From assembly GCA_019120125.1 (NCBI GenBank), contig DWVR01000046.1, forward strand, positions 33,149-97,148: a stretch of 64,000 nt of DNA. The letters run 5' to 3'. The position numbers were made by a program, and so were the translations under genes. Position 1 is the stretch's first letter. Each line of letters opens with the position of its first letter. This document shows positions 1 to 64,000 of the stretch, piece by piece. The stretch is from Candidatus Phocaeicola excrementigallinarum (lineage in GTDB: Bacteria; Bacteroidota; Bacteroidia; Bacteroidales; Bacteroidaceae). The notes beneath the pieces were generated by a model. That model made no database searches. It was not told the DNA's origin and was given only the letters and a program-made list of their open reading frames with translations.

Positions 1-291
1 TGTTTCGGAAAAGGAAAAATAAAGCCGTCTATCCTGTTTACCGACTCACTGGAAAACAAGATAGACTATCTGGTCAACAAGTTAGGCATGAAGAAATTCA
101 CCCTTCATATCCATCCGTACGTAGCCGCCTATGTGAACCAGGGAATCGTCTCCCTGAAACGCAAGTGGCAGATGAAGTACGGATTCGGTATCAAAGTCAT
201 ACCCAACCAGAATCTGGCTTTCCTCCAGTACAAGTTCTTTGATTCCCACGGACAGGAGCTTGACATGAAGGAAGAATCAGAGATAAAATAA
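1..291 (+). CDS. rng: Ribonuclease E/G family protein, C-terminal end (5' end outside window)
   Basis: Frame open from base 1; ...HPYVAAYVNQGIVSLKRKWQMKYGFGIKVIPNQNLAFLQYKF... resembles the C-terminus of Bacteroidetes RNase G. Confidence 0.8.
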   Translation, partial: CFGKGKIKPSILFTDSLENKIDYLVNKLGMKKFTLHIHPYVAAYVNQGIVSLKRKWQMKYGFGIKVIPNQNLAFLQYKFFDSHGQELDMKEESEIK

Positions 292-313
292 TCCGACGGA
301 ATTTTTCCGCGAC

Positions 314-361
314 AAAAAAGAGATGCTTATCTTTGCAGAAACGATAAGCATCTCTTTTTTT
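314..361 (+). terminator. Intrinsic terminator after the RNase G gene
   Basis: AAAAAAGAGATGCTTATC / GATAAGCATCTCTTTTTT inverted repeat with T-run. Confidence 0.85.
328..335 (+). promoter_or_regulatory. Putative Bacteroidales -7 box (TATCTTTG) for the Fur-family gene
   Basis: Matches TAnnTTTG; 27 bp upstream of ATG 363; weak -33. Confidence 0.45.
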
Positions 362-362
362 C

Positions 363-794
363 ATGAAAGCTGAAAACTATTCTCCCATTCTGGAAGATGC
401 CGGAATCCGCCCCACTTCCACCCGGCTGCTCATCTACGGCGCGATCTGCCGGATGAGCGACACCTTCAGCCTCACCTCGCTTGAGGACGAGCTGCAAAGC
501 ATCGACAAGTCAGTCATATTCCGCACGCTCACCCTCTTCCACGACCACCACCTCATCCACAGTGTGGACGACGGGAGCGGCTCCCACAAGTTCTGCCTCT
601 GCCACAATCACGGGCACTGCAAGTCTGAAGAGGAGCATTGCCACTTCTATTGCGAGAAATGCCAGAAAACCTATTGCCTGAACGATGACATGATTCCGGC
701 CGTGAAGATTCCCGAGGGCTTCAGCGTACGCAAAGTGAACTATATCATGAAAGGAATCTGCGCGGAATGCGCAAAAAAAGAGAGGCTGTCTTAA
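363..794 (+). CDS. Fur-family transcriptional regulator (Fur/Zur-like)
   Basis: 143 aa; HTH region, His-rich HNHGHCKSEEEHCHFYCEKC and C-terminal CAEC metal-binding motifs. Confidence 0.85.
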   Translation: MKAENYSPILEDAGIRPTSTRLLIYGAICRMSDTFSLTSLEDELQSIDKSVIFRTLTLFHDHHLIHSVDDGSGSHKFCLCHNHGHCKSEEEHCHFYCEKCQKTYCLNDDMIPAVKIPEGFSVRKVNYIMKGICAECAKKERLS

Positions 795-810
795 AGACAG
801 CCCCATCGCT

Positions 811-1233
811 TTATTCTTCCGCCTCTCCGGCCTGCGGAGCTTCCACAAACTCCGTCTCGCCGTTCGACACCAGCAGATTATACCATTGGATCAGTTTCTT
901 GATGTCACTGGTATGCACACGGTCGCGGTCGTAGTCCGGCAACACTTCTCCCATATAGGCGTGCAACGCGTCGGACGATGCCTTCTTGTAGTCAACCGAA
1001 GCCACAGCCCCGTTTTCCTTCTTCTTGACCGCCTCAAGCACTTCGCCCAAGGGCACCTCGTCGCTGTCTGTATACATCGCGATATCACCCAACGAAATCA
1101 CCTTGTCACTTCCATATACAGGCATCCTCTTCCTTTCCGCATTGACTGACTCCACAATCAACATGTTTCTCGCCTGAGAAACAAGCTTATACAAACCGGG
1201 CTTGCCGGAAATTGCCAAAATTGTCTTCAACAT
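811..1233 (-). CDS. DUF5606-like conserved protein
   Basis: 140 aa from MLKTILAISGKPGLYKLVSQ...; start trimmed relative to the ORF track. Confidence 0.75.
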   Translation of the reverse strand: MLKTILAISGKPGLYKLVSQARNMLIVESVNAERKRMPVYGSDKVISLGDIAMYTDSDEVPLGEVLEAVKKKENGAVASVDYKKASSDALHAYMGEVLPDYDRDRVHTSDIKKLIQWYNLLVSNGETEFVEAPQAGEAEE

Positions 1234-1312
1234 ATCTGTACTAAATATATCAATGAATAAATTTATTTGTTTCGGGAGACAAAAATACAACGCCTCCCCG
1301 ACATACACAAAC

Positions 1313-1918
1313 TTATACAAGCTCTTTTCTGCCCACAAGTGAAATAAGAAGCGAATCCAGCTGTGGAGCCAGATCGGAAACGCCGTCATTAAGCAGTACG
1401 AAATCAGACCTGAGCCGTTTCTCCTCCTCGTCCATCTGGACGGCCATCCGTGCCCTGACCTGGGCCTCTGTCGCCTTGTCACGCTCCATTGCCCTGCGCA
1501 CACGCAGACCGACAGGAGCATACACCATGGCCACCTTGTCGACCCCATGATGAAAACCGGACTCAAAAAGAATGGCGCATTCCATCCCCACAAGCGGACA
1601 GCCCTCTTGCCGCCTCACCTCGGCCCAACGCTGGAAATCCTCGAACACATAAGGATGGATGATGGAGTTGATCCGCCGCGCGTTTTCCTCAGAGGCGAAA
1701 AGATAAGACGCCAGCAAAGGCTTGTTGAGACCTCCCCCGGAGTCATACACACCGTCTCCCAGCAACAGTCTCAGTTCCCTGCGCACGGAAGGATGAGCGG
1801 CGATGATGCGTTTCGCCTCCGAATCGGTGTCATACAGCGGCATACCCCTCTCCGCCAGCAGACGTGACACATACGACTTTCCGCTGCCGATTCCACCTGT
1901 TATACCCAGCCTAATCAT
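1313..1918 (-). CDS. coaE: Dephospho-CoA kinase
   Basis: MIRLGITGGIGSGKSYVSRLL P-loop; start trimmed to MIRLG. Confidence 0.92.
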   Translation of the reverse strand: MIRLGITGGIGSGKSYVSRLLAERGMPLYDTDSEAKRIIAAHPSVRRELRLLLGDGVYDSGGGLNKPLLASYLFASEENARRINSIIHPYVFEDFQRWAEVRRQEGCPLVGMECAILFESGFHHGVDKVAMVYAPVGLRVRRAMERDKATEAQVRARMAVQMDEEEKRLRSDFVLLNDGVSDLAPQLDSLLISLVGRKELV

Positions 1919-2942
1919 CAATCGAGTCAGTTTTGGCCTCTTCAGGAAGCTGTTCAATCAAGTACTCCACCGCGGTGGGATTCATCCGGACATGGCTCGC
2001 ATATTCCGGCTGCTTCTTGATGTTGAGCACGATTCTGTCACTCTTGTTCTCAAGCAGTTCCTCATAAGACACTCCGATAAAGAAATCCTCGGGAGAAGCG
2101 GCCTTGAAATCCTTCAGGCCCACCTGGAACGTGACCTGCACCTTTGAAGGAAAAGTCCTCAACAGTTTTCCCGAAGGAAAGTTCAGTCCCACAACCGGAA
2201 TCTCAAGAGTCTTTTCCGAATACATGTCGGTACACACCGTCACATCCGCCGTCTCAGGAATGAACTTCACCCCTCTCAGCTTCTGCAGCCTCACATGGAT
2301 CCTCATCGTGTCAGTCAGGTCCTTTGCCACGAAGGGGGCCGTATAAGCCACAGTCAGCGAGTTCAACAGGTCTTTCGGCGCGTATACGGTCACAGAATCG
2401 GGCGATACACGTGTTCCGCTCACATAATACTGACGTCCCGCCGAAATGGTGCCGTTGATGGCCACTGGTATCTTCTTCGCCTCGCCCTGCGAATAAATGA
2501 ACTCAAGCGTATCGGGACGTATGCCCACAAGACGCGTGGAATTGTTCAGTTGGGAAGTGATTTTCCGCACCACGTCCGCGACGGGAATCTGCACATGACC
2601 GCCCTTGTCCCTATACTCCTCGAAATTGAACACGATGGGGAAAAAGGTCCGTCCCAGCATATAGTTCAGCAGCACCGTCCCCCTGTCCTCCACCTTCACC
2701 CTGACCTCATGGGGAATCTCCGAGGTCATCACCACCTCCTTGGGCACATCCTTCAGGCGGACAGGAATCTTGAACACGGCCTGATACTTGTCATTCATGG
2801 TCTGGAGAAACCAGAAGCAGGTCGAGACGAACACGAAAAACAAAAAAATCAGAAACTCCCTGCATCTGTCGCTGAGCAGGAAGTTTCTGACGCGTCTATA
2901 GGCAATTAGATAATGCTTCTTTATGACCTTAGTGTCGAACAT
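1911..2942 (-). CDS. YbbR-like domain protein
   Basis: 343 aa, N-terminal TM then YbbR-like repeats; between yajC and coaE as commonly seen in Bacteroidetes. Confidence 0.8.
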   Translation of the reverse strand: MFDTKVIKKHYLIAYRRVRNFLLSDRCREFLIFLFFVFVSTCFWFLQTMNDKYQAVFKIPVRLKDVPKEVVMTSEIPHEVRVKVEDRGTVLLNYMLGRTFFPIVFNFEEYRDKGGHVQIPVADVVRKITSQLNNSTRLVGIRPDTLEFIYSQGEAKKIPVAINGTISAGRQYYVSGTRVSPDSVTVYAPKDLLNSLTVAYTAPFVAKDLTDTMRIHVRLQKLRGVKFIPETADVTVCTDMYSEKTLEIPVVGLNFPSGKLLRTFPSKVQVTFQVGLKDFKAASPEDFFIGVSYEELLENKSDRIVLNIKKQPEYASHVRMNPTAVEYLIEQLPEEAKTDSIDD

Positions 2943-2956
2943 GGCTGTTCGCTCTC

Positions 2957-3265
2957 TTATTTTCCACTCTGAGCCTGTGCGTCAGGGTAGATGGAATTCT
3001 TGTCAACCTTGATCTTTACGCTGGGAGAGATTTCCACCACCACCGCATTGTCCTCCAGTTCCTTGATCTTTCCATAAATGCCACCGGCCGTAATAACCGA
3101 CTGTCCCACTTCAAGACCTTCGCGGAACTTCCGTATCTCTTTCTGCTTCTTGTTCTGAGGACGGATCATGAAGAAATACATGATAGCGAAGATGGCTATC
3201 ATCATAATAAGGAAAGACATGTCTGCCCCACCCTGTGCCTGTAAAGTTACAGTTAATAAATTCAT
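2957..3265 (-). CDS. yajC: Preprotein translocase subunit YajC
   Basis: Single TM followed by MIRPQNKKQKEIRKF... and GGIYGKI. Confidence 0.92.
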   Translation of the reverse strand: MNLLTVTLQAQGGADMSFLIMMIAIFAIMYFFMIRPQNKKQKEIRKFREGLEVGQSVITAGGIYGKIKELEDNAVVVEISPSVKIKVDKNSIYPDAQAQSGK

Positions 3266-3310
3266 ACTGATTTCTTGAGTTTTAAATTAATACTTGCGCG
3301 GACAAATATA

Positions 3311-4237
3311 TCAATTTTTTGTCAGCTTATTGTCCTTTTTCAATTGATTAACGATTCCGTCGAGTGTTCCGTTAATGAAAGCGCCGCTCTTGGGAGTGCT
3401 GTAAAGCTTGGCTATCTCCACGTATTCGTTCAGCGAGACGCTTACAGGTATGTTCGGGAAACTCAGGATCTCCGCCAAAGCGATCTGCATGATGACCGCG
3501 TCCATCACCGCCACACGGTTCAGGTCCCAGTTGCGCGCGTTCTCGCTGATCAGATGCCTGTAGTAGTCGGCGTTCAGAATCGAGCGGCGGAACAGACGGC
3601 GGGCGAAATCCTGATCCTCCTCATCCTTGAATTCCGGCAGCAGCGGCTGGTTCTCCCCGTTGGCCGGGTCGAAGCGCTTGATGGTCTTCACCACGAAAGT
3701 GTCCACGATCTCCTTGTCATCGTTCCAGTAGAGGCTCTGGTCCTCCAGCACGTCATCCAGCTCCTTGTTGTTGAATATGATCTTCTTGTATATCTTTCTC
3801 CAGAACTCGCGATCCTCATCATACGAGGAAGTCTCTGCGGCCATATACTCCTTATATATATCGCTCTGCATGATACGCTCGCAAAGGGCCTTGACAAAAT
3901 CGCCTTCGTTTTCCCATGTCTTTTTCTGGTTGGACACGAACTCGCCCAACTGCCTGTTCGCCTCAAGCTGGGCGATGAAACGGTTGTCCACAAACTTCAT
4001 GTTGGGCGACAGGTCCTCCGGCGTAGGAGCCAGCTTGTGCTTTGCCGCATCAATGCGCCGTGCCGCGTAGCGTGTCACCTCAACCATCAGCAGCAGAAGG
4101 TAATTATACAGGTCGTACGCTTTGGACAGGCTGAAAAACAATTCCTTTTCTGCCGTATCCAGATTTTTGCCACCATTCTGATAATATGCGTATATTATCT
4201 GAACTATCTTAAGACGGATAAGAACTCTATTAATCAT
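3311..4237 (-). CDS. nusB: Transcription antitermination factor NusB (long Bacteroidetes form)
   Basis: MINRVLIRLKIVQIIYAYYQNG... and C-terminal ISVSLNEYVEIAKLYSTPKSGAFINGTLDGIVNQL. Confidence 0.9.
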   Translation of the reverse strand: MINRVLIRLKIVQIIYAYYQNGGKNLDTAEKELFFSLSKAYDLYNYLLLLMVEVTRYAARRIDAAKHKLAPTPEDLSPNMKFVDNRFIAQLEANRQLGEFVSNQKKTWENEGDFVKALCERIMQSDIYKEYMAAETSSYDEDREFWRKIYKKIIFNNKELDDVLEDQSLYWNDDKEIVDTFVVKTIKRFDPANGENQPLLPEFKDEEDQDFARRLFRRSILNADYYRHLISENARNWDLNRVAVMDAVIMQIALAEILSFPNIPVSVSLNEYVEIAKLYSTPKSGAFINGTLDGIVNQLKKDNKLTKN

Positions 4238-4416
4238 AACTTTTAACAATACTATGCATTTCAGGTGTGCAAAAGTAAACAAAAAACTCCAACTCCCCAT
4301 AACTCCACACATATTTTTTCTTTTTTTTAGAAATCCGCTTTTTTTATCCTGAAGATCCTTTGCTTTTTGCGGGAAAATAACCAATTTTGAAGCCGATTAA
4401 ACAAGTGATGTGAACT

Positions 4417-4803
4417 ATGGAAGAACTGAAAAAGAAAACTACAGCCAACAACGAGGCGGACAAGGAAATCATCTTCTCGAAAGCAGTCAAGGCAGGTAAG
4501 CGTATCTACTATCTCGACGTGAAGAAAAGCAAGAAGAATGAAATGTTTCTGGCCATCACCGAAAGCAAGAAAATAGTGTCGGGGGAAGGAAGTGACTCAC
4601 AGGTCAATTTCGAGAAACACAAGATATTCCTTTATAAGGAAGACTTCGGGAAATTCATGGACGGGCTGAAAGAGACGATCGGATACATCGAACGGGAACA
4701 GGGACCGATTGTCGGCGAAACCCACATGGCCGGTCCGGACTCTCTCGGCGGAAGCACGCTGACACCGGACTGCAACGAGATTAAAATCGACATTGATTTC
4801 TGA
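4417..4803 (+). CDS. PUR-family nucleic-acid-binding protein (DUF3276)
   Basis: 128 aa with KRIYYLDVKKSKKNEMFLAITESKK motif. Confidence 0.8.
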   Translation: MEELKKKTTANNEADKEIIFSKAVKAGKRIYYLDVKKSKKNEMFLAITESKKIVSGEGSDSQVNFEKHKIFLYKEDFGKFMDGLKETIGYIEREQGPIVGETHMAGPDSLGGSTLTPDCNEIKIDIDF

Positions 4804-4819
4804 TTTTTAGACACTGACA

Positions 4820-4851
4820 TTTGGGGAATATAAAAAAAACGGTTACCTTTG
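4820..4851 (+). promoter_or_regulatory. Bacteroidales sigma-ABfr-type promoter for rplY
   Basis: TTTG (4820-4823), 20 bp, TACCTTTG (4844-4851). Confidence 0.7.
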
Positions 4852-4952
4852 CCCCGCTTTTTAAAAAATCAGAGGGTGACCACGTTCACCGTGTGATGGC
4901 GAATTAAGCAGAGAGAAAAACTTAATTTAGAGTAACACAAAAAAACAAGAAA

Positions 4953-5549
4953 ATGAAATCAATTGAAGTGAAAGGTTCTCTGAGAACAGAGACAGGAAAG
5001 AAATCGGCTCACGAACTGCGTAGAAACAATACCGTACCATGCGTACTTTACGGAGCGAAAAAGGACGAAAACGGCAACACATCGGTCACCCACTTCGCCG
5101 TTCCGGTAGAAAACCTCCGCAAGCTGGTCTACACACCGCATATCTATATCGTTGACCTCAACATCGACGGAAAGATCTACAACGCGATCATGAAGGAAAT
5201 CCAGTTCCATCCGGTAAGCGACAAGATCCTGCACATCGACTTCTATGAAATCAACGAGGCGAACCCGATCGCCATGGAGGTTCCGGTACAGCTCGAAGGT
5301 CTGGCCGAAGGTGTGAAGGCCGGTGGTAAACTGGTGCTCCAGATCCGCAAGCTGAAAGTGAAGGCTCTGTACAATGTGATTCCGGAACGTATGGTCATCA
5401 ACGTGACCAACCTGGCACTGGGCAAGACCATCAAGGTAGGCGACCTGCACTATGACAACATGGAACTGCTGAACGCGAAAGACGCCGTTGTCTGCGCCGT
5501 GAAACTGACCCGTGCCGCACGTGGCGCCCAGGCTGCAGCCGCAAAATAA
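4953..5549 (+). CDS. rplY: 50S ribosomal protein L25/general stress protein Ctc
   Basis: MKSIEVKGSLRTETGKKSAHELRRNNTVPCVLYG. Confidence 0.93.
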   Translation: MKSIEVKGSLRTETGKKSAHELRRNNTVPCVLYGAKKDENGNTSVTHFAVPVENLRKLVYTPHIYIVDLNIDGKIYNAIMKEIQFHPVSDKILHIDFYEINEANPIAMEVPVQLEGLAEGVKAGGKLVLQIRKLKVKALYNVIPERMVINVTNLALGKTIKVGDLHYDNMELLNAKDAVVCAVKLTRAARGAQAAAAK

Positions 5550-5585
5550 ATCCGGTTGGAAGTAAGAAAATCCTGATCAAAGTCA

Positions 5586-6149
5586 ATGAAATATTTGATA
5601 GCGGGACTGGGTAATATCGGTGAGGAATACCGTAATACCCGGCACAATATAGGATTCATGGTATTGGACGCCCTTGCAAAGGCGTCCAATATTGTTTTCA
5701 GCGACAAGCGTTACGGCGCGGTGGCAAGCCTGTCCGTAAAGGGAAGGCAGCTCATCCTGCTGAAGCCGTCCACCTACATGAACCTCAGCGGAAACGCGGT
5801 GCGCTACTGGATGCAGCAGGAGAAAATCCCTCTGGAAAACCTGCTGGTGGTGGTCGACGACCTGGCCCTGCCCTTCGGCACAATCCGCGTCAAGGGAAAA
5901 GGCAGCGACGCGGGACACAACGGGCTGAAGCACATCGCCGCGACACTGGGCACGCAGAATTACGCACGACTGCGCTTCGGCATCGGGAACGACTTTCCGC
6001 GCGGGGGACAGATTGACTACGTGCTCGGCCAATTCAGCGATGACGACATGAAGCTCATGCCCGAACGGCTTGAAACGGCGGGAGAGGCCGTGAAGACCTT
6101 CTGCCTGGCGGGACTGAACAACACCATGAACCAGTTCAACAACAAATAA
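5586..6149 (+). CDS. pth: Peptidyl-tRNA hydrolase
   Basis: [38 protein letters not shown]. Confidence 0.95.
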
Positions 6150-6157
6150 GCGACCTT

Positions 6158-6595
6158 ATGCCTGAAGCAAGAATCGACAAATGGATGTGGGCGGCACGGA
6201 TCTTCAAGACAAGGACCATCGCGGCGGAAGCCTGCAAGAAAGGGAGAGTGTCAATCAACGGGGCCCAGGCCAAACCCGCAAGGATGGTGAAGCCCGGCGA
6301 CGTGGTGCAGGTAAGGAAACCGCCTGTCACCTATTCGTTCAAGGTGCTCCAGGCCATCGAAAAACGCGTGGGAGCCAAGCTTGTCCCGGAAATCATGGAG
6401 AATGTCACTCCGCGCGAGCAATATGAGCTGCTGGAGATGAGCCGCATCAGCGGATTCGTCAACAGGGCGAAAGGCACGGGACGGCCCACGAAGAAAGACC
6501 GGCGCGACCTGGACGAGTTCTTCACGCCCGAATATACCGACGACTTCGATTTTGAATTCGATTTCGATGACGATAACGACGGACCCGATGAGTGA
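6158..6595 (+). CDS. S4-domain RNA-binding protein (Hsp15-like)
   Basis: RIDKWMWAARIFKTRTIAAEACKKGRVSINGAQAKPARMVKPGD. Confidence 0.88.
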   Translation: MPEARIDKWMWAARIFKTRTIAAEACKKGRVSINGAQAKPARMVKPGDVVQVRKPPVTYSFKVLQAIEKRVGAKLVPEIMENVTPREQYELLEMSRISGFVNRAKGTGRPTKKDRRDLDEFFTPEYTDDFDFEFDFDDDNDGPDE

Positions 6596-6611
6596 CTCAC
6601 TCGTCGGGTTC
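6582..6611. terminator. Shared hairpin at convergent gene ends
   Basis: GACCCGATGAGTGA-C-TCACTCGTCGGGTTC palindrome followed by T-rich tract on + strand; contains both stop codons. Confidence 0.7.
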
Positions 6612-8888
6612 TTCTTTTTCCAACCTGCCCGGCTCGTTCGCCACAAACAGCCTTTTCAGGTCTTCCTGCTCTCCCACCACCCACACGATGTCGCCTTCCA
6701 TGAGCGGAAGGCTCACATCGGGCTTGTGCAGCGAGGCCTCCTTCTTCAGTTCCACTCCCACCACCAGACAACGGTACTTGTTACGGATGCCGCTCTCACG
6801 GATGGTACGTCCGCAGAACGGCGAGCCGGCCACCACGGCAAACTGCTTCAGGCTCATCTCGCGCTTCATGAAATCATCATCGGAATAATGGCCTGACACC
6901 TCGTCCACCCGAGCGGCGAACGCGGAAAGCTGCTCGTCGGTACCGATCACCTGCAACGTGTCACCAGGGAAAATGCGGCAATCCCCTCCGGGAATGTTCA
7001 GCCGGTGCGTGCCGCGGATGATGGAAGCCACATGCACCCCGTATTTCCTGCCCAGGTCCAGCTCCTTCAGCGTCTTTCCGCCCCACAACGAATCGGAGGG
7101 GACAAGAAAATCCGACAGGTGCAGGTCGCGGTCGAGCAGACGTCCCGCATATTCAGGCTGCCGCTCGCCCAGATACGCCTTACGCGCCTCCTTGGAACGG
7201 AGATTCTGCACGAAAGTGCGCTCCATCCCGATGGACTGCTTCTTCAGGAAACGGGAGAAGATCATCAGCAGCACCAACACCAGCGAGATGCCCACTACCA
7301 GGGCGGTGGAAGCCTGAAACAGATGGTCCACAATATACACGATGAAACCGATGCCCAGAATGATGCGCAGCAGGATCACGGAAATCAGCGGAGCCCGGTT
7401 GTAACGGCTGTCCGCCCAAAGCGCCTTGAACTCGATGGAATGGTTCTTCTTCATGATCATCGCCCGGAGGAAAGGGGATATCAGTACGATGGTGACCACC
7501 GCCCCCGCCACATTTCCCCAGAACTCGCCCAGGGCCGCCACAAACAGAGGAAGGAAAAGGTTGAACGACAGCACCATCACGGCAATCGAAAGCACGGAGA
7601 AGATCAGCACGACGCGCAGTACCGCGGTCAGGAACCTGCGCCAGTTGTTCTGATGGTTCACCGTGCTCGTGCCGGCGGAATAACGCTGCAGAAGCTCCTT
7701 CCAGAACCGGGGGAGACGGGCGTCGACAAACCGGTAGGCAGGACCCGACAGACGGATCATGTAGGGGGTGAGGAAAGTGGTGATCACCGAGACTGCCACC
7801 ACAATGGGATATAGGAAATGGCTGGTCACGCCCAGGCTCACGCCCAGCGAGGCGATGATGAAGGCGAACTCACCGATCTGCGTCAGACTGAAGCCGCACT
7901 GCACGGCTATCTTCAGCGGCTGGCCGGAAAGCAGCACACCGCCCGTACCGAATATCGTCTGCCCGAACAGGATGGCCAGCACAATCACAATGATGGGACC
8001 GATGTATTCCACAATCATGGCCGGGTCGACCATCATGCCCACCGACACAAAGAAGATGGCGCCAAACAGGTCCTTCACCGGCGACACCAGATGCTCGATA
8101 TGCTCCGAGTCGACGGTTTCCGAAAGAATGGACCCCATGACGAAGGCCCCGAACGCCGGAGAGAAACCCACCTTGGCCGCCAGCACCACCATCCCGAAAC
8201 ACAGGGCCAGCGACACGATGAGCAGGGTCTCGTTGCTCATCAGCCCGCGCACGCGGCGCAGGAAAAGCGGAATCAGATAAATGCCCACCACGAACCAGAG
8301 CACCAGGAAGAACACCAGCTTGACGATGCTGTACGCCATCTCCCCGCCCTCAAAGTTCTTGCTCACCGCCAGCGTGCTCAGCATCACCATCAGCACGATG
8401 GCCAGAATGTCCTCCAGCACGAGAATGCTCAGCACGATGCCGGCGAAACGCTGCTGCCGCAGGCCCATGTCGTCGAACGCCTTGAAGATGATGGTCGTGG
8501 ACGACATGGCCAGCATCCCGCCCAGAAACAGACAGTCCATCCGTCCCCAGCCGAACGTCCAGCCCACGAACATGCCGATGAGAATCATGCAGAAAATGAT
8601 GCTGCACGCGGCAATCACCACCGATGAGCCCGCCTTGAGCATCTTCTTGAAACTGAAGTCAAGACCCAGGGCGAACAACAGGAAGATCACGCCGATCTCC
8701 GACCACACCCTCATGCTCGCCTCATCGGTCACGGAGGGAGTGAACTGGAAATGCGGACTGCACAGAAAACCGGCCACAATGTAACCCAACACAAGCGGCT
8801 GCTTCAGTTTCTTGAATATAAGAGTAGTGATTCCGGCACAAACCAATATCAAGGCCAGGTCACTGATCAGAGGTGCTAGATGAGACAT
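6597..8888 (-). CDS. Kef-type cation:proton antiporter (CPA2) with C-terminal TrkA-C domains
   Basis: MSHLAPLISDLALILVCAGITTLIFKKLKQPLVLGYIVAGFL; multi-TM; C-terminal TrkA-C-like repeats. Confidence 0.88.
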   Translation of the reverse strand: MSHLAPLISDLALILVCAGITTLIFKKLKQPLVLGYIVAGFLCSPHFQFTPSVTDEASMRVWSEIGVIFLLFALGLDFSFKKMLKAGSSVVIAACSIIFCMILIGMFVGWTFGWGRMDCLFLGGMLAMSSTTIIFKAFDDMGLRQQRFAGIVLSILVLEDILAIVLMVMLSTLAVSKNFEGGEMAYSIVKLVFFLVLWFVVGIYLIPLFLRRVRGLMSNETLLIVSLALCFGMVVLAAKVGFSPAFGAFVMGSILSETVDSEHIEHLVSPVKDLFGAIFFVSVGMMVDPAMIVEYIGPIIVIVLAILFGQTIFGTGGVLLSGQPLKIAVQCGFSLTQIGEFAFIIASLGVSLGVTSHFLYPIVVAVSVITTFLTPYMIRLSGPAYRFVDARLPRFWKELLQRYSAGTSTVNHQNNWRRFLTAVLRVVLIFSVLSIAVMVLSFNLFLPLFVAALGEFWGNVAGAVVTIVLISPFLRAMIMKKNHSIEFKALWADSRYNRAPLISVILLRIILGIGFIVYIVDHLFQASTALVVGISLVLVLLMIFSRFLKKQSIGMERTFVQNLRSKEARKAYLGERQPEYAGRLLDRDLHLSDFLVPSDSLWGGKTLKELDLGRKYGVHVASIIRGTHRLNIPGGDCRIFPGDTLQVIGTDEQLSAFAARVDEVSGHYSDDDFMKREMSLKQFAVVAGSPFCGRTIRESGIRNKYRCLVVGVELKKEASLHKPDVSLPLMEGDIVWVVGEQEDLKRLFVANEPGRLEKEEPDE

Positions 8889-8985
8889 ACCGATTAGACT
8901 TTTTATTATGCAAAAATAAAGAATAATCGGCACAGACACGGCAAAAGATTCGTATTTTTGCAGCGTTTTCTAATGATTTATCCAG

Positions 8986-11538
8986 ATGGACAGACAAAAC
9001 ACTGTAAAAAAGACATTTCCCGTACTCGACATGAGCTGCGCGGCCTGCGCGGCGCGCGTGGACAAGACGCTGAACAGGCAGACAGGCGTGCGCCATGCCA
9101 GCGTGAACTATGCGGCGGCCACCGCCACCGTGGAATACGAACCCGACAAGTGCTCGCCCGAAACACTGAGAGAGGCTGTCGTGGCGGCAGGCTACGACCT
9201 GGTCATCGAGACCGACCGGGAAAAACGGCGGCAGGAAGTGGACGAGGCACACGAGAAGAAATACCGGAGACTGAAATTCCGAACCACGTGGGCCATCCTC
9301 CTCTCGCTGCCCGTAGCCGTCATCGGCATGTTCTTCATGGACATGCCCTACGCCAACCATCTCATGTGGGTGCTGTCCACCCCCGTGGTGTGCTGGCTGG
9401 GACGGGATTTCTACATCAACGCATGGAAACAGCTCAAGCACCGCACATCGAACATGGACACACTGGTAGCCAACAGCACGGGCATCGCCTACCTGTTCAG
9501 CCTCTTCAACCTGTTCTTCCCCGACTTCTGGCTCCGGAGAGGCATCGAGCCGCATGTCTACTTCGAGGCCTCCAGCGTCATCATCGCCTTCATCCTGTTG
9601 GGGCGGCTGCTCGAGGAACGGGCCAAGGGAAACACCTCGGCGGCCATCAGGAAACTCATGGGACTGCAGCCCAAGACCGTCACGATGGTCACCGCCGGAG
9701 GGGAACTGAAGGAAGTGGCGGTGGAACAGGTGCGCATCGGCGACTGCCTGATGGTAAGGCCCGGTGAACGCATCGCCGTGGACGGCACGGTATGCGAAGG
9801 CAGCTCGTATGTGGACGAAAGCATGCTCAGCGGCGAGCCAGTGGCCGTACTGAAAAAGAAAGGGGAAAAGGTGTTCGCGGGCACCATCAACCAGAAAGGG
9901 AGCTTCCGGTTCACCGCCGGCAAGGTAGGGGCCGACACCATGCTGGCAAACATCATCCGCATGGTGCAGGACGCACAAGGCAGCAAGGCCCCGGTGCAGA
10001 AGCTGGTGGACCGCATCGCGGCCGTATTCGTGCCGGCCATCATGGGCACCGCCCTCCTGACGTTCATCCTGTGGATGGTGTGCGACCCGTCCGACGGGTT
10101 CACCCACGGACTGCTGGCGGCCGTCACGGTGCTGATCATCGCCTGTCCCTGCGCGCTGGGACTGGCCACCCCCACCGCCATCATGGTAGGCATCGGGAAA
10201 GGCGCCGGGCTGGGCATCCTCATCAAGGACGCGGAGAGTCTGGAGACGGCACGCAAAGTGAACGCCATCGTGCTCGACAAGACCGGAACCGTGACCGAAG
10301 GAAAGCCGGCGGTGACCGACCTGACCGAAGCTCTGGAACAAGAGGGACTGAGAGACCGCCTGTACAGTCTGGAGAAAATGTCGGAACATCCGCTTGCCGA
10401 AGCAGTGACCGGACGGCTCAAGGGCAACCTCCTTCCGGTAGAGAATTTCAGGAGCGTGACGGGCGAGGGAGTATGCGGTGACATAAACGGGACGACATAC
10501 TATGCCGGCAACCTCCGTCTGCTCACCGCACACCATATCCGCCCGTCTGACAGCATGCTGGAAGAGGCCCGCCGGCTGGAGGCCGACTCAAAGACCGTTA
10601 TCTGGTTTGCCGACAGCACACAGGCACTGGGACTGGCGGCCATCACCGACCGCATCAAGCCCACTTCCGCGGCCGCCGTATCACAGCTCAGAGCGATGGG
10701 CATCGATGTCTACATGCTCACAGGCGACAACGAGGGTTCGGCACGCAATGTGGCACAAAAAGCGGGCATCGCCCACTTCAAGGCCGGCGTGCTCCCCGAC
10801 CAGAAAGCCTCGTTCGTGAAATCGCTCCAGGCGGAAGGAAAAACCGTGGCCATGGTGGGCGACGGCATCAACGACAGCGCGGCACTGGCCCAGTCCGATC
10901 TCAGCATCGCCATGGGAAGGGGCAGCGACATTGCCATGGACGTGGCCAAGATGACCGTCATCTCGTCCGACCTCAACAAGATAGCCGACGCCATCCGCCT
11001 GTCGCGCATGACCGTCCGCACCATCCGCGAGAACCTGTTCTGGGCGTTCATCTACAACCTCATCGGAGTGCCCGTCGCCGCGGGCGTACTCTACCCGATA
11101 AACGGTTTTCTGCTCAACCCGATGATTGCCGGGGCGGCCATGGCCATGAGCAGTGTGAGCGTGGTGACCAACAGCCTGCGCCTGCGGAAAAAGAAACTCG
11201 GCGGCACTCCTGTCCCGGCATCCGCGCCCCAGGCCGAATCCCCCGTCGCGGAATCCCTTGCTGAGACGGAAAGCCCGGCCGTCACGGCTCCGGCAACAGA
11301 CGGGCCGCAAGCGTCCGGACAGGGAATCACACAGAAATACACCGTGGACGGAATGATGTGCGACCACTGCCGCACGCGTGTGGAGAAGGTACTTAACTCC
11401 ATCGACGGAGTCTCGGCCAAAGTGACCCTTACCCCACCCGAAGCCGTGGTCACGTTCAGCGGCCGGAAGCTCCCGCTTGAGGAGATACAGAAAGTGATTG
11501 ACGGGAAAGCGGGCGACTACACGTTGAAGGAGGCCTGA
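8986..11538 (+). CDS. copA: Heavy-metal (copper-type) translocating P1B ATPase
   Basis: N-terminal MSCAACAARVDK, CPCALGLATP, DKTGT, GDGINDS, plus a C-terminal second HMA domain (DGMMCDHCRTRVEKVL). Confidence 0.92.
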   Translation: MDRQNTVKKTFPVLDMSCAACAARVDKTLNRQTGVRHASVNYAAATATVEYEPDKCSPETLREAVVAAGYDLVIETDREKRRQEVDEAHEKKYRRLKFRTTWAILLSLPVAVIGMFFMDMPYANHLMWVLSTPVVCWLGRDFYINAWKQLKHRTSNMDTLVANSTGIAYLFSLFNLFFPDFWLRRGIEPHVYFEASSVIIAFILLGRLLEERAKGNTSAAIRKLMGLQPKTVTMVTAGGELKEVAVEQVRIGDCLMVRPGERIAVDGTVCEGSSYVDESMLSGEPVAVLKKKGEKVFAGTINQKGSFRFTAGKVGADTMLANIIRMVQDAQGSKAPVQKLVDRIAAVFVPAIMGTALLTFILWMVCDPSDGFTHGLLAAVTVLIIACPCALGLATPTAIMVGIGKGAGLGILIKDAESLETARKVNAIVLDKTGTVTEGKPAVTDLTEALEQEGLRDRLYSLEKMSEHPLAEAVTGRLKGNLLPVENFRSVTGEGVCGDINGTTYYAGNLRLLTAHHIRPSDSMLEEARRLEADSKTVIWFADSTQALGLAAITDRIKPTSAAAVSQLRAMGIDVYMLTGDNEGSARNVAQKAGIAHFKAGVLPDQKASFVKSLQAEGKTVAMVGDGINDSAALAQSDLSIAMGRGSDIAMDVAKMTVISSDLNKIADAIRLSRMTVRTIRENLFWAFIYNLIGVPVAAGVLYPINGFLLNPMIAGAAMAMSSVSVVTNSLRLRKKKLGGTPVPASAPQAESPVAESLAETESPAVTAPATDGPQASGQGITQKYTVDGMMCDHCRTRVEKVLNSIDGVSAKVTLTPPEAVVTFSGRKLPLEEIQKVIDGKAGDYTLKEA

Positions 11539-11574
11539 TGTGTCCGCGCACGGAGCGGATTCCACACCCTCCCG

Positions 11575-11660
11575 AAAACGCCTTGACGTTTCGGTCAAAA
11601 CGCCTTGACGTTTTTTAAAAACGCTTCGGCGTTTCAAGTAAAACGTCAAGGCGTTTTTTT
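11575..11660 (+). repeat. Modular 4 x ~22-bp palindromic intergenic repeat, copy A
   Basis: Units with ACG at 11578, 11600, 11621, 11643: CGCCTTGACG, CGCCTTGACG, CGCTTCGGCG, CGTCAAGGCG, each flanked by A/T runs. Confidence 0.9.
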
Positions 11661-11743
11661 ACGGTCTGAAAACGGCCTGAGGACAAATCAGATTTTGACT
11701 TATCCTCTTTTATATTATGTGATGAATTGATTACTGACGACTG

Positions 11744-12682
11744 TTATAGAATGTAAATGGCAGCACCAATCACACCGCCCATGACCATGTGCAACATATT
11801 GAACACAGATAACGCCTGAAAGAAATGCTGGAAGCTCATAATCTCTTCCAGACAGGTCATAAATGTGGCGCTAAGCACGGCATAGGCAAAACCACGGCAG
11901 AATATCGGCAGATAGAGTTGTGAGATATGAATGTCGGATGAGATTAAGAAATAATTTCCCAACAAATAGCCTATTATCCCTCCAAGTCCGATGACAATCA
12001 ACCTCAGATAATTGAACCGCCTAATGTGCATCCACCAATAGGCAAACAGGCATCCGGCCAATACCCCCGCCAGCACAGGCCAGTCCAATTGTACACTTGT
12101 CATCGTACCATAGTGCATCACCTCCTCCAAATAGACTTCTTCCAACACATGCTCTGTGGCAAGGAACATTTCTACCAGTGTAATCAGGATGAATACGGGC
12201 AGCAGATGGCGGTATGTCCACATTTTCGGTTCATAATAGGGGTGACGGATGGTGAACATCCTCCAGACGCAAAAAAATAGCGTAACGATGATAACCATGC
12301 TTAATTGGCGGATCACCGGACTGTTCCACCGGTCATACCAGTCGCCGTAGTTGAACAAGTAAGCAATCTCCAACAAAAGCATCGCCCACAGCACCGCTCC
12401 CAGCCAATCGATGCCAAACAAAGGAAACTTCTTGAACATACGGAAATGGCGTGTGCAGGCAGTCAATATCAGCAAGTCTGTCATCATGATGCCGCAGATG
12501 AACCATTGCATGTAATCCCAATGGTAGTAATACATCAGGTAAGTGGCAAGCAAGTCGGACAACTGCATACTGCCCAAGATCACGATATGCAGCATCGGAA
12601 AGAATACGGTAAAATCCCGTGTCGGCGTCATCCAAAGCTGAATGTTCGACATACATTCAAACGTGCCTTGTATCTTGCACAT
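11744..12682 (-). pseudogene. MFS (DHA2-like) transporter, probably N-terminally truncated
   Basis: About 9 hydrophobic segments; in-frame hydrophobic sequence TFLPLLWLVCFIEG continues upstream of the first ATG to a stop near 12770 without an upstream ATG. Confidence 0.55.
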
Positions 12683-12846
12683 GCCTTCGATGAAGCATAC
12701 CAGCCACAGCAGAGGCAGGAATGTGATATGAATAGAATGTAACCTTACACATATGTACTTTTAAACTATCTTAACTATATTGCAATACGTATCATATTGT
12801 ATATTAAAGCGTTTTATGTTTCATCTGATATAAATGCACAATAATA

Positions 12847-13179
12847 TCACATGCCAGTGCATGGAGCCCGATGTGACCGCGCGGGAAACAACCAGGCATC
12901 GAATATCTTCCAATAGGGCAATAACCAATGGGATATCGGACCGACTATTAAAGCCGTGACAACCGTACCCTCACGCACTCCCTCATCGGTCAGTTCCATG
13001 TTCTTTTGCAAGTCAAGTTCCGCCAACAGCTTGCCGGATGCCACTGCTGATGGCTCCGCCTGCATAGACGACCTGCTGCCCTCCAATGCGAAGTTGTTGC
13101 CGAAATGAGGCATTTCCACTGACATCCGGAGAGGCGTCCCGGAAACGGCGAAACGTGAAAGTAACAAAAATCGGGGCAT
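12847..13179 (-). pseudogene. Fragment resembling the C-terminus of a YczE/YitT-type membrane protein
   Basis: ...LDLQKNMELTDEGVREGTVVTALIVGPISHWLLPYWK...; no plausible complete gene around it. Confidence 0.35.
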
Positions 13180-13246
13180 CCTTTTTCGGGATTCTCACGA
13201 AAATGACCTATCTTTGAAAAAACAACAACCAACATTACAGACACAA

Positions 13247-14026
13247 ATGAAAATCAAACAGACCATTCTGGCCGCTACGGTCGCCTTATCCGCAGCCTTC
13301 GGCCTCCCGTCGTGCGGCGACGACGATGTCATGCCCATCTACCTGACTGATGCGGAAAACAATACGGAACTGACATCCGACAACCTGACCATCGATGCCT
13401 TCAGCGAAGGAGAGAAATTCATTATCCAGGGTGGAAAGGGAAACTACAGCATCTCAGTCACCGACAAGTCCGTGATCACTTTCCATTATGACGGCGATAC
13501 GCTGACACTGCTTCCGCTCGGGACGGGAACCAGCGAGACACTCATCGCCGACCGTGCGGGAAACAGTCTCGTGGTGAACGTCAGCGTGGAGAACCCGTCG
13601 GCCGAGCTCTCCGTGACGGAAACCACCGCGGAAGTCACGGGCGACGACCTGACACAGGAACAGACCCGGAACCTGCAGCTTAAGATCGCCCAAGAAGGGG
13701 TGGCGCTCGCGGGCGGACGCTTCGTGTTCACCTTCGCCGACAAGGAGCACTCGACCGGCGACGTGAAAATCTATCCCGAGGCCACGGGAAACTACAAGGT
13801 CGGCATCTTCACGCGCATGACCAAATATGACGAGGACACGGGAGAAAGCTACGACTGCATCCAGATCCGGATGGCGGACAGCACGGACGGCAAGCTCACG
13901 TTCCACATCACCGGGAGCGACACGGAATACGTGTTCCGGGAAGACGTGACCGACCAATACCGTGGAAGTTATCCCGCACTGGAGGATGCGGCCAGAATAT
14001 ACAGACTGAAGAAAACTGTCGGATAA
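13247..14026 (+). CDS. Putative lipoprotein of unknown function
   Basis: MKIKQTILAATVALSAAFGLPSCGDDD signal peptide II with lipobox LPSC; TATCTTTG box upstream. Confidence 0.75.
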   Translation: MKIKQTILAATVALSAAFGLPSCGDDDVMPIYLTDAENNTELTSDNLTIDAFSEGEKFIIQGGKGNYSISVTDKSVITFHYDGDTLTLLPLGTGTSETLIADRAGNSLVVNVSVENPSAELSVTETTAEVTGDDLTQEQTRNLQLKIAQEGVALAGGRFVFTFADKEHSTGDVKIYPEATGNYKVGIFTRMTKYDEDTGESYDCIQIRMADSTDGKLTFHITGSDTEYVFREDVTDQYRGSYPALEDAARIYRLKKTVG

Positions 14027-14033
14027 CAACGGA

Positions 14034-17000
14034 ATGCCATTGGAACGCGACTACCGCATCGACCTGCAGTCGTTCGATCTGTTCGACCGTATCGAGCGCA
14101 TCCACCGCCGTCCTCCCGTAAGCCTGGAGAACGTGCGGGCCAAATATGTTTTGCTCTATAAGGTGCTGGAGGAGGCCGCCTACGAGCTGACGGCACGCAG
14201 CACCCTGGCTTTCGCCAACCTGTTCTCGCGGCTCGACTATATCGGCAAGGAGAAGAAACTGACACCCTCCGACCGGTATGCCGTGCAGACCATGCGGAGA
14301 AACTGCAACAGGGCGATGGACGGACGGCTGAAACCCGACCTGCAGGAATATCTCTACGACCTGAGGGCACTGGTACGTTTCGTGTCACTGGGATTCGAGG
14401 CCGACATACCCGCCTCGCTCCTGCCGGAAATCCCCCACTCCAACCGTCCCTACTCAGGCACGAGACTCTCGCAGATTCCCTACGTGAGGGCCTGTGTGAC
14501 AGGATGGGACGACACACGGATATTCGCCTCGTGCGACAGCGAGGAGGAGCCGTTTATCGTGGTGAACTATGCCAAGGGAGGCTATGAGGGCGACCTGACC
14601 TACATCAGGGACCTGCTGCGCGAGAACCTCCCCATCAACCTGCTCCACGTGAAGGTGGACGAGGAAAACCATTATATTCCGGGACTGATCGTCATCTGGC
14701 CCGACTACCTCATCGACATCAGCGCGCTCGCCGCCTGCTTCAGGGAATACGGGCACCATCCGCTCAATTTTTTCATGAACCGCATCAAGCCGCGGGCCAA
14801 CACGGCGCCGATCCTGTTGGGAAACCTGGCAGGACGGCTGCTTGACGAGTACATCAACGAAAAGCCCGACTGCCCGGTGGACTACGTGAGGTCGCTCAAC
14901 ACCTTCTTCGCCTCGTCGGCACTGGAGTTCTGCACCTGCAGGCTACCGGAGGATTTCCATGCCTCGGCAAAAAGCCAGATGACGCACATCCGGTCGTTCA
15001 TCCACGACATCCTTCCAGCCAACATCCCCGGCTTCGACCGACGGAACACCCTGCTCGAAGCCTCCTTCATCTGCGAGAGACTCGGCCTGCAAGGACGTGT
15101 GGACATGATGCAGAAGGATCTCAAGATACTCATCGAACAGAAATCGGGAAAGCGCGACGAGCTGAACCGCCGCCACAAGGAGGACCATTTCGTGCAGATG
15201 ATGCTCTATCAGGGCGTACTGACGTACAACTTCGGACAGAAAGCCAAGGACATGCAGACTTTTCTGCTCTACTCGAAATACACGGACGGACTGATGCTGG
15301 AACACTTCTCCGAAAAGCTGTTCCGTGAAAGCATCCGGCTGAGAAACCGCATCGTGGCACAGGAAATGGAACTTGCGGAAGGGGGGATCGCCACGGTGAC
15401 GGAAGGACTGAGCACCGACCTGCTCAACGAATACGGACAACACAGCCGGCTTTGGAACGACTACCAGGAACCGGAACTCCAGAAGGCCATCACTACCCTG
15501 AAACGGTGTACGCCACTCGAAAAGGCCTACTTTGAAAGGCTCTTCACCTTTGTGGCGAAAGAGACCGTGCTGAACAGGACAGGAGGCAACAACAGCTCCT
15601 CGAAAGGATTCGCGGCCGTCTGGCACAATCCGGTCAGGGAAAAGCTGGAAGCGGGGAACATCCTGCCGGGACTGACCCTCACCGACCGCCGGAGAAGCTC
15701 GCCGGAAAAAGGGTACGACCTGATCACGCTGGGTATCCCGCAGCTGGAGGACGACTTTCTGCCCAACTTCCGCACAGGCGACATCGTGATTCTCTATGCC
15801 TATACCGGAGAACCGGACGTGAGGGAACAGATCCTGATGAAGGGAAACATCGTCAGCCTGCAGACGGACAGCGTCACCATACAGCTCCGCAACGGACAAC
15901 AGAACAAGGACATCATCGGAAACGCGGACGACCGTTTCTGCATCGAGCACGACTCGTCGGACATCTCGTCCGCCAACGCCATACGAGGACTATACGCTTT
16001 TCTGGCGGCCACCGACGAGCGGAAACGCCTGCTGCTCTGCCAGCGTATGCCCACCGCCGACACCTCACGCAAGCTGAACGGCCACTACGGACGGTTCGAC
16101 GGACTGGTGCTGCAGGAGAAACAGGCCAACGACTACTTCCTGCTGGTCGGTCCCCCGGGCACGGGAAAAACCTCGTGCGCCCTGCGGTACATGGTGGAAG
16201 AGGCACTGACAGAGCCCGGCACCTCAATCCTCCTGCTCTCATACACCAACCGCGCCGTCGACGAGATCTGCGCCATGCTGACGGATTCCGGCATTGCCGA
16301 CAGCCATCCCTTCATCCGCATCGGACATGAGCTCTCGTGCGACAGACGGTTCCGGAAATACCTGCTCAAACACCGCATCGGCGACTGCCCGAAACTGAAC
16401 GACATCCGGCGGCGGATTGCGGAGACACGGCTGTTCGTGGGCACCACCACCGCCATAAGCAACCGCTCATACCTGTTCGACATCAAGCGGTTCGACACCG
16501 CCTTCATCGACGAGGCCTCGCAGATTCTGGAGCCGGACCTCATCGGAATCCTTTCCGCACGGAGCGGAACGGGAAACGCCGTCGGAAAGTTCGTGCTCAT
16601 AGGCGACTACAAGCAGCTGCCCGCCATCGCCCTTCAGAACAAGGACGACGCGGCGGTAAACGACCCGCTCCTGCTGGACATCGGGCTGAGGGACTGCCGC
16701 GACTCGCTGTTCGAGCGGCTGTACCGGAAATCGCCGGAACAGTTCCGCAGCATCCTCCGGAAACAGGGACGCATGCATCCTGCCGTCGCCGAGTTTCCCG
16801 ACTTCACGTTCTACTTCCATGAACATCTGGAGCCGGTGCCTCTGCCGCATCAGGAAGAGGATTGTCCTTATACCGGCACGACCGGTCCGCAAGACAATGT
16901 CGACCGCCTGCTCCTGTCACGCAGAATGGTGTTCATCCCTTCCGGTATGCCGGAGGACAGCCCCACCCTTTCCGACAAGGCCAATCCGGAAGAGGCCCGC

Positions 17001-18311
17001 GTCGTGGCCTGCCTCCTGCGGCACATCTACCGTCTGACGGGCGACACGTTCCATCCCGGCAAGACGGTGGGGGTCATCGTGCCCTACCGCAACCAGATCG
17101 CGATGATCCGCAAGGAAATCGCCGGACTGGACATTCCGGCCCTGCTTGACATCTCCATCGATACGGTGGAAAGATACCAGGGAAGCCAGCGCGACGTGAT
17201 CATCTACTCGTTTACGGTGCGGAACCTCAGCCAGCTGAATTTTCTTACGGCCAACACCTTCACCGAGGGAGAACAGACCATCGACCGGAAACTGAACGTG
17301 GCCATCACCCGGGCACGCAAGCAACTGCTTCTGACGGGCAACCCACAGGTGCTGGGAGCCAACCTCACTTTCCACAAGCTCATGGAATATATCCGGATGC
17401 ACAACGGATACATCGAGACAGACACCGAAAGCTTCTGCCAGAGAAACTTCAACCTTCCGGAATATGAGACGGACTGGGACCTGAAAGACACTTCCTATCC
17501 GCTTCCGGAAACATTCGGGCGGACTTTCAGGAAACTGGCCGGAAATCTGGACACGGAAAACCTCTCACCGGAAACGGTCACCGCATACCGGGAACGGACT
17601 TCCTACGGACGCATGGACTTCCACCTTCCGCCGGGAAAAGACACGTCGGAACGTGTGCTTCTGTATACGCGCCTGTACATGCGCAAACAGTTTCTGGCGG
17701 CACACTCCGCCTTCGAAGCCTGCGGCAACTGGTGGAGAGACACCATCAGAAACGTGTCGGGACGGATCGTGTTCTGCGACTTCTCGTGCGAGCCGGGAGC
17801 TTCCGCCCTGGCATTCGCCGGAATGTGCCGCACACTGCCCCATGCGGACCTCACCGTGGCCGGCCTGTATCCGATGACGGAACTGGCTGACCTGGCGGCA
17901 CGTTTTTTCGGGGAAATGTATCCGCAAACGGAATTCTTCACCGCCCCCCGGCTGGAGGACGTGAAGAATGAGTTCTGGACAGCCCATTCCGTGCTCTCCG
18001 AACTGATTGTATTCCATTTCGGAAATCTTTTCGACCGGATTTCTCCCGATGAGGCACGCGGTCTGGCCCTCCAGATCAACCGACTGACACACAGCCGTCC
18101 GCTGAACAGGTACGCCACCTTCTTCCGGGCGGACAACGGCATACGTTCCGACTGCCACTCCTACAGGACATTCTGCAAACATCTCACTCCGGCACTGCAT
18201 CCGCTTCATCCGGACATGCCGTTCACGGGAAAACTCTATTACAGACAGACTGAAGGTTGTCCGGCAGAAGACGGATTTTTATATGAACTGAGAACAAACG
18301 AAATGAAATGA
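14034..18311 (+). CDS. Dna2-like protein: PD-(D/E)XK (Cas4/RecB-type) nuclease + SF1B (UPF1/DNA2-like) helicase + C-terminal extension
   Basis: GRVDMMQKDLKILIEQKSGK nuclease motif; GPPGTGKTS Walker A; FIDEASQ; IGDYKQLPAI; VERYQGSQRDVII; LNVAITRARKQL. Confidence 0.85.
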   Translation: MPLERDYRIDLQSFDLFDRIERIHRRPPVSLENVRAKYVLLYKVLEEAAYELTARSTLAFANLFSRLDYIGKEKKLTPSDRYAVQTMRRNCNRAMDGRLKPDLQEYLYDLRALVRFVSLGFEADIPASLLPEIPHSNRPYSGTRLSQIPYVRACVTGWDDTRIFASCDSEEEPFIVVNYAKGGYEGDLTYIRDLLRENLPINLLHVKVDEENHYIPGLIVIWPDYLIDISALAACFREYGHHPLNFFMNRIKPRANTAPILLGNLAGRLLDEYINEKPDCPVDYVRSLNTFFASSALEFCTCRLPEDFHASAKSQMTHIRSFIHDILPANIPGFDRRNTLLEASFICERLGLQGRVDMMQKDLKILIEQKSGKRDELNRRHKEDHFVQMMLYQGVLTYNFGQKAKDMQTFLLYSKYTDGLMLEHFSEKLFRESIRLRNRIVAQEMELAEGGIATVTEGLSTDLLNEYGQHSRLWNDYQEPELQKAITTLKRCTPLEKAYFERLFTFVAKETVLNRTGGNNSSSKGFAAVWHNPVREKLEAGNILPGLTLTDRRRSSPEKGYDLITLGIPQLEDDFLPNFRTGDIVILYAYTGEPDVREQILMKGNIVSLQTDSVTIQLRNGQQNKDIIGNADDRFCIEHDSSDISSANAIRGLYAFLAATDERKRLLLCQRMPTADTSRKLNGHYGRFDGLVLQEKQANDYFLLVGPPGTGKTSCALRYMVEEALTEPGTSILLLSYTNRAVDEICAMLTDSGIADSHPFIRIGHELSCDRRFRKYLLKHRIGDCPKLNDIRRRIAETRLFVGTTTAISNRSYLFDIKRFDTAFIDEASQILEPDLIGILSARSGTGNAVGKFVLIGDYKQLPAIALQNKDDAAVNDPLLLDIGLRDCRDSLFERLYRKSPEQFRSILRKQGRMHPAVAEFPDFTFYFHEHLEPVPLPHQEEDCPYTGTTGPQDNVDRLLLSRRMVFIPSGMPEDSPTLSDKANPEEARVVACLLRHIYRLTGDTFHPGKTVGVIVPYRNQIAMIRKEIAGLDIPALLDISIDTVERYQGSQRDVIIYSFTVRNLSQLNFLTANTFTEGEQTIDRKLNVAITRARKQLLLTGNPQVLGANLTFHKLMEYIRMHNGYIETDTESFCQRNFNLPEYETDWDLKDTSYPLPETFGRTFRKLAGNLDTENLSPETVTAYRERTSYGRMDFHLPPGKDTSERVLLYTRLYMRKQFLAAHSAFEACGNWWRDTIRNVSGRIVFCDFSCEPGASALAFAGMCRTLPHADLTVAGLYPMTELADLAARFFGEMYPQTEFFTAPRLEDVKNEFWTAHSVLSELIVFHFGNLFDRISPDEARGLALQINRLTHSRPLNRYATFFRADNGIRSDCHSYRTFCKHLTPALHPLHPDMPFTGKLYYRQTEGCPAEDGFLYELRTNEMK

Positions 18312-18314
18312 ACT

Positions 18315-19058
18315 ATGAAACGGGTCAACAACAAACGGGCGGTCATCATCGGAGGTACCTCGGGAATCGGCTATGAGACAGCCTTGCGCCTACTGAAAAA
18401 AGGATGGAGACTGGGCATCGCCGGCCGGCGCACCGGAAAGCTCCGGGAAATACAGGCAATGGCCCCCGACCGGATTGCCGTCAGACGCATTGACATCTGC
18501 CAGGAAAACGCGGCGGACGAACTTCTGGGCCTCATCAGCGACTTGGGTGGAATGGACCTGTTCATCCAATGCGCGGGCATCGGCTACCAGAACCTGCCGC
18601 TGAACACGGAAACGGAACTGGACACCGTAGCGACCAACGTGGAGGGATTCGTGCGGATGGTGGACACGGCCTTCCATTACTTCGGACAACAAGGAAAGGG
18701 ACACATCTGCGTCATCAGCTCCATAGCGGGCACCAAGGGACTGGGAGTGGCCCCGGCCTATTCCGCCACCAAACGCTTCCAGAACATCTACATCGACTGT
18801 CTGGAACAACTGGCTCACCTGCGGAGATACCGCATCCGATTCACGGATGTCCGGCCGGGATTCGTCGCCACCGACCTGCTCGGTGACGAAAAACGCTATC
18901 CCATGCTGATGAGCCCCGAGAAAGTGGCACGCCACATCGTCTCCGGCATAAAACGCCGCAAACGGGTTCTCGTCATCGACTGGCGCTACCGCATACTGGT
19001 GTTCTTCTGGCGGCTGATTCCCCGCCGGATATGGCGGATGCTGCCCATCCACAACTGA
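18315..19058 (+). CDS. SDR-family NAD(P)-dependent oxidoreductase
   Basis: AVIIGGTSGIGYETALRLL, SSIAGTKGLGVAPAYSATK (YxxxK). Confidence 0.9.
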   Translation: MKRVNNKRAVIIGGTSGIGYETALRLLKKGWRLGIAGRRTGKLREIQAMAPDRIAVRRIDICQENAADELLGLISDLGGMDLFIQCAGIGYQNLPLNTETELDTVATNVEGFVRMVDTAFHYFGQQGKGHICVISSIAGTKGLGVAPAYSATKRFQNIYIDCLEQLAHLRRYRIRFTDVRPGFVATDLLGDEKRYPMLMSPEKVARHIVSGIKRRKRVLVIDWRYRILVFFWRLIPRRIWRMLPIHN

Positions 19059-19061
19059 CAA

Positions 19062-20426
19062 TCAGGCCACGGACCGCTCTTTGGCCACGATGACATTCAG
19101 ACGACGGTACACGTACACAAAAGCCGGAATCAGGAAAAGATTGGCAAAGAGCCAGGCGGTAGGGTCACCGAAACATACCCCCCAGAATCCCCAAAGCGGC
19201 ACGATGACCACACTGACAAGCACGCGCGCCACCATCTCGGACACCCCCGAGAACATGGCGAGCCGGGTATAGCCGGCTCCCTGAATGGAATAGCGCAGGA
19301 TGCTCAATGAGCCCAGCAGAATGAAAAACGACACATTGATGTGCAGAAACAGGGCGGTATCGGCAATGATTTCCGTCTCACCGGGCGCAATGAACAGCAG
19401 GGCGAACTTGTCTGCAGACACCCAGATGACGGCAGCCACCGCAAGCGAGTAGACCAGCATCATCCATGTGGCCGACTTGATGCCCATCCAGATGCGGTCA
19501 GGCTTCCCTGCCCCGTAGTTCTGTCCCGAATAGGTGGCCATCGCCATACCCAGGCTGTCGAGCGGACACATCACGAACATCTTGATGCGCATGGCCGCGG
19601 TGAAAGCCGCCACACAAGCGGTTCCCAACGCGTTGTTCGCACTCTGAAGCATGATGCTGCCGATGGCGGTAATGGAGAACTGCAGTCCCATAGGCACGCC
19701 GATATAAAGCAGCTGTCTGGCCAGTTCGGGACGGAAACGGCGGTCGGAAGGACGGGTCCTGAGCACATCGAACCTGCGGTACATGTAGAAATAGCACAAC
19801 AGTGCCGACAAGCCTTGCGAGAATACGGTGGCCACGGCCGCCCCGACCACTCCCCAACCGAGCACAAGTATGCAGAACAAGTCGAGCAGGATGTTGAGCA
19901 CGGCCGAAAAGAGCAGGAACCAGAACGGGGTCTTGCTGTCGCCCAATGCCCGGATAATGCTGGAAAGAAGGTTGTAGTAGAACGTGCAGGGGACACCGAT
20001 AAAGGTGATCAGCAGATACGCATAGGCTCCCTCGAAAATATTGTCAGGGGTCTGCATGGCGCGCAGGATAAAGGCACAAAGCAGACTGGTGACCACGGCA
20101 ATGGCGACGGACATCACCGCAGCCAGCCTCAGGCTGACCGACACGTAACGCCGCAAAGTGACATAATCGCGTGCGCCGAACTTCTGGGCCACCGGTATAC
20201 TGAAACCTCCGCAACAGCCGTTGCAGAAACCGAGAATCAGGAAAACCACGGAAGTGCTCGCCCCCACCGAAGCCAGGGCGTCAATCCCCAGGAACTTTCC
20301 GACTATCGCAGCATCGGCCAACGAATAAGTCTGCTGCAGGACATTCCCCATCAACAAAGGAAAAGTGAAATTCAGAATCAACGGCAGGCTGGGACCCGAC
20401 GTCATCTCTCTCGTTGTTTGTGCCAT
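19062..20426 (-). CDS. MATE-family efflux transporter
   Basis: PLLMGNVLQQTYSLADAAIVGKFLG...; 12-TM profile. Confidence 0.9.
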   Translation of the reverse strand: MAQTTREMTSGPSLPLILNFTFPLLMGNVLQQTYSLADAAIVGKFLGIDALASVGASTSVVFLILGFCNGCCGGFSIPVAQKFGARDYVTLRRYVSVSLRLAAVMSVAIAVVTSLLCAFILRAMQTPDNIFEGAYAYLLITFIGVPCTFYYNLLSSIIRALGDSKTPFWFLLFSAVLNILLDLFCILVLGWGVVGAAVATVFSQGLSALLCYFYMYRRFDVLRTRPSDRRFRPELARQLLYIGVPMGLQFSITAIGSIMLQSANNALGTACVAAFTAAMRIKMFVMCPLDSLGMAMATYSGQNYGAGKPDRIWMGIKSATWMMLVYSLAVAAVIWVSADKFALLFIAPGETEIIADTALFLHINVSFFILLGSLSILRYSIQGAGYTRLAMFSGVSEMVARVLVSVVIVPLWGFWGVCFGDPTAWLFANLFLIPAFVYVYRRLNVIVAKERSVA

Positions 20427-20767
20427 AATCCTTTCGCTAAAACCATGCGAAATTACAAGAAAGCCATGAAACCGAATACGGCATGATATGTTAATTCATG
20501 CAAGCACCCGCTTTTTCTTGCCTTATGTCAAGCATGACGGACAGGCACGATAAAAAACTGTTCCCCGACTCACGTCGAAGAACAGCCACAACACAAACAC
20601 AAAATAAAACACGACAAAACTACTATACGCGACCGCCGTTCCCACCTGCGGCAGGAACACGCCTTATGTATATTCACATACCCACAACACGCTTACGGTA
20701 CGCACATTCATAAAACGTAAAAAGAACATTTTATGTTCGCATATTCAGAATATATACTGTCCCTTTA

Positions 20768-21802
20768 TCACATAATTCCTTTTTCGCGGAGATGCAACTG
20801 CCACTTCCATGCCGTGAGCAGCGTATCTTCCAACGAAGTGTCGGCCTTCCAGCCAAGCTCCGTGTTCGCATAGGCCGGATCAGCCCATACCTTCTCTATG
20901 TCACCGGCACGACGGCCTGTGATCTGATAGTTCAGCTTCACGCCTGTGGCAGCCTCGAAAGCATGGATAAGCTCAAGCACTGACACGCCGCGTCCCGTAC
21001 CGATATTGAACACCTCCACTTTGTCCTTCTGCCTGTTGTCAAGGATACGGTTCATTGCCGTAACGTGTGCCTTGGCCAGATCGACCACATAAATATAGTC
21101 GCGGATGCAGGAACCGTCGGGAGTGTCATAGTCATCGCCGAACACACTCAGTTTCTCGCGGATGCCGATGGCGGTCTGAGTCAGATAAGGAATCAGGTTC
21201 TGCGGAACGCCGTTGGGCAGCTCACCGATAAGCGCTGTAGGATGCGCGCCGATCGGATTGAAGTAACGCAACAGGATGGCGTGGATGGGCGAGCCGGAAG
21301 CCACGGTGTCACGGATAATCTCCTCGTTCACCTGCTTGGTGTTTCCATACGGAGACTCCGCTTTCTTGATAGGAGCCTGCTCGGTCACAGGCAATATGTC
21401 CGGCTGGCCGTAAACGGTGCACGAGGAAGAGAAGATGATGCCCTTCACTCCATGCTTCGGCATCAGCTCCAGTATGTTGATCAGCGACACAAGGTTGTTG
21501 CGGTAATACAGCAAAGGCTTCTGAACAGACTCGCCCACCGCCTTACTGGCGGCGAAATGAATAATGCCTTCGATGCCGGGGTATTTGGCAAACACACCGT
21601 CCAACGCCGCATAATCCAGACAGTCCACCTTCTCAAACACAGGACGTTCGCCCGTAATCTGCTCGATGCTGTCCACCACATCCGCACGCGAGTTGGAAAG
21701 ATTGTCCACTATGATCACTTCGTAACCGTTGTTCTGCAGTTCAACGACCGTATGGGAACCGATGTATCCGGTTCCGCCTGTCACAAGAATTCTTCTTTTC
21801 AT
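20768..21802 (-). CDS. galE: UDP-glucose 4-epimerase
   Basis: RILVTGGTGYIGSHTVVELQNNGYEVIIVDNLSNS. Confidence 0.95.
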   Translation of the reverse strand: MKRRILVTGGTGYIGSHTVVELQNNGYEVIIVDNLSNSRADVVDSIEQITGERPVFEKVDCLDYAALDGVFAKYPGIEGIIHFAASKAVGESVQKPLLYYRNNLVSLINILELMPKHGVKGIIFSSSCTVYGQPDILPVTEQAPIKKAESPYGNTKQVNEEIIRDTVASGSPIHAILLRYFNPIGAHPTALIGELPNGVPQNLIPYLTQTAIGIREKLSVFGDDYDTPDGSCIRDYIYVVDLAKAHVTAMNRILDNRQKDKVEVFNIGTGRGVSVLELIHAFEAATGVKLNYQITGRRAGDIEKVWADPAYANTELGWKADTSLEDTLLTAWKWQLHLREKGIM

Positions 21803-21986
21803 AACAATCAGATATTTCTGTCTTTTTTATCCTTAAAAAATCAAAGTTGATTACAATGCTTGAGCAAATATAGGAAATTTGATTGAATAAACCACTCGTT
21901 TTCCAAAGAAAGTGAATCAAATTACACATTTTAAGCATTCATAATCAGTCATCTTCACAAACAGGATTCCGCGGAACCCGCGCCAC

Positions 21987-22589
21987 TCATCCCAAGCCGA
22001 ACAACGCCGCCAGCCCCTTGTCCACTCCGGAGAATCCCATGAACGCCATGGCCAGCAGTCCGGCCGTCACCAGAGCGACAGACATTCCCTGCATCCCTTT
22101 GGGGATATTCACCAGACTGAGCTGTTCACGGATGCCGGCGAACACTATCAGCGCCAGCGCAAAGCCCAATGCCGTGGAAAAAGCGTACACCACGCCTGTC
22201 AGCAGGTCGAAGTCTTTCTGGATCACCAGAATGGCCACACCCAGAATGCAGCAGTTGGTCGTGATCAGCGGAAGGAAAACGCCCAATGCCTGATACAGGG
22301 CCGGAGAGACTTTCTTCAGAATGATCTCCACCATCTGCACCAGAGCCGCAATGACCAGAATGAACGCGATGGTCTGCATATAGGCCAGCCCGAACGGGTC
22401 GAGCACAAATTTCTGGATCACATAAGTCACAATGGTAGAAAGGGTCAGCACGAAAGCCACTGCCGCTCCCATGCCCATAGCCGTCTCCACTTTCTTCGAC
22501 ACGCCCAGAAACGGACAGATGCCGAGAAATTGCGACAGCACGATGTTGTTCACGAATATCGCCGTGATAAATATCAGTATATATTCCAT
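21987..22589 (-). CDS. rnfA: Rnf electron transport complex subunit A
   Basis: MEYILIFITAIFVNNIVLSQFLGICPFLGVSKK. Confidence 0.93.
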   Translation of the reverse strand: MEYILIFITAIFVNNIVLSQFLGICPFLGVSKKVETAMGMGAAVAFVLTLSTIVTYVIQKFVLDPFGLAYMQTIAFILVIAALVQMVEIILKKVSPALYQALGVFLPLITTNCCILGVAILVIQKDFDLLTGVVYAFSTALGFALALIVFAGIREQLSLVNIPKGMQGMSVALVTAGLLAMAFMGFSGVDKGLAALFGLG

Positions 22590-22603
22590 AATCCTCTGTT
22601 CTT

Positions 22604-23194
22604 TTAAGATTCAGACTTCCTCAAACGGTTCACGATGGCAATCAGATAGCCCAAGGCGATGAAAGCACCGGGAGCCAGCACGAATATCAGCATGCCGTAT
22701 TCCTCAGACATAAGGGAGAAGCCGAACACCTTTCCCGTTCCCAGAAACTCACGCACGCCGCCCAGAAGGGTCAGGGCGATGGTAAATCCCAGACCGATGC
22801 CCAGGCCGTCGAAAAACGAGGCTACAGGGCCGTTCTTGCAGGCAAACGCCTCGGCACGTCCCAGCAGGATGCAGTTGACCACAATCAGCGGGATGAAGAG
22901 TCCCAGGGTGGCGTAAAGCGCGGGCACGTATGCCTGCATCACCATCTGCAGCACCGTCACGAAAGAAGCGATCACCACCACGAAGATAGGGATGCGCACC
23001 ATGTCGGGCACCAGGTTCTTGATGGCTGAGATCACCACGTTCGAGCAGATAAGCACGAACATCGTGGCCAGTCCCATCCCCATTCCGTTCAGGGCCGACG
23101 AAGTGGTCCCCAATGTCGGACACATGCCCAGCAACAACACGAACGTAGGATTCTCCTTGACAATCCCGTTCAGCAATACCTTGAAATTATTCAT
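22604..23194 (-). CDS. rnfE: Rnf electron transport complex subunit E
   Basis: MNNFKVLLNGIVKENPTFVLLLGMCPTLGTT; start trimmed. Confidence 0.92.
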   Translation of the reverse strand: MNNFKVLLNGIVKENPTFVLLLGMCPTLGTTSSALNGMGMGLATMFVLICSNVVISAIKNLVPDMVRIPIFVVVIASFVTVLQMVMQAYVPALYATLGLFIPLIVVNCILLGRAEAFACKNGPVASFFDGLGIGLGFTIALTLLGGVREFLGTGKVFGFSLMSEEYGMLIFVLAPGAFIALGYLIAIVNRLRKSES

Positions 23195-23876
23195 AGTCAC
23201 CTCCTTCCTGTTCTGCCTGCGCGCTCGCGCCGCTCGAGGCGTCCGTCTCCTGACTTTCATCCGCCGGTTCTTCCACCTGCTGCGAAGCGCCGCTCGAAGT
23301 GTCCACATCCTGCCGCATATACACCGCATACGCGTTGTTCACCGCCTGCAGGAACGCACGGGTGGTGATGGTCGATGCGGTAATGGCGTCAATCTGCCCT
23401 CCGTCCTTGGTGACGGCCAGCGGAGCCTGACCGGGATTCTTGCCCGTAATGTCGCCTTTTCCGCCTTTCTTGAACCAGTCGGCCGCCTTGGAACCCAGTC
23501 CCGGAGTCTCCGCATGGCTCAGCAGCGAATAGTCGATGATGTTTCCTTCGGCGTCGAAACCCACCAGTACGGTCAGCGGGCCTCCGAAACCGTTGGCCGA
23601 TGACTCGACCGCCGCCCCGACAAACTTGCCGTCCCTGGTGGCACGATAGATCTTATAGACCACTCCGTCCGCTTCCACCTCCTCGGGTGCCTCGGCCGGA
23701 TTGTTGTCGAATCCGGGGACAACCAGTGCGATGGCGTCGCTCAGCGTCTTGGAGCTGGCCTGCGCAATCGGGCCGGCCGTCACATCGTTGACCCAGCCCA
23801 GCAAGGCTCCCGCCACGACAGAAAATCCCGTCAGCGACAGAAGCATGTTCTTCAATGATGATTCCAGTTTTTTCAT
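23187..23876 (-). CDS. rnfG: Rnf electron transport complex subunit G
   Basis: N-terminal TM; flavinylation-type motif DAITASTITTRAF. Confidence 0.9.
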   Translation of the reverse strand: MKKLESSLKNMLLSLTGFSVVAGALLGWVNDVTAGPIAQASSKTLSDAIALVVPGFDNNPAEAPEEVEADGVVYKIYRATRDGKFVGAAVESSANGFGGPLTVLVGFDAEGNIIDYSLLSHAETPGLGSKAADWFKKGGKGDITGKNPGQAPLAVTKDGGQIDAITASTITTRAFLQAVNNAYAVYMRQDVDTSSGASQQVEEPADESQETDASSGASAQAEQEGGDYE

Positions 23877-24862
23877 TTCTTCACTACCTCCCCGAATCGT
23901 TTTGGTTTACAATATGTATTGATAAGCGGAGTGAACGCGTTCATGATGAAGATGGCGAACGACATCCCTTCCGGATAAGAGCCGAACACACGGATCACGA
24001 CGGTCAGGAAACCGATGGCCACTCCGTAGATCACCATTCCCTTATGGGTCATGGGCGAAGTCACATAGTCGGTGGCCATGAAGATGGCGCCCAGCATCAG
24101 ACCGCCCGTGAAGAGATGGGCCAGCGGCGAGGCGTAGACCGTGGGATCGGACAGGTGCATCAGTCCCGTAAACACAAAGACCGTGGCCAGGATGGAGACC
24201 GGAATATGCCACGTGATGATTTTCTTCCAGAGCATATAAGCCAGTCCCAGCAGCAGGGCCAGCGCGCTGATCTCACCGATACATCCGGGATTGTTTCCCA
24301 AAAACAGGTCGAGACTGCCCGGAAGCCGGTCCAATGCACCCGTATCGCCATGTATGGCCTGTTTCATCAGAGCAAGCGGTGTGGCGGCCGTCTCCGCATC
24401 GGTATAGCTCGCAAGCTGTCCGGGCACAGGCCACGAGGTCATCTGCACCGGAAACGAGATGAGCAGGAAGATACGTCCCGCCAGAGCCGGATTGAACGGA
24501 TTGCAGCCCAGCCCGCCGAAAGTCATCTTGGCGATGCCGACAGACACCAGTGCGCCGATGACGATAATCCAGAGAGGAAGGTTGGAGGGAAGGTTGAAGG
24601 CCAGCAGCACACCGGTCACCGCCGCCGATCCGTCCATAATGGTGGAACGCTCACGGCGCAGGATATATTTCGTGATGGACCACTCGAAAAACACGCACGC
24701 CGCCACCGAGGTCAGCGTAACAGCCACAGCCCCCAGACCGAACATGTAGAATGACACCAGCAGGGCAGGCACCAGCGCGACAAGCACGCCGTACATGTTT
24801 TTCTGCACACTGTCGCCGCCATGCACGTGGGGGGATAAAGATACAATCAGTTTATTTGCCAT
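23873..24862 (-). CDS. rnfD: Rnf electron transport complex subunit D
   Basis: MANKLIVSLSPHVHGGDSVQKNMYGVLVALVPAL; NqrB/RnfD TM profile. Confidence 0.93.
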   Translation of the reverse strand: MANKLIVSLSPHVHGGDSVQKNMYGVLVALVPALLVSFYMFGLGAVAVTLTSVAACVFFEWSITKYILRRERSTIMDGSAAVTGVLLAFNLPSNLPLWIIVIGALVSVGIAKMTFGGLGCNPFNPALAGRIFLLISFPVQMTSWPVPGQLASYTDAETAATPLALMKQAIHGDTGALDRLPGSLDLFLGNNPGCIGEISALALLLGLAYMLWKKIITWHIPVSILATVFVFTGLMHLSDPTVYASPLAHLFTGGLMLGAIFMATDYVTSPMTHKGMVIYGVAIGFLTVVIRVFGSYPEGMSFAIFIMNAFTPLINTYCKPKRFGEVVKK

Positions 24863-24875
24863 AATGAACAATCAT

Positions 24876-26213
24876 TTATTTTTTCGCGTTGCGTGCACGG
24901 ATGATTCCGCCCACTTTATTCTTACCTAAACGGATATAGTCGAGCATGGGACGATGCGAGGGACAGGTGAACTGGCACGAGCCACACTCGATGCACGACA
25001 TGATATGCTCGCGCTCCACACGCTCCCAGTCGCCATGCGCCGAACAGGTGGCCAGCAGATAAGGCTCCAGCCCCATCGCACAGACGCTGACGCATTTGGC
25101 ACAGTGGATGCATGGCTGGGGAGCAGAACGTCTCGCCTCTTTCCCGTTCATCACCAGCACTCCGGAGCTTCCCTTGCACACCGGGACCTCTACCGTGGCC
25201 AGTGCCTTTCCCATCATCGGGCCGCCGCCTATCACCTTCCCCGTATCTTCGGGCAGTCCGCCGGCCGCATCAATGAGCTGGCTCATCGGCGTACCCAGCC
25301 GGACCCGGAAATTCGACGGGTCGGCCAGCGACTTGCCGGTCACCGTCACCACCCGCTCTATCAGCGGCTTGTTTTTCTGCACCGCCTCGTAAACGGCAAA
25401 TGCGGTCCCCACGTTCTGCACCACCGCACCTACATGGACAGGCAATGCGGGAGGGTCCGGCACCTGACGCCGGATAACGGCGTCAATCAGCTGCTTCTCG
25501 CCTCCTTGCGGATATTTCACCTTGAGCGGCACCACCTCGACGCCCGGATAAGCGGCCGCCCTTTCCGCCATCTTCCGGATGGCGTCCGGCTTGTTGTTCT
25601 CGATGCCGATGTAAGCCTTGTCCACCTTCACCGCCCTCATGAGCAGGGTCACCCCCACCAGAATCTCGTCGGTCTTTTCCAGCATCAGCCGATGGTCGGC
25701 CGTCAGATAAGGCTCGCATTCCACTCCGTTGATGATGACACACTCCGCCCTTGTTCCCGGGGGAGGGGTCAGCTTGACATAAGTGGGGAAACACGCGCCT
25801 CCCATGCCCACCACTCCGGCTTCCTTGACTTTCCGAATGATTTCTTCGGGAGAAAGCGTACATTCACTTACCAGCGTATCGCTCCGGTCGATGCCCTCTT
25901 CCCATTCGTCGCCTTCCACGTCAATGAAGATGGCCGGCTTGCGGTAGCCGCTCGCATCGACCACACTGTCTATCTTGTTCACCTTGCCCGACACGGACGA
26001 AAAGACGGACGCCGACACGAAACCTCCGGCTTCGGCTATCTTGGTCCCCACCTTCACCGTATCGCCCCGCCTGACCACGGGCACGGCCGGCGCGCCGATA
26101 TGCTGCGACAAGGGAAACACGGCTTGTTTGGGAAGCTCCGCCGCCCGGATGGGCTTCCCGGCCGACAGCTTGTTTTCTTCAGGATGGACTCCACCTATTC
26201 TAAATGTTCTCAC
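24876..26213 (-). CDS. rnfC: Rnf electron transport complex subunit C
   Basis: GGVHPEENK...; two CxxCxxC 4Fe-4S motifs. Confidence 0.93.
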   Translation of the reverse strand: MRTFRIGGVHPEENKLSAGKPIRAAELPKQAVFPLSQHIGAPAVPVVRRGDTVKVGTKIAEAGGFVSASVFSSVSGKVNKIDSVVDASGYRKPAIFIDVEGDEWEEGIDRSDTLVSECTLSPEEIIRKVKEAGVVGMGGACFPTYVKLTPPPGTRAECVIINGVECEPYLTADHRLMLEKTDEILVGVTLLMRAVKVDKAYIGIENNKPDAIRKMAERAAAYPGVEVVPLKVKYPQGGEKQLIDAVIRRQVPDPPALPVHVGAVVQNVGTAFAVYEAVQKNKPLIERVVTVTGKSLADPSNFRVRLGTPMSQLIDAAGGLPEDTGKVIGGGPMMGKALATVEVPVCKGSSGVLVMNGKEARRSAPQPCIHCAKCVSVCAMGLEPYLLATCSAHGDWERVEREHIMSCIECGSCQFTCPSHRPMLDYIRLGKNKVGGIIRARNAKK

Positions 26214-26332
26214 AGTCTTTGTATTTTAGGTTTATTGTTCCGGAATATGCCAATGCCTGCAAGACTCTTCACCATCGCCCGGAATGGCAGGACAGTGAAG
26301 CGCTTTCCGACATATTTCAGGAAACGGATTTC

Positions 26333-27178
26333 TTAATTCTCAGCTTCGGCCTTCACCTTTCTCGGAGGGAAATTCACCGCCACAATGGCGCCTTGCGGAC
26401 ATTCCATCTCGCATTTGCGGCACGACTTGCATTTGGCCGGGTCGATATAGGCCAGATTGTTCTCCACCGTAACCGCATCAAACGGACAGACTTTCACGCA
26501 CTTGCCGCAACCGATGCAGGCCACCGCACAGGCTTTGCGCGCCACGGCCCCCTTATCCTTGTTGACGCACCCCACGTAAACCCGGCGGTTGTTCTTTCCT
26601 CTGGGACGAAGCTCGATGATGTTCCGCGGACAAGCGGCGGCACATGCACCGCAAGCGGTACACAAGTCCTCGTCCACCTCAGGAAGTCCCGTCTCCGGAT
26701 TCATGCGGATACCGCCGAACTGACAGGCTTCCGCACAGTCGCCGCAGCCCAGGCAGCCGGACGTGCACCCCGTCTCGCCGCCATAAGTGGAGTGGGCCAC
26801 CGCACACGAGCGCACACCGTCATATTCCGTCAGCCGCGGACGGTTGGCACACGTACCGTTGCACCTCACCACCGCGACGCGGGGTTCGGCCGCCACGGCT
26901 TCCAGTCCCAGAATGGCGGCCACTTTCTCCATGGTAGCCTGTCCTCCCACCGGACACAGCTTTCCCTCCAGCGAACCGGCCTTGACACAGGCGGCCGCAA
27001 ATCCGGAACACCCGGGATAGCCGCAACCGCCGCAATTGGCCTGAGGCAGAGCTTCCGCCACCTGACCGATACGAGGATCTTCATACACAGCGAATTTCTT
27101 GGAAGCCACATACAGGACGACCGCGGAGACCAGTCCGATGGATCCCAATGACACCACTGCTATTAGAATGAGATTCAT
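26333..27178 (-). CDS. rnfB: Rnf electron transport complex subunit B
   Basis: N-terminal TM, ANCGGCGYPGCSGFA, multiple ferredoxin motifs. Confidence 0.93.
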   Translation of the reverse strand: MNLILIAVVSLGSIGLVSAVVLYVASKKFAVYEDPRIGQVAEALPQANCGGCGYPGCSGFAAACVKAGSLEGKLCPVGGQATMEKVAAILGLEAVAAEPRVAVVRCNGTCANRPRLTEYDGVRSCAVAHSTYGGETGCTSGCLGCGDCAEACQFGGIRMNPETGLPEVDEDLCTACGACAAACPRNIIELRPRGKNNRRVYVGCVNKDKGAVARKACAVACIGCGKCVKVCPFDAVTVENNLAYIDPAKCKSCRKCEMECPQGAIVAVNFPPRKVKAEAEN

Positions 27179-27191
27179 AGATAATTGGTTA

Positions 27192-27617
27192 TTAGTTGAT
27201 TACTGATTCCAAGGTAAATACAAAAGTCCGTTTCAGGCGTTTCCGGCACAGATATAGCACCATATAATAAGGTATCAGCATGCCCAAGGCCACCAGAGCG
27301 GACAAAGGCTCGTCCCCTCCGCTGACCGACATGGACGCGAACAATGCCGCCAGCACCACCGCAAACGGGCAGACAAAGGCCCAAAAGACAGCTTTCATTC
27401 CTAACGATGCCGCTCCGGCTATCACCACCTGCTGCCCGGCACGGCATCCCAGCATCCTGCCGTTATACACGTCTATCAGTTTTTCCCGAGATTCCGCCAC
27501 ACTGCAATGCGACTTCACGCTACAGGCCGCACAAGCTGAAGTCTGCACGATCCTCACCTTCAGCCAAGGACCGTCCGTGTTTTCCACAATACCCGTATGT
27601 TTGATTTTGTCGGCCAT
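27192..27617 (-). CDS. SoxR-reducing system RseC-family protein
   Basis: Cys motif CAACSVKSHC and two TMs; first gene of the rnf operon. Confidence 0.85.
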   Translation of the reverse strand: MADKIKHTGIVENTDGPWLKVRIVQTSACAACSVKSHCSVAESREKLIDVYNGRMLGCRAGQQVVIAGAASLGMKAVFWAFVCPFAVVLAALFASMSVSGGDEPLSALVALGMLIPYYMVLYLCRKRLKRTFVFTLESVIN

Positions 27618-27801
27618 TTTGCAAACTCCACATTACAGTGCAATGGCAAATGTAACATAAAAAATGTTTCGCAAGCAATATAAACGGGAAAAAAATTGCA
27701 TGGACAGCGGAAAATCATCAACTGTCCCGTATTTGTGTAAGCTTAACCAAGCTAGGATCTTTCGCCACAAAATACAAAAAATCCCCAACTTTTCAGACCT
27801 T

Positions 27802-27886
27802 AAAAAACGCCTTGACGTTTTGGTCAAAACGTCAAGGCGTTTTAAGTGAAACGTCGAAGCGTTTTTAAAAAACGTCTAGACGTTTT
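27802..27886 (-). repeat. Modular 4 x ~22-bp palindromic intergenic repeat, copy B
   Basis: On - strand: AAAACGTCTAGACGTTTTTTA-AAAACGCTTCGACGTTTCACTT-AAAACGCCTTGACGTTTTGACC-AAAACGTCAAGGCGTTTTTTA. Confidence 0.9.
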
Positions 27887-27898
27887 CGGGGGAGTATC

Positions 27899-29680
27899 CT
27901 AATCCAGTTTCAGCACCGCCAGGAAGGCCTTCTGGGGCACTTCCACCGTACCGATCTGCTTCATGCGCTTCTTTCCGCGCTTCTGCTTCTCCAGCAGCTT
28001 GCGCTTACGGCTCACGTCACCGCCGTAACACTTGGCCGTCACGTCCTTGCGCACGGCCTTGATGGTCTCGCGCGCGATGATCTTCGAACCGATGGCCGCC
28101 TGAATGGCGATCTCGAACTGCTGGCGCGGAATCAGTTCCTTCAGCTTCTCGCACATGCGCCGTCCCAGCTCGTACGCATTGTCAAAATGAGTCAGCGTGG
28201 AAAGCGCGTCCACCGACTCGCCGTTGAGCAGGATGTCGAGCTTCACCAGCTTCGACGGACGGAAGCCTGCCTGATGGTAGTCGAACGAGGCATAACCCTT
28301 GGAAAGACTCTTCAGTTTGTCGTAGAAGTCAATCACAATCTCACCCAAAGGCATCTTGTAGTGCAGCTCCACACGGTTGCCCGAAATATAGTCCTGACGC
28401 ACCAGCTCGCCACGCTTGCCCAGACACAGGGTCATGATGGGACCGATGTAGTCGGTGGTGGTGATGATGGAAGCGTCGATATACGGCTCTTCGATATGGT
28501 CGATGAGTGTCGGGTCGGGCATTCCGCCGGGGTTGTGCACCTCCTGCACCCCGCCCTGCTTGTCGTACACCATATACGACACGTTGGGCACGGTGGTGAT
28601 GACACTCATGTCGAACTCACGGTCCAGACGCTCCTGGATGATTTCCATGTGGAGCAGGCCCAGGAATCCGCAGCGGAACCCGAAACCGAGCGCCAACGAC
28701 GATTCCGGCTGGAAAGTCAGCGAGGCGTCATTGAGCTGGAGCTTCTCGAGCGAGGCGCGCAGATTCTCGTAATCCTCCGCCTCGATAGGATAGACTCCGG
28801 CGAACACCATCGGCTTCACCTCCTCGAATCCGGCAATCGCCTTCTCGCACGGACGGCCGACATGCGTGATGGTATCGCCCACCTTCACCTCGCGCGAGGT
28901 CTTGATGCCCGAGATGATGTAGCCCACGTCGCCCGTGCGCAGCTCCTTGCGCGGCACCATGTCCATCTTCAGCACCCCCACCTCGTCGGCGTCGTATTCC
29001 TTTCCGGTGTTGAAGAACTTCACGTGGTCGCCCGTGCGGATCACTCCGTTCTCCACCTTGAAATAGGCGATGATGCCACGGAACGAGTTGAACACGGAGT
29101 CGAATATCAATGCCTGGAGAGGCGCGTTCTCGTCGCCTGTAGGACAAGGGATACGGTCCACCACGGCATCCAGGATCTCCTTCACGCCCATTCCGGTCTT
29201 TCCCGACGCGCGGATAATCTCCTCGCGCTTGCATCCCAGCAGGTCGATGATCTCGTCCTCCACCTCATCGGGCATCGCACTGTCCATGTCACACTTGTTC
29301 ATCACCGGAATGATTTCCAGATCGTGTTCCAGAGCCATGTAAAGGTTCGAGATGGTCTGCGCCTGCACGCCCTGCGAGGCATCCACCACGAGCAGGGCAC
29401 CCTCGCACGCCGCGATGGAGCGTGAAACCTCGTAAGAGAAGTCCACGTGTCCCGGAGTGTCGATCAGGTTGAGTACATATTTCTCGCCGTCGCGGGCATA
29501 TTCCATCTGGATGGCATGGCTCTTGATGGTGATGCCGCGCTCGCGTTCCAGATCCATGTCGTCGAGCATCTGTCCTTCGGTAATCTTGATGGTGTCCGTG
29601 TACTCCAGCAGACGGTCCGCCAGCGTTGACTTCCCATGGTCGATATGGGCGATAATGCAAAAATTTCTTATATTCTTCAT
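27899..29680 (-). CDS. lepA: Elongation factor 4
   Basis: [29 protein letters not shown]-terminal [25 protein letters not shown]. Confidence 0.96.
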
Positions 29681-29775
29681 GTATAGTCGTGTAACGTTAC
29701 TGAAATTATTGCGCAAAGGTATGAAAAAAATAAGATTTTTCCGTATGTTTGCCGACAAAACCAATTTTGACAAAT

Positions 29776-30366
29776 ATGAAAAAGAAATGGATTACTCCTG
29801 TGATTATTGTGGCAGTCATCGTCATGCTGGTTGCCTGGTGTGCATCTTCGTATAACTCGCTCGTGGCCCAGGAAGAAGGGGTCAGCACCGCGTGGAGCAA
29901 CGTGGAGAACCAGTACCAGCGCCGTTCGGACCTGATTCCGAATCTGGTGAATACGGTGAAAGGATATGCCGCACACGAGAAGGAAACACTCGATGCGGTG
30001 GTGTCGGCACGCGCGAAGGCCACGCAGACACACATCGACCCCGACAATCTCACTCCTGAAAACATAGCCGCCTACCAGCAGGCACAAAATGCCGTGGGAA
30101 GCGCGTTGAGCCGTCTGCTGGTCACCGTGGAAAGATACCCCGACCTGAAGGCGAACGAGAACTTCAAGGAACTTCAGGCCCAGCTGGAAGGCACGGAAAA
30201 CCGCATCAGTGTGGAACGCCGCAAGTTCAACGAGGTGGCACGCATGTTCAATACCGACATCCGCCGTTTCCCGAAAAATATCATCGCCGGCATGTTCGGC
30301 TTCGAGAAACGCCCGTACTTCGAGGCACAGGAAGGCAGCGAGAAAGCTCCTGAAGTGAAGTTCTAA
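29776..30366 (+). CDS. lemA: LemA-family protein
   Basis: N-terminal [42 protein letters not shown]. Confidence 0.93.
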
Positions 30367-30378
30367 CGCAACGGACCA

Positions 30379-31308
30379 ATGAAACGCTTGTCAGTCATCG
30401 GTCTGCTGTGCGGCATGTGCATGCTGTCTGCCCTTGCCGTGTCCGCAAAGGAATACAAGGTGGAGGATGTGCCGATGGTGCATCTGCAAAACAAGACGCG
30501 CTATGTGAGCAACCCCGACCATATCCTTTCGGACAGGGCCGTGGCGGTGATGGACACCACGCTCTACGCGCTGGAACAGCAGACCGGCATACAGGTACTC
30601 GTGGTGGCGGTGGAACAGATAGAGGGCGGCGACTGCTTCGAGTTTGCCTACCAGCTGGGACGCTCGAACGGTGTGGGCCAGAAAGGCAAGGACAACGGAC
30701 TGGTCATCCTGCTGGTGACAGGCGAACGGTGCATCCAGTTCGCCACAGGCTACGGACTGGAGGGGGTGCTCCCCGACGCGCTCTGCAAACGCATCCAGGA
30801 ACGCTACATGAATCCGGCATTCGGCGAGGACCGGTGGGATGAGGGGATGGTGGCCGGCATACGGGCCGTCCGTCAGGTGCTGGCAAACGAAGAGGGTGCC
30901 CCTACCCCTGCCGAAGAGAACTCAGACAACGCACTGCTCCTCACGATATTGGCTTTCTGCTTCATCGGAGTCCCCGCACTGCTGTGGTTCACCGTCCGGC
31001 AACGCCGGAAATGTCCCAAGTGCCGCCACTATACGCTCCGTCAGGTATCCTCAAGAACAGTGTCACGCTTTGCCGGGACACGCACCGTGGAAACCGTCTA
31101 CCGCTGCACGCATTGCGGATACGTGCGCCGCGTGCAGCAACGGACAGACGATGACAACGATGTCGGCCACCGCGGAGGAAACGGCGGTCCGTTCATGGGA
31201 GGCCCGTTTGTGGGCGGCTTCGGAGGCGGACACGGAGGCGGTGGCTTCAGCGGAGGAAGCTTCGGAGGAGGAGACTTCGGAGGCGGAGGAGCCGGAAGCA
31301 AGTTCTGA
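30379..31308 (+). CDS. TPM-domain membrane protein (YgcG family)
   Basis: TPM domain, TM, Cys motifs, Gly-rich C-terminus; follows lemA. Confidence 0.9.
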   Translation: MKRLSVIGLLCGMCMLSALAVSAKEYKVEDVPMVHLQNKTRYVSNPDHILSDRAVAVMDTTLYALEQQTGIQVLVVAVEQIEGGDCFEFAYQLGRSNGVGQKGKDNGLVILLVTGERCIQFATGYGLEGVLPDALCKRIQERYMNPAFGEDRWDEGMVAGIRAVRQVLANEEGAPTPAEENSDNALLLTILAFCFIGVPALLWFTVRQRRKCPKCRHYTLRQVSSRTVSRFAGTRTVETVYRCTHCGYVRRVQQRTDDDNDVGHRGGNGGPFMGGPFVGGFGGGHGGGGFSGGSFGGGDFGGGGAGSKF

Positions 31309-31386
31309 CACATCCGCGCGCGGAAAGACGACAAAATCCGCGTCTCCAGACGGACACATTACATAAACTGATAAAAAAGAGAGCAC

Positions 31387-32460
31387 ATGAATACATTCGG
31401 AAACATATTCCGCCTGACCAGTTTCGGCGAGTCGCACGGAAAGGCCATCGGCGGCGTCATCGACGGATTTCCAGCAGGCATCGCCATCGACACGGATTTC
31501 GTGCAACGGGAACTCGACCGCCGCCGTCCGGGGCAGTCGGCACTGACCACGGCACGCAAGGAGGCGGATGCCGTGGAATTTCTGTCGGGCATCTACGACG
31601 GAGTGTCCACGGGATGCCCCATCGGCTTCGTGGTATGGAACACCAACCAGCACTCCAACGATTACGACAACATGAAGGACGTGTTCCGCCCGTCGCACGC
31701 CGACTACACCTACACACAGAAGTACGGCATCCGTGACCACCGCGGAGGCGGACGCTCGTCGGCCCGCGAGACCATCGCACGCACGGTGGGAGGCGCGCTG
31801 GCCAAACTCGCGCTCCGGAAGCTGGGCATCCGCGTCACGGCCTTCACCTCGCAGGTGGGTCCGCTCAAGCTCGACAAAGACTACACGGCCTACGACCTGA
31901 GCCGGATTGAAGAGAATCCCGTGCGCTGCCCCGACCCGGAAATGGCCCGGCAGATGGGCGACTATATCCTGAAAGTCAAGGGAGAGGGCGACACTGTCGG
32001 AGGAGTCATCACATGCGTGGCGCAAGGCTGTCCGGCAGGATTGGGCGAGCCCGCATTCGGAAAACTGCACGCCGCATTGGGAAGCGCCATGCTGAGCATC
32101 AACGCCGTAAAAGGCTTTGAATACGGACAGGGATTCGGGAACATGGACATGAAAGGCAGCGAGCAGAACGACATCCTCTTCAACGACCACGGCCACATCG
32201 GTTTCCGCACAAACCGCTCGGGGGGCATCCAGGGCGGCATCAGCAACGGACAGGACATCTACTTCCGCGTGGCGTTCAAACCCGTGGCCACCATACTGAC
32301 GGAACAGCCCACGGTGGACAAGGACGGAAACGAAACGACGCTCAAGGCACGCGGACGGCACGACCCCTGCGTATTGCCCCGGGCCGTCCCCATCGTAGAA
32401 GCCATGACCGCCATGACGCTGCTCGACTATTACTTATTGGACAAAACGACACATCTGTAG
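31387..32460 (+). CDS. aroC: Chorismate synthase
   Basis: [31 protein letters not shown]. Confidence 0.96.
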
Positions 32461-32484
32461 GGAAGCTAAAAAAATCATAAAACC

Positions 32485-33849
32485 ATGGACATCAAACAGT
32501 ACATCAAAGAGAATGAAAGCCGGTTTCTGGACGAGCTTTTCAGCCTCATCCGCATTCCGAGCATCAGTGCCTTACCCCAACACAAGGAAGACATGCTGGC
32601 CTGTGCCGAACGCTGGCGGCAACTGCTTCTTGAAGCCGGAGCCGACGAGGCGATGGTCATGCCCTCACAAGGCAATCCGCTGGTATATGCCGAGAAACAT
32701 GTCAGTCCCGACGCCCCCACCGTATTGGTCTACGGACATTATGACGTGATGCCTGCCGAACCGCTGGAGCTGTGGAAAAGCCAGCCTTTCGAGCCGGAAA
32801 CACGCGACGGACACATCTGGGCACGCGGCGCGGACGATGACAAGGGACAGGCCATGATCCAGGCAAAGGCATTCGAATATCTGGTGAAAGAGAATCTGCT
32901 GAAACATAACGTGAAATTCATTCTGGAAGGAGAAGAGGAAATCGGATCGCCGAGCCTCAATGCTTTCCTCCAGGAACACAAGGAACTGCTGAAAGCGGAC
33001 GTGATCCTGGTTTCGGACACCAGCATGCTGGGAGCCGACCTGCCCTCGCTGACCACCGGCCTGCGCGGACTCGCCTACTGGGAAATCGAAGTGACCGGAC
33101 CCAACCGCGACCTGCATTCGGGACATTTCGGCGGGGCGGTGGCCAACCCGATCAACGTGCTCTGCGACCTCATCGCGCAAATGACCGATGAGGACGGACG
33201 GATTACGGTCCCCCACTTCTACGATGACGTGGAAGAGGTGCCTGCCGCAGAACGCGAGATGATTGCCAGCATCCCGTTCGACGAGAAGAAATACATGGAA
33301 GCCATCGGAGTGAAAGCGCTGAAAGGCGAGAAAGGTTACTCCACACTGGAAAGGAACAGTTGCCGCCCGTCGTTCGACGTGTGCGGAATCTGGGGCGGAT
33401 ATACGGGCGAAGGCTCCAAGACGGTGCTGCCGTCGAAAGCGTACGCCAAGGTATCGTGCCGACTGGTTCCCCATCAGGACCACGAAAAGATCTCGAGACT
33501 GTTTGCCGACCATATACTGTCCATCGCCCCCGACTATGTGACCGTGAAGGTGACTCCCATGCACGGTGGCGAAGGATATGTCTGCCCGATCAGCCTCCCT
33601 GCCTATCAGGCTGCGGAGAAGGGATTCACACAGGCATTCGGAAAAAAACCGCTTGCCGTACGCCGTGGAGGAAGCATCCCCATCATCAGCGACTTTGAAC
33701 GCATTCTGGGCATCAAGACCGTATTGATGGGCTTCGGACTGGAAAGCAACGCCATCCACTCGCCCAACGAGAACTTTCCGCTCGACATCTTCCGGAAAGG
33801 CATCGAGGCGGTGGCCGTGTTCCATCAAGAACTCGACAAGCAGAAATAA
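32485..33849 (+). CDS. M20-family dipeptidase
   Basis: VYGHYDVMPAEP, ARGADDDKGQ, EGEEEIGS. Confidence 0.92.
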   Translation: MDIKQYIKENESRFLDELFSLIRIPSISALPQHKEDMLACAERWRQLLLEAGADEAMVMPSQGNPLVYAEKHVSPDAPTVLVYGHYDVMPAEPLELWKSQPFEPETRDGHIWARGADDDKGQAMIQAKAFEYLVKENLLKHNVKFILEGEEEIGSPSLNAFLQEHKELLKADVILVSDTSMLGADLPSLTTGLRGLAYWEIEVTGPNRDLHSGHFGGAVANPINVLCDLIAQMTDEDGRITVPHFYDDVEEVPAAEREMIASIPFDEKKYMEAIGVKALKGEKGYSTLERNSCRPSFDVCGIWGGYTGEGSKTVLPSKAYAKVSCRLVPHQDHEKISRLFADHILSIAPDYVTVKVTPMHGGEGYVCPISLPAYQAAEKGFTQAFGKKPLAVRRGGSIPIISDFERILGIKTVLMGFGLESNAIHSPNENFPLDIFRKGIEAVAVFHQELDKQK

Positions 33850-33870
33850 AGTCAAGACACCTTGCAGACA

Positions 33871-34021
33871 GAGGCTGTATCAAAATAGAAACAGGCTTTC
33901 ATTTTGTCATCCTGAACGGAGTAAAGGATCTCGAAAACACAAACTTATATACACGAGATCCTTCGCTTTGCTCAGGATGACATTGATTTTTGATAGTCAA
34001 TTCTCATTTTGAGACACCCTC
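33871..34021. mobile_element. MITE-like palindromic element
   Basis: Imperfect TIRs GAGGCTGTATCAAAAT.../...ATTTTGAGACACCCTC and internal ~29-bp inverted repeat (33905-33933 / 33954-33982). Confidence 0.7.
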
Positions 34022-34028
34022 GTCTTTT

Positions 34029-34235
34029 TCAGTCCGCACGGTATTCCAGAATATCGCCCGGCTGGCAGTCCAGTTCCTTACAGATAGCTTCCAAAGTAGA
34101 GAAGCGTACCGCCTTGGCCTTTCCCGTCTTCAGGATGGAAAGGTTCGCCGGAGTAAGGTCAATCCGTGCGGCAAGCTCTCCCAGCGAAATCTTCCGTTTC
34201 GCCATCATCACATCAAGATTTACTATTATCGGCAT
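34029..34235 (-). CDS. Small XRE/YozG-type HTH regulator
   Basis: 68 aa: ISLGELAARIDLTPANLSILKTGKAKAVRFSTLEAICKELDCQPGDILEY. Confidence 0.88.
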   Translation of the reverse strand: MPIIVNLDVMMAKRKISLGELAARIDLTPANLSILKTGKAKAVRFSTLEAICKELDCQPGDILEYRAD

Positions 34236-34305
34236 AATCGTCGTTCTTTTTTTCCGGTTTTAGTTGCAAACAGCTGCTTTTCGGTTTCATAATCCAAATA
34301 GGTCT

Positions 34306-34779
34306 TTATACCGTCAGATCATTCTCTTCCTGCATGCGGATGCCTATATGGAACACACACCCTATGAATCCGATGAAGCATCCCAACAGAAGGAAGAAGT
34401 CGTGCGAACGAACAATGGCAAGGCTTCCTTCGGGAACTGTATGAAGCAAGTATATTTGTATGAATCCGTTCAGCATTACGGCAAGGCCGATGAGCTGGAT
34501 ATAATTGGCATTGGCTTTCACAAACACCTTCCCTTTCCGCACATTCCACATGATGGCGAGCACCATTACGGCACAAAACACCATCACGCAGATAGTGACG
34601 CTCTCCACGACGGCAGGCCAGAAAAGCGGATTCGTGCTGCCCTGCGCCAACTCATGCGCCAAATCCTGATTCGCAAAAACGCCCAACAACAAAAGGCATA
34701 CGGAAATGATTATCAGGCAATACATCTGCAATTCCTGCAACGAGCCCGCATGTCTTGATGTTTTCTTGATTGAAGTCAT
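34306..34779 (-). CDS. DUF2975-like membrane protein
   Basis: Four TMs, C-terminal QEENDLTV; adjacent to HTH gene. Confidence 0.75.
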   Translation of the reverse strand: MTSIKKTSRHAGSLQELQMYCLIIISVCLLLLGVFANQDLAHELAQGSTNPLFWPAVVESVTICVMVFCAVMVLAIMWNVRKGKVFVKANANYIQLIGLAVMLNGFIQIYLLHTVPEGSLAIVRSHDFFLLLGCFIGFIGCVFHIGIRMQEENDLTV

Positions 34780-34820
34780 AATCTATCCCTCCTCATTTTA
34801 ATTTTGTGGTAACACAGTTT

Positions 34821-35429
34821 TTATATCGTCAAATCATTTTCTTCCTTGATGCGGACCGCCTGGGAAAAGATTTCGGTCAGAAGCACCAAAACCAGCATGA
34901 GCACCCACGAATATTTCAGATGGAAGTCACTGAACACATAGTCTGAAGAGACCAGCTCCCGCACCGCGCTCCGGTAAAGCAGATAACGCTGCAGCTCGAA
35001 AAGTGCGGACGACACCACCACGGGATAAATAAAGAAACGGAGACGGCGCATGTTCTTGCGGGTCAGAATCTCACCCTTGCTGACAGAGACCAGCAGGCGG
35101 ACCAGACAATAGAACCCATATATGCAAAGCAACAGAAACGGGAACACGGCAAAGACCATGTAGTCTCCGGCACCGTGCGAAATGTAGGTGTTTATGCTCC
35201 CCGGCTCGCAGGGCACCGCACACTGCATCGCCCGGTTGAACAGACTGTCGGGTGTCACCCCTTCCTTATATCCCCTGACCGGCAGGGAAACCGAACTGAG
35301 CTCCTGAGGCAATGAAGGATAATCATCCACACTGTTCCAGCCGTCCACAAAACCGGGCGTAAACTCTTTCACCACATTCCATACAAGTGCCAGAATTACA
35401 ATAATTCCCAAAATACGTATTGTTCTCAT
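34821..35429 (-). CDS. DUF2975-like membrane protein (paralogue)
   Basis: Multi-TM, C-terminal KEENDLTI. Confidence 0.75.
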   Translation of the reverse strand: MRTIRILGIIVILALVWNVVKEFTPGFVDGWNSVDDYPSLPQELSSVSLPVRGYKEGVTPDSLFNRAMQCAVPCEPGSINTYISHGAGDYMVFAVFPFLLLCIYGFYCLVRLLVSVSKGEILTRKNMRRLRFFIYPVVVSSALFELQRYLLYRSAVRELVSSDYVFSDFHLKYSWVLMLVLVLLTEIFSQAVRIKEENDLTI

Positions 35430-35476
35430 AACTCGATGTTGTTGTCAGTTATTTTTTACATCACTAAATTCCACTC

Positions 35477-35893
35477 TCACTTTTTCACCTCTGTCAGCAA
35501 CAGGTCGTCCGGCATATCCAGACAATGCACCACCGACTGGCAGTTCTGGCTGAACGACTCCGTCTGCTTGTCCCATTCGGCGTAATCGATCAGACAGACA
35601 TTGCCGTCGGAAATGTAATTCAGCAGATACGCCGGACTCCATGAACAGTCTGACGGGTTCCAGCGGTAAGCCTTCTTCTGGGCAAGGTTTCCGTCAGCGT
35701 CATAACCGTACACATACCGCAGCCTCGGAGTGATTGAGACACCGTCCGCATTCAGCGTGGAAACGGTCAGCTCGTTTCCGTTCTCCCCATACACGAAAAC
35801 CTTTCTGGCCTCAGCGTCGGGAACAGCGGTAAAACTCATGAACAAAGCAGCCACGGCTGCGATTACGGTACGTTTTGCAAATGTCTTTCTCAT
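35477..35893 (-). CDS. Secreted DUF3836-like protein
   Basis: Signal peptide; YGYDADGNLAQKKAYRWNPSDCSWSPAYLLNY. Confidence 0.7.
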   Translation of the reverse strand: MRKTFAKRTVIAAVAALFMSFTAVPDAEARKVFVYGENGNELTVSTLNADGVSITPRLRYVYGYDADGNLAQKKAYRWNPSDCSWSPAYLLNYISDGNVCLIDYAEWDKQTESFSQNCQSVVHCLDMPDDLLLTEVKK

Positions 35894-35953
35894 AATTGTA
35901 AGCGTCTTATACGTTAATATTTTATTTACTTTTCTCTGTTCTCAATAATTATT

Positions 35954-35968
35954 TATCGTTTTTCGATA
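35954..35968. promoter_or_regulatory. Candidate operator O1 (TATCGTTTTTCGATA)
   Basis: 5-5-5 palindrome immediately downstream of the -7 box on the - strand. Confidence 0.6.
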
Positions 35969-35970
35969 TG

Positions 35971-36001
35971 CAAATGTAGACATAATTTTTGAACCGTCAA
36001 A
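35971..36001 (-). promoter_or_regulatory. Consensus Bacteroidales promoter for the DUF3836-DUF2975-HTH operon
   Basis: - strand TTTG (36001-35998), 19 bp, TACATTTG (35978-35971). Confidence 0.8.
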
Positions 36002-36016
36002 GAAAAACAAGAAAAA

Positions 36017-36035
36017 ATTATCGTTTTTCGATAAT
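36017..36035. promoter_or_regulatory. Candidate operator O2 (ATTATCGTTTTTCGATAAT)
   Basis: 7-bp arms; same core as O1, upstream of the -33 box. Confidence 0.6.
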
Positions 36036-36175
36036 TTATCCATAAAAACCGGGAATACGGCTCCAGAACCGCCGGAGGGAGGGCCGGACGCACAGAAAAA
36101 GTCGAGAAAAAACACGGGAACAAAAAGTTTATCCGGACAGAAATGCTATTTTTGCCTGACAAAAAGACAATACAC

Positions 36176-38584
36176 ATGAAAACGACACATTTGACCGGGC
36201 TCCTGCTGCTCCTACTCGGAACGGCAGCACCCACACAGGCACATCAGGAGAATATCTACCATGAGGGATGGACCGACTTCAACAAGAACGGAAAGATGGA
36301 CGTGTACGAGAACCCCCAGGCACCCATCGACGCACGTGTCAGCGACCTGCTGTCACAGATGACCGTCGAGGAAAAGACCTGCCAGCTCGCCACACTCTAC
36401 GGCTACGGAAGAATCCTGCAGGACTCGCTCCCCACACCCGGATGGAAAAACGAGATCTGGAAAGACGGCATCGCCAACATCGACGAGATGCTGAACGGAG
36501 TGGGCGGAAAGTCGAGACGCGTGGAAGACATGCTGTATCCTTTCAGCAACCACGCTGAAGCCATCAACCGGATACAGCGATGGTTCGTGGAGGAGACACG
36601 GCTCGGCATTCCGGTGGACTTCTCCAATGAAGGAATCCACGGACTGAACCACACGAAAGCGACTCCCCTGCCGGCCCCCATCGCCGTCGGAAGCACATGG
36701 AACAAGGAACTGGTGCGGCAGGCCGGGACCATCATCGGAACAGAGGCCAGGGCGCTGGGATACACCAACGTCTACGCCCCCATCCTCGACATCGTGCGCG
36801 ACCCGCGCTGGGGACGCACACTGGAATGCTATGGTGAGGAGCCTTACCTCATCGCCACTCTGGGCAAGGAAATGGTGGAGGGAATCCAGTCACAGGGAGT
36901 GGCCTCCACACTGAAGCATTACGCCGTATACAGCGTGCCCAAAGGCGGACGCGACGGAAACTGCCGGACCGACCCGCATGTGGCTCCGCGCGAGCTTCAC
37001 CAGCTTTACCTCTATCCTTTCAAGAAAGTGATCCGCGAGGCGCATCCCCTCGGCGTGATGAGCAGCTACAACGACTGGGACGGAGTCCCCATCACGGCCA
37101 GCCATTATTTCCTCACGGAACTGCTGCGCGAGGAATACGGATTCGACGGATATGTGGTGAGCGACAGCGAGGCCGTGGAGTATGTGGAAAGCAAGCACCA
37201 TGTGGCCGACAGCTACGAGGAGGCCGTGAGACAGGTGCTCGAGGCAGGACTGAACGTACGCACGAACTTCACCCCTCCTTCCGACTTCATCCTGCCGGTG
37301 CGCCGCCTGATTGAGGAGAAAAGAATATCAATGGAAACCATCGACAAGCGTGTGGCCGAGGTACTGAGGGTGAAATTCCGCCTCGGACTCTTCGACCGTC
37401 CGTATGCCGACCCCTCAAAAGCCGACAAGGCGGGAGGGTTCAGCCGCAACCTTGATTTCGTCAGGGAAATACAGGCCCAGTCACTGGTCCTGCTGAAAAA
37501 CGAGGACAGCCTGCTTCCGCTCGACCGGAACAAGGTGCGCCGCGTGCTGGTCACCGGTCCCCTGGCCGACGAGAGCAATTTCATGGAAAGCCGTTACGGA
37601 CCCAACAGGCTGGACAAGGTGACCATTCTCGACGGCCTGCGGAAGTATCTGAAAGGAAAAGCGGAAGTGACATACTCAAAAGGATGTGAGGTGACGGACA
37701 AGGGATGGCCCTACACGGAAATCCTGCCCGCGCCAATGACCGAAGAAGAACAGGCGGGCATCAGTGAGGCGGTGAAGGCCGCCGCCGGATGCGACGTGAT
37801 TGTCGCCGTACTCGGAGAAAGCGAATACGAGACCGGAGAAAGCCGCTCACGCACGTCACTCTCCCTGCCCGGACGTCAGCAACAGCTGCTGGAGGCACTG
37901 CACGCCACCGGAAAGCCCGTCGTACTGGTGCTCGTCAACGGACAGCCTCTGACCGTCAACTGGGCCGACGCCCACATCCCGGCCATTCTGGAAAGCTGGT
38001 TCCCCGGCTGCCAGGGAGGAACGGTCATTGCAGAGACCTTGTTCGGCGAGCACAATCCGGGAGGAAAACTGACCGTGACTTTCCCGAAAACAGTGGGACA
38101 GATAGAGCTGAACTTCCCGTTCAAGCCAGGCTCACAGGCCGGCCAGCCACAGGCCGGTCCGAACGGAAGCGGAGCCACCAGAGTGACCGGAGAGCTGTAC
38201 CCCTTCGGCTATGGTCTGAGCTACACCACCTTTGAATACTCCGGCCTCAAGGTCACTCCGCTGAGGCAACCGACCCAAGGGAACTATACCGTCACATTCA
38301 ATGTGACCAACACCGGGAAAAGGAGCGGCGACGAGATAGTCCAGCTGTACGTGCGCGACAAGGTGAGCAGCGTCATCACCTACGACTCCCAGCTCCGCGG
38401 ATTCGAGCGCGTGGCCCTGCAGCCCGGAGAGACGAAAGGAGTGACCTTCACGCTGACACCCGACGACCTGCAGCTGCTGGACCGCCACATGGAATGGACC
38501 GTAGAGCCGGGCGAGTTCGAGATCATGATAGGAGCCTCCAGCAAGGACATACGGCTGACGGAGACCGTCACCGCACTGCCCTGA
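36176..38584 (+). CDS. Glycoside hydrolase family 3 (beta-glucosidase-type), secreted
   Basis: Signal peptide, GH3 N and C domains, fibronectin III-like C-terminus; VVSDSEAVEYV nucleophile region. Confidence 0.92.
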   Translation: MKTTHLTGLLLLLLGTAAPTQAHQENIYHEGWTDFNKNGKMDVYENPQAPIDARVSDLLSQMTVEEKTCQLATLYGYGRILQDSLPTPGWKNEIWKDGIANIDEMLNGVGGKSRRVEDMLYPFSNHAEAINRIQRWFVEETRLGIPVDFSNEGIHGLNHTKATPLPAPIAVGSTWNKELVRQAGTIIGTEARALGYTNVYAPILDIVRDPRWGRTLECYGEEPYLIATLGKEMVEGIQSQGVASTLKHYAVYSVPKGGRDGNCRTDPHVAPRELHQLYLYPFKKVIREAHPLGVMSSYNDWDGVPITASHYFLTELLREEYGFDGYVVSDSEAVEYVESKHHVADSYEEAVRQVLEAGLNVRTNFTPPSDFILPVRRLIEEKRISMETIDKRVAEVLRVKFRLGLFDRPYADPSKADKAGGFSRNLDFVREIQAQSLVLLKNEDSLLPLDRNKVRRVLVTGPLADESNFMESRYGPNRLDKVTILDGLRKYLKGKAEVTYSKGCEVTDKGWPYTEILPAPMTEEEQAGISEAVKAAAGCDVIVAVLGESEYETGESRSRTSLSLPGRQQQLLEALHATGKPVVLVLVNGQPLTVNWADAHIPAILESWFPGCQGGTVIAETLFGEHNPGGKLTVTFPKTVGQIELNFPFKPGSQAGQPQAGPNGSGATRVTGELYPFGYGLSYTTFEYSGLKVTPLRQPTQGNYTVTFNVTNTGKRSGDEIVQLYVRDKVSSVITYDSQLRGFERVALQPGETKGVTFTLTPDDLQLLDRHMEWTVEPGEFEIMIGASSKDIRLTETVTALP

Positions 38585-38660
38585 ACCAGATTTATTCGTA
38601 TGAGTTATAGAGGCTGTTTCGATTTTCCGCTAAAGTCACATTGACGGGACCAGGGAAAAG

Positions 38661-38710
38661 AGAGAGAGGAACGGAGAACCGCCGCAGGGCAGTCGTCCGT
38701 TCCTCTCTCT
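38661..38710. repeat. Hairpin repeat family 2, copy 1
   Basis: AGAGAGAGGAACGGA...TCCGTTCCTCTCTCT with core GGAACGGAGAACCGCCGCAGGGCA. Confidence 0.75.
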
Positions 38711-38782
38711 TCATTCGTCACTATAAACTAACGTTAACTTTGCATACACAAATACAAAATTCAAAACTAAAAAACAGATTTC

Positions 38783-38944
38783 ATGAAAGGACGTCAAATC
38801 ACATTGGCACCTGCCGGATTCACCGACCCTGACGCACGTCCTTCGGATAGTCAAACGGTTTTGGGCGGCTCCCGATTCGATATGAGCCATATCACTTTCC
38901 AGTCCTATGCAGGTGGGACTGCAGTCCTACCCTATTGGGATTAA
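38783..38944 (+). CDS. Unannotated 53-aa ORF of unknown function
   Basis: MKGRQITLAPAGFTDPDARPSDSQTVLGGSRFDMSHITFQSYAGGTAVLPYWD*; TAACTTTG box at 38735 and A-rich leader; below the 60-aa cutoff of the ORF track. Confidence 0.4.
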   Translation: MKGRQITLAPAGFTDPDARPSDSQTVLGGSRFDMSHITFQSYAGGTAVLPYWD

Positions 38945-39000
38945 GGGAGGACTGGCATACCAAGCACAGAGCATCCATATAGATAATCCTGTTTGAAAGC

Positions 39001-40143
39001 TTAACATTGAGAAAGCAACGATTCCATCAGGGCGAGATCCATATTCACTTCGCCCTGCATCAAGTAACTCTCCCGCTTTGTTTTCACGGTGCGGTAGATT
39101 CCTTCCGCCTTTTCTTTATCGTGCTCCATATACAAGGCTATCGCGAAAAGCTGGCGTTGCTTGGAACTGCTCACCTTGCTATATGTCCGGATATATGCCA
39201 CTAATTTGTCGGTGGCTAGTTCGCGGGCACGTTCCTCCTTTCCTATGACCAATGCGGTAAAAAGCAGTTCGGCTTCCGCCTCTTGCTTCAAGATACCTAC
39301 CAGTTCCTTACTTTGGCTTACCGCTTCTTCCAGTCGGACGTAGGCTTCCTCCCACTCTTCCCGGTCTTGCATCCGCGAGATTTCCATCAATGCTATGGTC
39401 GCTTGCAACATATCGCTATAATCTATTTTCCCTTCCAGACGGAACCAAGATTCAGGCATCTCCTTCGGACGCATCCCTTCCTGTATCAACGCGTTTATCC
39501 GAAGCTGGAGGACGAGGGCTCGTTTGGTGCCGGGATTCCGCTTCAAGAGACGGAGCGAATACGCATCGTTTCCGATGCCACCCATTTTCATCGGGATTCC
39601 GTTGAGCAAGCCCAAGAAAACCCCTATCCCCATAAACTGAATGAGAAACATTTTCCATAAAAACGGCATACCGTCTATACATAAAAACGGGAACAATGCC
39701 GCAAATGCCGCCAGGAAATTCATCGCTACCCCACCTATACTATATAAGGTAACAGGAATCTCTTCATCGGACTTTTCGGGAGGCGCCAGCAAGCATTGAC
39801 CACCCGTCCCGCTCACGCTAAAGCGTTTCATGCGCACCTTCCCGCCTTGGCGTATCCATGTAAGGCTGAAAATTCGGAACGACACGAAGCGGTATCCCGA
39901 AACCAATCCGCAAATCAAATGCCCCGCTTCGTGCAGGATGACTTGCAGGGAAACGGCTATCAGGAAGAAAGCCAATGAAAGCAACGGAATGCCTATCACC
40001 TCCATCGCATTGAGCCGCAAAAACTTCCCGATATATTCCGAGAAAGAGATACCGCCAAACAACATTAGCCCCGCTCCTGCTACAATAAGCCCTGCCAAGA
40101 TACCTATCAAGAACCCGCCTACAATTTTCAATACATGTTTCAT
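39001..40143 (-). CDS. M50-family (site-2-protease-like) membrane metallopeptidase
   Basis: HEAGH motif in a TM segment; multi-TM plus C-terminal helical domain. Confidence 0.85.
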   Translation of the reverse strand: MKHVLKIVGGFLIGILAGLIVAGAGLMLFGGISFSEYIGKFLRLNAMEVIGIPLLSLAFFLIAVSLQVILHEAGHLICGLVSGYRFVSFRIFSLTWIRQGGKVRMKRFSVSGTGGQCLLAPPEKSDEEIPVTLYSIGGVAMNFLAAFAALFPFLCIDGMPFLWKMFLIQFMGIGVFLGLLNGIPMKMGGIGNDAYSLRLLKRNPGTKRALVLQLRINALIQEGMRPKEMPESWFRLEGKIDYSDMLQATIALMEISRMQDREEWEEAYVRLEEAVSQSKELVGILKQEAEAELLFTALVIGKEERARELATDKLVAYIRTYSKVSSSKQRQLFAIALYMEHDKEKAEGIYRTVKTKRESYLMQGEVNMDLALMESLLSQC

Positions 40144-40263
40144 TGCTTATAATATAACGTGATTTCGATATGAAGATTGAAATTATCTATTTGAAAATTA
40201 GAAACATAACGATAAAAGCATTAGATTTATAGTGTCCAATTATAACATTTAAGCGATTACCAC

Positions 40264-40722
40264 TATGTTCTCAGAGGCTAAAGTTACGGAGATTTACCCG
40301 ATGGCCGATGATTTTTGCAAGGAATTTGCCAAAACACAGGAAAAATATATGATTGAAGACAAGAATCATAAGCATCGGAACAAGCCGAACGTGGAAAATG
40401 CTCCATGGGATGGTTCTTCGGGGTTAAACTTCACCTGATCATCAATGACAAGGGTGAAATCCTTAATTTCATGTTTACACCAGGCAATGTGGATGACCGC
40501 GAACCGTTGAAACAGAAAAAGTTCCTGGAGAATATAAAAGGAAAACCCTGTGCGGACAAGGGATATATCGGGAAAACCCTGTTCGAGAACCTATTCCTTA
40601 ACGGCATACAGTTGATAACCAAAGTGAAGAACAACATGAAGAACTCCCTAATGAACGTAGCGGACAATATCATAACCTATGGCATGTCGAAAGGGCTTTC
40701 CGCATCTCAAAATCGAAGATAG
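40264..40722 (+). pseudogene. IS982-family transposase remnant with internal deletion and frameshift
   Basis: MADDFCKEFA...KHRNKPN fused out of frame to GKCSMGWFFGVKLHLIINDKGEILNFMFTPGNVDDREPL...ADKGYIG. Confidence 0.75.
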
Positions 40723-40997
40723 AGATACGGCCTATGTTCCACTTCACCCACCGCAGGATAAAGGCACATGTATGCATCTGTTTTGTGGTGTTGAAAGTTT
40801 ATAAGGAACTGGAGAGATTACTGAAATTATCCAATATCAATATGAGTGTCGACAAGGTTTTGGCACTTGCGCAGACGATTGTAACAATACAGATGACACT
40901 GCCCGAAAACAAACAGGTAATCAATCGAACTATACAGATGAAACGGCATCAACGTATCGCGCCATTATTCTCTGATGGTTTTTGGGGTACGCACTGA
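40690..40997 (+). pseudogene. IS1634/IS4-like transposase C-terminal remnant
   Basis: Frame reads FRISKSKIEIRPMFHFTHRRIKAHVCICFVVLKVYKELERLL...APLFSDGFWGTH*. Confidence 0.65.
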
Positions 40998-41011
40998 CGA
41001 AATCAGGAAAA

Positions 41012-41061
41012 AGAGTGAGGAACGGAGAACCGCCGCAGGGCAATTCCTCATTCCTCACTCT
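41012..41061 (-). repeat. Hairpin repeat family 2, copy 2 (also plausible carB terminator)
   Basis: AGAGTGAGGAA...TTCCTCACTCT with same core GGAACGGAGAACCGCCGCAGGGCA; T-run on - strand after the stem. Confidence 0.75.
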
Positions 41062-41079
41062 TCATTCTTCACTCTTCAT

Positions 41080-44000
41080 TTATTTGTACTCGTCCCAGCT
41101 CTTGATGGCAATGTCGCCGATGCTCATCGAACAGAACGCATTGATAAACGCGCTCGCCAGACGGGCGTTCGTGATAAGGGGGATGTTGAGGTCGATGGCG
41201 GCACGACGTATCTTGTAGCCGTTGGTCAGCTCGCCCACCGACAGATCGCGCGGAATGTTCACCACCATGTCAATCTGCTTCTGGTGAAGCATATCCAAAG
41301 CCTGCGGCTGTCCCTCTTCGCTCGGCCAGTACACGCGCGTATTCTCGATGCCGTTCTCCGTGAGGAACTTCGATGTGCCGCCCGTGGCGAACAGGTGGTA
41401 GCCTTTGGCCTTCAGCGCACGCGAGGCCTGAAGCATGTCAACCTTCTGCCGCGTGCCGCCCGTGGAAAGCAGGATGTTCCGCTCAGGAATGCGGTAGCCC
41501 ACGGAAAGCATTGACTTGAGGATGGCGCACGAGGTGTCCTCACCGATACAGCCCACCTCGCCCGTGCTCGCCATGTCGACTCCCAGCACCGGGTCGGCCT
41601 TTTGCAGGCGGTTGAACGAGAACTGGCTGGCCTTGATGCCCACATAGTCGAGGTCGAAAAGGTTCTTCTCCGGCTTCTCCACCGGCAGTCCCAGCATGAC
41701 CTTTGTGGCCAGCTCGATGAAGTTTATCTTGAGCACCTTGCTCACGAACGGGAACGAGCGCGAGGCACGGAGGTTGCACTCGATGACCTTGATGTCATTG
41801 TCGCGGGCCAGGAACTGGATGTTGAACGGACCCGAGATGTTGAGTTCCCTGGCTATCTGACGAGAGATACGCTTGATACGGCGCACGGTCTCCACGTAGA
41901 GTTTCTGCGGAGGGAACTGGATGGTGGCGTCGCCCGAATGCACGCCGGCAAACTCGATGTGTTCCGAAATGGCATAGACAATGATCTCGCCGTTCTGCGC
42001 CACGGCATCCATCTCCACTTCCTTGGCATGCTCGATGAACTGGCTCACCACCACCGGATGTTTCTTCGACACGTTGGCGGCAAGCTGCAGGAAGCGTTCC
42101 AGCTCGTCCTGGTTGGAGCAGACGTTCATGGCGGCTCCCGAAAGCACGTACGACGGACGCACGAGCACCGGGAATCCCACCTTGCGGATGAACTCGTTGA
42201 TGTCGTCCATCGAAGTCAGCGCGCTCCATTCCGGCTGGTCCACCCCGATACGGTCGAGCATGGCAGAGAACTTGTCGCGGTCCTCGGCGTTGTCGATGCT
42301 CTTGGCAGAGGTTCCCAGAATGTTCACCCGCTGCGCGTCAAGACGCATGGCCAGATTGTTCGGTATCTGTCCGCCGGTAGACACAATGACCCCATGCGGA
42401 TTCTCCAGGTCGAGAACGTCCATCACGCGCTCGAAAGTCAGCTCGTCGAAATAGAGGCGGTCGCACATGTCGTAGTCTGTGGAAACCGTCTCGGGGTTGT
42501 AGTTGATCATCACCGAGCGGTAACCCTCCTTACGGATGGTATGCAAGGCCTGCACGCCGCACCAGTCGAATTCCACCGACGAACCGATACGGTAGGCGCC
42601 CGAACCGAGCACCACAATGCTCTTGCGGTCGCCCAGATAACGCACGTCGTTGGCCACACCGCTATAAGTAAGATACAGGTAGTTGGTCTGCGCCGGATAC
42701 TCGGCCGCCAGCGTGTCAATCTGCTTCACCACAGGCACCACGCCTATGCTCTTGCGATATTGGCGCACGGCCAGTATGCCGTCCTCCATCTCTCCCTGCC
42801 ATCCGATGGCGCGGGCCACCTGGAAGTCGGAGAATCCCTGACGCTTGGCCTTGTAAAGAAGCTCTTTCGGAAGCTCGGAAAGCTGTATGTGGTTGTTCCC
42901 CCACTCGTGCAGTTCCTTCGAAGTGTCCATGATGTTCTCCAGCTTGTAGAGGAACCATTTGTCTATCTTGGTAAGATCGTGTATCTGGTCGACGGTATAT
43001 CCGGCACGCATCGCCTTCGAGATGACGAAGATTCGCTTGTCGGTCGGCTCGCGCAGGGCCTTGTCGATGTCGGCGATGACCAGCTCCTTGTTTTCCACGA
43101 AACCGTGCATTCCCTGTCCGATCATGCGGAGACCCTTCTGGATGGCTTCCTCAAAAGTGCGTCCGATGGCCATCACCTCTCCCACCGACTTCATGCTGGA
43201 GCCCAGCTCACGGTCGACACCATGGAACTTGCCAAGGTCCCAGCGCGGAATCTTGCACACCACATAGTCGAGCGCCGGCTCGAAGAATGCCGAGGTGGTT
43301 TTCGTCACCGAGTTCTTCAGATCGAAAAGTCCGTAGCCCAATCCCAGCTTGGCGGCCACAAACGCCAGCGGATAACCCGTAGCCTTGGATGCCAGTGCGG
43401 AAGAACGGCTCAGACGGGCGTTCACCTCGATCACGCGGTAATCCTCCGACTCAGGGTCGAAAGCGTACTGCACGTTACACTCGCCCACAATGCCGATGTG
43501 ACGGATGATGCGGATGGCCAGCTCGCGGAGCTTATGGTATTCGCTGTTGGTCAGAGTCTGGCTCGGAGCGATGACGATGGACTCTCCGGTATGGATGCCC
43601 AGCGGATCGAAATTCTCCATGTTGCAGACCGTGATGCAATTGTCAAAACGGTCGCGCACCACCTCGTATTCCACTTCCTTCCATCCCTTCAGGCTCTTTT
43701 CCACGAGCACCTGCGGAGAGAAGGAGAAAGCCTTTTCCGCCAACGCGTCCAGTTCCTCCTCATTATCGCAGAAGCCGGAGCCAAGACCTCCCAACGCGTA
43801 TGCGGCGCGGATGATAACGGGGTAACCCAGGTCTCTTGCGGCCTGGCGCGCCTGTTCGATGTTCTCACAAGCCTCGCTCTTGATGGTCTTCACGCCAATC
43901 TCGTCGAGCTTCTTCACGAACAGCTCGCGGTCTTCCGTGTCCATGATGGCCTGCACGGGTGTGCCGAGCACACGCACGCCGTATTTGCCGAATACACCTT

Positions 44001-44307
44001 CCTTATAAAGAGCCACCCCACAGTTCAGCGCGGTCTGTCCCCCGAACGAAAGCAGCACCCCGTCGGGACGCTCCTTGTCGATGACCTTCTCCACGAAATA
44101 AGGTGTGACGGGAAGGAAATAAATCTTGTCGGCCACCCCCTCGGAAGTCTGCACCGTAGCGATATTCGGGTTGATGAGCACAGTCTCGATGCCTTCTTCC
44201 TTCAGTGCCTTGAGGGCCTGCGAACCGGAATAGTCGAACTCGCCCGCCTCACCGATTTTCAACGCGCCCGACCCCAGCAGCAATACTTTCTTTATATTCT
44301 CTTTCAT
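41080..44307 (-). CDS. carB: Carbamoyl-phosphate synthase large subunit
   Basis: 1075 aa, two ATP-grasp halves and MGS domain. Confidence 0.96.
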   Translation of the reverse strand: MKENIKKVLLLGSGALKIGEAGEFDYSGSQALKALKEEGIETVLINPNIATVQTSEGVADKIYFLPVTPYFVEKVIDKERPDGVLLSFGGQTALNCGVALYKEGVFGKYGVRVLGTPVQAIMDTEDRELFVKKLDEIGVKTIKSEACENIEQARQAARDLGYPVIIRAAYALGGLGSGFCDNEEELDALAEKAFSFSPQVLVEKSLKGWKEVEYEVVRDRFDNCITVCNMENFDPLGIHTGESIVIAPSQTLTNSEYHKLRELAIRIIRHIGIVGECNVQYAFDPESEDYRVIEVNARLSRSSALASKATGYPLAFVAAKLGLGYGLFDLKNSVTKTTSAFFEPALDYVVCKIPRWDLGKFHGVDRELGSSMKSVGEVMAIGRTFEEAIQKGLRMIGQGMHGFVENKELVIADIDKALREPTDKRIFVISKAMRAGYTVDQIHDLTKIDKWFLYKLENIMDTSKELHEWGNNHIQLSELPKELLYKAKRQGFSDFQVARAIGWQGEMEDGILAVRQYRKSIGVVPVVKQIDTLAAEYPAQTNYLYLTYSGVANDVRYLGDRKSIVVLGSGAYRIGSSVEFDWCGVQALHTIRKEGYRSVMINYNPETVSTDYDMCDRLYFDELTFERVMDVLDLENPHGVIVSTGGQIPNNLAMRLDAQRVNILGTSAKSIDNAEDRDKFSAMLDRIGVDQPEWSALTSMDDINEFIRKVGFPVLVRPSYVLSGAAMNVCSNQDELERFLQLAANVSKKHPVVVSQFIEHAKEVEMDAVAQNGEIIVYAISEHIEFAGVHSGDATIQFPPQKLYVETVRRIKRISRQIARELNISGPFNIQFLARDNDIKVIECNLRASRSFPFVSKVLKINFIELATKVMLGLPVEKPEKNLFDLDYVGIKASQFSFNRLQKADPVLGVDMASTGEVGCIGEDTSCAILKSMLSVGYRIPERNILLSTGGTRQKVDMLQASRALKAKGYHLFATGGTSKFLTENGIENTRVYWPSEEGQPQALDMLHQKQIDMVVNIPRDLSVGELTNGYKIRRAAIDLNIPLITNARLASAFINAFCSMSIGDIAIKSWDEYK

Positions 44308-44336
44308 TGATGTTTCAATTAATGGTTAGTTATTCT

Positions 44337-45413
44337 TTAGATCAGCTTCACGAACTCGTCGAAGAGGAATTCAGTGTCAGTCGGTCCGCTGGCCGCCTCA
44401 GGATGGAACTGCGCGGAGAACCAGGGGTTGCGCTTGTGGCGTATCCCTTCGTTCGAGCCGTCGTTCATATTGATGAAAAGCGGTTCCCAGTCATCACCCA
44501 AAGTGTTGTTGTCCACCGCATATCCGTGGTTCTGGCTGGTGATGAAGCAACGGTCAGTGCCCACCATACGCACCGGCTGGTTATGGCTACGGTGGCCGTA
44601 TTTCAGCTTGTAGATGCGGGCGCCTCCCGCCTTCGAGAGCAGCTGGTTTCCCATACAGATGCCGAAAATGGGCAGTTTCTCGTTCCGCATGGCCTTACGG
44701 ATGTTCTGCACCGCGGCATCGCACGTGTCGGGATCGCCCGGTCCGTTGGAGATGAAAAGTCCGTCGAACTCCAGTCCGTTGAAGTCGTAGTTCCAGGGCA
44801 CGCGGATCACCTCCACGTCACGTTTGAGCAGACAACGGATAATGTTGGCCTTCACGCCGCAGTCCACCAGCACCACCTTCTTGCGTCCGCCGCCCTCATT
44901 GTAACGGATCACTTCCTTGCACGACACCTTGTCCACATAGTTCACCCCGGCATACCGCGCCTCGGGCACGTTGTCCGGCTCGTCGTCGAACACGATCTTC
45001 CCCATCATCACGCCGTGCTCACGCAACACCTTGGTCAGCTCACGCGTGTCAACACCCGTGATGCCGGGCACCTGCTCGCGCTTCAGCCAGTCGGCCAGGC
45101 TCTCCACCGCGTTCCAGTGGCTGTACATCTCGCTGTAGTCGCTCACGATAATGGCCTCGGCGTGTATTTTCTCACTTTCCATAAAAACAGGCAGACCGTT
45201 CGCCGCGAAAGTAAACGGCGGCACTCCGTAGTTGCCGACCAGCGGATAGGTAAGCGTCATCAGCTGACCCGCATACGAAGGGTCGGTCAGGCTTTCCGGA
45301 TAACCGGTCATCGCCGTATTGAACACCACCTCGCCCGCTACCGGTTTCTCATAACCGAACGACTTGCCGTGGAAGCGGCTCCCGTCGTCAAGGATTAACG
45401 TCACATCTTTCAT
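44337..45413 (-). CDS. carA: Carbamoyl-phosphate synthase small subunit
   Basis: Class I amidotransferase GICMGNQLL; LILDDGSRFHGKSFG. Confidence 0.96.
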   Translation of the reverse strand: MKDVTLILDDGSRFHGKSFGYEKPVAGEVVFNTAMTGYPESLTDPSYAGQLMTLTYPLVGNYGVPPFTFAANGLPVFMESEKIHAEAIIVSDYSEMYSHWNAVESLADWLKREQVPGITGVDTRELTKVLREHGVMMGKIVFDDEPDNVPEARYAGVNYVDKVSCKEVIRYNEGGGRKKVVLVDCGVKANIIRCLLKRDVEVIRVPWNYDFNGLEFDGLFISNGPGDPDTCDAAVQNIRKAMRNEKLPIFGICMGNQLLSKAGGARIYKLKYGHRSHNQPVRMVGTDRCFITSQNHGYAVDNNTLGDDWEPLFINMNDGSNEGIRHKRNPWFSAQFHPEAASGPTDTEFLFDEFVKLI

Positions 45414-45451
45414 TCTTAGTCTTTATTGTTTTGTGTCTCTGGTTTGTCCAT

Positions 45452-45487
45452 AAAAAAACCCGGACTTGCCGAAAAGCAATTCCGGGT
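45452..45487 (-). terminator. Intrinsic terminator in the carAB 5' leader (candidate attenuator)
   Basis: - strand ACCCGGAATTGCTTTTCGGCAAGTCCGGGT followed by TTTTTTT, upstream of carA. Confidence 0.75.
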
Positions 45488-45489
45488 AT

Positions 45490-45543
45490 TCACATATTAT
45501 AATGCATCTTACTCACCGTTATGTGTCCTAATCCGATATTCAT
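45490..45543 (-). CDS. Putative carAB leader peptide (17 aa)
   Basis: MNIGLGHITVSKMHYNM*, stop codon 2 nt before the leader hairpin. Confidence 0.4.
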   Translation of the reverse strand: MNIGLGHITVSKMHYNM

Positions 45544-45737
45544 CAACTTTCTCGTCGTTTTTTCGTTTCGGAGTGCAAATATACGGATTTCTCCAAAAAC
45601 GGCGCGTAGTTTCCGTGACATTTTTTCAAGAAAATTCCGCGGCGGACTTTCCACGAAAAAAAACGCGGAAAATGTTTGGAGAATCCCAGGAAAGCTGTAT
45701 CTTTGCACACGTTTTCAAAACAAGTACATCCAAGGTT

Positions 45738-45813
45738 GCCGAAATAACTCAGTTGGTAGAGTAACTCATTCGTAATGAGTAAGTCGCGGGTTCGAGTCCC
45801 GCTTTCGGCTCCA
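45738..45813 (+). tRNA. tRNA-Thr (anticodon CGT), CCA encoded
   Basis: Cloverleaf; acceptor GCCGAAA/TTTCGGC; anticodon stem ACTCATTCGTAATGAGT; GGTTCGAGTCC. Confidence 0.95.
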
Positions 45814-45814
45814 G

Positions 45815-45846
45815 AAAGCCGGTCCGCATGTGCGGACCGGCTTTTT
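45815..45846 (+). terminator. Intrinsic terminator after tRNA-Thr
   Basis: AAAGCCGGTCCGCATGTGCGGACCGGCTTTTT. Confidence 0.88.
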
Positions 45847-46571
45847 CATTGCCTTCCCATCATCTTTATCCGCCGCTTCATCTCATCGGAAACGCGGTAC
45901 GATTCCTGAATCTTGCGGAGTGTCTTGTGGAAAGTGTCCGTATCAAGCCGGGAACGGCCGAGATAATCCATCGTGCGCTCCGGAAACCTGACAAAACAGA
46001 CTGAAAGCGCCCACGCCACCGCCATCCTCACATAATACCCCTCCTGACGGATCCGTTCAAAACAGGTAAACATCTCGTCAAGACGGATCTCATCAATGAA
46101 GTTCTCCATCATGCGCACCACTCCGAAACGCACCTCGTATTCACGCGAGGATTTCAGCCATTCTTTCAGATATTCCCAGATACGGGCCTCGTGTTTCCGA
46201 AAATAAGCCTTTCCACCGGCAAACTTGAACGTGTCACATTCCGACCAGCTCCGGATAATCCACACGAACTTCGTGACACGGTGCAGATAAGTCTCTATGT
46301 CCTCATCGGGCCTGATGCAGCCCAGCACCAGCCCCTGAAGCATCCGTTCTTCCAAATAACCGTCATCGGCATTTTCCAGATACGTTTCCCAATCGGCTTT
46401 CGCGATGCGCTTCGCCAGTTGCCTCAGGTCGGGCACACGGACACCCAGAATATGCTCCACTCCGGGATGCAGGCTTGCGGTGAACTTCCGGTTCCCTTTT
46501 TCAGCCAGTTCCAGCAGACACTCGCGGACAGTCAGGCCATCAATCTTGAATTCTTCCATACCTTCATTCAT
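45846..46571 (-). CDS. DNA alkylation repair (AlkD-like HEAT-repeat) protein
   Basis: GVRVPDLRQLAKRIAKADWETYLEN...FVWIIRSWSECDTFKF. Confidence 0.85.
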   Translation of the reverse strand: MNEGMEEFKIDGLTVRECLLELAEKGNRKFTASLHPGVEHILGVRVPDLRQLAKRIAKADWETYLENADDGYLEERMLQGLVLGCIRPDEDIETYLHRVTKFVWIIRSWSECDTFKFAGGKAYFRKHEARIWEYLKEWLKSSREYEVRFGVVRMMENFIDEIRLDEMFTCFERIRQEGYYVRMAVAWALSVCFVRFPERTMDYLGRSRLDTDTFHKTLRKIQESYRVSDEMKRRIKMMGRQ

Positions 46572-46685
46572 ATCAATCCAACCGACAAAATTATCATTTT
46601 TATCACATACGCCGCAAAAGACCGACATTTTTCTCATAAACAGCAAAAAAATCCGGAAAAAGTTTTGATTTATCATTTTTATCAC

Positions 46686-46693
46686 TAAATTTG
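46686..46693 (+). promoter_or_regulatory. trp operon -7 box (TAAATTTG)
   Basis: TTTG ~18 bp upstream; position consistent with a start just before the leader ORF. Confidence 0.65.
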
Positions 46694-46725
46694 CCATGAA
46701 AATAAAACAAAACAATCGCATTATC

Positions 46726-46812
46726 ATGACACTTTCAATGGTAAATACATACTTCTGGTGGCGCTTCTGCAACTTCAACAGTCGTAGAGGAAACCAGCCG
46801 TGTATAATATAG
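46726..46812 (+). CDS. trp leader peptide with tandem Trp codons
   Basis: MTLSMVNTYFWWRFCNFNSRRGNQPCII* upstream of an intrinsic terminator and trpB. Confidence 0.8.
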   Translation: MTLSMVNTYFWWRFCNFNSRRGNQPCII

Positions 46813-46851
46813 ATACCATATTTTTCATGTAAATAAAAACTGATATTGCAG

Positions 46852-46883
46852 AAGGGCTGTCGTACTTTACGGCAGCCCTTTTT
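46852..46883 (+). terminator. trp leader attenuator terminator
   Basis: AAGGGCTGTCGTACTTTACGGCAGCCCTTTTT. Confidence 0.85.
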
Positions 46884-46931
46884 GTTTGCGCACGAAACAG
46901 AACATCAATCCACTAAAAATACAAATACATC

Positions 46932-48128
46932 ATGAAAACCTATCAAGTGAGCCGGGAAGGCTATTACGGAGAATTCGGTGGGGCGTTTGTACCCGAAATA
47001 CTCCACCGCTGTGTGGAAGAACTCAGAAACGCATATCTGAACGTCATGGAAAGCGACAGCTTCAAACAGGAGTTCCATTCCCTGCTCCGCGACTACGTGG
47101 GACGGCCTTCGCCGCTCTATCCGGCCAAAAGGCTGTCGGACAAATACGGCTGCCGCATCTATCTGAAACGCGAGGACCTGAACCACACGGGAGCACACAA
47201 AATCAACAATGCCATCGGACAGGCACTTATCGCACGGCGCATGGGGAAAAAACGCATCATCGCCGAAACGGGAGCGGGACAGCACGGAGTGGCCGCGGCC
47301 ACAGTCTGCGCCCTGATGGGCATGGAGTGCGTGGTCTACATGGGAAAGACCGACGTGGAACGCCAGCATGCCAACGTACAACGGATGAAGATGCTGGGCG
47401 CCCGGGTGGTGCCGGTGACATCGGGCAACATGACGCTCAAGGACGCCACCAATAAGGCCATCCGCGACTGGTGCTGCCACCCTTCGGACACATACTACAT
47501 CATCGGATCCACCGTAGGCCCCCACCCTTATCCCGACATGGTGGCACGCCTGCAGTCCGTTATCAGCGAGGAAATCCGCAAGCAACTCCTGGAACATGAA
47601 GGGAGAGACTATCCGGACTATCTCATCGCATGCATCGGTGGAGGAAGCAACGCGGCGGGCACCATCTACCACTATCTGGACGACGGACGGGTGAAAATCG
47701 TGCTGGCCGAAGCCGGAGGAAAAGGGATTGACACTCCTCTCTCGGCGGCCACCATCCATCTGGGACTGCCAGGCGTCATCCACGGCTCACACACGCTGGT
47801 GATGCAGGACGAGGACGGGCAGATACTGGAACCATATTCCATTTCCGCCGGACTGGACTATCCGGGAGTCGGCCCCATGCACGCGAATCTGGCGAGACAG
47901 CATCGTGCCACCGTACTGGCAGTGAATGACGATGAAGCGGTCCGTGCGGCTTTCGAGCTGACCCGGCTGGAGGGAATCATCCCGGCGCTGGAATCGGCCC
48001 ATGCGCTGGGAGCACTTGAGAAACTCCGTTTCCGTCCGGACGACCTCGTGGTGCTCACTGTCTCGGGACGGGGCGACAAGGACATGGATACTTACATGAA
48101 GGAAATGAAAAGTGAAAAACAAGAATGA
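46932..48128 (+). CDS. trpB: Tryptophan synthase beta subunit
   Basis: [42 protein letters not shown]. Confidence 0.97.
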
Positions 48129-48156
48129 GGTACGTAAATGAACAAAAAACCACATC

Positions 48157-49557
48157 ATGAAAACTTACCACTACCATACAAGATACAGACTGTTGCCGGG
48201 CGACTTGCATACACCGGTCACCACCTACCTGAAACTGCGCGACCTCTTTCCGCAAAGCGTGCTGATGGAAAGCTCCGACTATCACGGCTCGGAAAACAAC
48301 CGCTCGTTCATCGGACTCAACCCGACAGCCAGCGTCTCCATCAGTCACGGGAAAGCCGTCATGACCTACCCCGATCACTCCCGTGAGGAACGGGAACTGG
48401 ACGATTCGTTCCGCCCGGAAAACGCAGTCAGCGGATTCCTTTCCCGGTTCAAGGTGGACGGAGAATATTCACGCTACTGCGGACTCTACGGATACACCAC
48501 CTTCAACACGGTCCGCTATCTCGAACAGATTCCCGTGAAAGACAGCGCCGACATCAAGAACGACGCCCCGGACATGCTCTACATCCTCTATAAATACCTG
48601 ATCGTGTTCAACGACTTCACCAGCGAGATGCTTCTGCTGGAAATGCACACCCCCGACGAACCGGACCACATCGGGGAAGTGGAGAAAGCCATCGGAAACC
48701 GGAACTACACGACTTACGGTTTCCGGGCCACAGGACCCGTAACCAGCACACTGACCGACGAGGAGCACAAGGCGAACATCCGCAAGGGTATCGCCCACTG
48801 TCTCCGCGGCGACGTGTTCCAGATCGTACTCTCACGCCGGTTCATCCAACACTATGAAGGCGATGACTTCCAGCTTTACCGTGCCCTGCGGAGCATCAAC
48901 CCCTCGCCCTATCTGTTTTATTTCGACTTCGGAGGATTCCGCATTTTCGGTTCCTCGCCCGAGACGCACTGCAAGATAGAGGACCGGCACGCCACCATCG
49001 ACCCCATAGCGGGAACCGCGAGACGCGAAGGCGACAAGAATGCAGACGCCCGAATCACCGAAAAGCTGCTGGCCGACCCGAAAGAGAACGCCGAACACGT
49101 GATGCTGGTCGACCTGGCACGCAACGACCTGAGCCGGAATTGCCGGAACGTCCGTCTGGACTTCTACAAGGAACCGCAATACTACAGCCACGTCATCCAT
49201 CTGGTGAGCCGGGTGAGCGGAGACCTGGAAGAAGGCGCCGACCCGATCAAGGCATTTACCGACACCTTCCCGGCCGGAACGCTGAGCGGCGCCCCGAAAG
49301 TCAGGGCCATGCAAATCATCAGCGAGCTGGAGCCGCACAACCGTGGCGCATACGGCGGATGTGTCGGATTCATCGGACTCGACGGATCGCTCAACCAGGC
49401 CATCACCATCCGTACCTTCGTAAGCCGCAACAACGAACTATGGTTCCAGGCGGGAGGGGGAATCGTGGCAAAAAGCGACGAGGAAAAAGAACTGCAGGAA
49501 GTCAACAACAAACTGGCGGCATTGCGAAAAGCCATCGTACTTGCCGAAAGACTTTAA
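48157..49557 (+). CDS. trpE: Anthranilate synthase component I
   Basis: Chorismate-binding domain: PIAGTARR, LVDLARNDLSR, PAGTLSGAPKVRAM. Confidence 0.95.
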   Translation: MKTYHYHTRYRLLPGDLHTPVTTYLKLRDLFPQSVLMESSDYHGSENNRSFIGLNPTASVSISHGKAVMTYPDHSREERELDDSFRPENAVSGFLSRFKVDGEYSRYCGLYGYTTFNTVRYLEQIPVKDSADIKNDAPDMLYILYKYLIVFNDFTSEMLLLEMHTPDEPDHIGEVEKAIGNRNYTTYGFRATGPVTSTLTDEEHKANIRKGIAHCLRGDVFQIVLSRRFIQHYEGDDFQLYRALRSINPSPYLFYFDFGGFRIFGSSPETHCKIEDRHATIDPIAGTARREGDKNADARITEKLLADPKENAEHVMLVDLARNDLSRNCRNVRLDFYKEPQYYSHVIHLVSRVSGDLEEGADPIKAFTDTFPAGTLSGAPKVRAMQIISELEPHNRGAYGGCVGFIGLDGSLNQAITIRTFVSRNNELWFQAGGGIVAKSDEEKELQEVNNKLAALRKAIVLAERL

Positions 49558-49578
49558 CGACACAAAACATCACATATC

Positions 49579-50163
49579 ATGAACATCACAATCATTGACA
49601 ACTACGACTCATTCACTTACAACCTGAGTCATCTGATAAAGGAACTGGGAGCCACGGTCACCGTCCTGCGCAACGACCGGTTCAAGCTTGATGAACTGGA
49701 AACCTGCGACAGGATACTGCTCTCGCCCGGCCCGGGCATTCCGGAAGAGGCGGGCCTGCTTATGGAAGTCATCCGTCATTACGCCGGAAAGAAACCCATC
49801 CTGGGCGTATGCCTCGGAGAACAGGCCATCGGTGAAGTGTTCGGGGGCAGACTGGCCCACCTGAACCAAGTGTACCACGGAGTGCAAAGCCGGATCTCCA
49901 TCGTGGCGGACGACCCGCTTTTCAAAGGACTGCCCCACGAAACCGAAGTAGGACGATACCACTCGTGGACAGTAGACACCGAAGGACTGCCCGAGTGTCT
50001 GGAAATCACCGCCCTCAGTCCCGAAGGCCACATCATGGCCCTGCGCCACAAGACACTCAACGTACGGGGAGTACAGTTCCATCCCGAATCGGTGCTGACT
50101 CCCCTCGGAAAAAAGATGCTGGACAACTGGATAAACGAAACCGAACCCTATCAATCATTCTGA
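49579..50163 (+). CDS. trpG: Anthranilate synthase component II
   Basis: MNITIIDNYDSFTYNLSHLIKELG; GVCLGEQAIGEVFGG. Confidence 0.95.
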   Translation: MNITIIDNYDSFTYNLSHLIKELGATVTVLRNDRFKLDELETCDRILLSPGPGIPEEAGLLMEVIRHYAGKKPILGVCLGEQAIGEVFGGRLAHLNQVYHGVQSRISIVADDPLFKGLPHETEVGRYHSWTVDTEGLPECLEITALSPEGHIMALRHKTLNVRGVQFHPESVLTPLGKKMLDNWINETEPYQSF

Positions 50164-50166
50164 CCT

Positions 50167-51162
50167 ATGAGACAGACCTTACAACGACTTTTCAACCACG
50201 AGACACTGAACCGTGAAGAAGCATACAGACTGATGGAACACATCACACATGGAGATCTCAACGACACCCAGACAGCGGCACTCCTCACCGTATTCCAGAT
50301 GCGCGGCGTGAAGGTGGACGAGCTTATCGGCTTCCGCGAAGCCTTGCTCGCCACACGCATACCGGTGGATCTGAAGGCATACCGCCCGATTGACATCGTA
50401 GGGACAGGAGGCGACGGGAAGAACACGTTCAACATCTCCACCTGCGCGTGTTTCGTGGTAGCCGGAGCCGGCTATCACGTGGCCAAACACGGAAACTACG
50501 GCGCCACCTCGGTAAGCGGCGCCAGCAACGTGATGGAACTTCATGGAGTGAGGTTCACCAACCGGCAGGACCAGCTGGAGCGCTCGATGGAAGGATGCGG
50601 CATGGTGTTCATGCACGCGCCCCTCTTCAATCCGGCCATGAAAGTGGTCGCTCCCGTCCGGAAGACCATCCAGGTACGCACGCTCTTCAACCTTCTCGGT
50701 CCGCTCATCAACCCATGCCAGCCCGATTACCAGCTGCTGGGAGTGGCCGACCTTCCCCAGATGCGCCTTTACACCAACACCCTCCAGAAACTCGGCATCG
50801 GATTCGCGGTGGTGAACAATCTGGACGGATACGATGAGATCTCGCTGACAGACGAGTTCAAGGTGATGACCAATCTCTACGAGACCATCTACCGTCCCTC
50901 CGAACTGAGCTTCCCCACCGTCCTCCAGGAAGAACTGTACGGCGGAAGCACTCCGCAAGATGCCGCACGCATCTTCGACCGCGTGCTTCAGGGAGAAGCC
51001 ACGAGGCCCCAGACCGACTGCGTGCTCATCAACGCATCGTTCGCCATCCAGGTCATGGAACCGGCAAAGTCCATCGAGGAGTGCGTCGCCCTGGCCCGTG
51101 AATCACTTCTGAGCGGGAAGGCCCTCCGGACCTTCCGGAAATTCATTGAACTGAACAATTGA
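50167..51162 (+). CDS. trpD: Anthranilate phosphoribosyltransferase
   Basis: DIVGTGGDGKNTFNISTCACFVVAGAGYHVAKHGNYGATSVSGASNVMELHG. Confidence 0.96.
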   Translation: MRQTLQRLFNHETLNREEAYRLMEHITHGDLNDTQTAALLTVFQMRGVKVDELIGFREALLATRIPVDLKAYRPIDIVGTGGDGKNTFNISTCACFVVAGAGYHVAKHGNYGATSVSGASNVMELHGVRFTNRQDQLERSMEGCGMVFMHAPLFNPAMKVVAPVRKTIQVRTLFNLLGPLINPCQPDYQLLGVADLPQMRLYTNTLQKLGIGFAVVNNLDGYDEISLTDEFKVMTNLYETIYRPSELSFPTVLQEELYGGSTPQDAARIFDRVLQGEATRPQTDCVLINASFAIQVMEPAKSIEECVALARESLLSGKALRTFRKFIELNN

Positions 51163-51171
51163 GACAAGATT

Positions 51172-52023
51172 ATGGAAAAAGACATTCTACACGAAATCAT
51201 CGCCCGGAAACGGATAGAAATCATCCGGCAAAAAGAGGCGGTTTCCGAAGCAAGGCTGGAAGAGATGCTCGACGGGAAAATCACCGCCGGACATAGCATG
51301 AAAGAGGCGCTCAAGACCTCGCCCACAGGCATCATCGCCGAGTTCAAGCGCCGCTCCCCCTCAAAAGGATGGATCCGGAAAGAAGCGGATCCCACGGAAG
51401 TGGTCTCCCGTTACGGACAGGCCGGCGCGTCCGCCCTCTCCGTACTCACGGACGAGGAGTTTTTCGGCGGAACGCTGAAGGACCTCCACATGGCACGCAA
51501 GGCCGCACATCTTCCCATTCTCCGGAAGGACTTCATCATCAGCCGTTACCAGTTGCTCCAGGCAAGACTGGCGGAGGCGGATGCCGTACTCCTGATTGCC
51601 GCGGCGCTCACCCCCTCCTTCTGCCGGAAACTGGCGGACGAGGCCCACAAGCTCCATCTGGAAGTACTGCTTGAGATCCATACGGAAAAAGAGCTGGAGC
51701 ACTACAACGGATCAGTGGACATGGTGGGAGTGAACAACCGGAATCTGGGAACGTTCCACACCGATGTAGAAAATTCCTTCCGGATGGCGGAGAGACTGCC
51801 GCCAGATGCGGTCCATGTGTCAGAAAGCGGCATCGCCTCACCTGAGACAGTACTCCGACTCCGGGAAGCAGGCTACCGGGGCTTCCTGATGGGAGAAGCA
51901 TTCATGAAAACGCCCGACCCCGGAAAAGCATTGTCGGAGTTTCATCAAGTGTTAATGGAGAAACATCCACACCAAAGCACCGGACTTTACCCCCTTTCAC
52001 ACCCCAAAAACACACAGATATGA
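51172..52023 (+). CDS. trpC: Indole-3-glycerol phosphate synthase
   Basis: IIAEFKRRSPSKGWI; GVNNRNLGTF. Confidence 0.96.
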   Translation: MEKDILHEIIARKRIEIIRQKEAVSEARLEEMLDGKITAGHSMKEALKTSPTGIIAEFKRRSPSKGWIRKEADPTEVVSRYGQAGASALSVLTDEEFFGGTLKDLHMARKAAHLPILRKDFIISRYQLLQARLAEADAVLLIAAALTPSFCRKLADEAHKLHLEVLLEIHTEKELEHYNGSVDMVGVNNRNLGTFHTDVENSFRMAERLPPDAVHVSESGIASPETVLRLREAGYRGFLMGEAFMKTPDPGKALSEFHQVLMEKHPHQSTGLYPLSHPKNTQI

Positions 52024-52712
52024 TTATAAAAGTATGCGGCATGACCGAAGGAAAAAACATCCGGCAGGTGGAAACGGCGGGAGCGGAATGGATGGGATTC
52101 GTATTCTATCCGCCCTCACCACGATACGCCGGACACATACCGGACTATCTCCCTGAGCGCGCCCGGCGTATAGGAGTGTTCGTGGACGCCTCCACGGAAA
52201 GCATCATGGAGACCGTCAGGCAGTGGGGACTGCATCTGGTACAGCTCCACGGCCAGGAAACGCCCGCGCAATGTCTGGAAATCCGAAAAAAAGGAACCAA
52301 AGTCATCAAGGCCTTCTCCGTCCGGAACCGTGAGACACTGGAAACACTCTCCGGATACGACGAGACGTGCGATTTCTTTCTGTTCGACACCCCGTGTGAA
52401 AGCCACGGAGGCTCCGGACGACGGTTCGACTGGACTCTGCTCAACGCATATCAGGGCCACACACCCTTCCTGCTGGGCGGAGGACTGAATCCGGAAAGCG
52501 TCGGACCGCTGACACGCCTCTCCCACCCCCAATGGGCGGGAATCGACCTGAACAGCGGATTCGAGCTCTCGCCGGGCATCAAGGACGCGGAAGCCGTCGC
52601 AGGATTCATCCGCGACCTCAGAACCGCCGCCGGACAAAGCCACGAGATTTCCCCGAATCTTCCAGACCTTTCCCTTTCACCCATATCAGATTCACGCAAA
52701 GTCAAACTTTAA
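52020..52712 (+). CDS. trpF: Phosphoribosylanthranilate isomerase
   Basis: MIIKVCGMTEGKNIRQVE; ATGA overlap with trpC. Confidence 0.94.
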   Translation: MIIKVCGMTEGKNIRQVETAGAEWMGFVFYPPSPRYAGHIPDYLPERARRIGVFVDASTESIMETVRQWGLHLVQLHGQETPAQCLEIRKKGTKVIKAFSVRNRETLETLSGYDETCDFFLFDTPCESHGGSGRRFDWTLLNAYQGHTPFLLGGGLNPESVGPLTRLSHPQWAGIDLNSGFELSPGIKDAEAVAGFIRDLRTAAGQSHEISPNLPDLSLSPISDSRKVKL

Positions 52713-52725
52713 AATACAATACATC

Positions 52726-53502
52726 ATGAACCGAATCAACCAACTGTTCAGTCTAAAGAGACACGACATCCTCTCCGTCTATTTTTGTGCCGGCGACCCT
52801 ACCCTGGAAAGCGCACCCGACATCATCCGTACCCTCGAAAGAAAAGGCGTCGACATGATTGAGATAGGCATCCCGTTCAGCGACCCGATGGCCGACGGAC
52901 CGGTCATCCAGAACGCCGCCATGCGCGCCCTCCGCCACGGGATGACACTCCACAAGCTGTTCGGCCAACTTGAAGGCATCCGCAACGATGTCAGCATCCC
53001 TCTCCTGCTGATGGGCTATCTCAACCCCATCCTCCGCTATGGATTCGAGAATTTCTGCAGAAAATGCCGGGAATGCGGCATCGACGGAGCCATCATCCCC
53101 GACCTGCCCTTCAAGGAATATCAGAAACACTTTCAGGACACCGCCGGAAAATACGGCCTCAAGATCATCATGCTCATCACTCCCGAGACGAGCGAGGAGC
53201 GCATCCGCCAGATTGACGCCCACACCGACGGGTTCATCTACATGGTGTCGTCGGCCGCAACCACCGGGACACAAAGCGACTTCGATGCCGGGAAACAGGA
53301 TTATTTCCGGCGTATCGACAGCATGAACCTCCGCAATCCCCGCATGATAGGGTTCGGAATCTCGAACCGGCAGACCTTCAGGACAGCCGCCTCCCATGCC
53401 GCGGGATGCATCATAGGAAGCAAGTTCGTCACCCTGCTCGAGGAAGAGAAAGGAAACGCCGGACGGGCCGCCGACCGGCTGCTGGAAGCGTTAAGGCAAT
53501 AG
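52726..53502 (+). CDS. trpA: Tryptophan synthase alpha subunit
   Basis: DMIEIGIPFSDPMADGPVIQNA. Confidence 0.96.
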   Translation: MNRINQLFSLKRHDILSVYFCAGDPTLESAPDIIRTLERKGVDMIEIGIPFSDPMADGPVIQNAAMRALRHGMTLHKLFGQLEGIRNDVSIPLLLMGYLNPILRYGFENFCRKCRECGIDGAIIPDLPFKEYQKHFQDTAGKYGLKIIMLITPETSEERIRQIDAHTDGFIYMVSSAATTGTQSDFDAGKQDYFRRIDSMNLRNPRMIGFGISNRQTFRTAASHAAGCIIGSKFVTLLEEEKGNAGRAADRLLEALRQ

Positions 53503-53611
53503 CACGGAAGGAACGGACTATACATTTTGTTATTTTTTCTTCCCTAAAAGTTCGGCTTCACAAGGGAAATCACTACCTTTGTACCCGAACAAACCCAGAA
53601 AAGAAAACAAT

Positions 53612-54661
53612 ATGATAAAACCAGATTATCCTTCCGTTCTGCTCATCTATACAGGAGGAACAATCGGCATGATAGAGAACCGGGAAACGGGAGCCCTGGA
53701 AGCCTTCAATTTCGACCAGCTTCTGGAGAACGTACCGGAACTGAAACGGTTCAACTACCGCATCTCATCGTATCAGTTCAATCCGCCCATCGACTCGTCG
53801 GACATGGAGCCGACGCTATGGGCCAAGCTCGTAAAGATCATCTCGTACAACTATGAGAACTTCGACGGCTTCGTGATCCTTCACGGAACTGATACGATGG
53901 CCTATACCGCCTCCGCACTGAGCTTCATGCTCGAGAATCTGAGCAAGCCCGTCATACTGACCGGAAGCCAGCTCCCCATCGGAGTGCTGCGTACTGACGG
54001 AAAGGAGAACCTGATCACCTCCATCGAGATCGCCGCGGCCAAACATCCTGACGGGACGGCCATCGTGCCCGAAGTGTGCATCTTTTTCGAGAACCACCTG
54101 CTGCGCGGAAACCGTACCACCAAAATCAACGCGGAAAACTTCAACGCCTTCCGCTCCTACAACTATCCGGCACTGGCCACGGTAGGCATACACATCAAAT
54201 ACGAATACGACAAGATCCGGAAGGCAGAGCCCAACGTACCGATGCACCCGCACTACGCCTTCGACACGAACGTGGTTATCCTGACCCTCTTCCCCGGCAT
54301 ACAGGAAAACATCGTGAGCAACATTCTCCATACACCGGGACTGAAGGCGGTGGTGCTCAAGACATACGGTTCGGGCAACGCCCCCCAGAAGGAGTGGTTC
54401 ATCCGCCAGCTGTCGGAAGCCACGGAAAAAGGCATCGTGATCGTGAACATCTCGCAATGCCAGACCGGAATGGTGGAAATGGCACGCTACGAGACCGGTC
54501 TTCAGCTCATCGATGCCGGAGTGATCAGCGGATACGACTCCACCGTGGAGTGCGTGCTTACCAAACTGATGTTCCTGCTGGGACACAACCTGACGCCACG
54601 CGAGATAAGAAACGAGATGAGACGTTCGCTGGCCGGAGAGTTCACGCGCCCCAAGCTGTAA
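53612..54661 (+). CDS. ansA: Type I L-asparaginase
   Basis: VLLIYTGGTIGMIE; HGTDTMAYTASALSFML. Confidence 0.92.
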   Translation: MIKPDYPSVLLIYTGGTIGMIENRETGALEAFNFDQLLENVPELKRFNYRISSYQFNPPIDSSDMEPTLWAKLVKIISYNYENFDGFVILHGTDTMAYTASALSFMLENLSKPVILTGSQLPIGVLRTDGKENLITSIEIAAAKHPDGTAIVPEVCIFFENHLLRGNRTTKINAENFNAFRSYNYPALATVGIHIKYEYDKIRKAEPNVPMHPHYAFDTNVVILTLFPGIQENIVSNILHTPGLKAVVLKTYGSGNAPQKEWFIRQLSEATEKGIVIVNISQCQTGMVEMARYETGLQLIDAGVISGYDSTVECVLTKLMFLLGHNLTPREIRNEMRRSLAGEFTRPKL

Positions 54662-54769
54662 CACGATTGTAACAGGTATTTCATAACGGAGAAACAAAAT
54701 CCGGTCATCTTTGCACTGATTATTTGAAAAGAGACTATTACCACAGCAACCCTAAAAACAATACAGATC

Positions 54770-55456
54770 ATGAACGAACATCGGATATTGGTCGTGGATG
54801 ACGAAGAAGATTTATGCGAGATCCTGAAATTCAACCTCGAGATGGAAGGATATGCGGTAGACACGGCCAACTCGGCCGAAGAGGCGCTCAAGCTCGACAT
54901 GAGCCGGTACGACCTGCTCCTGCTCGACGTGATGATGGGAGAGATCTCCGGCTTCAAGATGGCCAGCATGCTCAAGAAGAACAAGGACACACAGGACATC
55001 CCCATCATCTTCATCACTGCCAAGGACACGGAAAACGACACGCTCACAGGCTTCAACCTGGGAGCGGACGACTATATCTCGAAACCGTTCTCGCTCCGTG
55101 AGGTCATCATGCGTGTGAAGGCCGTACTGCGCCGCACCGCCGGCCTGCAGGCCCAGACCCCCGAACAGATCTCCTACAAGGGCCTGGTGATGAACATCCC
55201 CCAGAAGAAAGTGACCATCAACGGCGAGGAAGCCCCTCTCACCAAGAAGGAATTCGAGATTCTGCTCCTCCTTCTGCAGAACCAGGGACGCGTATTCTCA
55301 CGCGAGGACATCCTTGCCAAGGTATGGCACGACGAGGTGTACGTGCTCGACCGCACCATTGACGTGAACATCACCCGCCTCCGCAAAAAAATCGGAGAAT
55401 ACGGACAACGCATCGTCACACGTCTGGGATATGGATATTGTTTTGAATGTGAATAG
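54770..55456 (+). CDS. OmpR/PhoB-family response regulator
   Basis: REC domain ILVVDDEEDLCE plus winged-helix effector. Confidence 0.93.
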   Translation: MNEHRILVVDDEEDLCEILKFNLEMEGYAVDTANSAEEALKLDMSRYDLLLLDVMMGEISGFKMASMLKKNKDTQDIPIIFITAKDTENDTLTGFNLGADDYISKPFSLREVIMRVKAVLRRTAGLQAQTPEQISYKGLVMNIPQKKVTINGEEAPLTKKEFEILLLLLQNQGRVFSREDILAKVWHDEVYVLDRTIDVNITRLRKKIGEYGQRIVTRLGYGYCFECE

Positions 55457-55479
55457 TGACAGCACCACAAAATACTAAC

Positions 55480-57300
55480 ATGACTAGATTCTCGTTCCGT
55501 TTCCTGCCGTTCAGCCAAAGGCTGTTCCTGTCGGTCGTATTCCTTTTTCTGAGCTACGCCGTCTGCTTCATCCTCTTCCAGTACCAGAGAGAGAAGTCCT
55601 TCAAGTCGGAACTGCTCGACCTGCAGCTCCAGAACTACAACAACCAGGTGTACGACTACATATCCGACAACAAGGGATTCACCGTGAAAGACATGCAACA
55701 GTATGTCACCACACACATGATCCCCAATCTCCGCGTCACAATCATCAAGCCCACGGGAGAAGTGGTTTATGACAACACCAACCACAACTGGGAATCGTTC
55801 GAGAACCACAACGACCGCGAAGAGGTGCAGGAGGCCCTGATGTACGGAAGCGGATATTCCATAGGACGCACGTCAGAATCGAACGAAGGAGAGGAATATT
55901 TCTATTCCGCACGCTACTACGCCCCTTTCCGCCTCATCATACGCTCCGCCCTGCCCTACAACGTGAGCCTGGCCGAACATCTGAAAGCGGACTCCGGCTA
56001 TCTGTGGTTCGCGTTCATCATCTGCCTCCTGCTGCTCGTCATCTTCTACCGGTATACGCGCAAGCTGGGCATGTCGGTCACGAAACTCCAGCAGTTCGCC
56101 ATGAAGGCCGACCGCAACGAACCGATCGACATAGACATCCTGCAGACATTCCCCAAAAACGAGCTGGGAGAGATCTCACAACACATCATCAAGATATACA
56201 AGCGGCTTCACCGCACAAAGAGCGCGCTCTACATAGAGCGCGAGAAACTGATCCTGCACCTCCAGACATCGCACGAGGGACTGGGCATATTCACAAAGGA
56301 GCGGAAAGAGATTCTGGTGAACAACCTCTTCACCCAATACATCAACAACATCTCCGACAAACACCTGCACTACACCGAGAAGATCTTCCAGATTCCGGAA
56401 CTGCAACCCATCACGGAATTCCTCTCGCAGAACATCCGTCAGGAAAACTTCATCAAGGAAGAGAAACGCTTCTCGATGCACATCAACAAGAACGCCCGCT
56501 CGTTCACGCTGGAATGCATCATCTTCCAGGACATGTCGTTTGAGATCTCCATCAACGACATCACACAGGATGAAGAACAGGCACGCCTGAAACGCCAGCT
56601 CACGCAGAACATCGCCCACGAGCTGAAGACTCCGGTGAGCAGCATACAGGGATATCTGGAAACCATCATCAACAATCCGAACATCCCGAAAGAGAACATG
56701 CGGACTTTCCTGGAAAGAAGCTACGCGCAAAGCAACCGGCTCACCTGCCTGCTGCGCGACATCTCGGTGCTGACCCGCATGGACGAGGCGCCGGACATGG
56801 TGGAAAGAGAAACGGTAAACCTCTCCAGAATTGTGGAGAACATCCTCAACGAAGTGGCCATGGGACTGGAGGAGAAACACATCGAAGTAATCAGAAAAAT
56901 ACCGGAGAACCTGACCGTCACGGGAAACAGCTCACTCCTTTACTCCATCTTCCGGAACCTCACCGACAACGCCATCGCTTACGCCGGAACGAATATCACC
57001 ATCAAGATCAGCTGCTTCCGGGAGGACGAGAAGTATTATTACTTCAGCTTCTCAGACACGGGCGTGGGCGTGCCGGAAGAACACCTGAACCGCCTCTTCG
57101 AGCGCTTCTACCGGGTGGACAAGGGCCGGTCACGCAAACTGGGCGGCACGGGACTGGGACTTGCCATCGTGAAGAACGCCGTCATGTTCCACGGGGGGAC
57201 CATCTTTGCCAAAAACCGCTCGAACGGCGGACTGGAATTCGTGTTCACCCTGCTGAAAGACTCCACCTCCGCCTTCCGCGAACAGGGAAACATCGCGTAA
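55480..57300 (+). CDS. Sensor histidine kinase
   Basis: Two TMs, NIAHELKTPVSSIQGYLE H-box, HATPase GGTGLGLAIVKN. Confidence 0.93.
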   Translation: MTRFSFRFLPFSQRLFLSVVFLFLSYAVCFILFQYQREKSFKSELLDLQLQNYNNQVYDYISDNKGFTVKDMQQYVTTHMIPNLRVTIIKPTGEVVYDNTNHNWESFENHNDREEVQEALMYGSGYSIGRTSESNEGEEYFYSARYYAPFRLIIRSALPYNVSLAEHLKADSGYLWFAFIICLLLLVIFYRYTRKLGMSVTKLQQFAMKADRNEPIDIDILQTFPKNELGEISQHIIKIYKRLHRTKSALYIEREKLILHLQTSHEGLGIFTKERKEILVNNLFTQYINNISDKHLHYTEKIFQIPELQPITEFLSQNIRQENFIKEEKRFSMHINKNARSFTLECIIFQDMSFEISINDITQDEEQARLKRQLTQNIAHELKTPVSSIQGYLETIINNPNIPKENMRTFLERSYAQSNRLTCLLRDISVLTRMDEAPDMVERETVNLSRIVENILNEVAMGLEEKHIEVIRKIPENLTVTGNSSLLYSIFRNLTDNAIAYAGTNITIKISCFREDEKYYYFSFSDTGVGVPEEHLNRLFERFYRVDKGRSRKLGGTGLGLAIVKNAVMFHGGTIFAKNRSNGGLEFVFTLLKDSTSAFREQGNIA

Positions 57301-57343
57301 AGACGACAGTCAAAACGGTCCGCGGCTTTGTGCCCGCGGTTTC

Positions 57344-57766
57344 TCACCCCTCTCCTTTCATCCGCCCCACAAACCCGCAGATGACGGGATAAAGCTCCGC
57401 CGGATTGTCCGACACGTCACAGACCGTCTCCAGCGGACAACGGCCCGTATGCGTCCGGTTGATGATGAAAGGAACCTTCTCATCACAATTCACCTCAATG
57501 CCTGTCGCATGAAGCAGCCCACAGGCTGACTCGCTCAACACGTCGGCCCAGACATCGGCCACCTTTCCGAGCGCCAGCACCGCCGCCGCTCCCTTGCCGA
57601 CCACCTTGTCGGCCACCGTCGCCCCTTCCATGAAGGCAGGGTCATTGCGGTAAAGCTCAAACAAATCAATCACGCCGCGACGCGAGAACGTGCGTATTTC
57701 CCCGTCCTTCTCCACCACACACGAGTAATTTCCCTCGTGCAGAAGCCTTATCAGATCTTCCGTCAT
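57344..57766 (-). CDS. DUF1893-domain protein
   Basis: LLHEGNYSCVVEKDGEIRTFSRRGVIDLFELY...VADKVVGKGAAAVLALG. Confidence 0.85.
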   Translation of the reverse strand: MTEDLIRLLHEGNYSCVVEKDGEIRTFSRRGVIDLFELYRNDPAFMEGATVADKVVGKGAAAVLALGKVADVWADVLSESACGLLHATGIEVNCDEKVPFIINRTHTGRCPLETVCDVSDNPAELYPVICGFVGRMKGEG

Positions 57767-59157
57767 AACGTCTCCTGTTTCAGCTTCTCCACATATCCGT
57801 CGATGCGATGAAGCTCTTTCGGAATATCGATGGATTGCGGACAATGCGGATTACACTGGGCGCACCCTATGCAATGGCTTGCCTGACGGAGCTTCGGCAC
57901 GCTCCGGTCGTAACCTATCAGGAAGGCACGGCGCGCCTTGGCATAATCCGGATCGAGACGGCTCTGGGGAATGTTCCCCTCGTTCACACACTTGTTGTAG
58001 TGGAGCAGCACGCCCGGAATGTCGATGCCGTACGGACAAGGCATGCAATACTTGCAGTCATTGCAGGGCACGGTGGGATACTCGCGCATCAGTGCGGCGG
58101 TATCGAGCAGGAACTTGTTTTCCTCGTCGGTAAGCGGCACCAGCGGCGAATAGGTGCGGATATTGTCCTGAAGATGCTCCATATAAGTCATACCGCTCAA
58201 TACGGTCAGCACCATGGGCGGAGTGCCCGCAAAGCGGAAGGCCCATGAGGCCACGCTTCCTTCGGGATTTCTCTCCTTCAGACGGGAGAAGATATGCTCG
58301 GGAAGCTTCGACAGACGTCCGCCCAACAGCGGCTCCATGATGACCATCGGAATGCCGCGCCCGGATATTTCCGCATAGAGATAATCGGCGTTCACGTTGT
58401 TTCCGGTGGCGTATTTCCAGTCAGAATAGTTCAGCTGTATCTGGATGAAGTCCCAATGCACTCTCTCATGGAACGACAGGATGAAGTCGAACTCATCCTT
58501 CGTGCCGTGGAACGACCAGCCCAGATGACGGATACGCCCGGCCTCACGCTCCTTGACCAGATAGTCCAACAGACCGTTGTCAAGGAAACGGGTCCGGAAG
58601 CTCCGCGCTCCCTGAGAGCCCAGTGAATGAAGCAGGTAATAGTCGATATAGTCCACCTGAAGGTGCCTCATCGAGTCGTGGTACATCTTCACACTCGCAT
58701 CGAAATCGGCGTTCGAGAAGTTCGACATCTTGGTGGCGATGAAATATTTGTCGCGCGGATGACGTTTCAGGGCGATGCCGGTGGAAGTCTCCGACCAGCC
58801 CTGCATGTACACGGGAGCCGTATCGAAGTAGTTCACACCATGCCCGATGGCGTAGTCCACCAGACGGTTCACCTCCTCCTGGTCGATCACGTTCCCGTTT
58901 TCCGCCGGCGAAGGAAGCATGGGCCAACGCATACATCCGTATCCCAGTATCGACACCCTGTCGGGCGAAGGCGGTATGGTGCGGTAAGTCATCTTGCCCT
59001 TCGGCACTTCGACGGCACCTCCGTCCGGGGTCCCGTCCTTTTTTCCCGGCGCGCATCCGTAGAGTCCGGCGGCGGCCGTCGCCGCACTTATCCCCACGAT
59101 CTTCAGGAAATCGCGGCGGTCCATCTTATTGTCTGTATGTCTGTTGTTCTGGTCCAT
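57763..59157 (-). CDS. Fe-S aldo/keto reductase with Tat/lipoprotein-like N-terminus
   Basis: MDRRDFLKIVGISAATAAAGLYGCAPG; AKR core; CNDCKYCMPCPYGIDIP and CIGCAQCNPHCPQ clusters. Confidence 0.9.
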   Translation of the reverse strand: MDQNNRHTDNKMDRRDFLKIVGISAATAAAGLYGCAPGKKDGTPDGGAVEVPKGKMTYRTIPPSPDRVSILGYGCMRWPMLPSPAENGNVIDQEEVNRLVDYAIGHGVNYFDTAPVYMQGWSETSTGIALKRHPRDKYFIATKMSNFSNADFDASVKMYHDSMRHLQVDYIDYYLLHSLGSQGARSFRTRFLDNGLLDYLVKEREAGRIRHLGWSFHGTKDEFDFILSFHERVHWDFIQIQLNYSDWKYATGNNVNADYLYAEISGRGIPMVIMEPLLGGRLSKLPEHIFSRLKERNPEGSVASWAFRFAGTPPMVLTVLSGMTYMEHLQDNIRTYSPLVPLTDEENKFLLDTAALMREYPTVPCNDCKYCMPCPYGIDIPGVLLHYNKCVNEGNIPQSRLDPDYAKARRAFLIGYDRSVPKLRQASHCIGCAQCNPHCPQSIDIPKELHRIDGYVEKLKQETL

Positions 59158-59180
59158 ATAAGATTAGAGAATTTAAAGGA

Positions 59181-60701
59181 TTAAATGATCCGGTGCACTT
59201 CATGTCCTTCCACGTAAATCGCGCTCAGCGGACGTGCCGGACACAGGTTCTCGCACGCGCCGCATCCGATGCACCGCTCCGTATCGACGGCCGGGACCTT
59301 CAGCGACTTCGGATCGCCCGGAACGGAAGGCACCATGGTGATGGCGCCCGTAGGACAATGGCGCGCGCAGTTGCCGCACTCCTGTCCGTCTGTGAGAGGA
59401 ACGCAGCGGTCTTTTACCCACACGGCATGGCCTATCTGGATAGCGGACTTCTCGGCCCTGCTGATTTTCAGGATGGCTCCCGCGGGACAGACATCGGCAC
59501 ATGCCGTACACTCGGGACGGCAATATCCGCGCTCATACGACACGTAAGGCTGCATGAACGTGTCAAGCCTGTGCGACGGACGCAACACTCCGTTCGGGCA
59601 GGCCGACACACAAAGCTGGCAGGCCGTACAATGCGCCTGCATGTGGCGCGCCCCCCGCGAACCGGGAGGAGTAATCGGCGTGGCACGGTCCGGCTCCTTC
59701 TTTCCGATGATGTCCGCCAGTCCCCCGTCCATCTTGATGGGCTCCACTTTCTTCGCCACCTGCGCGCTGACCGCCGAGACCAGCATCACGGCCGATCCGG
59801 CAAGAAACGCACGCCGGCTTCCGTCAGTTCCGGCCTGCCCGCGCACCGCCCCGGCCGGCTCCTGCCCGGCAGCCTTCTTTCCGTAGGCAAAACGGTAGCC
59901 GATGGCTCCCCGGCTACACTTGTCCAGACAGTCGAAGCACATCACGCAGCGGCTCCCGTCCACAAGATGAGCTTTCGGGTCGATGCACGAGGCCTTGCAG
60001 TTGCGCGCGCAAAGCGTACACCCGTTGCATTTGGAAGTATCGATCGTGATGCGGAACAAGGAGAACCGGGAAAGGAATCCCAGCACGGTCCCCACAGGAC
60101 AAACCGTATTACAGTATGTGCGCCCGTTACGCCATGCCAGCACAGCCACCACGGCAATCATGGCGAGCGACACGCCAAACACCGCCGCACTTTTCATCCA
60201 CACATCCACGGAATAGAACGCATAGCTGTCCATCCGTTCCGCAAGATAAGCCAGCGCATTGTTTCCCCACATCCATACAGGCTGGAGCAGGCTGTTGGCC
60301 GCACGCCCGTATATCGCGTACGGATCAAGCCACGCCGCCGCATGGAAAAAAAGCGTGAGAACCACAAACACCGCCAGCACTCCGTAACGCAGCCAGCCAA
60401 CCGGCTTCGAGAAAGTGTAAGGCAGTTTTTTCCCCCGCCGGCCGAAACGCGCCGCCACATCCTGGAACACGCCCAACGGACAGATGACCGAACAGTAGAG
60501 ACGTCCGAAAACCAGTGTGAGCAACACAAGAAAAACAATGATTCCGGCATTCAGGGCCAGCAAGGCCGGCAAGAACTGGGTTTTGGCCAACCAGCCGAGC
60601 CAGTGATGGATCGTCCCCGTGAAATCAAGAAACAACAGCGTGACGGAGACGAAACAGACGGCGGCCAGTATCTGCCTGAGTCTTTTCAATGACATATCCA
60701 C
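59181..60701 (-). CDS. Membrane 4Fe-4S protein (NapH/NosR-C-like)
   Basis: Several TMs, CSVICPLGVFQD-like and CNTVCPVGTVLG motifs, many CxxCxxCxxxCP motifs. Confidence 0.88.
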   Translation of the reverse strand: MDMSLKRLRQILAAVCFVSVTLLFLDFTGTIHHWLGWLAKTQFLPALLALNAGIIVFLVLLTLVFGRLYCSVICPLGVFQDVAARFGRRGKKLPYTFSKPVGWLRYGVLAVFVVLTLFFHAAAWLDPYAIYGRAANSLLQPVWMWGNNALAYLAERMDSYAFYSVDVWMKSAAVFGVSLAMIAVVAVLAWRNGRTYCNTVCPVGTVLGFLSRFSLFRITIDTSKCNGCTLCARNCKASCIDPKAHLVDGSRCVMCFDCLDKCSRGAIGYRFAYGKKAAGQEPAGAVRGQAGTDGSRRAFLAGSAVMLVSAVSAQVAKKVEPIKMDGGLADIIGKKEPDRATPITPPGSRGARHMQAHCTACQLCVSACPNGVLRPSHRLDTFMQPYVSYERGYCRPECTACADVCPAGAILKISRAEKSAIQIGHAVWVKDRCVPLTDGQECGNCARHCPTGAITMVPSVPGDPKSLKVPAVDTERCIGCGACENLCPARPLSAIYVEGHEVHRII

Positions 60702-60814
60702 AAAAGTTTGTTAGTTATCCGGTTACAAATCGTACGGATCAAGACCCGTCTCATCATAAACAATCAGAAAAACCCGCAGAAAAACTACAATCCGAAACAG
60801 AAATCCCCTTTCCC

Positions 60815-60898
60815 AAAACGCCTTGACGTTTTATCCAAAACGGCCTGACGTTTTTAAAAAACGCTTCGGCGTTTCAGACAAAACGTCAAGGCGTTTTT
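60815..60898 (+). repeat. Modular 4 x ~22-bp palindromic intergenic repeat, copy C
   Basis: AAAACGCCTTGACGTTTTATCC-AAAACGGCCTGACGTTTTTAA-AAAACGCTTCGGCGTTTCAGAC-AAAACGTCAAGGCGTTTTT. Confidence 0.9.
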
Positions 60899-61170
60899 CC
60901 GGCTATCCCCGCACGGACTGCAGACGATGGTTTTCCGATTGGTTCCGGGCAAAAATAAGCATTTTGAGAATACCCTCAAATACCGCCGCCAGAAAATCCG
61001 TAAAAAAGGTACAACCAACCGTAATACGGTCACGCCAATCCGCCCGACAACCCGTACACGCTGCCCCAAAAGCACAAGACACCGCCCATGCCGGAACAGG
61101 CGACATGAGGAACACAAAATTCGGGTGATTTTCTCCCCGTGTGACAGAAAAACCCGTATCTTTGTCCCCC

Positions 61171-62094
61171 ATGGAAAAATTTGAAGTTCACATACTGGGA
61201 TGCGGCTCAGCCCTGCCCACCCTCCGTCACAACGCCACCTCACAAGTGGTCAACATCCGCGAGAAGCTTTTCATGATTGATTGCGGAGAAGGCACACAGG
61301 TGCAGCTCAGACGCTCACGGCTACGGTTCAACAAGCTGAACCACATCTTCATCTCCCATCTGCACGGCGACCATTGCTTCGGGCTGATGGGACTCATCTC
61401 CACATTCGGCATGCTGGAGCGCACGGCCGCCCTGCACATCTACGCCCATCCCCAACTGGAAGAGCTCCTCAAACCCCAGCTGGACTTCTTCTGCAAGGGA
61501 CTTCCTTTCCAGGTCGTATTCCATCCGTTCGACCCCGCCAGGCGGGAAGTGATTTACGACGACCGCTCGGTCTCCGTGGAGACCATCCCCCTGCGCCACC
61601 GCCTGCCCACCGCCGGCTTCCTCTTCCGCGAAAAGCCGACGATGAACCACATCCGACGCGACATGATAGACTATTACCAGATCCCCACCTATCTGATCAA
61701 CCGCATCAAGAACGGCGAGGATTTCGTGACGGACGAAGGCGTGACGGTGCCCAACGACCGGCTGACATTCCCCTCCGCCCCGCCACGCACATACGCCTAC
61801 TGCTCCGACACAGCCTACCTGCCGCAGATTGCCGGACAGATAAAAGGAGCGGACCTGCTTTTCCACGAGGCAACCTTCGCCAGTGACAATGAGGCCAGAG
61901 CGAGACAGACCCAGCACTCCACAGCCGCACAGGCCGCCCGGACCGCCCGCGACGCGCAAGTGAGGCAGCTGGTCATCGGACATTTCTCCGCACGCTACGA
62001 GGACGAGACACCCCTCCTGCAAGAAGCGCAGGCCATCTTCCCCCATACCACACTGGCCCGGGAAGGTATGACCATCCCCATTGAAAGCCGTTAA
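61171..62094 (+). CDS. rnz: Ribonuclease Z
   Basis: MEKFEVHILGCGSALPT; FISHLHGDHCFGLMGL; LLFHEATF; GHFSARY. Confidence 0.95.
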   Translation: MEKFEVHILGCGSALPTLRHNATSQVVNIREKLFMIDCGEGTQVQLRRSRLRFNKLNHIFISHLHGDHCFGLMGLISTFGMLERTAALHIYAHPQLEELLKPQLDFFCKGLPFQVVFHPFDPARREVIYDDRSVSVETIPLRHRLPTAGFLFREKPTMNHIRRDMIDYYQIPTYLINRIKNGEDFVTDEGVTVPNDRLTFPSAPPRTYAYCSDTAYLPQIAGQIKGADLLFHEATFASDNEARARQTQHSTAAQAARTARDAQVRQLVIGHFSARYEDETPLLQEAQAIFPHTTLAREGMTIPIESR

Positions 62095-62163
62095 AGAAAA
62101 TTAATCCGATTAAACCATCATGCGGCGCACATGTCAATAATCCAACAGACGAACCGGGAAAAC

Positions 62164-62715
62164 ATGAACAGAATTGACGAGAAAGAAATAATATACCGGC
62201 TGCAAAACCCTTCCACCCAAAGAAAGGCCTTCGAAGAGGTGGTCCGCGCCTACGGCGAACAACTCTACTGGCAGATAAGACGGATGGTATTCTCGCACGA
62301 CGATGCCAACGACCTGCTTCAGAACACCTTCATGAAAGCATGGGACAATCTGGACTGTTTCAGAGGAGAAGCCAGGCTCTCCACCTGGCTTTACCGCATC
62401 GCCCTCAACGAATGCCTGAACTTCCTGAACCGCCAGCGTGCGGAGAACCGTCTGTCGATTGACGACGCCGACGCCGCCCTGCTCAACAAACTCGAGAGCG
62501 ACCCCTATTTCGACGGGGACGAGACCCAGAAGATGCTGCAGAAAGCCATCATGACACTGCCCGAGAAACAGCGCATCGTGTTCAACCTGAAATATTTCCA
62601 GGAAATGAAATACGAGGAGATCGCCGACATCCTGGGGACCAGCACCGGCGCCCTGAAAGCCTCCTATTTCCATGCGGTGAAAAAAATAGAAGATTTTTTT
62701 AAACAGAACGATTAA
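62164..62715 (+). CDS. ECF-type sigma-70 family RNA polymerase sigma factor
   Basis: Region 2 (DANDLLQNTFMKAWDNLDCFRGEARLSTWLYRIA) and region 4 (LPEKQRIVFNLKYFQEMKYEEIADILG). Confidence 0.93.
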   Translation: MNRIDEKEIIYRLQNPSTQRKAFEEVVRAYGEQLYWQIRRMVFSHDDANDLLQNTFMKAWDNLDCFRGEARLSTWLYRIALNECLNFLNRQRAENRLSIDDADAALLNKLESDPYFDGDETQKMLQKAIMTLPEKQRIVFNLKYFQEMKYEEIADILGTSTGALKASYFHAVKKIEDFFKQND

Positions 62716-62764
62716 ACCTTTTCCGTTTGAGAGAGTCTAAATAAATAGAACAAAAACCAAAGCC

Positions 62765-63145
62765 ATGAAGAAGGAAGAAACCGATTTGATACACCGATGC
62801 GGCAAGCGCAACGCCTTCAAGGTGCCCGAAGGGTATTTTGAGGACTTTGCCGGACAGCTGATGGACAAGCTTCCGGAAAAGACCCCGGCCGAAGTCCCCA
62901 CAGTCAGCATGTGGGCCCGCATAAAGCCATGGATATACATGACCGCCATGTTCTGCGGAATCATGCTGATGGTGCGCACGTTTGTGGGAGAGAAAGAAGA
63001 CGATTCCGCAATCCTGTCCGGCATCAGCCTGTCGGAAATGCCCGACGAATACATCGACCCGCTGGTCAACGAGTCCATGATGGACGACTATACGCTCTAC
63101 ATGTATCTGACAGAAGCGGAACCGCAGATATACCCAAACGAATGA
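62765..63145 (+). CDS. Single-TM protein, putative anti-sigma-like partner
   Basis: 126 aa, VPEGYFEDFAGQLMDKLPEK then TM; directly downstream of sigma factor. Confidence 0.55.
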   Translation: MKKEETDLIHRCGKRNAFKVPEGYFEDFAGQLMDKLPEKTPAEVPTVSMWARIKPWIYMTAMFCGIMLMVRTFVGEKEDDSAILSGISLSEMPDEYIDPLVNESMMDDYTLYMYLTEAEPQIYPNE

Positions 63146-63166
63146 CCATCCAAACCGACAACGACA

Positions 63167-63628
63167 ATGAGAAAAAGCATTTCAATACTGTTCTTCCTGC
63201 TCGCTTCCATATGCGCGGGCAGCCTGTACGCACAGAAAGCGAAACTGAGCAAGGAAGAGTTCCGTGACCGGCAACAGGAATTCATCATCCAGCGTGCCGG
63301 CCTGACTCCCGAAGAGGCCAAACAGTTTTTCCCCCTTTACTTCGAGCTTCAGGACAAAAAAGAGAGCTACAACAGAGAAGCGTGGAAAAAGATCCGTCAA
63401 GGAAAGGACCCGAACACGAGCGAGGCGGAATATTCCCGGATAGTAGAGGATGTCATCCGCTCGCGCATCACGAACGACAATCTGGATCTGGAATATGTGA
63501 AGAAATACAAGAAGTTCCTTTCCGCCAAAAAGATCTACGACATCCAGCGTGCCGAGATGCGTTTCCACCGGGAACTGCTGAAGAGTGTCCGGCATGGGAA
63601 AAAGGCGGGAAACGGCGCAAAAAAATGA
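63167..63628 (+). CDS. Secreted helical (Spy/CpxP-like) hypothetical protein
   Basis: Signal peptide, charged helical protein LSKEEFRDRQQEFIIQRAGLTPEEAKQFFPLYFELQDKK. Confidence 0.55.
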   Translation: MRKSISILFFLLASICAGSLYAQKAKLSKEEFRDRQQEFIIQRAGLTPEEAKQFFPLYFELQDKKESYNREAWKKIRQGKDPNTSEAEYSRIVEDVIRSRITNDNLDLEYVKKYKKFLSAKKIYDIQRAEMRFHRELLKSVRHGKKAGNGAKK

Positions 63629-63731
63629 TATGATATTTGTGGCGCACACGGCAGATTTCCCTCCGAAAAGTTTGGACGTTGAGGAAATATCCGTATCTTT
63701 GCCGCGTCTTTAAGAAAGGTATCATTTTTCA

Positions 63732-63816
63732 GGAGAGGTGGCAGAGTGGTCGATTGCGGCGGTCTTGAAAACCGTTGTACCGCGAGGTACCCGGGGTTCG
63801 AATCCCTGTCTCTCCG
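63732..63816 (+). tRNA. tRNA-Ser (anticodon TGA)
   Basis: 85-nt type II tRNA; acceptor GGAGAGG/TCTCTCC; CGGTCTTGAAAACCG anticodon arm; variable arm TACCGCGAGGTA; GGTTCGAATCC. Confidence 0.94.
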
Positions 63817-63852
63817 CTGAAACCTAAGACATTAGGTAGTCAAATTAAGACA

Positions 63853-63889
63853 AGTCCCGTAAAATCAACGTTTTACGGGACTTTTTCTA
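63853..63889 (+). terminator. Intrinsic terminator after tRNA-Ser
   Basis: AAGTCCCGTAAAATCAACGTTTTACGGGACTTTTTC. Confidence 0.85.
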
Positions 63890-64000
63890 TTTATCCGGTG
63901 GACAACCGAAAGACATTCAAATGCCCACTTCAGACAAAGTTCCGTTACAAAATCGTTACAGGAAAATCGGGAAAATCTTCTGTAACGATTTTCGATGTAA

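What the first reader, a model, noticed from the sequence alone, without database searches (positions are those of the whole stretch)
11575..11660. Modular four-unit palindromic intergenic element (copy A) containing a C(UUCG)G mini-hairpin
Four ~18-bp units in register (spacing 22, 21, 22 bp). Units 1 and 2 (AAAACGCCTTGACGTTTT) are the reverse complement of unit 4 (AAAACGTCAAGGCGTTTT). Unit 3 is itself a hairpin, AAACGC-TTCG-GCGTTT, with the very stable C(UUCG)G tetraloop. As RNA it can form a long 1:4 or 2:4 stem enclosing the UUCG hairpin, ending in seven U. The two alternative partners for unit 4 suggest a possible switch, not just a terminator. It lies 3' of copA facing a convergent gene.
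Basis: partly seen in the sequence, partly recalled or inferred. Interest (0 to 1): 0.72.

Follow-up and report, generated by a model that had tools for sequence, protein, structure and literature searches.

The report
Species-tuned palindrome arrays dotting bacterial chromosomes
The four-part palindrome is one of about 90 copies of a DNA element between genes in a gut bacterium; each related species carries its own fixed number of parts and its own core letters, often at the same places, which suggests docking sites for an unidentified DNA-binding protein rather than a simple RNA terminator or switch.

Summary
Copy A (11575-11657) is one of three copies in the window and of an estimated 90 in the genome, a Phocaeicola-like Bacteroidaceae. 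The unit is AAAACG-N6-CGTTTT at a strict 22 (rarely 21) bp pitch, and 56 of 60 arrays have exactly four units. 32 of 62 genomes of the genus carry such arrays; 8 of 30 genera sampled in the family do; 0 of 147 others in an order-wide sample do. Unit number and core letters are species-specific: a sister species has three units and CTTCGG/CCGAAG cores. At ten orthologous sites both species have an array, 4 units versus 3 in nine. Arrays lie outside called genes in this genome, usually just after a stop codon, never within about 8.8 kb of another, and crowd the terminus half of the one near-complete chromosome. The 1:4 or 2:4 RNA-switch reading is not supported: no covariation, UUCG not strand-biased, 13 of 53 arrays in divergent gaps. 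No Y1/RAYT transposase accompanies the arrays. Best reading: phased DNA sites for an unidentified cooperative DNA-binding protein.

The parts
11575..11592 (+). copy A unit 1, AAAACGCCTTGACGTTTC
11597..11614 (+). copy A unit 2, AAAACGCCTTGACGTTTT
11618..11635 (+). copy A unit 3, AAAACGCTTCGGCGTTTC (core CTTCGG)
11640..11657 (+). copy A unit 4, AAAACGTCAAGGCGTTTT (reverse complement of unit 2), followed by a T run
27804..27886 (.). copy B: four units at 27804, 27826, 27848, 27869 (pitch 22, 22, 21)
60815..60897 (.). copy C: four units at 60815, 60837, 60858, 60880 (pitch 22, 21, 22)
8986..11538 (+). copA-like heavy-metal P-type ATPase whose stop codon lies 36 bp before copy A (context only)
11744..12682 (-). 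convergent 312-aa ORF, no Pfam match (context only)

Best explanation
The element is a phased array of dyad DNA sites. Each 18-bp unit is two abutting 9-bp half-sites (AAAACGnnn) for a dimeric DNA-binding protein; three to five dimers sit two helical turns apart on one face of the DNA and bind cooperatively. About 90 arrays, kept more than about 9 kb apart and placed just after genes, would mark the chromosome for one trans-acting factor. When that factor's preferred triplets or assembly size change in a species, arrays across the genome follow. SHOWN: architecture, pitch, unit-number bias, core vocabulary, half-site rule, positions, spacing. INFERRED: the protein, cooperative binding, and a chromosome-scale role (nucleoid organisation or segregation, in the manner of Noc, SlmA or MatP site sets).
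For: Pitch is 22 or 21 bp in all 169 adjacent strong-unit spacings of the fetched G000 stretches, never 17-20 or 23-42, although the linker is only 3-4 nt: a helical-register constraint. Frame letters are about 94% conserved at orthologous sites whose flanking 60 bp average 57% identity (unrelated flanks give 32% by the same method). Unit number: 4 in 56/60 (G000), 3 in 27/40 (G003), 3 in 9/10 (RGIG7480), 5 in 6/7 (G059). Ten orthologous sites outside near-identical segments: G000 has 4 units in all, G003 has 3 in nine. Palindromic (homotypic) cores are avoided: 8 observed against 48.8 expected, and 1 against 20.3. No neighbour within 6 kb in either species against about 19 unordered pairs expected. 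Terminus-half concentration in G007, Rayleigh p 0.006.
Against: No trans-acting protein was identified; half the genus lacks the arrays, so the function is dispensable. Avoidance of symmetric cores is unexpected for a plain homodimer. Pairing signals (3:4, 1:3) and the A1>G over T18>C excess (38 versus 20) in transcribed orientation hint at an RNA or single-strand role, though transcription-linked mutation could also cause the latter. The terminus bias rests on one genome and 34 arrays chosen by a five-unit pattern.
Confidence: 0.5

Rival explanations
1. A non-autonomous mobile or selfish palindromic repeat (REPIN/MITE-like) spread by an unknown transposase with target immunity, later diversified.
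For: High copy number, intergenic only, patchy presence (32 of 62 in the genus, sporadic in other genera), minimum spacing as target immunity would give, a few long shared blocks between arrays up to 54 bp.
Against: No Y1/RAYT transposase in G000 or the heavy carriers, no target-site duplication (z -0.2 and 0.5), no near-identical recent copies among the sampled arrays of G000 or G003, same position but different unit number and cores in sister species, strict helical pitch.
Confidence: 0.25
2. Transcription terminators or mRNA 3'-end elements: hairpins formed between units stop or protect transcripts, on both strands.
For: 78% of arrays next to a 3' end lie within 60 bp of a stop codon against 48% for random placement in the same gaps; strong predicted fold; 3:4 pairing p 0.002 in G000 and 1:3 pairing p 0.002 in G003 in transcribed orientation.
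Against: 13 of 53 arrays in divergent gaps, similar to background gaps; no 1:4 covariation; no folding advantage of the transcribed strand; constant unit number and rigid pitch are not needed for termination; minimum spacing of about 9 kb.
Confidence: 0.15
3. Recombination sites: conserved inverted arms with an asymmetric 6-bp core, as in tyrosine-recombinase sites.
For: Arm-core-arm layout; cores are almost never symmetric, as directional overlap regions are; unit gain/loss seen at one site (L030 4 units, L200 3 units).
Against: Arms of about 6-8 bp are short for such enzymes; inner cores are highly diverse within one genome so most pairs could not recombine; positions are stable between species.
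Confidence: 0.07

Closest known systems
REP / BIME / REPIN families with RAYT (GTAG- and CGTC-tagged REPs, PMC3733652; REPINs, PMC3116915)
   Same: Short dispersed intergenic palindromes, often grouped in opposite orientation and close to gene 3' ends; species-specific variants.
   Different: No GTAG tag, no RAYT gene in the carriers, rigid 22-bp pitch with a fixed number of units per species, minimum spacing between arrays, shared positions with turned-over content.
BrickBuilt MITE of Porphyromonas gingivalis (PMC4596501)
   Same: Bacteroidales intergenic element built of about 23-nt repeats, multi-copy, non-identical copies.
   Different: BrickBuilt is a direct tandem repeat of 1 to 22.8 units with leader and tail and terminal inverted repeats; here the units are palindromic, of fixed number, with no leader, tail or target duplication.
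PINSR of Prevotella intermedia (PMC4755523)
   Same: Lineage-specific high-copy intergenic repeat in Bacteroidales, positions mostly conserved between strains.
   Different: 188-bp single repeat; no phased palindromic units are described in the text read.
Chromosome-marking site sets (Noc, SlmA, MatP sites; from general knowledge)
   Same: Tens of dispersed palindromic sites for one trans-acting protein, with macrodomain bias.
   Different: Those are single short sites; here 3-5 phased sites per locus with species-specific number and core; protein unknown.
ArgR ARG-box pairs (from general knowledge)
   Same: 18-bp imperfect palindromes with about 21-bp centre spacing bound cooperatively: the same geometry.
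   Different: Local operators of arginine genes, not genome-wide arrays; no sequence relation was tested.

Membership tests
REP/REPIN (RAYT-mobilised) | a RAYT (Y1 transposase, PF01797) in the genome | tested here: not met
   0 matches in G000, G003, G007, G023, G035, G040, G059; only G043 among the clearly array-positive genomes has one
REP/REPIN (RAYT-mobilised) | GTAG (or CGTC) tag unpaired at one end of each hairpin | tested here: not met
   units begin AAAACG and end CGTTTT on both sides; CGTC when present lies inside the unit
MITE | target-site duplication flanking the element | tested here: not met
   longest direct match between flanks equals shuffles in both species
MITE | near-identical recent copies | tested here: not met
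   longest exact block shared by two arrays 54 bp (G000) and 28 bp (G003); G035 has look-alike copies at three contig ends, so not excluded there
Intrinsic terminator | G+C-rich hairpin plus U run at transcript 3' ends | tested here: inconclusive
   fold and T run present, mostly after stop codons, but 13 of 53 arrays in divergent gaps; transcript ends not testable
Rfam RNA family | match to a curated covariance model | tested here: not met
   only two tRNAs in the window reach gathering score
Phased operator array for a cooperative DNA-binding protein | constant helical register of dyad sites | tested here: met
   152 spacings of 22 and 17 of 21; 43-44 are skipped units
Phased operator array for a cooperative DNA-binding protein | a protein that binds it | not testable with these tools
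   needs pull-down or DAP-seq
Chromosome-marking site set (Noc/SlmA/MatP-like) | non-random chromosomal distribution | tested here: met
   no neighbours within 6 kb; terminus-half concentration in one genome

The most novel reading that the evidence does not exclude
A previously undescribed chromosome-marking system: a trans-acting factor, gained and lost within Phocaeicola, reads multi-site DNA arrays whose unit number and half-site triplets are set species by species, so that about 90 loci per genome are rewritten in concert while their positions are kept.
Probability: 0.35. Interest if true: 0.88.

Novelty: new variant of a known kind. Interest (0 to 1): 0.7.

Why it matters
If it is a chromosome-marking system, it would add a lineage in which a set of about 90 DNA sites changes in concert, letting co-evolution of a DNA-binding protein with its whole site set be read by comparing sister species. 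It would also give Bacteroidota, where I know of no such site set, a candidate for genome organisation. If it is instead a mobile element, it spreads without the RAYT system and with strong spacing control, also unexplained.

Tried and rejected
RNA switch with 1:4 or 2:4 pairing: no covariation. UUCG tetraloop as the key feature: CTTCGG/CCGAAG is simply the common core of the sister species and is not strand-biased. REP/RAYT: family absent in the carriers. MITE with target duplication: none. Trans factor by neighbourhood: genes beside arrays, and beside the unusual 5-7-unit arrays, are ordinary and diverse. Plasmid or phage origin: no match to copy A in PLSDB or INPHARED; the viral-contig scan did not answer twice. 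A shared flanking inverted motif enclosing arrays: only weak enrichments, no left-right covariation. Literature: six open-access searches and five papers read in part gave no description of this element; the supplement of the human-microbiome structured-RNA survey (PMC8040213, 250 palindromic candidates) could not be read, so an unannotated entry there cannot be excluded.

Full report
OBSERVATION. The window holds two more complete copies, at 27804 and 60815. The 18-mer occurs 11 times within 3 mismatches in the window against 0.03 expected, and 230 times within 2 mismatches in the genome against 0 for the reversed control. Stretches around the hits hold 60 arrays; scaling by a two-unit pattern gives about 90 arrays in 2.75 Mb.

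ANATOMY. The unit is AAAACG-N6-CGTTTT. Of 60 arrays, 56 have exactly four units. Consecutive strong units are 22 bp apart in 152 cases and 21 in 17; other values are only skipped units at 43-44. The N6 core behaves as two triplets read inward from the arms. G000 uses mainly TCA and CCT, its sister G003 mainly CCG and CTT, and G007 mainly CAA and CAC. The two triplets of one unit are nearly always different: palindromic cores number 8 against 48.8 expected in G000 and 1 against 20.3 in G003. So units have a direction although their arms are symmetric.

DISTRIBUTION. The generic two-unit pattern is found in 32 of 62 genomes of the genus, with up to 259 hits and reversed-control counts of 0 or 1. 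In a family sample 29 of 400 genomes and 8 of 30 genera are positive, strongly only in this genus and in a few genomes elsewhere, such as G401 with 38 hits. In an order-wide sample only G000 itself is positive, 0 of the other 147. Named members include Bacteroides caecigallinarum, B. mediterraneensis and an uncultured Bacteroides sp.. Placing the genus as Phocaeicola is my inference from these names.

SPECIES-WIDE TUNING. Arrays of G003 (the uncultured Bacteroides sp.; same contigs as G102) have mostly three units (27 of 40) and CTTCGG/CCGAAG outer cores. RGIG7480 has three (9 of 10), G059 five (6 of 7), and G023 plus G040 five (4 of 5). The two genomes G000 and G003 align as a mosaic of 80-99% identity. 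In near-identical segments, taken here as introgressed, the four-unit arrays of G000 type recur almost unchanged in G003; one of them (L200) has three units where G000 (L030) has four. At ten more divergent orthologous sites both have an array at the same spot: G000 has four units in all ten, G003 three in nine, with different cores. There the 60-bp flanks are 57% identical on average (32% for unrelated flanks by the same method), while the frame letters stay at 94%. At L028, L059 and L037 the aligned G003 region shows no array. The G003 stretches were chosen because they hold arrays, so the sharing rate is biased upwards.

POSITION. Of 53 arrays with called neighbours in G000, none is inside a called gene, 27 are in codirectional gaps, 13 in convergent and 13 in divergent gaps, close to the background of gaps of at least 100 bp. 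Six G003 arrays overlap ORFs called by the same crude method. Where a 3' end is present, 78% of arrays lie within 60 bp of a stop codon against 48% for random placement in the same gap. No array has a neighbour within 6 kb, against about 10.5 (G000) and 8.4 (G003) unordered pairs expected; the smallest gaps are 8.8 and 8.9 kb. In G007 (main contig 4.03 Mb of about 4.1 Mb) 34 five-unit arrays centre on 1.81 Mb, Rayleigh p 0.006. GC skew (positive near 0.3 Mb, negative at 2.7-3.1 Mb) and rRNA strands (+ at 0.79 and 0.96 Mb, - at 2.65 Mb) place the terminus in that half. Gene calls are my own ORF and codon scoring, and G000 and G003 are drafts.

RNA TESTS. Orientation-free core pairing: 1:4 z -0.2, 1:3+2:4 z 0.7, 1:2+3:4 z 1.5, 2:3 z -3.1 in G000; 1:3 p 0.03 in G003; in five-unit arrays 1:3+3:5 p 0.016 and 2:3+3:4 z -4.2. 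In transcribed orientation 3:4 (G000) and 1:3 (G003) reach p 0.002; several pairs were tested, so these are modest. Frame changes in that orientation favour A1>G over T18>C (38 versus 20), with 17 versus 11 for the inner wobble-compatible class; transcription-linked mutation could do this too. Transcribed and antisense strands fold alike. A role in RNA 3' ends is therefore possible but does not explain the pitch, the unit number or the minimum spacing.

MECHANISM. The rigid pitch of two helical turns, dyad arms, constant unit number, asymmetric triplets and genome-wide spacing are best met by cooperative binding of a dimeric protein to double-stranded DNA. Concerted change of number and triplets at conserved positions is what co-evolution with one trans factor predicts; occasional exchange between arrays (54-bp shared block at most) may contribute. 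The factor is unknown. RAYT is excluded in the carriers and neighbouring genes give no candidate.

KNOWN RELATIVES. No Rfam match. REP families need a GTAG or CGTC tag and, for GTAG REPs, a RAYT (PMC3733652). BrickBuilt (PMC4596501) and PINSR (PMC4755523) are Bacteroidales repeats of different build. I found no description of this element, with the gaps in the literature search stated above.

Noticed in passing
L032:6093, L041:5980, L043:6017, L058:1138, L064:6042, L078:5906 (own genome): A second short palindrome, GACA-N3-TGTC (often CGGACAAATTGTCAG), lies within 100 bp of arrays about 10 times more often than in other intergenic DNA (10 versus 7 sites).
   Followed up: partly
G000 versus G003 (L028-L085 versus L161-L200): The two sister genomes are a mosaic of 80-85% and 97-99% identical segments, as if large pieces were exchanged between species.
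   Followed up: partly
L230:9910-10060 (G035): Seven-unit array made mostly of direct repeats with one identical spacer (tcctgt), unlike all others; three look-alike arrays (L235, L238, L239) stand at contig ends and may belong to a longer repeat.
   Followed up: no
G401 (genus g46) and G197, G211, G224 (genus g59): Isolated array-rich genomes in genera otherwise mostly free of arrays, suggesting lateral gain or repeated loss; good places to look for the trans factor.
   Followed up: no
window 14034-18311 (+): 1425-aa protein with AAA_11/AAA_12 superfamily-1 helicase domains directly after a 270-aa ORF with no Pfam match.
   Followed up: no
L084 and L074 (own genome): Single isolated units in stretches whose sister-species counterparts (L173, L181) carry three-unit arrays, possibly decaying arrays; exact correspondence not checked.
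   Followed up: no
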